Under the pieces are notes generated by a model. The model worked only from the letters and a program-made list of their open reading frames with translations. It was not told where the DNA came from and ran no database searches. From IMG/VR virus record IMGVR_UViG_3300037504_000578, positions 1 to 26,631 of that record: DNA of 26,631 bases; one strand, written 5' to 3'. The translations under genes and the position numbers were made by a program. The stretch comes from a virus. Shown here one piece after another: positions 1 through 26,631 of the stretch; the stretch's first letter is position 1, and each line of letters opens with the position of its first letter.

Positions 1-780
1 AAAGACTCGATCGTCGGAAGTAATATAAACCGGTCAACGATTAACATGGAGATAATTTATAAGCAGCGCCCCGGTTATGGAACCGAACCATTTAAGCCGG
101 CTCAAATTAAACATTTAATCTCTGACTATGTCGGAGGTTTAAAAAGAGAGATGCCCGACTATCTGCCCGATGACATGGAAAACTATTTTTTCTCAATCCT
201 AAAAGATCAGAACATTAAAACACTTGGCCAGTTACAGCAAAAATTTGCATCCATAACCGCGAGCCTCGGAATCCCTAACAACCCCCTAAGTGTAACCCTT
301 CAAAACTTAGTCAATAACGCTTATTATTCAAGCGGGTCAAAAATAAGTCAGCTAGAAAAATTATTTATTGTTGACGATATAGGCAATATCGTTTTTGCGG
401 CTGCCGGGAGTCAAAACCGAGTCTCTATCCCCTCGAATATTTGGGGTAAGGTTCAAGGGAAAATTTTAATCCATAACCACCCAGACAATACAAGCTTTTC
501 GCTCCAAGACTTAATCACCGGGGCAAAGCTTAACGTCAACGAGTTAAAACTATACGCAAAAGATAATGAATATACTATCAATAAACCCAAAAAAGGCGGC
601 TGGTTTTTTAAAAAAAGCGGGATTGAAAAACTTTATAATCAGGCCAACGATGACGTTAGAGACGAGATTAAAAATGACCCATTTTTCTATAAAAACGATG
701 AGGCGGCTTATGATGCAGTTATTGCAAAATTTGCTGATTATGCCGGCTGGCCATATTCAAAAAGTAAAAGAAAAAAATGA
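1..780 (+). CDS. Minor head-like protein, C-terminal part, with HNHP (JAB/MPN-like) motif; 5' partial
   Basis: The reading frame is open from base 1 with no stop before the first ATG at 46, so this is most likely the end of a longer gene cut by the window edge; ATG 46 would give 244 residues. Counting from that ATG, residues 141-155 hold a His-Asn-His-Pro motif followed by Phe-Ser-x3-Asp, which resembles the HxH...S..D zinc site of JAB/MPN and RadC-type domains and is also seen at the ends of phage minor head proteins. The spacing is one residue shorter than the textbook JAMM motif, so catalysis is not assured. Position just before the scaffold and capsid genes fits a portal-associated or MuF-type head protein. 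The tail is lysine-rich. The next gene overlaps by ATGA, indicating coupled translation. Assignment to head morphogenesis is inferred from context. Confidence 0.6.
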   Translation, partial: KDSIVGSNINRSTINMEIIYKQRPGYGTEPFKPAQIKHLISDYVGGLKREMPDYLPDDMENYFFSILKDQNIKTLGQLQQKFASITASLGIPNNPLSVTLQNLVNNAYYSSGSKISQLEKLFIVDDIGNIVFAAAGSQNRVSIPSNIWGKVQGKILIHNHPDNTSFSLQDLITGAKLNVNELKLYAKDNEYTINKPKKGGWFFKKSGIEKLYNQANDDVRDEIKNDPFFYKNDEAAYDAVIAKFADYAGWPYSKSKRKK

Positions 781-1073
781 AATTTATAAAACTAGATAGC
801 GAAAAAACGATCAAAGACTATAAAAAACCATTGACCTTTTTAAGCAAAAAGCACAAAGGCAAAGATTTATCTATCCCGATCAACCCGTCCAGAAAATCAC
901 AAAAAGCGAAAATTGATAATTTTGTAAAAGATAGTGAGTTATACAAATATCAACAGCTAAAAGACGCGTTCGAGAAAGCTGATATTAGAAGAGTTAAAGC
1001 TATAAGAAAAAAGTTTTTTGCTAAAGATAAAAAGATGCAATATTATATCGATAGACTTCTAAGCCATACTTGA
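777..1073 (+). CDS. Small basic protein of the head module, unknown function
   Basis: This 98-residue protein is rich in lysine and arginine and has no recognisable domain. The middle (about residues 45-90) looks helical with alternating charges. Its ATG overlaps the stop of the preceding minor head-like gene by four bases, so it is probably translated by coupling and expressed with the head genes. It is followed directly by an intrinsic terminator, making it the last gene of the upstream transcription unit. A nucleic-acid-binding or internal head protein is possible from charge alone, but nothing in the sequence proves it. Confidence 0.6.
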   Translation: MKFIKLDSEKTIKDYKKPLTFLSKKHKGKDLSIPINPSRKSQKAKIDNFVKDSELYKYQQLKDAFEKADIRRVKAIRKKFFAKDKKMQYYIDRLLSHT

Positions 1074-1080
1074 GTCAAAC

Positions 1081-1112
1081 AAAAAACCACCTTGGAGAAC
1101 GGTGGTTTTTTG
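1081..1112 (+). terminator. Intrinsic terminator after the upstream head genes
   Basis: An 11-bp perfect stem (AAAAAACCACC at 1081-1091 with GGTGGTTTTTT at 1101-1111) encloses a 9-base loop, with the T-run forming the 3' arm. The A-run on the 5' side means it could also work on the minus strand. It separates the upstream head genes from the scaffold/capsid unit, which has its own promoter at 1165. Confidence 0.8.
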
Positions 1113-1164
1113 CAAGAATGAAAAAACAAAATCTACCTCGAAAGGCATTTTTATATTACAATAT

Positions 1165-1194
1165 TTGACAAACAAAATCAACTAAGACTAAAAT
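1165..1194 (+). promoter_or_regulatory. Sigma70-like promoter for scaffold and capsid genes
   Basis: A consensus -35 TTGACA (1165-1170) is followed after 18 bases by TAAAAT (1189-1194). It lies in the 181-base gap between a terminator and the scaffold gene, where a promoter is expected. The predicted start near 1201 leaves a ~55-base leader. Three other gap promoters in this window share the TAAAAT -10. Confidence 0.6.
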
Positions 1195-1205
1195 AGTATT
1201 AGAAA

Positions 1206-1220
1206 CCGTCAGCGGTGACG
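1206..1220 (+). other. Short inverted repeats in the capsid-operon leader
   Basis: CGTCA (1207-1211) and TGACG (1216-1220) form a 5-bp stem with a GCGG loop. The overlapping ACCG/CGGT pair (1206-1209 with 1214-1217) offers an alternative fold. It sits in the predicted 5' leader of the scaffold-capsid transcript, so it may be an mRNA hairpin or a protein-binding site. Such short dyads also arise by chance. Confidence 0.3.
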
Positions 1221-1254
1221 ATAAAAGCCGACATTAGAATTAAACTAAATACAA

Positions 1255-1965
1255 ATGGAAAAAGCACAAAACGCTAATGAATCCAATCAAAGCTCTAATG
1301 AGTCTAAAGATCAAGTCGGTAACGATCAAACCGGCGAACAAAAACCAGAAACCTCCGAAGAAAAAAACGAGGTCGAAGGTAAAAAAGACTCAAAAGAAAT
1401 GATCCCTAAAGAAAGTTATGAAGTAGTCGCTCAAAAATATCGAAAAATGAAAAGCGAATTTGACAAGCTTAAAGGCGAAAGAGAAAAAGCCGAAGAAAAC
1501 AAGCTTAAAGAAAGTAAGAAATTTGAGGAACTTTATAATAAAAAGGATCAAGAGCTTAACGAGCTTAAAAGCCAGTACGAAAAGGATAAAAAAGCGAGTG
1601 CGATCAAAATGGTTTCCCTAAACAACAAAGCTAAAGACCCTGAGTTGGTCCAAAAGCTAATTAATCTTGATCAAATAGAACTTGATGAGGACGGCAACGT
1701 CAACCAAGACGCGGTCGAGGAAATGATTAAGGGAATCCAAAAGGAAAAACCGTTTTTATTTGGTGAGGCGGACCAATCAAGCCCAACTGACAATTTAGGC
1801 AGCTCGGGCGGTGCCAATGAAGGAGGTGGAACCGGCGGAGTGGTGACCACCATGAAGAGGAGCGAACTGCCTATTGATCACAACGAATGGAAAAGACAAA
1901 AAATCACAGAAAGGCGAGAACGTGGGGAGTTAACAATTATTGACGACATAACTCCCGAACGTTAG
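1255..1965 (+). CDS. Capsid scaffolding protein
   Basis: This 236-residue acidic, low-complexity protein begins with a Gln/Asn/Glu/Ser-rich stretch, continues with a long charged coiled coil (about residues 50-120, heptad-like Lys/Glu pattern), and ends with a Gly-rich linker (about 183-195) and a charged tail. This is the usual composition of phage scaffolding proteins (Gp20/GPO-like), which template procapsid assembly inside the shell and are then removed. Its place immediately before the major capsid gene agrees. There is no SD; the ATG is preceded by an A-rich leader. The C-terminal basic helix (about 206-222) would be the likely capsid-binding part by analogy. No protease active site is visible, so a separate or host protease, or ejection without cleavage, is implied. 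Confidence 0.8.
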   Translation: MEKAQNANESNQSSNESKDQVGNDQTGEQKPETSEEKNEVEGKKDSKEMIPKESYEVVAQKYRKMKSEFDKLKGEREKAEENKLKESKKFEELYNKKDQELNELKSQYEKDKKASAIKMVSLNNKAKDPELVQKLINLDQIELDEDGNVNQDAVEEMIKGIQKEKPFLFGEADQSSPTDNLGSSGGANEGGGTGGVVTTMKRSELPIDHNEWKRQKITERRERGELTIIDDITPER

Positions 1966-1988
1966 CCTAAATATTAAAATCAAAACAA

Positions 1989-2891
1989 ATGGCTATAAAT
2001 GTAATTAATAATACTAAGGCCGATCCTTGGATTCCCGAGGACATCGCACAGCGAGCTTTAGGTAAATTAGAGGATAATCTATATTTAGCTCAAAATGTAG
2101 CTAGAGATACCGAGTTTAACGTCCAAAATCAAGGTGATAAAATCATTGTTGGTAAAAGGGGAACTTTAAGCCGAAACGCTAAAACGGCCGGTTCTTCTGT
2201 AACCTTCCAGAATCCAACGGCTTCCAAAGTCGAGGTTAGCCTTGACCAGCATTACGAAGTAACGGTTAATTATGACGACATCATGAAAACCCAAGTCGAT
2301 GGCCGAGTTTCTATCGATGATGGTTACATGGAAGACGCTATTTTAACCTTAGCCGAAGGTGTTGAAACCGACCTTGCTGGCCTTGCGACTGGATTTAGTC
2401 AAACGTCAGGCTCTCAAGGGGTCGACGTTGACGAGGACGCCGTTTTAAGTTTAAGAAAAACCTTGACCCAGCAAAAAGCTCCACGATCAAACCGATTCTT
2501 ATACTTAGACCCCGCCCAAATCAATGTCGCTTTGAAACTTGATCGTTTCACTGCCGTTGAGAAGTATGGACCTAACGCATCTATTGCCGAGGGTGAGCTT
2601 GGAAAAATCCACGGTTTTAGAGTTTTCGAAAGTAACTTTGTTAAAGCCGCCGGAAGTCCAACGACTTATTACAACATCGCAATGCATAAAGACGCGATAA
2701 TTTTGGCGACTAGACCGATCAAACCGCCTAATGATCCTTATGTGTCAGTAGGATATGCGGCTAAAGACGGCTTAGTCATGAGAGTGTTAAAGGCTTGGAA
2801 CTCTACTTATTTATGTGACCAGGTCACGATTGATATGCTTTACGGTTACAGTGAGTTAAGAGATGAGTTTGGAGTACAGCTATTAACTTAG
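1989..2891 (+). CDS. Major capsid protein (HK97 fold, P22 coat-like)
   Basis: At 300 residues this is the main shell protein. The N-terminal region (residues 10-60: a helix with 'ALGKLEDNLYLAQNV', then a Gly-Asp-Lys-Ile strand and 'KRGTLSRNAK') and the following 'SLDQHYEVTVNYDD' segment are characteristic of the P22 coat-like branch of the HK97 fold, as is the later region on maximum-loop and position. It lies 23 bases after the scaffold gene and shares its promoter. It is followed by a strong intrinsic terminator, which would keep capsid mRNA abundant relative to the downstream glycan genes. The start has no SD, only an A-rich leader. No N-terminal delta domain is visible, consistent with a separate scaffold. 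Confidence 0.87.
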   Translation: MAINVINNTKADPWIPEDIAQRALGKLEDNLYLAQNVARDTEFNVQNQGDKIIVGKRGTLSRNAKTAGSSVTFQNPTASKVEVSLDQHYEVTVNYDDIMKTQVDGRVSIDDGYMEDAILTLAEGVETDLAGLATGFSQTSGSQGVDVDEDAVLSLRKTLTQQKAPRSNRFLYLDPAQINVALKLDRFTAVEKYGPNASIAEGELGKIHGFRVFESNFVKAAGSPTTYYNIAMHKDAIILATRPIKPPNDPYVSVGYAAKDGLVMRVLKAWNSTYLCDQVTIDMLYGYSELRDEFGVQLLT

Positions 2892-2897
2892 TCAGAC

Positions 2898-2926
2898 TTG
2901 ATAAAAAATCGGAAAAATTATAAAAT
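2898..2926 (+). promoter_or_regulatory. Promoter nested in the post-capsid terminator
   Basis: TTGATA (2898-2903), a 17-base spacer, and TAAAAT (2921-2926). The -10 box overlaps the 5' arm of the terminator stem (2922-2933). A transcript starting near 2933 would contain only the 3' arm and so could not form the hairpin, whereas read-through from the capsid gene would terminate. It would drive the glycan cassette. Confidence 0.5.
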
Positions 2927-2955
2927 AACGAGGTGTGAAAGCCTCGTTATTTTTA
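2922..2955 (+). terminator. Strong intrinsic terminator after major capsid gene
   Basis: A perfect 12-bp stem (AAAATAACGAGG at 2922-2933; CCTCGTTATTTT at 2942-2953) has an 8-base loop and a T-rich 3' arm. It separates capsid transcription from the glycan cassette that begins at 2979. Confidence 0.88.
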
Positions 2956-2978
2956 TATAAAAATTTAAAAAATAAATA

Positions 2979-5900
2979 ATGAAAAAACATTTAATTGATC
3001 CGGAGGGGAAGCCCATCGTTTGCGATATGAGTTTTTCTCAGTTTGCAAAGTATAAAAGAAAAGGTTACCGTCAAATGACGGCGACCGAGAGAATAAACTA
3101 CTTAAATAAACAAGAAAAAGAAAAAGTTAAAGCCTTGAAAGATGTTAGCATGCTGGACGTTTACGCCATTTACCCGGACGCCACCCATGCCGACGGTTAC
3201 GGATCAACCTCTCAAGTCCTTAAAAGAGAACTTCAAAAACATGGCGTTTTTTTAAATGAAACTTTTAACAATCAAAAGGTCGGGTTAGTTTACAATTATC
3301 CTTATGCGGTAGAGAGACTAAAAACCCCTTATAAAGTTATTTTTACCATGTTTGAAAGTAGCAAAATGCCGAATGAATGGGAACGGTATTTTAAAATGGC
3401 AGATCAAATAATCGTACCTTCTAGATTTTGTCATGAAGTTATTAAAAAACAGTTTGGAATTGAAACTAAAATAATTAATCTAGGCTATGATCGGGAAAAT
3501 TTTGGGCTAGAAATAGAGGACGCTTTTGAGCCGGTAGAAAACAAGGGAACTTTTAAATTTATTCATTATGACGCTTTCAAATGGCGAAAGGGTTGGGACA
3601 TAGTTTTAAACGCCTTTGATGAGGAGTTTGGAGAAAAAGAGGACGTTGAATTGATATTTAAAACTACGGTTGAGAAAAAAAAGCGGCTTCCTCTCCATGC
3701 TTATTCTAAAGTTAAAGTTATTGATGAGATTTACACCCCTCGCAACCTTTCAAAGCTCCTCAATAAATGCGATTGTTTTGTTTTCCCTTCCAGAGGGGAG
3801 GGCTTTGGAATCCCACCGCTTGAAGCCATGGCGTGCGGTCTTCCGGTAATCATCCCAAACGCCCACGGTTTAAGCGAAATATATCACTGGGAACTCATGC
3901 CCCAACTCGAAACCAAACCGGTCCGGGCCAAGTACGACAACCCAGACTTTACCGGTCAGGATCTCGGAGTTTTGCATCAAACAACTTTTGAGAGCCTAAG
4001 GAAAGCCATGAGAGACATTTATGAAAACGCTAGAAATGAAAAATCGATCTATTATAGCAAGGTGTCTTTTAGGGACCACGCCTTAAAATTCACACTCCAA
4101 AAAACAGCTAAAAAATTGGCTAAAGAATTAAAAAAAGGAGAAAAAACCACCCGGGAAAATAAAAACAAGATCGTTTTTATAACCGAGGATACCCAACACA
4201 TAACCGGCGGGCGTTATTATTCTTGGTGGTTAGCAACAGCCTTAAAGGAGCTTGGTTATGATGTAGAAATTTATACTAATCGGATGCCGATATTTATTGA
4301 AGAGTTTAAGGAATATGCCAAGCCCACCATAATCTTAAAAGACAATTTAAAAAAAGTTGACGTAAAGGCGAGGGCTTATTTTGGGTCTCCGATCATCGGG
4401 AACTTGACCGCGATTAAACTGGGCGAAAAATATCACCGCCCGGCCTATTGTGAAATATTTGACCCCTTCCCTATGATGGAAAAATTTAAGGGAAAACATA
4501 ATTATCCATGCTGGGACAAGTTATTAATAGAATTAAGGAAGCCACACGTTAACATTATCAGCTTGGCCGAATATTGCAGCAAATATATTTATTGGTGGTT
4601 AAACAAGACAAAAAGACAAGTTTTTGAAGTCGAGCCTTGCATCAATGACCGAGAAGCTAAAAAAGCGTCCAAAAAGTTGGACACAAGTCGACGTAAAAAA
4701 TGGATAACTTTTATTTCAAGATTAGATCATCATAAAAATATTGATCATGTTTTAGAGGCCATGAGATCGCCAGAACTGAAAGACTATAAGCTTAAAATAA
4801 TAACAAGTATTGACTCGGTTGGAATCGATAAGATGATCTTGGATAATGGCTTGCTTGGGCGTGTTGAGGTTCACTACAAGGCAACCGATCAAGAAAAATT
4901 TGAAATAATTAAGCAGTCAACTTGCTGCATTAATGCCAGCACGTTTGAGGGCTATGGAATTTGGCTCGCTGAGAGCTTGGCTTTAAACATCCCTTGTGTT
5001 TGTTATGAATACCCGACCTATAAAGAAATAATAGACTGCCATGAAGTCGAGGAAGCAAAAAAAGAAGGGGTTTATCTTGCTAAATATAATAATAAAAAAG
5101 ACTTAGCCAGAAAGTTAATTGAATGTGTTAAAACCCCCATTGAGACAAAAAACCAAATAAAAGATTTTGGAATCGACAAAATGAAAGAAAAGCTAAAAGA
5201 AATCATGGAGCCGGAGATTAAAATCGGGGTCGTGATCATCGCCCTTAATGAAAGTAAGTTTTTGGATGTAGCTATCCAATCGGTTTTTGATCATAATCAT
5301 ATTGAAAAGATAGCAGTGGTCGAGGGTTGCGATGTGGTTAACAAAGACAACGCCGACCCTTACGGCTTAAGCGTTGATTTTCAATATGAAGAGGTTAACT
5401 ACTTATTAAGTCCTAAAATAATTTATTCTCAATATGGATGGTCGGCCAATAAAGCGGAGTTAAGAAATCACGCCCTAGAAATCTTAAAAGAGAAATGCAA
5501 TTATATCTTAGTTTTGGACGGTGACGAGGCTTGGAACAACGAAAATCTTGACAAACTAGTTAATGAGATCAAGAAAAATCCAGACACCGGAGTCTTTTGG
5601 TTTAAGACCTGGCATTTTTGGAAAAAGAATAATCAAGTTACAGTTGGCGGCCAATGGGACAAGCCTTTATTTAGATTCTTTAAGTTTGAAGACAAAACAT
5701 TACATTTTGAACGCCACGAACTTCCTCCGGTCGATAAGGACGGGATTCAAATAAACGTCAGGGACGGCGAAAAATTTTTTAATGATATTGAGTTTTATCA
5801 CTATGGAGGACTGAAAGGAAATAAAGAGATAAAAGAAAAGCTAGATTATTATAAAAAGAGAGATGATCATTTAAAGGTTGTCGATACCTTTACAAACTGG

Positions 5901-5987
5901 AAGCCGGGAGACCCGACCCAGTGGACCCATGGCGGGGGAACGGTTGAAGAATTTAATAAAGATCATCCATTATTAAACTACCCTTAA
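2979..5987 (+). CDS. Triple-domain glycosyltransferase (GT4-like, GT4-like, GT2-like)
   Basis: A 1002-residue protein with three enzyme domains in series after a ~50-residue N-terminal segment. Domain 1 (about 56-385) is a GT-B retaining glycosyltransferase of the GT4 type, with 'RKGWD' near 203 and the E-x7-E signature 'EGFGIPPLE' at 274-282. Domain 2 (about 395-745) repeats the fold with 'FISRLDHHKNID' near 578 and 'EGYGIWLAE' at 657-665. Domain 3 (about 746-1002) is a GT-A family 2 type, with 'VVIIALNES' at its start and a metal-binding DxD-type 'DGDE' at 847-850. The protein could therefore add up to three sugars in sequence. It probably acts in the cytoplasm on capsid or other virion protein, or on host surface glycan; the acceptor is unknown. 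It follows the post-capsid promoter/terminator and ends directly at the next ATG. No membrane segments are seen. Confidence 0.85.
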   Translation: MKKHLIDPEGKPIVCDMSFSQFAKYKRKGYRQMTATERINYLNKQEKEKVKALKDVSMLDVYAIYPDATHADGYGSTSQVLKRELQKHGVFLNETFNNQKVGLVYNYPYAVERLKTPYKVIFTMFESSKMPNEWERYFKMADQIIVPSRFCHEVIKKQFGIETKIINLGYDRENFGLEIEDAFEPVENKGTFKFIHYDAFKWRKGWDIVLNAFDEEFGEKEDVELIFKTTVEKKKRLPLHAYSKVKVIDEIYTPRNLSKLLNKCDCFVFPSRGEGFGIPPLEAMACGLPVIIPNAHGLSEIYHWELMPQLETKPVRAKYDNPDFTGQDLGVLHQTTFESLRKAMRDIYENARNEKSIYYSKVSFRDHALKFTLQKTAKKLAKELKKGEKTTRENKNKIVFITEDTQHITGGRYYSWWLATALKELGYDVEIYTNRMPIFIEEFKEYAKPTIILKDNLKKVDVKARAYFGSPIIGNLTAIKLGEKYHRPAYCEIFDPFPMMEKFKGKHNYPCWDKLLIELRKPHVNIISLAEYCSKYIYWWLNKTKRQVFEVEPCINDREAKKASKKLDTSRRKKWITFISRLDHHKNIDHVLEAMRSPELKDYKLKIITSIDSVGIDKMILDNGLLGRVEVHYKATDQEKFEIIKQSTCCINASTFEGYGIWLAESLALNIPCVCYEYPTYKEIIDCHEVEEAKKEGVYLAKYNNKKDLARKLIECVKTPIETKNQIKDFGIDKMKEKLKEIMEPEIKIGVVIIALNESKFLDVAIQSVFDHNHIEKIAVVEGCDVVNKDNADPYGLSVDFQYEEVNYLLSPKIIYSQYGWSANKAELRNHALEILKEKCNYILVLDGDEAWNNENLDKLVNEIKKNPDTGVFWFKTWHFWKKNNQVTVGGQWDKPLFRFFKFEDKTLHFERHELPPVDKDGIQINVRDGEKFFNDIEFYHYGGLKGNKEIKEKLDYYKKRDDHLKVVDTFTNWKPGDPTQWTHGGGTVEEFNKDHPLLNYP

Positions 5988-6542
5988 ATGAAAACTGCAA
6001 TTATTATACTTGGCCCAGCGGGGAGCGGTACTAGGCTTTTAGCTAAAATATTGTATAAAAACGGTTTTCATGGAGACATCGGACACGTTCAAAAATTTGA
6101 TCGTTTTAACTCGGACGACCTAAAGAGAAAAGACAAGGTTTTTATTAGGAGGAGCTTGCCCCATGGAGCGACCGGTTGGAAAGACACTAGAAGTTATGAT
6201 TTTAAAAAAATCACTTCCTTTTTCGAGAAAAATGGTTTTTCTTCAATAAAATTGCTAATAATAAACAGAACTCGAAAATATACGATAAAAAGTCAACTCT
6301 CTCATGGTTCTTTAATTAAAAACGAAAATGAGGGAAAGGAGAGCATAAAAAGAGCGGAGGAAAAGATTTTTAAAATAATTTCTAGGACTGGTTTTAGCTT
6401 TAAGCTTTTTAATTATGAACAAATGATTAGAAGGCCTGAGATCACACAAGACCTTATATTAATTTTTGTCGGGGCAAATTCAAGAAATTTTGTTAAAATC
6501 TATAATGGAGATAAAAAATATTTAATAATTAAACAAAAATAA
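5988..6542 (+). CDS. Sulfotransferase-like P-loop protein
   Basis: A 184-residue protein starting with a P-loop-like 'GPAGSGTRLLAK' at residues 9-20, as in the PAPS-binding loop of sulfotransferases. A mid-protein strand 'IKLLIINRT' (about 86-94) with following Ser/Lys would match the 3'-phosphate-binding region, and 'FNYEQMIRRPE' near 140 resembles the 'YEdL...P' element late in sulfotransferases. It is shorter than the usual 250-300 residues, so it is a minimal or diverged member. It begins immediately after the stop of the triple glycosyltransferase, so it is probably co-translated and acts on the same glycan. A nucleotide kinase is the main alternative, but no lid or nucleoside-binding motif is seen. 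Function is inferred. Confidence 0.55.
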   Translation: MKTAIIILGPAGSGTRLLAKILYKNGFHGDIGHVQKFDRFNSDDLKRKDKVFIRRSLPHGATGWKDTRSYDFKKITSFFEKNGFSSIKLLIINRTRKYTIKSQLSHGSLIKNENEGKESIKRAEEKIFKIISRTGFSFKLFNYEQMIRRPEITQDLILIFVGANSRNFVKIYNGDKKYLIIKQK

Positions 6543-6797
6543 ATGAAGTCAGTCATCAATGACAACGAAATCGGCTTTGTGGTTACCTTTTCAAAAGAAA
6601 AAGACGAAAAGGGCGAGCATATTGCTAATTTTGAAATAAAGGGGAAGGGTAGAGAACTTTATAATCTCTACAAAAAATACTTCTCTAAAATGTTAAAAAA
6701 AGACAAAAGGACCGAGGTCGCTTTATGGCTAATTTATAAAGCGATCGAAAACGCGGCCGAAGAAAATAATTTAAAAGAAAAAGATGGAAAAATATAA
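6543..6797 (+). CDS. Small protein in glycan cassette, unknown
   Basis: An 84-residue protein with no recognised domain: an N-terminal beta-rich part (about 8-32) followed by a helical, lysine-rich part (about 34-75). It starts right at the stop of the sulfotransferase-like gene, and its last 14 bases overlap the start of the methyltransferase gene, so it is a bona fide member of the operon. There is no signal peptide or membrane segment. It might be a partner of one of the neighbouring enzymes, but that is only from position. Confidence 0.6.
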   Translation: MKSVINDNEIGFVVTFSKEKDEKGEHIANFEIKGKGRELYNLYKKYFSKMLKKDKRTEVALWLIYKAIENAAEENNLKEKDGKI

Positions 6798-7380
6798 AGA
6801 GTTTCATGGTCAATTTGGCGAGGATAAACTATTAAGAACCAAACCATTTCAGGACTATAATTATAAAGGGGTGTTTGTCGATATTGGAGCGGGTCACCCG
6901 GTTAAATTTTCAAATACTTATCATTTTGAAAAAAACGGATGGACCGGGCTTTGCGTCGACGGCGACCAGAGACAAATTAACGAACTTTTTAAATTTAGGA
7001 AATGTCAGGTTTTTAAAGCCGTGGTCAGCGGCGAAAACTTAAAAAGGGTTAACTTTCTACAAGCCGGCCAGCCCGATCTTTCCCGAAAAGTAGAAAAAAA
7101 AGACGGTCCAATAATTTCTTTTTCGCTAGATTATATATTAAGAAAATTCAAGATCGAAAAAATAGACTTGCTTTCAATCGATGTCGAGGGTGATGAGTTA
7201 GAGATTTTAAAAAGCTTTGATATTAAAAAATACCTCCCAGGCGTGATAATTGTTGAATTTTTAAGCCCCGGGAAAAATCAAGAAAAAGAAATTAAAGATT
7301 TCTTTAATAGTATTAGTTATGATGTTAAATATGACTTAATGGCCGAGACCAACTCAAACTTAATATTTAAAAAAATATAA
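6784..7380 (+). CDS. FkbM-family SAM-dependent methyltransferase
   Basis: A 198-residue class I methyltransferase of the FkbM family, which O-methylates sugars and other small molecules. The SAM-binding motif I is 'VDIGAG' at 32-37, followed by 'GWTGLCVDGD' (about 52-61) where an acidic residue would bind the ribose. The family hallmark 'LLSIDVEGDELEIL' is at 129-142, and 'PGVIIVEF' near 152 closes the sheet. It is somewhat shorter than typical FkbM proteins but has all core motifs. Within a cassette of glycosyltransferases and a deoxysugar-pathway enzyme, the likely substrate is a hydroxyl of the phage-encoded glycan, perhaps a terminal cap. It overlaps the preceding gene and precedes the dehydratase by one base. 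Confidence 0.8.
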   Translation: MEKYKEFHGQFGEDKLLRTKPFQDYNYKGVFVDIGAGHPVKFSNTYHFEKNGWTGLCVDGDQRQINELFKFRKCQVFKAVVSGENLKRVNFLQAGQPDLSRKVEKKDGPIISFSLDYILRKFKIEKIDLLSIDVEGDELEILKSFDIKKYLPGVIIVEFLSPGKNQEKEIKDFFNSISYDVKYDLMAETNSNLIFKKI

Positions 7381-7381
7381 A

Positions 7382-8380
7382 ATGGAAAACAAACAAAAAA
7401 CTGCGGTTATCACCGGTTACGGTGGTCAAGACGCCTATTACTTATCAAAATTATTGATAATGAAGGGTTATAGAGTAATAGCTCTAGCCCGCAAAACCTC
7501 ACAACCAAAAGAGGAGATAGAAGGGGTTGAAATCGTTGAGGGCGACCTTTTGAACAGAAACGTGATTGTTGCTCTAGTCAAACACTTTAAGCCGGATGAG
7601 TTTTATAATCTAGGAGCGCAAAGTCATGTCGGTTATTCATTTAGGGAGCCGATTTATACCGCCGAGGTAACCGGAATGACCGTTTTGCACATCTTAGAAG
7701 CGATTAAGCAATATTCATTTTCGACTAGATTTTATCAGGCCAGCACAAGCGAACTTTTTGGAGAAGCTTTAAAAGAAGAGATGGACGAAACGACAAGATT
7801 TAACCCGGTCAGTCCTTACGCGATAGCTAAACAGTTTGCTCACTACCTCGTTAAAGCTTATCGGTCAGGTTATGGAATGCACTTATCCAGCGGCATATTA
7901 TTTAATCATGAAAGCCCGAAACGAGGGCCGGATTTTGTAACTCAAAAAATAGTGAGAAATATGGTTTTATACAGCAAGGGAAAAATAGAGAATTTCTCAC
8001 TTGGTAACGTTGAATCAAGAAGAGACTGGGGGCATGCTCGTGACTATGTTAGAGCGATGCATTTAATGCTCCAACAAAAAAGACCCGACGATTATGTTAT
8101 CGCAACCGGGGAAACTCACTCGGTCAAAGAGTTTGTTGATAAAGTAGCCGAATGTTTGGGCTTAAAAACATCATGGATAAAAAACGGTAGCTGGACCCTC
8201 TTTGATCAAAACAAAAAAAAGACTATAATAAAAACAGAGGAGGGCGACATCAGACCAAATGACGTTAATTACCTAAAAGGTAACTATGAAAAAGCCCAAA
8301 AAATTCTCGGATGGCAACCTCTTATCACTTTTGACGAACTTGTTAAAGATATGGTATTTGAGGAAGCTAAAAAACATTAA
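7382..8380 (+). CDS. gmd: GDP-mannose 4,6-dehydratase
   Basis: A 332-residue extended short-chain dehydrogenase that converts GDP-mannose to GDP-4-keto-6-deoxymannose, the first step toward GDP-fucose, GDP-rhamnose, colitose or perosamine. The Rossmann Gly-rich loop is 'TGYGGQDAYYL' at 11-21. The active site is intact: Thr122 and Glu124 in 'STSELFG', and Tyr146-x3-Lys150 in 'SPYAIAK', each offset ten residues from the Escherichia coli enzyme. 'GNVESRRDWGHARDYV' (208-223) is diagnostic of the family. No reductase, epimerase or aminotransferase that would finish the sugar lies in the window, so host enzymes or genes outside must act next. It is the last gene of the glycan cassette, 9 bases before the neck genes. 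Confidence 0.92.
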   Translation: MENKQKTAVITGYGGQDAYYLSKLLIMKGYRVIALARKTSQPKEEIEGVEIVEGDLLNRNVIVALVKHFKPDEFYNLGAQSHVGYSFREPIYTAEVTGMTVLHILEAIKQYSFSTRFYQASTSELFGEALKEEMDETTRFNPVSPYAIAKQFAHYLVKAYRSGYGMHLSSGILFNHESPKRGPDFVTQKIVRNMVLYSKGKIENFSLGNVESRRDWGHARDYVRAMHLMLQQKRPDDYVIATGETHSVKEFVDKVAECLGLKTSWIKNGSWTLFDQNKKKTIIKTEEGDIRPNDVNYLKGNYEKAQKILGWQPLITFDELVKDMVFEEAKKH

Positions 8381-8389
8381 AACAAAAAG

Positions 8390-9112
8390 ATGAGCTTAAA
8401 CACAACCCCAACCGACCCCAACGCCGATAGCTATGGAACCTTAGCCGAGGCTAACAGTTATTTTGAAAACTTAACAGACGTTACCGAATGGGACGCCCTA
8501 ACCGATAGCCAAAAAGAGGCGTTGCTTAAAAAAGCGGCCCGCCAAATAGATAGCTTAAGGATGCACAAAGGCCCATACTTCCCACGCCCTATTTATGGCA
8601 GAGAAAAACAAAACTTAAAATTTCCAACCGAAAAACCAGAAAACTCGACAAGCGGATCGGTCGAGAGCGCCGGCAATGATTACATAATCGACACAAACCG
8701 AACAAATAGCGACTACGAACCGAGCGACCTTTGGAATGAAGGGGCGATCATAATCACCACCGGGACCGGTCAAGGCCAGACAAGAAAAATCAGTGACTTT
8801 GACGCCACAACCGGCAAGATAACAATTAGCGAAAACTGGACAAATAACCCGGACTCAACTAGTCAGTATATTTTATTATATAAAGTCCCCGACGTTGTTA
8901 AATATGCTCAGTTTGAGCAAGCGGTTTTTAACTTGGACCGCGACAAGGTTTCAGAGGCTAAGCAAACCGGAGGAGTTGAGCGTTACAGAATCGGCGACCT
9001 AATGGAGGACTTTGGTGAAACCAGAGGATATACAGCCGGAAAGGTCAAGTTAAGTGACGAGGCTAAAGGATACTTAAGGGGCTATTATTCAATAATTGGT
9101 AAATTTGCATAA
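8390..9112 (+). CDS. Head-tail connector (gp6-like) with inserted beta domain
   Basis: A 240-residue neck protein. Residues 12-80 ('SYGTLAEANSYF' ... 'LKKAARQIDSL' ... 'LKFP') and 166-240 ('VPDVVKYAQFEQAVF' onward) match the two halves of the small helical connector that forms a ring under the portal. The usual protein joins these halves directly (about 150-170 residues). Here an extra ~80 residues (84-164) lie exactly between the 'FP' and 'VP' elements and contain a Gly/Thr-rich beta-type pattern ('TTGTGQGQTRKI', 'ISENW', 'DSTSQYIL') also common in phage fibre and neck proteins. The gene begins the neck module after the glycan cassette and overlaps the next ATG by one base. Confidence 0.72.
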   Translation: MSLNTTPTDPNADSYGTLAEANSYFENLTDVTEWDALTDSQKEALLKKAARQIDSLRMHKGPYFPRPIYGREKQNLKFPTEKPENSTSGSVESAGNDYIIDTNRTNSDYEPSDLWNEGAIIITTGTGQGQTRKISDFDATTGKITISENWTNNPDSTSQYILLYKVPDVVKYAQFEQAVFNLDRDKVSEAKQTGGVERYRIGDLMEDFGETRGYTAGKVKLSDEAKGYLRGYYSIIGKFA

Positions 9113-9432
9113 TGGGAATTAACGCATATATAAAACAGTTTGCAACAAGATCGCCCTTTACCGGTAATGATCGTTATGGTAAACCCTCTTATGGAACCGA
9201 CGAAACGATCAAGGTTAGATTTAGAGAAGAACTCAGAAGAGAATTGACCGGTAACGGCGACATCTTTCAAAGCGATGCTGAAATATGGGCCAAGTCGGAC
9301 CAGACTTTAAATTTAGAGGATAAAATAAGTTATGGAGGCAGTAATTATAAAATCGGTAAAATTGACATACCTAGAGACGGCAGCGGCAAAACTCACCACA
9401 AAAAAGCCTTTTTAATTAAAACAACCGAATGA
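9112..9432 (+). CDS. Head closure / minor capsid protein
   Basis: A 106-residue protein of the size and position of the head-closure (stopper) protein that seals the neck after packaging. It carries a basic, beta-rich sequence, with 'GKPSYGTDETIKVRF' in the first half and a 'GDIFQSDAEIWAKSDQTLNLEDKI' type region typical of the minor capsid 1 / gp16-like adaptor family. It overlaps the connector stop by one base and the next gene by four, consistent with a fixed neck operon. Identity rests on order and size more than on strong motifs. Confidence 0.65.
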   Translation: MGINAYIKQFATRSPFTGNDRYGKPSYGTDETIKVRFREELRRELTGNGDIFQSDAEIWAKSDQTLNLEDKISYGGSNYKIGKIDIPRDGSGKTHHKKAFLIKTTE

Positions 9433-9836
9433 AAAAAAGCTTTAATGGAAAAAATATTAAGTTTAGCATCGATAATACCGAGATTGTTAAGAAGCTCGAC
9501 GAACTTGCGAGAAAATCCAGTCAAGAAATGGCGATTGAATATTTAGCCCAAGCTAAGGACGAAATATTGAGACTTTCAGGCTTTGAGGTCCCACACGATA
9601 CCGGACAACTCCAGGCGTCGGGAGGAGCTGAGAGAATAAGAGAGGGCTGGAAAATCTTTTATAATATGGTTTATGCTGCCTATCAACACGAAGGCGTTAG
9701 AGCGGACGGAACGAGAAAAATTCAAAACTATCAAAAAGGTAGAAAAGGGAAATACCTTGAGGACCCGGTCAATAAGAATGCTGCTAATATTTTAAATATC
9801 ATTATTAAAGAGATAGATAATAAGTTATTAAAATAA
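9429..9836 (+). CDS. Minor capsid / tail component (HK97 gp10-like)
   Basis: A 135-residue protein with the hallmark 'VPHDTGQLQASGG' (about 55-67) and 'VYAAYQHEGV' (about 82-91) found in the HK97 gp10-like / minor capsid 2 family, which acts at the head-tail junction. The N-terminal part is helical and charged. It overlaps the preceding stop by ATGA and is followed directly by the tail-terminator candidate. The order connector, closure, gp10-like, terminator, tube is the standard siphovirus order and supports the call. Confidence 0.75.
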   Translation: MKKSFNGKNIKFSIDNTEIVKKLDELARKSSQEMAIEYLAQAKDEILRLSGFEVPHDTGQLQASGGAERIREGWKIFYNMVYAAYQHEGVRADGTRKIQNYQKGRKGKYLEDPVNKNAANILNIIIKEIDNKLLK

Positions 9837-10235
9837 ATGGATCAATTATTATTAGAAATACAAGATTATTTAAACAATCAAGGCGTCGGGACCACCGGGA
9901 CCGATCTTTTTATCTCAGAACTCCCCGCCACCCCCGACGATGCAATTGGCATATTTGAGGATGCCGGAGAGGTGCCCGATAAATACATAAAAGAAATTAG
10001 GCGCCCTCAGGTTCAAATAATGGTCAGAAACGAAAGTTATCCGAGCGGGAAGGCAATAATTGAAAATATTTTTGATTTGTTCCATGATCAAAACGATAGC
10101 TTTAATTTTAAGACCGGCGGGCTTGATATTATGCGGATTGACGCCGTGACCGAACCCCAGCAATTACAGCCCACCGACGAGAGCGGTCGTTATATTTTTG
10201 TTTGTAATTTTTATATAACAATTAGAAATGATTAA
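9837..10235 (+). CDS. Tail terminator / minor capsid protein
   Basis: A 132-residue protein in the position of the tail terminator, which caps the growing tail tube and fixes its length. It starts with an amphipathic helix ('LLLEIQDYLNNQGVG'), then has the pattern 'LPATPDDAIGIFEDAG' and 'RRPQVQIMVRN' typical of the gp17/minor capsid family, and ends in a beta segment 'RYIFVCNFYITIRN'. It begins at the stop of the gp10-like gene. Its last eight bases overlap the start of the small Com-like gene. Confidence 0.72.
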   Translation: MDQLLLEIQDYLNNQGVGTTGTDLFISELPATPDDAIGIFEDAGEVPDKYIKEIRRPQVQIMVRNESYPSGKAIIENIFDLFHDQNDSFNFKTGGLDIMRIDAVTEPQQLQPTDESGRYIFVCNFYITIRND

Positions 10236-10398
10236 AATAAAAGACAAAAACTATAAAGAAATAAGGTGTTATAAGTGCCGGAGACTTTTGGGATATGAAT
10301 ATGTTTACAGCGGAAGACTTTTGATAAAATGCAAAAAGTGCGGATTTGAAAATTCCATAATATACAAAAGTTTAAAAAATGCTAAAATAGAAAAGTAA
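10228..10398 (+). CDS. Com-like zinc-ribbon protein
   Basis: A 56-residue ORF starting at ATG 10228, overlapping the tail-terminator stop. Cysteines at 14, 17 ('RCYKC') and 35, 38 ('KCKKC') form a CxxC-17-CxxC zinc ribbon, and the framework 'IRC..C.RLL' ... 'LLIKCKKCGFEN' closely resembles phage Mu Com-family proteins. In Mu, Com binds mom mRNA and activates its translation; related small proteins occur widely in prophages with unknown targets. No mom-like gene is visible here. Possible alternatives are a general zinc-ribbon nucleic-acid-binding protein or a small structural protein. Its position inside the tail operon, just upstream of the tail tube gene, is unusual and suggests control of late mRNA. 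Confidence 0.7.
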   Translation: MIKIKDKNYKEIRCYKCRRLLGYEYVYSGRLLIKCKKCGFENSIIYKSLKNAKIEK

Positions 10399-10414
10399 TA
10401 TTTAAAAAACAAAA

Positions 10415-10573
10415 ATGGAAACCGCAAAAAACAAAGCTATAAATTATGAACCAAACAACGTAGTCGCGATTAGGGAATTTCTCGAGCAAGCCGTCGGATT
10501 TGTCGATTATAGATTGGACTGGTATGAACACACCTCAGTAACGGCCAAGAAATACGAAACCAACCCAGAATAA
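10415..10573 (+). CDS. Small 52-residue protein before the tail tube gene
   Basis: An ATG at 10415, preceded by the A-rich leader common in this genome, opens a 52-residue frame ending in TAA at 10571-10573. The stop codon is the first part of a hairpin. The protein has a short helix ('NVVAIREFLEQAVGFVDY') and several aromatic residues and no recognised domain. It lies 16 bases after the Com-like gene. Codon use resembles neighbours (many GCC, GTC, GAA), which supports it being real. Function unknown; it could be a leader peptide for the tail tube unit. Confidence 0.5.
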   Translation: METAKNKAINYEPNNVVAIREFLEQAVGFVDYRLDWYEHTSVTAKKYETNPE

Positions 10574-10592
10574 AGAGCCTAAGGGCTTTTTA
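10571..10592 (+). terminator. Hairpin upstream of tail tube gene (terminator or processing site)
   Basis: TAAAGAGCC (10571-10579) pairs with GGCTTTTTA (10584-10592) across a 4-base loop, one G-T pair included. The T-run is inside the stem and no further U-tract follows, so termination may be partial. It includes the stop codon of the small upstream ORF. Together with the hairpin at 11154-11200 it brackets the tail tube cistron. Confidence 0.5.
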
Positions 10593-10622
10593 GATATTCT
10601 TTAACAACTTAATTAAAGTTAG

Positions 10623-10633
10623 AAAGGAGGTGA
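10623..10633 (+). promoter_or_regulatory. Perfect Shine-Dalgarno for the tail tube gene
   Basis: AAAGGAGGTGA lies four bases before the ATG at 10638. It is the only full-consensus SD I find in the window; most other starts have only A-rich leaders. It fits the high copy number expected for tail tube protein. Confidence 0.85.
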
Positions 10634-10637
10634 GAAA

Positions 10638-11153
10638 ATGGCAGACGTGACAAACGTTAAACTTGGGGTCTGTAATGTAACCTATGGCGGAACCGATCTA
10701 GGCCACACCCGAGGGGGTTGCACCGTTACTTTGACGCCGGAATATGTAGATATGACGGTTGATCAATACGGTAACACTCCCTTTAACAAAGCCTTGATTG
10801 GTGAAGATTTAAGAGTCATGATTCCCCTGGCCGAGACTCAAGTCGCTAACCTTAAAAACGCTTTCCCTTTGGGGACCTTAGCGGGAGCTAGCGACGGCCG
10901 ATTTACCCTTGGTAAAGATGCCGGTGATAAGCTTCTTGACGAAGCGAAAGAGTTGGTTTTGCACCCAATTCAAAACGCAACCGGCGACCTTTCCGACGAT
11001 GTGGTTATTCATAAGGCGGTAGTCGATACCGAAATCGCAATCAATTACTCCAACGAAGAGCAAACAACCGTTGAAGTAGAATTTTGCGCCTTAATTGACA
11101 CGACCAAATCTACTGGAAATTACTTAGGACATATCGGAGACTCAACCGACTAA
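10638..11153 (+). CDS. Major tail tube protein
   Basis: A 171-residue protein placed between the tail terminator and tail assembly chaperones, which is the standard place for the tail tube (major tail) protein whose hexamers stack into the tail. The sequence starts 'TNVKLGVCNVTYGGTDLGHTRGG', with conserved 'VTLTPEYVDMTVDQYGNTP' (about 30-48) as in tube proteins that have a beta-sandwich core. It has no Ig-like C-terminal extension. It has the strongest ribosome-binding site in the window and hairpins on both sides, consistent with a separately stabilised, highly translated message. Confidence 0.82.
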   Translation: MADVTNVKLGVCNVTYGGTDLGHTRGGCTVTLTPEYVDMTVDQYGNTPFNKALIGEDLRVMIPLAETQVANLKNAFPLGTLAGASDGRFTLGKDAGDKLLDEAKELVLHPIQNATGDLSDDVVIHKAVVDTEIAINYSNEEQTTVEVEFCALIDTTKSTGNYLGHIGDSTD

Positions 11154-11200
11154 TTTTAATTAAAGAGGGGCAGCCGAAAGGCAAAGATCCCCAATTAAAA
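11154..11200 (+). other. Structured element between tail tube and chaperone genes
   Basis: TTTTAATT (11154-11161) pairs with AATTAAAA (11193-11200). Inside, GGGG (11167-11170) pairs with CCCC (11189-11192), and GCC-GAAA-GGC (11173-11182) forms a GNRA-capped stem. The nested stems with asymmetric bulges look like a folded RNA rather than a simple terminator; no U-run follows. It starts one base after the tail tube stop and may protect the 3' end of that message or reduce read-through. Confidence 0.6.
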
Positions 11201-11214
11201 TTTAAACAAAAAAA

Positions 11215-11643
11215 ATGACAAAAATTGTTAACACAACAAAAACCTTAAAAATTAACGGCAAAGAGGTTGAAATAAAAAAAATGCCGTTAGAAAAAATTAT
11301 TGAAGCCATGGAGGAAGTCCAGTCAATTCCAGAAAATTTTATGAAAATCAAACCGGACACCAAAGACGAACAAGGGAGGTTAACTATATCAAATAAGCGA
11401 ATGCTTGAATCATTGCCGGCTTTAGTCGTTAGCTCGATTAAAGAATTAATTAAGCCACTGGCTAAGGCGTGCAACGGTACAATTACCGAGGAGTTTTTAA
11501 AAAAAGAGTGCGGAATGGCCGACATTATGGAGATTGTCTATGTTTTAATTGAAGTTAATGAAGTTGAAAAAACCTTAGAAATGCTAAAAAAAATCCAGGG
11601 GGTCGGAGGGATGAAAATGTTAAGAGGGATCGCAAAGAAGTAA
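11215..11643 (+). CDS. Tail assembly chaperone, short form (lambda gpG-like)
   Basis: A 142-residue protein in the gpG position, between tail tube and tape measure. It begins 'KTLKINGKEVEIKKMPLEKII', a pattern typical of tail assembly chaperones that coat the tape measure during tail assembly and are absent from the virion. Near its end, codons CTA-AAA-AAA-ATC (11584-11595) create a slippery A-run, and a -1 shift there leads into the downstream frame that lacks a start of its own in its conserved part. Unshifted translation stops at 11641-11643 after 'GIAKK'. The A-rich leader has no SD. Confidence 0.78.
   Translation: MTKIVNTTKTLKINGKEVEIKKMPLEKIIEAMEEVQSIPENFMKIKPDTKDEQGRLTISNKRMLESLPALVVSSIKELIKPLAKACNGTITEEFLKKECGMADIMEIVYVLIEVNEVEKTLEMLKKIQGVGGMKMLRGIAKK
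11586..11593 (+). other. Probable -1 programmed frameshift site
   Basis: Eight A residues follow CTA in the chaperone gene, giving the heptamer A-AAA-AAA in the reading frame (tandem Lys codons), a known prokaryotic slippery sequence. A -1 slip moves reading from AAA-AAA-ATC to AAT-CCA-GGG and stays open to 11978, producing a 254-residue fusion. The purine-rich GGGGGTCGGAGGG lies a few bases downstream and might stimulate or pause; this is inference. Confidence 0.65.
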
Positions 11644-11978
11644 CCCCCCAAGATTGGCTCATTTCAATTATTCATGATTTATCTTATAATTATGGATGGA
11701 GTAAAAGAGAAATACTAGAAACGGTATATTTCGATGAAGCTCTTTTTTATCTTAATAAAATTCAGATCAACCAAATGCTTGACTACAAAAGAAGCATGAT
11801 GGCCAACTCTTTCCCTCACACAGATAAAAACGGCAGAAATAGAATAATGAGGCAGTTGGATAAAGATATTAAGAGCCTAGAATTTAGGTTTAAAAAATTT
11901 GAAAGAAGCAAAGAGGACCTATTACCAGAAAAGAACGCTAAAGAAAAGTTAAGGCATATTTTTAGAAAAAAAAATTAA
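11592..11978 (+). CDS. Tail assembly chaperone extension (gpT-like, made by -1 frameshift)
   Basis: In the -1 frame, coding continues upstream of the first ATG of this frame (11775) without a stop back past the slippery site. The part before 11775 reads 'TPQDWLISIIHDLSYNYGW' and 'SKREILETVYFDEALFYL', the usual start of a gpT-like domain, so the real product must include it. The extension adds 128 residues to the first 126 of the short form, total 254. Residues near the C-terminus are basic and helical, as in gpT, which binds tail tube protein while the G part coats the tape measure. An internal start at 11775 would give only 67 residues and seems less likely. Confidence 0.68.
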   Translation, partial: NPGGRRDENVKRDRKEVTPQDWLISIIHDLSYNYGWSKREILETVYFDEALFYLNKIQINQMLDYKRSMMANSFPHTDKNGRNRIMRQLDKDIKSLEFRFKKFERSKEDLLPEKNAKEKLRHIFRKKN

Positions 11979-11987
11979 AACAAAACC

Positions 11988-14594
11988 ATGGCGCTAAATC
12001 TCGGAGCAGTTTTCACCGAGCTAAAACTACAACTTACAAACTTTCAACAAGGGATCAATAAAGCTAAAAGCTCAATCCTTAGCTTTACTAATGGCACGAC
12101 CAGCATGTTTTCAGGCCTTGACCAAGGCTTTAATAAAATAAACAACGGCTTTAATTCATTATCCGGGGTGTTTTTTAATTTAAAAACATTACTTGCGACT
12201 CTAGGGATTATGAAACTCGGAAAAGATTTTATAACCGCCGGAATGGGGGCCAGTCGTTTAAGCAAGGTGGTTGATGTTATGGCCAAAAATTTAGGGATCA
12301 GTAAAGACACAATTGTCGAATGGCGGAAAGAGTTAGCCGAGGCGAACGTGACCGGATCATCGGCCAACGACATCCTTTCACAGTTAATGCAATCCGGCCT
12401 CCATACGAAAGTTGAGTTTAAAAAACTTTCCTTAGTTGCAAAAGACTTTGCAGCCGGGACGCTTGACCCTTTAACCGGTCAAGCCATGTCATCAAAAGAA
12501 GGTTTGAGAAACTTAACCAAGGCGATCGTTACCTTAAGGCCCGAACTTTTAGAAAGCATGAAAATCGAAATGAACTTAGTTAAGGTCTATGGGGACGCCG
12601 CCGAAGAGCTTGGCAAAAAAGTTGATCAGTTAACCTATGAAGAGAAGCAAATGGCCATGCTTAACGAGGTTTATCGAATCCACGAAAGAAGCGCTAAAGG
12701 ACTATACGAGGGAACTTATGACACGGCCAACAAAGCTTTATCCTCAATCGGAGACGCTTGGAAAACTTTGACCGAAAACATCGGGATGATATTTGAACCG
12801 GCTTTACAGCGGGTTTTTACTAGTTTTAGGGACATGTTAAAGGGGGCGAATAAGTGGTTTTTGGATAATGCTAAAACCGCCGAGGAGTGGGGCGAAAGGG
12901 TGGCTAAAAAAGGCGAAGATTTGGCCGAGGTGATCAATGATGCGATCGGTAAAATAATTCAAAATATTAAAGATTGGATCGAAGAACAAGGTGGCTTTGA
13001 AGCGGCTGCAAGAAAGGTTTGGAAAGTGATTGAAAAAGTCGGGAAGGCAATCGCTGACGCTTCTAAATGGATATATGATAACAAAGAATTGATTTTAAAA
13101 TTGGTTATAGCTTGGAAAGCTTGGCAAGCGGTAATGGCCGTCGGTACTATGATAAGCGGATTAAATGACGTTGCTAAGGCTTTAGGGTTGGTCCATAAAA
13201 ACGCAAGCCTCTTAATCCCTCCGACCCCTTGGGGGATCGTTGTGGCGGCGGGGGCGGCGGCTCTTTATATGGTAAATAAAGAGGTTAAAAAATACAACGA
13301 CGAGCTTGAAAACTTAAGAGAGAGCGAGAAAGGAGTTGTTGACGTTTTAGAGGAAAAGGGTCGAAAAATGGAGGACGAGAGAAACGCAAGCCAGGAGAAA
13401 ATAATGGCGATGGAGAACGAGATGGAAAGCCTTGAAAAGCTTGGCGTTGAAGAAGGCAATAGACTTGAAAGGTGGCAAGAATTAAATGGAAAATTGCAAG
13501 AAGAATATCAAAGAAGAGACGAACTCGATGGAATGATCGAGCAAAACACCCAAAAATTAAGAGGATGGGACGAGCAAATTCAACAAACAAGCGAAACTTT
13601 GGCAGAAAATCAAGAATGGTTTGGCATGAAGCCAATACTTACGGCGGCTATGGATGGGATTGTTGATTGGTTGACTCAAATGAATATGACGGTCGCGACC
13701 AAACTTTTTGAAATGTTTAACGCTGAGCCTCCTTTTACCGAAGAGCAATTACATAAATTCTTTGGAATGCCGATAGGGGAACGGCTAGAAGTAATGAAGG
13801 AAATATTTAGGCTTGCTTGGGAGCAATTCAAACTAATAATATCCAACAAATGGGAAGAGATTAAAACCAAAACCGAAGAAAAGACAAATGAAATTAGAGA
13901 CAATATTAGAAACAAACTAACCGAAATTTATAATAATACGGTTAGCCAATTGGTCGAATATATTAAAAGATGGGTTGAGTGGCTATTGGACATGAGACAA
14001 AACACCTTAGACAAATTTAACGAAATTAAAGAAAATATTGCCAAAATTCTTAGTGAGGCCTTAAAAAATGCGGTTGAATGGGCCAAGAATATGCTCGAAG
14101 AGTTTAAACAACTTCCGGAAAATATTAAGAGCGCGGTTGATAGCGGAATGAACGGGGTATTTAGCGCTTTCAGTGACTGGCTTGGAAAAATGTGGAATAA
14201 GGCGAAAGAGATGGCCAAAAAAATCGGTCAAGCGATCTCTAAGGCTTTTGATAAAGATAAAAAACACTCTCCCTCTGTTATGGATAGAGTTGAGGACCTA
14301 GTTAATTCTGTTAACAACACCTTGCCAAAAATAACCGTTCCGACTTTTAGTAAATTTATATCTGAGGAAATGGCTAAAATTGGAGAAAATTGGGCTAATT
14401 TTGTTAATGGAGATATAGGAATTAAGCCAATGCCTAGCACCGGGGATATTAGTAACGCTTGGGGTGATTTTTCGAGAGACGGCGGTCAAAGAACCCCGAT
14501 TAATCAGGTTGTAAATATTGATGCCAATGTCGATAGCGGGATTGATCTTGATACTTTAAGCAGTCGGATCGCCTTTAATTTAAAAAATTATTAA
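11988..14594 (+). CDS. Tape measure protein
   Basis: An 868-residue protein, the longest in the tail module, immediately after the chaperones. The N-terminal ~350 residues are the usual tape measure start ('MALNLGAVFTELKLQLTNFQ', with repeated 'SLGIAK/NLGISKDT' type helices). A hydrophobic segment near residues 400-425 ('PPTPWGIVVAAGAAALYMV') is a typical membrane-interacting part used in DNA injection. Residues 430-520 are a long charged coiled coil, and 615-745 are further amphipathic helices rich in Trp and Lys. No peptidase or muralytic domain is evident. From the common scaling of about 0.15 nm per residue, a tail near 130 nm would be expected (inference). The antisense ORFs in this region are shadows of its biased codons. 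Confidence 0.9.
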   Translation: MALNLGAVFTELKLQLTNFQQGINKAKSSILSFTNGTTSMFSGLDQGFNKINNGFNSLSGVFFNLKTLLATLGIMKLGKDFITAGMGASRLSKVVDVMAKNLGISKDTIVEWRKELAEANVTGSSANDILSQLMQSGLHTKVEFKKLSLVAKDFAAGTLDPLTGQAMSSKEGLRNLTKAIVTLRPELLESMKIEMNLVKVYGDAAEELGKKVDQLTYEEKQMAMLNEVYRIHERSAKGLYEGTYDTANKALSSIGDAWKTLTENIGMIFEPALQRVFTSFRDMLKGANKWFLDNAKTAEEWGERVAKKGEDLAEVINDAIGKIIQNIKDWIEEQGGFEAAARKVWKVIEKVGKAIADASKWIYDNKELILKLVIAWKAWQAVMAVGTMISGLNDVAKALGLVHKNASLLIPPTPWGIVVAAGAAALYMVNKEVKKYNDELENLRESEKGVVDVLEEKGRKMEDERNASQEKIMAMENEMESLEKLGVEEGNRLERWQELNGKLQEEYQRRDELDGMIEQNTQKLRGWDEQIQQTSETLAENQEWFGMKPILTAAMDGIVDWLTQMNMTVATKLFEMFNAEPPFTEEQLHKFFGMPIGERLEVMKEIFRLAWEQFKLIISNKWEEIKTKTEEKTNEIRDNIRNKLTEIYNNTVSQLVEYIKRWVEWLLDMRQNTLDKFNEIKENIAKILSEALKNAVEWAKNMLEEFKQLPENIKSAVDSGMNGVFSAFSDWLGKMWNKAKEMAKKIGQAISKAFDKDKKHSPSVMDRVEDLVNSVNNTLPKITVPTFSKFISEEMAKIGENWANFVNGDIGIKPMPSTGDISNAWGDFSRDGGQRTPINQVVNIDANVDSGIDLDTLSSRIAFNLKNY

Positions 14595-14600
14595 TAAACC

Positions 14601-15437
14601 ATGATTCAAAAAATAGAAATCGGATCAATAGAAATAAACTCGGACGCTTCAACGCCCTATCTCTTACATAGTCATAACGGCTTTGCGATGGCTGATATTC
14701 GACTTGAAATTAAAAATCGCGGGAATGTAAACGGGGCAAGAATTAGCGGGGTTTATTATGGCAAAAGAAAGTTTACGATCGAGGGAATGATTAACGCCGA
14801 TAGTAATACTGATCTTGAGACTAAAAGGCAAGCCCTGGCTAATGCTTTAAGGATCGATAACGAAACCTTTACAATGACTGTAACGACCCGGGGAGGGGTG
14901 GCGGTAACTAGCGAGGTTACACTTGAGAGTATAGACCTAGCCCACGAAAAAGGTCAGTTGTCTTATGGCAACTTTCAAATCGAGTTAGTTTCCGAAGAGT
15001 CCTTTTTGCAAGGCGGGACCGAAAACAGCGCCACGGTTCCAGTTTTTGAAGCCGGTGGCTTTGCGGTCCCCATGGAAATCCCCTTAGACATATCGGCGGG
15101 AGGGACCGGCGAGACGGTCGTTAATAATGCCGGGACCGGAAACTCAAGCCCGGTGGTTAAAATAGTTGGACCAATAACCAATCCCTCAATAACAAATGTC
15201 ACGACCGGCGAAAGTCTACAAGTTACTTATACCTTAACCAGTGGGTCGGATTATATTGAGATCGACATGGACAATAAAACGGTTTATTTAAATGGAACAA
15301 CAAATTTATTTAGCAGTAAAAGCGGAAGTTTTTGGGATTTAGCAAGCGGCAATAACACTCTTAAACTAACCGCTTCAAGCTATGGAGACGGCGCGCAAGC
15401 AACCGTCACTTGGTTTGATTCTTATTTAGGACTTTAA
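14601..15437 (+). CDS. Distal tail protein (Dit-like)
   Basis: A 278-residue siphovirus distal tail protein that forms the hub ring joining the tail tube to the baseplate. The N-terminal part (1-145) contains 'YGKRKFTIEGMI', a segment typical of Dit, and a following 'TDLETKRQALANAL' helix. The C-terminal domain (about 165-278) is a beta-sandwich with 'GTGNSSPVVKIVGPITNPSI' and 'YLNGTTNLF', as in the C-terminal tail-component domain of many Dit proteins. It follows the tape measure by six bases and precedes the baseplate hub by two, the canonical order. Confidence 0.82.
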   Translation: MIQKIEIGSIEINSDASTPYLLHSHNGFAMADIRLEIKNRGNVNGARISGVYYGKRKFTIEGMINADSNTDLETKRQALANALRIDNETFTMTVTTRGGVAVTSEVTLESIDLAHEKGQLSYGNFQIELVSEESFLQGGTENSATVPVFEAGGFAVPMEIPLDISAGGTGETVVNNAGTGNSSPVVKIVGPITNPSITNVTTGESLQVTYTLTSGSDYIEIDMDNKTVYLNGTTNLFSSKSGSFWDLASGNNTLKLTASSYGDGAQATVTWFDSYLGL

Positions 15438-15439
15438 TT

Positions 15440-16477
15440 ATGAATTATAAAATATTTATTCAAACTCTAGGGGGGGGTAGAAAATGGGAAATCCCTTACC
15501 AAAACGCAAGCTTCCAGGAAGTGTTAAACGAGGATCGCTTTGCTAACATTTCTTTTGACTGGGAAGAGTTGAAAGTTATAGCTGATGCTGACAATATCGA
15601 GCCTTACTTTATACACTCCGGGGGATATAGAGAGGTCTATATTTACGACGAAGACGACAACTTGCTTTATGGCGGTTTTTTAAACAATCCGATCGATAGC
15701 TTTGATGAGAACGGTGGCGCGACTTTATCAATTCAGTCAAAAGGGTTTTTTAGTCTTCTATCAAAAAGACATACCGACAAAGAGGAAATATTTGAGTCGA
15801 ATGATAGCGCTGATATTGCTTGGGACTTAATTGACTCAACCCAAACTAAAACAAATGGAGACTTGGGGATAATAAGAGGTACCCACCCCACAACAAAAAC
15901 CAGAGACCGAACATTTTACAGAGAGGACATTAAAAGCGCGATCGAGGGCATGAGTTTAAGCAAAGTGAAAGAAGGTTTTGAGTTTGAGATCGATAATAAT
16001 AAGATTTTTAACATTTTTTACCCGGAAAAAGGAACCCAGAGGACCGGGTTTGAGCTAAGGATCGGCCAAAATGTAAACAGTGGCCGGATTAGCTCTAATG
16101 GACCGCTCGGCATGTGTAATACTGTTTATGCTCAAGGCAAGGGTCAGGGTCTTTATTCTTTGGAGGAGGAGGTCAACGCCGAGACGATATTTGAGGAGAC
16201 TTATGGGTTACTAGAGGACGTTTTACCGGAAAAAGATGTATCAGTTTCTACAACCTTAATCAATAAAGGCGAGCGTTACTTGGATTTTTATAAAAAAATA
16301 AGGCGGTCAATAATGGTTAATGTTTTTTATGAAAACCCCAGTTGGTTAAGCTATAATGTAGGCGATCAGCTTAAATTTGTTTATCCGGCCAGAAATATTG
16401 ACCAATATTATCGAGTATATAGCCGGAAATTAAATTTAAGAACCGATGAGGTTCAATTAACATTAAAAGAGATATAA
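15440..16477 (+). CDS. Baseplate hub / tail-associated protein (gp27-like)
   Basis: A 345-residue protein in the Tal/hub position right after Dit. The early 'YIYDEDDNLLYGGFLNNP' and late 'SWLSYNVGDQLKFVYPARNID' plus the C-terminal 'YRVYSRKLNLRTDEVQLTL' match the hub fold of gp27-like siphovirus proteins, in which four beta-barrel domains form the tube opening. It is short and lacks a visible endopeptidase or lysozyme extension, so cell-wall degradation is probably left to other proteins. Its stop overlaps the next ATG by one base (TAATG). Confidence 0.72.
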   Translation: MNYKIFIQTLGGGRKWEIPYQNASFQEVLNEDRFANISFDWEELKVIADADNIEPYFIHSGGYREVYIYDEDDNLLYGGFLNNPIDSFDENGGATLSIQSKGFFSLLSKRHTDKEEIFESNDSADIAWDLIDSTQTKTNGDLGIIRGTHPTTKTRDRTFYREDIKSAIEGMSLSKVKEGFEFEIDNNKIFNIFYPEKGTQRTGFELRIGQNVNSGRISSNGPLGMCNTVYAQGKGQGLYSLEEEVNAETIFEETYGLLEDVLPEKDVSVSTTLINKGERYLDFYKKIRRSIMVNVFYENPSWLSYNVGDQLKFVYPARNIDQYYRVYSRKLNLRTDEVQLTLKEI

Positions 16478-16692
16478 TGCAAAAAATTGACGACAATGAA
16501 ACCCTAGAGGAAATAATTGCAGATTTAAAAATGAGAATTGCCAGACTTGAGCGAGGGGCCGGTCGTTTTGAGTTTCCGAGCCGATCAAGCGACCCGACTG
16601 ATGCGGAAAACGGTGAAGCGTGGTATAATTCAACTAGCGAAACTTTTAAAGGTAAAGAGAACGGCTCAATTGTGACCTTTACCACATCCTAA
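16477..16692 (+). CDS. Small tail/fibre-associated protein
   Basis: A 71-residue protein with a short N-terminal coiled coil ('LEEIIADLKMRIARLERG', residues 9-26) followed by 'DPTDAENGEAWYNSTSETFKG', a pattern seen at the junctions of phage fibre proteins, where a beta-turn 'P.d..nGe.wYNs' repeats. It starts at TAATG with the hub gene. It probably trimerises through the coiled coil and attaches fibres to the baseplate. Function inferred. Confidence 0.6.
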   Translation: MQKIDDNETLEEIIADLKMRIARLERGAGRFEFPSRSSDPTDAENGEAWYNSTSETFKGKENGSIVTFTTS

Positions 16693-16710
16693 AAGATAAA
16701 TTAAAACAAA

Positions 16711-18159
16711 ATGTCAACAATCCAAACATTAAGAGAAGGGGCAACCGATCATCCAGAGGAGATAGCAAATTTTATACCTAATAGTTGCGTAGTCCCGCCC
16801 GGCGGAGTATTTTCAAGAAATGGCGGAGGGCTTCAGGTCGTCGCCCAGTCTCCCGCGACAATGTTTGTCGAAATATCGGAAGGGAATGGGGTGGCAGCCT
16901 TGTCAACCGAGGAAATGAAGTTCCCGATCAGGGTTTGGGACGGTAATTATGCCGTTCAAGTAACGTCAAATAGTAGCGGAAACCCGAGAAAAGACGTGGT
17001 TGTTATTTATATTGACACAACCGCGACCGCCAATTCTACCGCGACTAATGTCGCCAAGGCGGCGGTTGTAGCTGGAAGCCCCGGAGCCAGCCCAATCGCC
17101 CCCGGAGATGCGGCAATCCAAACCGCGATCGGCGGAAACTATCCTTATATAATACTTGCAGAGGTCGACGTTGCTGACGGGGCAACCTCGATCACCAATA
17201 GCGAAATTACAGACGTTAGAGGAAAGGTTTTAACCGGGCTTGACAGATTAGCCGACGGCTCGGCCGAAAGTAAATATTTAATAACTTACTCAATATCATC
17301 CGACAATTTAATCATAGAAATTAAAGACGAGAACGAGAAAAGTTTTTCCTCTTCAAACGTTGGTTATTTTAGAGTTGGAGGATCAAATTTAATCGTCAAC
17401 GAGCCACTAACCTTGACTTTGGAAGACTCCGACACATACAACCCCTTTCTTTCGTCTGCCGCTCCGGATGGTGATGATTTTGAGCTTTTTATTTACCTTG
17501 TAAATAATAATAGCTCCATAGAATTAGCCGCCAGCCTTAGTCCGGTAGAGAGTTATATATCTACCCCTTACGTCGATGATTCAGGGAAGACAAACGGAAG
17601 CTTAGACATGGCTAGAATTATAATGAGCGGGACATTTAACTCAAACAATTCAATTAAAAATATAGGGAGTTTAAAGGTTAATTTTTCAAACGCTTATGAC
17701 TGGTCTGCTCCTAGCTCCGATAAAATAGTTAATGAGCCGGTTTTTTCTAGTGGGATATATCATTATGATTTAATTGTAAAATCTGTAACACTTGGAACAA
17801 ACGAGCCGGGAACAGTAACAACCGAAGACGGTTATTTTAAGGTCGAGGGTGGGACGGTTCATTTTTCAATAGACATCTCAGGCAACGCGGGGAGTCCACT
17901 TGGGCAAGTATTGCCGGCTTTTTTTATCCCTATCCCAATGGATACCGACATGACTTTAAGAATGCCGGCCCAGGTTTACGACAATGGAACCGCCACACCT
18001 GAGACCAATTCGGGAATGATAGAAAATGACTCAGCCACTGGGGCCGAAAAAACAAAGCTTCAAGTCTCGCCAACATGGGCGTCAAATACTGGATTCACCA
18101 AAAGTGCCGCTTTTGCGATTAAAGCTAGTGGTTCATATCCATTTAAATCACGTAATTAA
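16711..18159 (+). CDS. Fibre/baseplate protein, paralog 1
   Basis: A 482-residue protein whose first ~180 residues are clearly related to the next gene: both start with '(I)QT(L/I)REGAT.HPEE', and share 'VKxSPGASP.AP' and 'NPYI(I/V)LA(E/D)V(D/E)V' and 'TNSEITDVRG'-type segments. The C-terminal ~300 residues are Gly/Ser/Thr-rich beta sequences that differ from the paralog. This split - conserved attachment half, diverged outer half - is usual for receptor-binding or baseplate upper proteins. No catalytic motif is seen. It follows the small coiled-coil protein by 18 bases. Confidence 0.72.
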   Translation: MSTIQTLREGATDHPEEIANFIPNSCVVPPGGVFSRNGGGLQVVAQSPATMFVEISEGNGVAALSTEEMKFPIRVWDGNYAVQVTSNSSGNPRKDVVVIYIDTTATANSTATNVAKAAVVAGSPGASPIAPGDAAIQTAIGGNYPYIILAEVDVADGATSITNSEITDVRGKVLTGLDRLADGSAESKYLITYSISSDNLIIEIKDENEKSFSSSNVGYFRVGGSNLIVNEPLTLTLEDSDTYNPFLSSAAPDGDDFELFIYLVNNNSSIELAASLSPVESYISTPYVDDSGKTNGSLDMARIIMSGTFNSNNSIKNIGSLKVNFSNAYDWSAPSSDKIVNEPVFSSGIYHYDLIVKSVTLGTNEPGTVTTEDGYFKVEGGTVHFSIDISGNAGSPLGQVLPAFFIPIPMDTDMTLRMPAQVYDNGTATPETNSGMIENDSATGAEKTKLQVSPTWASNTGFTKSAAFAIKASGSYPFKSRN

Positions 18160-18164
18160 AAAAT

Positions 18165-19598
18165 ATGGCTTCACAAATACAAACAATTAGAGAAGGCGCA
18201 ACCGCCCACCCCGAAGAATTGGTTGATTTTATGACAAATCGCCTAATTTATTCAACCGGCGGCCTTTTTGGGATTGAGGATGATGATTGGACCGTTAGCG
18301 AAATAAGCACCCCGGGGATGGCTGTTGAGGTGGCGGAAGGTTTTGCAATAATGAAAAATGCCGCAACCGACGAAATGGCTTATCCAATAAGATTGACCGG
18401 TGGGAGCTATCAAGTAACTATTGAAAACAACTCAAGCGGACTAGATAGGATCGATTCAATAGTTTTATATGTAGACCTAGGAGCAAGCCCAGACGCGGCA
18501 GCGACTAACGTCGCCAAACTGGTCGCAGTTAAAGGGACCGCTGGCGCCAGCCCCACGGCTCCATCATCGGCGCAAATAGAGTCCGAGGTCGGGGCTGATA
18601 ATCCTTATATCGTTTTAGCTGATGTAGAGGTTGATAATGGAGTCACAGAGATTTTCAACGCGGACATTACCGACCAAAGAGCGGGGAACGATTATTATAA
18701 TAAAGTTTCCACTTTTGGAAAATCTCTACAAGATGGAGAGGGTTTAAACTACTCTCTAGACGTTTCAGTTTCTTCAAATAATATAACCGTTTCATTAAAA
18801 GACCAGGCCGGCAACACACCAAGCAAAAACTCAAAATGTGTTTTTAATGTAGATGGTGATTTGTTGGTCGTTAACAGCTCTTTAAGCGTTACACTAGACA
18901 GCGCCGACGGTGATTTATTTAACGTTCAACCAAACTTATCCGGAGGCCAAACAATTCAACCTTTTGTTTTTATTATAAATAATAATGGAACTCTTCAAAT
19001 AGGCATCTCTTTGGCTCCTAATTTAAGAACGGTAGAGACAAATTATAAAGATAGTAGTGGTTTGACTGGCTCTAAAATATACAATCTAGTAATGATGAGC
19101 GGGACAAGAAACGCGACTAATAGTTGTCGAGTTATTGGGAGATTTTCATGCCAGCAAACAAGCGGAGGAAATTGGTCAAATGCTGATGATGTTATATCAA
19201 GACCAATTTTTCAAACAGATATGATCGGTTTTTATGGTTTTTATGATACTACAACAATTGATGACGGTAGCGGAGGACAGCCAACAGCTGATTTTAATAA
19301 ATATATTATCGATTATAATAGATTGTTTTTTCAGGTTCAGGTCTCCGGAGATAAAGTTAGTACAAACAATGCTATTATTATGACTTATGCACCCTTTCCA
19401 ATGGGTGATCTTTATTCAAATGGTAAGCTTGGCTCTTTTCAAACTCTTGGAGCTGCAAGGGACGCATCAAGGGCGATTGTTGGAACGTGTTTTGCGAACA
19501 GTGCTAGCGTTAATGATTATATAAGGGTTCAATACCAAACTAGTGTTACAGATAATGATCCAATGGTTACAGCGTTTGAAGGGTTTCATTTTATATAA
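18165..19598 (+). CDS. Fibre/baseplate protein, paralog 2
   Basis: A 477-residue paralog of the preceding gene, related mainly over the first ~180 residues. From about residue 190 it diverges into Asn/Ser-rich beta structure ending in 'TAFEGFHFI'. It starts five bases after the first paralog with no SD. The pair probably arose by tandem duplication and now allows two different receptor-binding tips, or one base and one tip. The late half contains less G+C-looking codon choice (more AAT, TAT, TTT) than the first half, which may mark a recently exchanged tip. Likely located at the tail end. Confidence 0.72.
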   Translation: MASQIQTIREGATAHPEELVDFMTNRLIYSTGGLFGIEDDDWTVSEISTPGMAVEVAEGFAIMKNAATDEMAYPIRLTGGSYQVTIENNSSGLDRIDSIVLYVDLGASPDAAATNVAKLVAVKGTAGASPTAPSSAQIESEVGADNPYIVLADVEVDNGVTEIFNADITDQRAGNDYYNKVSTFGKSLQDGEGLNYSLDVSVSSNNITVSLKDQAGNTPSKNSKCVFNVDGDLLVVNSSLSVTLDSADGDLFNVQPNLSGGQTIQPFVFIINNNGTLQIGISLAPNLRTVETNYKDSSGLTGSKIYNLVMMSGTRNATNSCRVIGRFSCQQTSGGNWSNADDVISRPIFQTDMIGFYGFYDTTTIDDGSGGQPTADFNKYIIDYNRLFFQVQVSGDKVSTNNAIIMTYAPFPMGDLYSNGKLGSFQTLGAARDASRAIVGTCFANSASVNDYIRVQYQTSVTDNDPMVTAFEGFHFI

Positions 19599-19614
19599 AA
19601 CTTAAATAAAAAAA

Positions 19615-20271
19615 ATGATAACATTGCCTAAAATCTACAACCAGAATGATAAGGCTTGGAAGCGAAAAAAGCTAGGAAGATGTAAAAACTTAACAATCGG
19701 ATCGGACGGTTGTTTGATCTCATGCCTTGCCATGGTTAGCGAGTATTATGGACATGAAATAAATCCCGAGGAAATGAATGAAAAATTAATTAAAAAGGGT
19801 GGCTATGCTAACGGTTGTTTATATATTTGGGGAACCCTCCCAAAAATATATAAAGATATTAGCGAGCGAAGAATTAGGACCAATTATAGATTAAGAGATA
19901 ACAATATAAACGATATAAAAACCGCGCTAAGCAACGGTTACCCGGTTATGCTTTGGATCGATTACAACCCGAAAACAGCGGTAAATAATATGCATTTTGT
20001 TTTAGCGATCGGATTCAACCCCGACAACGAAAACGACATCACGATCGCCGACCCGATCGACGGGACATTGAAAAGCTTAAAGGACTATCTAGGATGGTTT
20101 ATTAAAGACGCGAGGCGAACAATCGAGGCTTATATAATCTATAAAGGAAAACCCTTAGAGGACTTTTATAATGTAAATATCGATAGTTTACAAGAAGCCC
20201 AAAAAGAAATAAAATATTTAAAGGAGGGCTTTAAGCGAATAAGAGATGTTGTTAATGAGTATATCCAATAA
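19615..20271 (+). CDS. C39-like cysteine peptidase, probable endolysin or tail lysin
   Basis: A 218-residue protein with a papain-like C39/C70 peptidase layout: Cys33 in 'SDGCLISCLAM', His127 in 'NNMHFVLAIGF' and Asp146 in 'IADPIDG', the expected Cys-His-Asp triad order. The first two-thirds are the catalytic domain; residues 175-218 form a charged helix ('LQEAQKEIKYLKEGFKRI') that may bind wall or partner. It lies directly before the holin, the common position of an endolysin, so cleavage of peptidoglycan peptide bonds is likely. There is no signal peptide, so export would depend on the holin. A structural tail peptidase is the alternative. It overlaps the holin by about 26 bases. Confidence 0.78.
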   Translation: MITLPKIYNQNDKAWKRKKLGRCKNLTIGSDGCLISCLAMVSEYYGHEINPEEMNEKLIKKGGYANGCLYIWGTLPKIYKDISERRIRTNYRLRDNNINDIKTALSNGYPVMLWIDYNPKTAVNNMHFVLAIGFNPDNENDITIADPIDGTLKSLKDYLGWFIKDARRTIEAYIIYKGKPLEDFYNVNIDSLQEAQKEIKYLKEGFKRIRDVVNEYIQ

Positions 20272-20728
20272 GCTAAGATTAATGCTTGCAAAATTTTTTG
20301 TTTCAATCCCCTGCGGCATATTTTTTTTTAAAGAAGAGTGGTGGAAAATTGCCTATGCTCTCATTTTAATTGTCGCAGTAGATACAATTTTGGGGGTTTG
20401 GGTCTCTGTTAGGGCCAAAACTTTCTCATCTTGGCGCCTTAGCCGTGCCGGCTCTAAGGTTGCCAAGTATTTTTTGGCCCTAGTAACGGCCTATTTTTTA
20501 AGCGTCGCTGAAAATCGGTTTGAGTGGGTTGTCGGGTCCTTAGGCGTGTTTTTTGTCTTAACCGAAGCGATCAGCAATTTTGAAAAATTATCTTTGTTAG
20601 GCTTAACTCTCCCGACCTCTATTTTAGCTAAAATCAATGATCAATTTAAAGACTTATACAATGCCCAAAAAAAGCACAAAAAAGAAAAACAAAAGAAAGT
20701 AACCAAGGAAATATTAAAAAAACCTTGA
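20246..20728 (+). CDS. Holin
   Basis: A 160-residue membrane protein. Hydrophobic segments lie near residues 10-28, 36-55, 70-90 and 93-112, giving two to four membrane passes, and 'VAVDTILGVWVSVRAKTFSSWRLSRAGSK' is characteristic of the phage holin 4 / toxin-secretion holin family. The C-terminal tail is lysine-rich and cytoplasmic. It would permeabilise the membrane to release the upstream peptidase. The start at 20246 overlaps the peptidase by 26 bases; a second ATG at 20255 would shorten it by three residues and cannot be excluded. Its stop overlaps the -35 of the next promoter. Confidence 0.82.
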   Translation: MLLMSISNKLRLMLAKFFVSIPCGIFFFKEEWWKIAYALILIVAVDTILGVWVSVRAKTFSSWRLSRAGSKVAKYFLALVTAYFLSVAENRFEWVVGSLGVFFVLTEAISNFEKLSLLGLTLPTSILAKINDQFKDLYNAQKKHKKEKQKKVTKEILKKP

Positions 20729-20752
20729 TTTTTAAGAAAGTTATAGTAAAAT
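20725..20752 (+). promoter_or_regulatory. Sigma70-like promoter at the end of the holin gene
   Basis: TTGATT (20725-20730), 16 bases, TAAAAT (20747-20752). The -35 includes the holin stop codon. The predicted start (about 20758-20759) falls on the first base of a GTCCC/GGGAC stem, and a strong terminator lies 60 bases later, so the unit would make a short RNA. Confidence 0.45.
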
Positions 20753-20758
20753 AAAATC

Positions 20759-20841
20759 GTCCCTTTTGGTTCCCCCTTTTGGGACTAACATGTTTATGTT
20801 TTCATATTATTGCAAGAACGCCCCCAAACTGGGGGCTTTTT
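20759..20841 (+). ncRNA. Candidate ~83-nt phage small RNA
   Basis: Between the promoter at 20725 and the terminator at 20820 lies no convincing gene. The predicted transcript begins with a GTCCC (20759-20763) / GGGAC (20781-20785) stem whose loop includes the repeat CCCTTTTGG twice, then an unpaired U/A-rich stretch (20786-20818), then the terminator stem. This promoter-hairpin-single-strand-terminator layout is typical of bacterial small RNAs. It may instead be a late-transcript trailer or an attenuator. No known family is recognised. Confidence 0.4.
20820..20841 (+). terminator. Strong intrinsic terminator at the late/early junction
   Basis: GCCCCC (20820-20825) and GGGGGC (20831-20836) enclose AAACT, followed by TTTTT. 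It closes the late region and the candidate small RNA. Confidence 0.9.
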
Positions 20842-20860
20842 GTTACCCTTGACTTTTTTA

Positions 20861-20890
20861 TTAAACTTGGGTAAACTTAGGACATATAAT
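20861..20890 (+). promoter_or_regulatory. Early promoter with tandem 10-bp repeats
   Basis: A perfect -10 TATAAT (20885-20890) has only a weak -35 (TTAAAC, 20861-20866, spacer 18). Two adjacent 10-bp copies TAAACTTGGG (20862-20871) and TAAACTTAGG (20872-20881) cover the -35 and reach close to the -10. Direct repeats at a one-turn spacing are typical of an activator or repressor site, as with lambda CII at its weak -35 promoters. It lies 16 bases before the first early gene. Confidence 0.5.
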
Positions 20891-20905
20891 AATTAAAACA
20901 AAAGA

Positions 20906-21109
20906 ATGAAAAAACCATTATTATCTATCTTGATCTTGGCCGGACTGGTTTGGCTAGGGGCCGCCTCCTTGGTTCAGGGGCTTGACAAGGCCGGTCAAAG
21001 TCAAAATAAAATGCTTTGCCAGAGCGCTCAAAAAAGCGGAAACGCTAAATATTTAATCGAGTGCGCTTGCTATTATCAAAGCGGAGATATAACTTGTTTA
21101 AATGATTAA
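20906..21109 (+). CDS. Small membrane-anchored or secreted Cys-containing protein
   Basis: A 67-residue protein with an N-terminal hydrophobic segment preceded by Lys-Lys ('MKKPLLSILILAGLVWLGAASL'-type, shown to residue 20 only) and a short polar C-terminal part with four cysteines at about 38, 53, 55 and 64. A membrane anchor or uncleaved signal peptide with a disulfide-stabilised outside part is likely. No lipobox Cys follows the hydrophobic stretch. It is the first gene after the early promoter. Superinfection-exclusion proteins often have this form and position, but function is not shown. Confidence 0.65.
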   Translation: MKKPLLSILILAGLVWLGAASLVQGLDKAGQSQNKMLCQSAQKSGNAKYLIECACYYQSGDITCLND

Positions 21110-21110
21110 A

Positions 21111-21278
21111 ATGGAAAAAGTAAAAAAAGAGTCTTTAAAAAGAATCGAGAGAGACATAAACGAACACGTTAAGTTTATGCTTGAAAACGGCCCTAAAATG
21201 AGCAAAGAGGACTTTCAAAGGGGTAACGAATTGTTTTATAATCTTTTAAAATTAAAACATAAAATTCTTTATAATTAA
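21111..21278 (+). CDS. Small helical early protein, unknown
   Basis: A 55-residue ORF at 21111, one base after the preceding stop, with high Lys/Glu content and a predicted helical pattern ('LKRIERDINEHVKFML' ... 'FYNLLKLKHKIL'). The A-rich leader and operon spacing resemble neighbours. No domain is recognised. It is probably real because codon use and spacing match and no longer frame covers the region. Confidence 0.5.
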   Translation: MEKVKKESLKRIERDINEHVKFMLENGPKMSKEDFQRGNELFYNLLKLKHKILYN

Positions 21279-21287
21279 AAATAAAAA

Positions 21288-21488
21288 ATGAAAGTGCTAA
21301 AAATTGAGATGGCCGAAAAGCTGGCCAAAACAATAAGCTTAAAAAAGAGGATTAAGCTAAAGGTTAACGAGCTTGAGGCCTTAGCCCGAGGCTTCAATCG
21401 AGAAAAAATAAAAAGGGCCAAAAAGTTAAGAGATGGATATTTGGGGAGAAATAAAGGGGGAATAAAATATTATTTACTAACTAAATAA
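21288..21488 (+). CDS. Small basic early protein, unknown
   Basis: A 66-residue, strongly basic protein (many Lys and Arg). It has a helical first part ('VLKIEMAEKLAKTISLKKRI') followed by a Gly-containing tail ('LGRNKGGIKYYLL'). It lies between two early genes with short gaps. Binding to nucleic acid is suggested by charge only. Confidence 0.55.
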   Translation: MKVLKIEMAEKLAKTISLKKRIKLKVNELEALARGFNREKIKRAKKLRDGYLGRNKGGIKYYLLTK

Positions 21489-21496
21489 ATTAAAAT

Positions 21497-22246
21497 ATGA
21501 AGAATGAAGAAAAAAAGAGTGAGGTGACGAGCTTAAAGGATAGTCAAATAAACTATCTTAAAAGCTTGGTCCCCGCCTCAGCTCCAAACAAAAAAGCTTA
21601 TTTAGAGCTTTTCCAAAATAAAATAATGGGGACCGACGCGGCTGGGAGACCTAGGCCGTTCGAGGATTTGCTTTGGTTTATGGGGGTCTGCAATAAACTA
21701 AACCTTGACCCGTTTAAACGAGAGATTTATATCGTTTATCGGTTCGATAGAAAGCAAGGGAAAGAAGTCCCAACCGTCCAAACCGGGATCGACGGTTTCA
21801 GGAAAATTACAACCGGTCATCAATACTTTGGCGGGATTGATGACGCTTTTTTTGAAGAAGAAAAAGGGCTTAATCACCCCATTAAGGCGACGGTTACAAT
21901 TTATCGACTAAACCCAATTAACGGTGAAAGAATGCCAATAACAGCAACCGCGCGTTGGGGAGAGTACGCTCAAAAATACACAGATAGAAAAACCGGCGAT
22001 GTTAAATATATGGGAATGTGGGCGAGCATGCCATATAATCAGCTCGCTAAGTGCGCCGAAGCGTTAGCACATCGTAAAGGGTTTTCAGAATTGCTTAGCG
22101 GGGTGTATACTGATGACGAAATGCAGCAAGCCGACCAGCCGAAAGAAAGCCCGTTAAAAGACTTGCCAAAACCGGAAAAAGAGGTTAAAAAAATCAAACC
22201 AAAAGATGCTAAAAAAATAATTAAAAATTTAATAAAAAAATCATGA
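21497..22246 (+). CDS. bet: Single-strand annealing recombinase (Bet/RecT family)
   Basis: A 249-residue protein. The core 'LWFMGVCNKLNLDPFKREIY' (about 55-74) and 'PTVQTGIDGFRKI' (about 93-105) are signature segments of the phage Bet/RecT recombinases, which anneal complementary single strands during recombination and replication. The pattern 'KCAEALAHRKGF' (about 189-200) is also conserved in the family. The C-terminal 45 residues are lysine-rich, with low complexity, and may contact DNA or single-strand binding protein. The nuclease at 23147 provides the matching exonuclease. ATGA overlap with the next gene shows tight coupling. Confidence 0.9.
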   Translation: MKNEEKKSEVTSLKDSQINYLKSLVPASAPNKKAYLELFQNKIMGTDAAGRPRPFEDLLWFMGVCNKLNLDPFKREIYIVYRFDRKQGKEVPTVQTGIDGFRKITTGHQYFGGIDDAFFEEEKGLNHPIKATVTIYRLNPINGERMPITATARWGEYAQKYTDRKTGDVKYMGMWASMPYNQLAKCAEALAHRKGFSELLSGVYTDDEMQQADQPKESPLKDLPKPEKEVKKIKPKDAKKIIKNLIKKS

Positions 22247-22470
22247 AAAAAGAAGAAAAAAAACTATTAAAAGAATTGGTCGAGCTTTTCTCAGACAATC
22301 CAAAAATTCTAAAGCTTCTACTAATGGGCTATGAAGCGACCTTAAAGCTGGACGAAGATGACGAGATAAGTTTCTATTTTCTAAATCATTACCATTTTAA
22401 CGATGATGACGATAATGATAAGTGCGGTCGTGGGGAGGGGTTGACGTTAGCCGATTTGTTTAAAAATTAA
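22243..22470 (+). CDS. Small acidic protein, unknown
   Basis: A 75-residue protein with a helical N-terminus and a very acidic run ('LDEDDEISF', then 'FNDDDDNDK', about residues 41-62). It overlaps the recombinase stop by four bases. The acidic character contrasts with the basic neighbours and could mean a DNA-mimic or a partner of a basic protein, but that is speculation from composition. Confidence 0.5.
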   Translation: MKKEEKKLLKELVELFSDNPKILKLLLMGYEATLKLDEDDEISFYFLNHYHFNDDDDNDKCGRGEGLTLADLFKN

Positions 22471-22480
22471 AATAAAAATC

Positions 22481-22732
22481 ATGAGAAAAATGAGCGAGGC
22501 CCACAAGCTAAAAATTAGCCGGGCGAAGCTAAGAAAAAAAGTCAAAAAACTTGAAAAAAGGATCAAAGAACAAGATCAAACAATTGCCGAAATGTTAAAA
22601 ACAGGGCAAAAATTAAGGTTTGATAATTCTAACTTGATCTGTAAAAATAAAAAAATAAAAAAAAGACTAAAAAGAATCCGGGGAAATTTTTGGATCAGAT
22701 TATTAATTAATTTATTTAAATTAGAAAAATGA
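22481..22732 (+). CDS. Small basic coiled-coil protein, unknown
   Basis: An 83-residue lysine-rich protein. Residues 10-45 show a coiled-coil heptad pattern ('LRKKVKKLEKRIKEQDQTI'), and the C-terminal 'FWIRLLINLFKLEK' is an amphipathic or membrane-binding helix. It overlaps the next ATG by four bases. Unknown role; the hydrophobic tail may attach it to membrane. Confidence 0.55.
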   Translation: MRKMSEAHKLKISRAKLRKKVKKLEKRIKEQDQTIAEMLKTGQKLRFDNSNLICKNKKIKKRLKRIRGNFWIRLLINLFKLEK

Positions 22733-23163
22733 AAATCACAATCGACACAAACGACCTAAAGAAACTAAAAGAGTCGTTTAAAAAAAAAGAGGGTAACTTT
22801 TTTTTAACCCTAGAGGCTGAAAAAAACCTAAAAAAAATCCTTGACATGAAAGATCAAATCGAGGAGGTCTATGAATACGCCAGAGAAAAACTAAAAGAAG
22901 AGGCGGTTAAAATCGAGGGCTTTAAAAGTCTTAAATCAGATAAAATAACCGTTTCATATCGTTTTTTTGGCGGAAAATATAAAATTGATCAAAGTAGAAT
23001 AAAAAAGATTCCTCAAAACTTATACAAAACGATAATTAAATACAACCCAAAAACAAAAGAAATTAGTGAGTTTGTAGAAAAAAACGGGGCCTTGCCTTTT
23101 GGAGTAGAAGAGGTTAAAAGAAATAAACAACTTAACTTTAAAAAGAATGAAAAAAAATCATAA
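22729..23163 (+). CDS. Early protein beside the nuclease, unknown
   Basis: A 144-residue, highly charged protein, helical in residues 8-55 and beta-rich near 60-85 ('KITVSYRFFGGKYKID'). It is placed between the coiled-coil gene and the nuclease, overlapping both. No known domain is evident. The adjacency to annealase and nuclease suggests a recombination or nuclease-control role; this is inference from neighbourhood. Confidence 0.6.
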   Translation: MKITIDTNDLKKLKESFKKKEGNFFLTLEAEKNLKKILDMKDQIEEVYEYAREKLKEEAVKIEGFKSLKSDKITVSYRFFGGKYKIDQSRIKKIPQNLYKTIIKYNPKTKEISEFVEKNGALPFGVEEVKRNKQLNFKKNEKKS

Positions 23164-23728
23164 GTTTCGAGCGAGCTTTACCGTTTTGAATCTTTGGGAC
23201 TCGGGCAACTGGGAGGAAGCGGTAAAGGCATATTTTAAACTGCCCGATCGGTTCGTAAATAAAGCTATGGCCGACGGTAAGGCCTTTCATGAGGCGTTTG
23301 AGGCCCATATAAATAAAACCAAAACCCTTCCGGCTATGTTTGGATCGGCGGGCCTTAGAAACCCAAAAACAGAGCTAAAGTTAGAGGTGGATATTTATGA
23401 AGACATGGAATTGGTTGGAGTGATTGATTGCATGACCGACAAAGAAATATTTGAATTTAAAACCGGCAAAACCGAGTCAAATAATTCTATCTATGAAAGA
23501 CAAGTTAAGGTATATGGAGCGCTGGCTTGGGCGAAGGGTTGCCGCGTCGAAAGGGCCAATATCTTACACTATGACCAATATAATAAAAATACCGATATAA
23601 GCTCGGTTTGGTTGACCGAGGAAGCGATAGAGGAAGCTCTTAACTGGGTCATAACCGTCGGCGGAGACATCCATAATTATTTTTTAAAAAATAAGCTTTA
23701 TGAAAAATTCAGTCCTAAAAAGGTTTAA
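23147..23728 (+). CDS. PD-(D/E)XK nuclease (RecB/Cas4-like), Bet partner
   Basis: A 193-residue nuclease. The family layout is visible: His48 within 'GKAFHEAFEAH', Asp94 in 'LVGVIDCMTD', and Glu103-x-Lys105 in 'IFEFKTGK', followed by a Gln/Tyr helix motif ('ERQVKVYGALAWAKG', 117-131). This is the D-x8-E-x-K pattern of RecB/Cas4-type enzymes. No four-Cys iron-sulfur cluster is visible, so it is not a classic Cas4. Encoded with Bet, it likely resects 5' ends to give single strands for annealing. Start at 23147 overlaps the preceding gene by 17 bases. Confidence 0.83.
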   Translation: MKKNHKFRASFTVLNLWDSGNWEEAVKAYFKLPDRFVNKAMADGKAFHEAFEAHINKTKTLPAMFGSAGLRNPKTELKLEVDIYEDMELVGVIDCMTDKEIFEFKTGKTESNNSIYERQVKVYGALAWAKGCRVERANILHYDQYNKNTDISSVWLTEEAIEEALNWVITVGGDIHNYFLKNKLYEKFSPKKV

Positions 23729-23963
23729 AATAGAAAAGAATTACCTTAGCCTTAAGCAAGATGATTTTGAGATAGCGATTGAAAGGGTGTATTGGGGGGT
23801 TTTGATTGGTCTTTATGATAAAAACAAAAATCTAATGAGGCCCAAGGTAAAAATAAAAAAAGAAAATCTAGCCTTAGCACATTTTGAGGGTAGAATTATG
23901 AAGGTGATTAATTCATGGCTTAAATATTTAGAGGAGGGGGGTGGTTTACATGGACAACCTTAA
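23700..23963 (+). CDS. Small early protein, unknown
   Basis: An 87-residue protein, overlapping the nuclease gene by 29 bases, with mixed alpha/beta character and no known motif ('FEIAIERVYWGVLIGLYDKN' in the first half). The C-terminal 'WLKYLEEGGGLHGQP' ends inside the RBS of the next gene. A later start is possible because the overlap is long, but none is better supported. Confidence 0.5.
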   Translation: MKNSVLKRFKIEKNYLSLKQDDFEIAIERVYWGVLIGLYDKNKNLMRPKVKIKKENLALAHFEGRIMKVINSWLKYLEEGGGLHGQP

Positions 23964-24135
23964 AGACTTAAAACCTTCCGAGATTTTTGAGACGCTAAAC
24001 AATTCTTTAACAATTGAGGAGATTAAGAGATTTGTTGATATTTTAAAGGCGGTAGAAGCGTATAAAGACGCTAAAAATCAAGGTGATAATTCTTTTGCAG
24101 AGTCTTTAAAAAATATGGTTTATTCAATGAAATAA
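23950..24135 (+). CDS. Small helical early protein, unknown
   Basis: I choose ATG 23950 (61 residues) over the GTG at 23941 because GGAGGGGGG lies 8-10 bases before the ATG, one of few SD-like sites here. The product is helical and amphipathic, with 'IFETLNNSLTIEEIKRFVDI' in the first half. It ends 13 bases before a terminator, so it closes the early recombination operon. Function not recognised. Confidence 0.5.
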   Translation: MDNLKDLKPSEIFETLNNSLTIEEIKRFVDILKAVEAYKDAKNQGDNSFAESLKNMVYSMK

Positions 24136-24140
24136 GGGAT

Positions 24141-24169
24141 TTGATCTTGGGGCTATATACTGATAAAAT
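24141..24169 (+). promoter_or_regulatory. Promoter nested in terminator, for the replication gene
   Basis: TTGATC (24141-24146), 17 bases, TAAAAT (24164-24169). The -10 is in the loop and 3' arm of the terminator stem. A transcript starting near 24176 would lack the 5' arm and escape termination. It would drive the replication initiator. The architecture repeats that at 2898-2955. Confidence 0.5.
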
Positions 24170-24183
24170 ATAGCCCCTTTTTT
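24149..24183 (+). terminator. Intrinsic terminator before the replication gene
   Basis: GGGGCTATAT (24149-24158) and ATATAGCCCC (24168-24177) form a perfect 10-bp stem, followed by six T. It ends the recombination operon. Confidence 0.88.
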
Positions 24184-24210
24184 AAATATATAAAAATTAA
24201 AAATGCAAAA

Positions 24211-24999
24211 ATGCAAAAAAAAGAATTTGTCGGGCTATGGATACCGGCACACGTGGTTAACGATACCAGGCTAAGCAATCTTGACATGTTATTATATGCC
24301 GAGATTGCTTGTTATGAAGTTTGTTATAAAAAAAATTCTCAATATGCCCACAGATTTAAAAGGCACGTTAGAACAATACAAAAATCTTTATCAAAATTAA
24401 GAAAATTGGGGTACATTGAAGACATGGCACACAAAGGGCGAAGATTGTCAAGACGGGCCTTGAGAGATAGACCAAAAAGTGACCTTAAAAAGGAGGTTTC
24501 TGAAAAGGGTGGCAAAAACGCCACCCTTTCTAACACGCCCCCATTTAAAAAAACCAGGGGTGGCAAAAACGCCACCCCAGGGGTGGCAAAAACGCCACCC
24601 CCTTATCTATTAGAGAATAATATAGAAAATAAAAAGAAAAAAAAGAAAAAGAAAAAAAAGAAAAATCCCTCACGGGGTGGCAAGCAAAGCTTGCAAAACA
24701 AAGAAGACAATATTGGAAAAAAAATAAATGAAGTAATAAATTTGTTTAATGAAGTAAACCCAAATTATAAAGATTTATTTGAAAACAACACCCAAAGAAG
24801 CGCCATGCAAAAACTTATTGAGAGGTTTGGGTTTAAGCTCATGAAAAGAACGGTTGCAAGTTTACCCGAGTTAATATATAATAAATATTGCCCAACGATA
24901 ACGACACCCTTGCAACTTAAAAACAAGTTAGCGGAATTGATTGCTTTTCAAAAAAAGCAAACCGCTCCAGATAATAAGCATAAAGTCGGAGTAGCATGA
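24211..24999 (+). CDS. Winged-helix replication initiator with internal origin
   Basis: A 262-residue protein of the lambda O / HTH replication-protein type. Residues 10-90 form a winged helix for origin binding ('LSNLDMLLYAEIACYEVC', then 'VRTIQKSLSKLRKLGYIE'). The middle is a low-complexity linker (about 95-160) encoded by three identical dyad repeats and a poly-Lys tract. Residues 170-250 form the C-terminal region shared by these proteins ('EVNPNYKDLFENNTQRSAM', 'KYCPTITTPLQLKNKLAEL'), thought to recruit helicase or loader. No phage helicase is in the window, so a host helicase is likely used. The linker's amino-acid content follows the DNA repeats, including a frame change, so the DNA, not the protein, is conserved there. 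Confidence 0.8.
   Translation: MQKKEFVGLWIPAHVVNDTRLSNLDMLLYAEIACYEVCYKKNSQYAHRFKRHVRTIQKSLSKLRKLGYIEDMAHKGRRLSRRALRDRPKSDLKKEVSEKGGKNATLSNTPPFKKTRGGKNATPGVAKTPPPYLLENNIENKKKKKKKKKKKNPSRGGKQSLQNKEDNIGKKINEVINLFNEVNPNYKDLFENNTQRSAMQKLIERFGFKLMKRTVASLPELIYNKYCPTITTPLQLKNKLAELIAFQKKQTAPDNKHKVGVA
24507..24601 (+). repeat. Three dyad iterons
   Basis: The 18-bp unit GGTGGCAAAAACGCCACC occurs three times, exact: within 24507-24526, 24557-24578 and 24580-24601. Arms GGTGGC/GCCACC (7-8 bp with flanks) surround loop AAAAAC. Spacing of matching bases is 51 then 23 bp, close to whole helical turns. Copies one and two are read as Gly-Gly-Lys-Asn-Ala-Thr, copy three in another frame as Val-Ala-Lys-Thr-Pro-Pro. 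Confidence 0.9.
24507..24694 (+). other. Putative replication origin inside the initiator gene
   Basis: The iterons are followed by a G+C-poor stretch (24602-24666) ending in an almost pure A/G run (24623-24665), a likely unwinding element, then a partial iteron GGGGTGGCAA (24674-24683) and an inverted repeat GCAAGC-AAA-GCTTGC (24680-24694). Iterons plus adjacent A-rich unwinding tract inside the initiator gene is the arrangement of lambda ori in gene O. Function as origin is inference. Confidence 0.7.
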
Positions 25000-25262
25000 A
25001 ATATATAAAATTCCATATATCAAACGACGTAAACATAACCCTTCCAGCCGAAAAAGCTAAAAGAGTCATGGAAAGCCCGGAGAAAATTGTGATGATAAAC
25101 GACGATCAAGGTAACTGGACCGGGTTAAGTATAAATAAATCTTTTATTATGCTAACCGAGGAAGATTTAGAATATACTAGAGCCAAAGAAAGGGAGGAGA
25201 GACAATTTAAAAAATTAAATCATAAAAATGCCAAAAATTTACTGGAGAAAAATGAAAATTAA
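24996..25262 (+). CDS. Small early protein, unknown
   Basis: An 88-residue protein overlapping the initiator stop by four bases. The first 55 residues are beta-like ('YIKFHISNDVNITLPAEKAK', 'KIVMINDDQGNWTGLSINKS') and the rest is a charged helix. A similar layout is common in small phage proteins of unknown role. Coupled translation with the initiator suggests a replication-linked function, but no domain is recognised. Confidence 0.55.
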   Translation: MKYIKFHISNDVNITLPAEKAKRVMESPEKIVMINDDQGNWTGLSINKSFIMLTEEDLEYTRAKEREERQFKKLNHKNAKNLLEKNEN

Positions 25263-25467
25263 AAAAAAGGAGTGGGATGATTGGTATAGCCGGCTAAGCT
25301 ATACGAACCTCGGGGAGAGTTACCCCGGAGTTATCGAGATTGGATTTTTAACCGCTGATAACGACGATGATCGCTTTGAGCTTTGCACTGAAAGCGACCT
25401 AATGAGAATCCAAAGACATCGAGAGGCAAATAATTGGTTTCCCCAACCAATGTTTAAAACCTCCTGA
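25252..25467 (+). CDS. Small early protein, unknown
   Basis: I choose ATG 25252 (71 residues) because GGAG lies five bases upstream and overlap with the preceding gene drops to 11 bases; the ATG at 25228 would overlap by 35. The protein is Trp/Tyr/Asp-rich ('WDDWYSRLSYTNLGESYPG', 'FLTADNDDDRFELC') and ends 'ANNWFPQPMF'. No recognised domain. Confidence 0.5.
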   Translation: MKIKKKEWDDWYSRLSYTNLGESYPGVIEIGFLTADNDDDRFELCTESDLMRIQRHREANNWFPQPMFKTS

Positions 25468-25484
25468 TCTTAAAAAAAACACCC

Positions 25485-25548
25485 CAAATTTCTATTTTTG
25501 TATAAAAAATGTATGATATATCATTTTAAAAAATAAAAAAGAAATTTG
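25485..25548 (+). promoter_or_regulatory. Operator-like nested palindromes with promoter
   Basis: CAAATTTCT (25485-25493) and AGAAATTTG (25540-25548) form a 9-bp inverted repeat; between them is a perfect 12-bp palindrome ATGATATATCAT (25513-25524) that overlaps a strong -10 TATGAT (25512-25517). The -35 (TTTCTA, 17 bases upstream) is weak. The arrangement looks like a repressed or activated promoter for the small genes downstream. Confidence 0.45.
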
Positions 25549-25588
25549 AGGCAAATAAAGACTAATTTGACAATTAATCAAAAAAGTT

Positions 25589-25702
25589 GTGGAAAAAATA
25601 ACAGAGACAACGATGAGAAATGAGTTGTCTCGATATAAAGAAAAAAAAGAGGCTTACAATGAGATTGAAAAAGTTTTAAAAAGAAAATTAAATCAACAAT
25701 GA
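25589..25702 (+). CDS. Short helical peptide, possible gene
   Basis: A 37-residue frame from GTG 25589 (or 29 residues from ATG 25613) ends in TGA overlapping the next ATG. It is helical and charged ('YKEKKEAYNEIEKVLKRKL'). The ATGA coupling to the next gene supports translation, but it is short and the start is uncertain. Confidence 0.35.
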   Translation: MEKITETTMRNELSRYKEKKEAYNEIEKVLKRKLNQQ

Positions 25703-25914
25703 AGCGAAAGAAAAAACACATAAGATCATTTTTAAAAAACAAGGTGCGATTAATGCACTATAGCGACGCGGGTTTTGTTTTAGAATTTCGTTATATCAAA
25801 CCGGCATTTTATATAACCCTTGAATCTATTGGAAAAATTATTAGAGAAAGCGATAATGAAATTAAATTTTTAAACATCAAAAAAAGTGAAAACATCAAGA
25901 ATCATAAAAATTAA
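25699..25914 (+). CDS. Small early protein, unknown
   Basis: A 71-residue basic protein, Lys/Arg-rich at both ends, with a beta-like centre ('AGFVLEFRYIKPAFYITL'). It is coupled to the short frame before it (ATGA) and overlaps the MerR-like gene after it by 29 bases. No domain recognised. Confidence 0.5.
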   Translation: MKRKKKHIRSFLKNKVRLMHYSDAGFVLEFRYIKPAFYITLESIGKIIRESDNEIKFLNIKKSENIKNHKN

Positions 25915-26062
25915 AGATTTTTCAAAACTGGTCGGCGTTTCAATTAAGACTATTAAGAAATACCAAAAAAAAGGGTATATTGAAGACAAAAGGCTTAAAA
26001 ATAATTACCGATTCTTTACCGAGGATGACGTTAAGAATTTTATTAAGCTTTTAAAAAAATAA
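25886..26062 (+). CDS. MerR-like HTH regulator or excisionase-like protein
   Basis: A 58-residue frame from GTG 25886, shorter than most gene callers accept. It reads 'IKDFSKLVGVSIKTIKKYQK' and 'YRFFTEDDVKNFIKLL', the helix-turn-helix plus wing and closing helix of MerR/excisionase-type DNA-binding domains (residues 8-56). As the only clear small regulator in this window it is a candidate to act at the early or operator-like sites. The start overlaps the preceding gene; GTG is inferred because no ATG lies in frame before the HTH. Confidence 0.68.
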   Translation: MKTSRIIKIKDFSKLVGVSIKTIKKYQKKGYIEDKRLKNNYRFFTEDDVKNFIKLLKK

Positions 26063-26081
26063 CTATTAAGATAAAATAAAT

Positions 26082-26327
26082 ATGAACAATGAAATATATA
26101 CTAAGAATTTGTATTTAGCGGCGTACCTTCACGCCAACGGGGTCGAAGTAACCCCCAGAGAGGAACCGCCGAGCGAGCAGTTTGCTGGAAAAAGACAATT
26201 TAGATTTTGTTACAGACCCACAAAAACAGCCGAAAAATACCAAGCCGAATTTTACAACCCCTTAAGCTTGGGCTATAAAATGGTCCATGCGATCAGATAC
26301 TTAAAAGATGTCGTCCATAATTCTTAA
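26082..26327 (+). CDS. DUF5659-like small protein
   Basis: An 81-residue protein whose layout 'YTKNLYLAAYLHANG', then 'FRFCYRPT' and 'YQAEFYNPLSLGY' matches the DUF5659 family of small phage proteins ('lAAyLla.G' ... 'F.F' ... 'YyN'), whose function is not known. It follows the MerR-like gene by 19 bases with an A-rich leader. Confidence 0.6.
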   Translation: MNNEIYTKNLYLAAYLHANGVEVTPREEPPSEQFAGKRQFRFCYRPTKTAEKYQAEFYNPLSLGYKMVHAIRYLKDVVHNS

Positions 26328-26336
26328 TTTATCAAT

Positions 26337-26621
26337 ATGCCAAAAAAGAAAACAAAAAAAAGAACTAAGACTAAAAAGGTATTAGTTAAAAAAGATAAAA
26401 AACCACAAAGCAAACCACCAATCGAGGGTTTTGAGTTTTTGGAGGGTGAGGTTGTTTTAAAAAAAAGGTTTCACCCACTAATTAAAAATTTTAAAATTTT
26501 TAACTACAGAGACCTTAAAATCGAAGGGGTTGAATATATTGAAATAATGCATTATCCGGGGATATATTTTAAAAAAGACATGTTTATTTTCAAAAATGTA
26601 TTTGCAAAAGTGGAGAAGTAA
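26337..26621 (+). CDS. Small lysine-rich protein, unknown
   Basis: A 94-residue protein with a very lysine-rich N-terminus (residues 2-28) and a mixed beta/alpha remainder ('FEFLEGEVVLKKRFHPLI', 'IEIMHYPGIYFKKDMFIF'). The basic N-terminus suggests nucleic-acid binding. It is the last complete gene; ten bases remain after it. Confidence 0.5.
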   Translation: MPKKKTKKRTKTKKVLVKKDKKPQSKPPIEGFEFLEGEVVLKKRFHPLIKNFKIFNYRDLKIEGVEYIEIMHYPGIYFKKDMFIFKNVFAKVEK

Positions 26622-26631
26622 TAAATTTGGG

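Follow-up and report, generated by a model that had tools for sequence, protein, structure and literature searches.

A candidate replication origin embedded in the initiator gene of a phage contig

Introduction

Origins of replication that lie within the gene for their own initiator are known from both phages and plasmids. In phage lambda, ori is located in the middle of gene O and contains four imperfect copies of an iteron (ATCCCTCAAAACGAGGGA and variants), each an 18-bp inverted repeat with an A-rich (A3–A4) centre, at spacings of 20, 24 and 23 bp; an A/G tract lies just 3' of the last iteron, and the least stable 50 bp of the gene start there. The lambda iteron has also been described as a 19-bp imperfect inverted repeat (PMC7466680). 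In SPP1, oriL consists of initiator-binding repeats and an AT-rich unwinding element inside the initiator gene 38 (PMC6316719). The origin of plasmid pSK41 lies within the rep coding region, between the winged-helix N-domain and the C-domain of Rep, and pPR9 Rep, a hybrid plasmid initiator that supports autonomous replication, combines a C-domain in common with pSK41 Rep and a pfam13730 N-domain akin to phage replication proteins (PMC5703833, a review).

Here we describe a phage gene with a similar organization. The window analysed is the complete 26,631-base IMG/VR virus record IMGVR_UViG_3300037504_000578 (positions 1–26,631), for which a sequence-only reading had proposed an origin embedded in a winged-helix initiator gene. 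This is the best-supported reading of the locus by its anatomy, by statistics and by comparison with relatives.

Results

The initiator gene and its surroundings

The gene of interest (Table 1) encodes a replication initiator, with matches to phrog_270 ('replication initiation protein', E 4.4e-11), phrog_428 (3.8e-8) and phrog_678 ('replication initiation O-like', 2.5e-6). The match to Pfam HTH_36 (2.6e-4, 21.2 bits) is under the gathering cutoff of 25 and places the protein only near that group (PF13730); the Skulduggery initiator, with which it aligns, also falls slightly below the cutoff (24.1 bits). NCBIfam matches are far under their cutoffs and were taken as spurious. The winged helix that had been proposed is borne out, in that the N-terminal 84 residues align at 25–37% identity with 13 phage initiators, from phages of many hosts, and residues 1–95 are modelled as a winged helix (pLDDT 76) that matches MarR-type winged helices and viral HTH proteins, some of them named replication initiator or replisome organizer. 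The C-terminal domain has no match in Pfam or PHROG, and a fold search with its low-confidence model (pLDDT 68) gave no informative match; we propose that it contacts the helicase or its loader. A peptide-seed search of viral and genome contigs found no close relative of the initiator as a whole, nor were relatives found via the capsid gene, and RecT led only to distant phages without a matching initiator. The alignment (A1) was too diverse for a locus search.

Table 1. Features of the initiator gene and of the repeat-bearing linker (window coordinates).
Feature	Coordinates	Strand	Remarks
Replication initiator gene, 262 aa	24211..24999	+	N-terminal winged helix, repeat-bearing linker, helical C-terminal domain
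DNA-binding winged-helix domain (predicted), residues 1–84	24211..24462	+	Alignment, model, fold matches
Dyad (iteron) copy 1	24508..24525		Frame 0; stem extends to 10 bp, 24504–24529
Dyad copy 2	24559..24576		Frame 0; 8-bp stem 24557–24578; 51 bp past copy 1
Dyad copy 3	24582..24599		Frame 2; 8-bp stem 24580–24601; 23 bp past copy 2
A/G-rich tract, proposed DNA unwinding element	about 24608..24668		Least stable 50 bp of gene, 24608–24657
Left half-site GGGGTGGCAA ('partial fourth copy')	24674..24683	+	Far side of A/G tract
Small inverted repeat GCAAGC-aaa-GCTTGC	24680..24694		Sequence
C-terminal domain	24703..24996	+	Predicted all-helical; common to L087

Upstream of the initiator gene are a RecT gene and a Cas4/exonuclease-like gene. 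No helicase or loader was recognised within the 1.6 kb between the initiator gene and the contig end, unlike in relatives, where a DnaB-type helicase or DnaC-type loader gene often comes next after the initiator. End repeats are absent from the record, and we therefore take the contig to be, probably, a fragment of a genome. Cumulative GC skew climbs almost throughout and flattens only near 24.5–25 kb, but because the fragment is just 26.6 kb and nearly all of its genes are on one strand, neither skew nor coverage is informative about the position of an origin.

The window contains several other features. A block of sugar-related genes (2979–8380) between a P22-type coat gene and later structural genes encodes a 1002-aa protein with several glycosyltransferase domains, an FkbM methyltransferase and a GDP-mannose 4,6-dehydratase-like enzyme, and is possibly involved in glycosylation of the virion or the host surface. 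A holin gene is overlapped by a C39-type peptidase gene (19615–20728), and the two are likely a lysis pair with an unusual lysin class. A small MerR-type helix-turn-helix protein with a GTG start and of excisionase-like size (25886–26062; Pfam MerR 1.9e-10) hints at a temperate phage.

Dyads and an unstable tract in the linker

The linker contains three exact copies of the 18-bp dyad GGTGGCAAAAACGCCACC (GGTGGC-AAAAAC-GCCACC), as had been noticed in the sequence-only reading, and the window has no other match even when 3 mismatches are allowed; 0.02 are expected by chance, and none of 100 shuffles reaches three. The stems are perfect, with 10 bp in copy 1 (AAAGGGTGGC/GCCACCCTTT) and 8 bp in each of copies 2 and 3 (GGGGTGGC/GCCACCCC). 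Together, copies 2 and 3 make up an exact tandem duplication of 23 bp; copy 1 has a flank unlike theirs, yet self-complementary. Counting from the gene start, copies 1 and 2 are both read in frame 0 (GGKNAT), whereas copy 3 is read in frame 2 (GVAKTPP), in agreement with the frame difference reported previously.

The A-rich tract said to follow the dyads is present at about 24611–24668. The stretch 24608–24657, next to the repeats, ranks first for instability in the gene and twelfth in the whole contig, as would suit an AT-rich unwinding element, although its AT-richness beyond the protein requirement is borderline (p 0.06–0.08). Beyond the tract, the partial fourth copy that had been claimed is confirmed as a left half-site and extends no further than the left half, and the additional inverted repeat is also found. 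Matches to the left half with no more than 1 mismatch on the + strand occur, besides the three dyads, only at this half-site and at position 16888.

The exact dyad is found in only three other stretches of IMG/VR, two of which are copies of one terminator-like site and one of which is in an unrelated protein gene, and we therefore conclude that the 18-mer itself is not conserved. In an unrelated phage, GGTGGCAAAAACGCCACC is present once beside or downstream of a gene (L004 10763–10780, L006 1288–1305), with AAA/TTT, terminator-like flanks.

Independence of the dyads from the protein sequence

We shuffled synonymous codons within the gene, leaving the protein unchanged, and recounted the bases in stems. 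The linker of the window has 52 stem bases compared with 5.5 expected in the shuffles (p = 0.001). As a control, 7 of 135 46-codon segments from the window's genes reached p <= 0.05, which is about the number due to chance, with the linker being the highest in stem bases; as a positive control, the lambda O ori passes the same test (p = 0.015). The repeated sites in this coding region are thus in excess of both chance and protein constraint. The dyads are not explained by the protein, in line with the proposal that selection is on the DNA.

Comparison with described embedded origins

The locus has the layout of lambda O and ori, as the sequence-only reading had suggested, in that an iteron array lies midway through the initiator gene and an A/G tract, less stable than any other part of the gene, comes after it. 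The A-centred dyad had been presented as a difference from lambda, but the lambda iterons are also inverted repeats with an A-rich centre (PMC7466680), and the feature is instead a resemblance. The window thus has the components of a lambda-type iteron design, namely a 17–19 bp inverted repeat, an A-rich centre, clustering at 20–24 bp and a 3' A/G tract, with the 51-bp spacing as a deviation. Its spacing (51 and 23 bp) is less regular than in lambda although 23–24 bp is common to both, it has three full exact copies and a half-site with one 51-bp gap where lambda has four imperfect copies, and its arms are GGTGGC rather than TCCCTC. The proteins are not so readily connected. A profile comparison of the winged helix with lambda O gave a probability of 0.13% and no direct match, the window's protein gives HTH_36 and no Phage_rep_O (PF04492), the family of lambda O, and the link between the two is weak, consisting only of the shared phrog_678. 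Because homology to lambda O is not demonstrated, our claim is that the initiator may work like lambda O, and not that it belongs to the lambda O family.

SPP1 oriL resembles the window in having repeats and an AT-rich element within the initiator gene, but differs in that its repeats are described as direct and in having a second origin, oriR (PMC6316719). The pSK41 and pPR9 initiators are from plasmids and the window is from a phage, and the C-domain of the window's protein could not be related to theirs; rep was absent from the first 5 kb of pPR9. Judged from sequence, the window very probably contains a further case of the initiator-embedded origins known from lambda ori/O, SPP1 oriL/gene 38 and pSK41 Rep.

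Linkers of related initiators

We compared 50 non-redundant initiators, including that of the window; the counts are indicative, because the set was grown from a small number of seeds and contains members that are not independent of one another. Linkers have 24.4 stem bases compared with 7.2 in synonymous shuffles, and a dyad excess at p <= 0.05 is present in the linker of 23 of the 50 genes, in the winged-helix part of 2 and in the C-terminal part of 6. In about half of the relatives dyads do not reach significance, and some relatives lack them altogether. The 40 bp of lowest stability are located at residues 84–150 in 46/50 genes (27% expected), and in 29/50 the instability is extreme beyond the synonymous null, taking the gene-wide extreme. 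In GC-rich genes third-position GC falls from 0.73 to 0.33 in the tract, a drop that is favoured by the tract having been picked as the minimum.

Dyads centred on A-tracts of 4–6 bases are present in the linkers of 10 of the 50 genes, compared with 0.8 (at most 2) in shuffles, and have phage-specific arms (TCCCGACA-aaaa-TGTCGGGA, TCATGAAG-aaaa-CTTCATGA and TAGACA-aaaa-TGTCTA). The HTH_36-type phage initiators, among them those of Skulduggery, which grows in Pseudomonas fluorescens SBW25, of the Butyrivibrio phage Ceridwen, and of Cormatin, Funu2 and ul36, share with the window a winged helix, a repeat-bearing linker, an AT-rich tract and a variable C-domain, but have other dyad arms and C-domains, and some are without clear dyads. 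Directly after the repeats, the linkers of L012, L018, L020, L023, L027 and others encode NNTSINNTSIN or a closely similar peptide (from DNA such as AATAATACAAGTATTAAT), in initiators from phages whose hosts are Staphylococcus, Fusobacterium, Butyrivibrio and Acinetobacter, and this DNA looks like a conserved element of the melting region.

No close homologue of the window's linker was found. The nearest relative by C-terminal domain, L087 (49–53% identity), has an N-terminal part belonging to other initiator families (phrog_16167 and others), and has neither the linker nor the dyads of the window. Its linker instead contains 11-bp direct repeats (CAACCAGCGGT and variants) that are read in frames 1, 0, 2, 1 and 0, and thus in all three, followed by a purine-rich AT tract. 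With the C-domain kept and both the N-domain and the repeats replaced, the DNA-binding domain and the repeats differ together, in the same kind of swap as relates pSK41 and pPR9. Three repeats with 27-bp spacing (CATGTGGGAAAATAGCGTTGTCC...) are also located at the contig end of L087 (4706–4782).

Discussion

Dyads that are independent of the protein code, the unstable tract adjoining them, the homology to initiators and the same layout in relatives lead us to consider it highly likely that 24504–24694 is a phage theta-type replication origin within the coding region of its own initiator. We infer that the N-terminal winged helix binds the 18-bp dyads, probably as a dimer on each dyad, with a monomer contacting either arm and the A5 centre bending between the two monomers. 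Once occupied, the array would strain and open the adjoining A/G-rich tract, and the C-terminal domain would then recruit either the replicative helicase or the loader of that helicase.

Repression of their own genes is common among initiators, and the dyads could be operator-like sites within the gene that serve mainly in autoregulation or copy control, with the true origin at another site, in the portion of the genome that the contig lacks. The probable incompleteness of the contig leaves room for this, and SPP1 provides an example of a second origin away from gene 38 (PMC6316719). However, the sites are about 300 bp into the gene and beside its least stable DNA, repeats and unstable tract are paired again in relatives, and the contig yielded no second array of clustered GC-rich repeats, and we regard this explanation as unlikely. 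Alternatively, the repeats might act as RNA, forming hairpins in the initiator mRNA that function as an attenuator, a terminator or in translation control. The segment does form a fold of much greater stability than its shuffles do (z = -7.9), terminator-like scores are obtained for two of the dyads, and the same 18-mer has terminator-like flanks where it lies downstream of a gene in the unrelated phage contig noted above (L004/L006). But the + strand stems are followed by more of the gene and not by a proper T-run, poor hairpins would be expected from the AT-rich dyads or direct repeats of many relatives, as in the direct array of L087, and the A-rich tract and the initiator context are left unexplained; a role as RNA is thus very improbable.

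A further explanation is that the repeats have no DNA function and arose as a side effect of a protein linker of low complexity or of recent local duplication. That copies 2 and 3 are a tandem duplication and that the linker is lysine-rich are both consistent with this. Nonetheless, the reading frame of copy 3 differs from that of the other two, the dyads disappear when synonymous codons are shuffled, the differing flank of copy 1 stays complementary, and A-tract-centred dyads recur in other phages with different arms, so that we give this by-product explanation the least credence of all. Autoregulation, RNA hairpins and neutral duplication are each less likely than an embedded origin.

For the HTH_36-like phage initiators as a class, we lean towards the interpretation that the origin resides in the linker, as A-tract dyads or other repeats with phage-specific arms together with a melting tract written into the codons, and that origin and DNA-binding domain are exchanged as a single cassette from one C-domain to another, unrelated one. 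A search of open-licence papers found none describing such a family-wide pattern, which is a more interesting result than the single case and merits a dedicated survey. If a single gene is indeed both initiator and target, this would account for the freedom of the linker to vary at the protein level and for the presence of copies in different frames, and replication specificity could move between phages in one piece. Each winged helix and the dyad arms beside it would form a natural pair from which the DNA recognition of these domains could be worked out, and if the family-wide pattern holds, the origins of many uncultured phages would be predictable from the initiator gene sequence alone.
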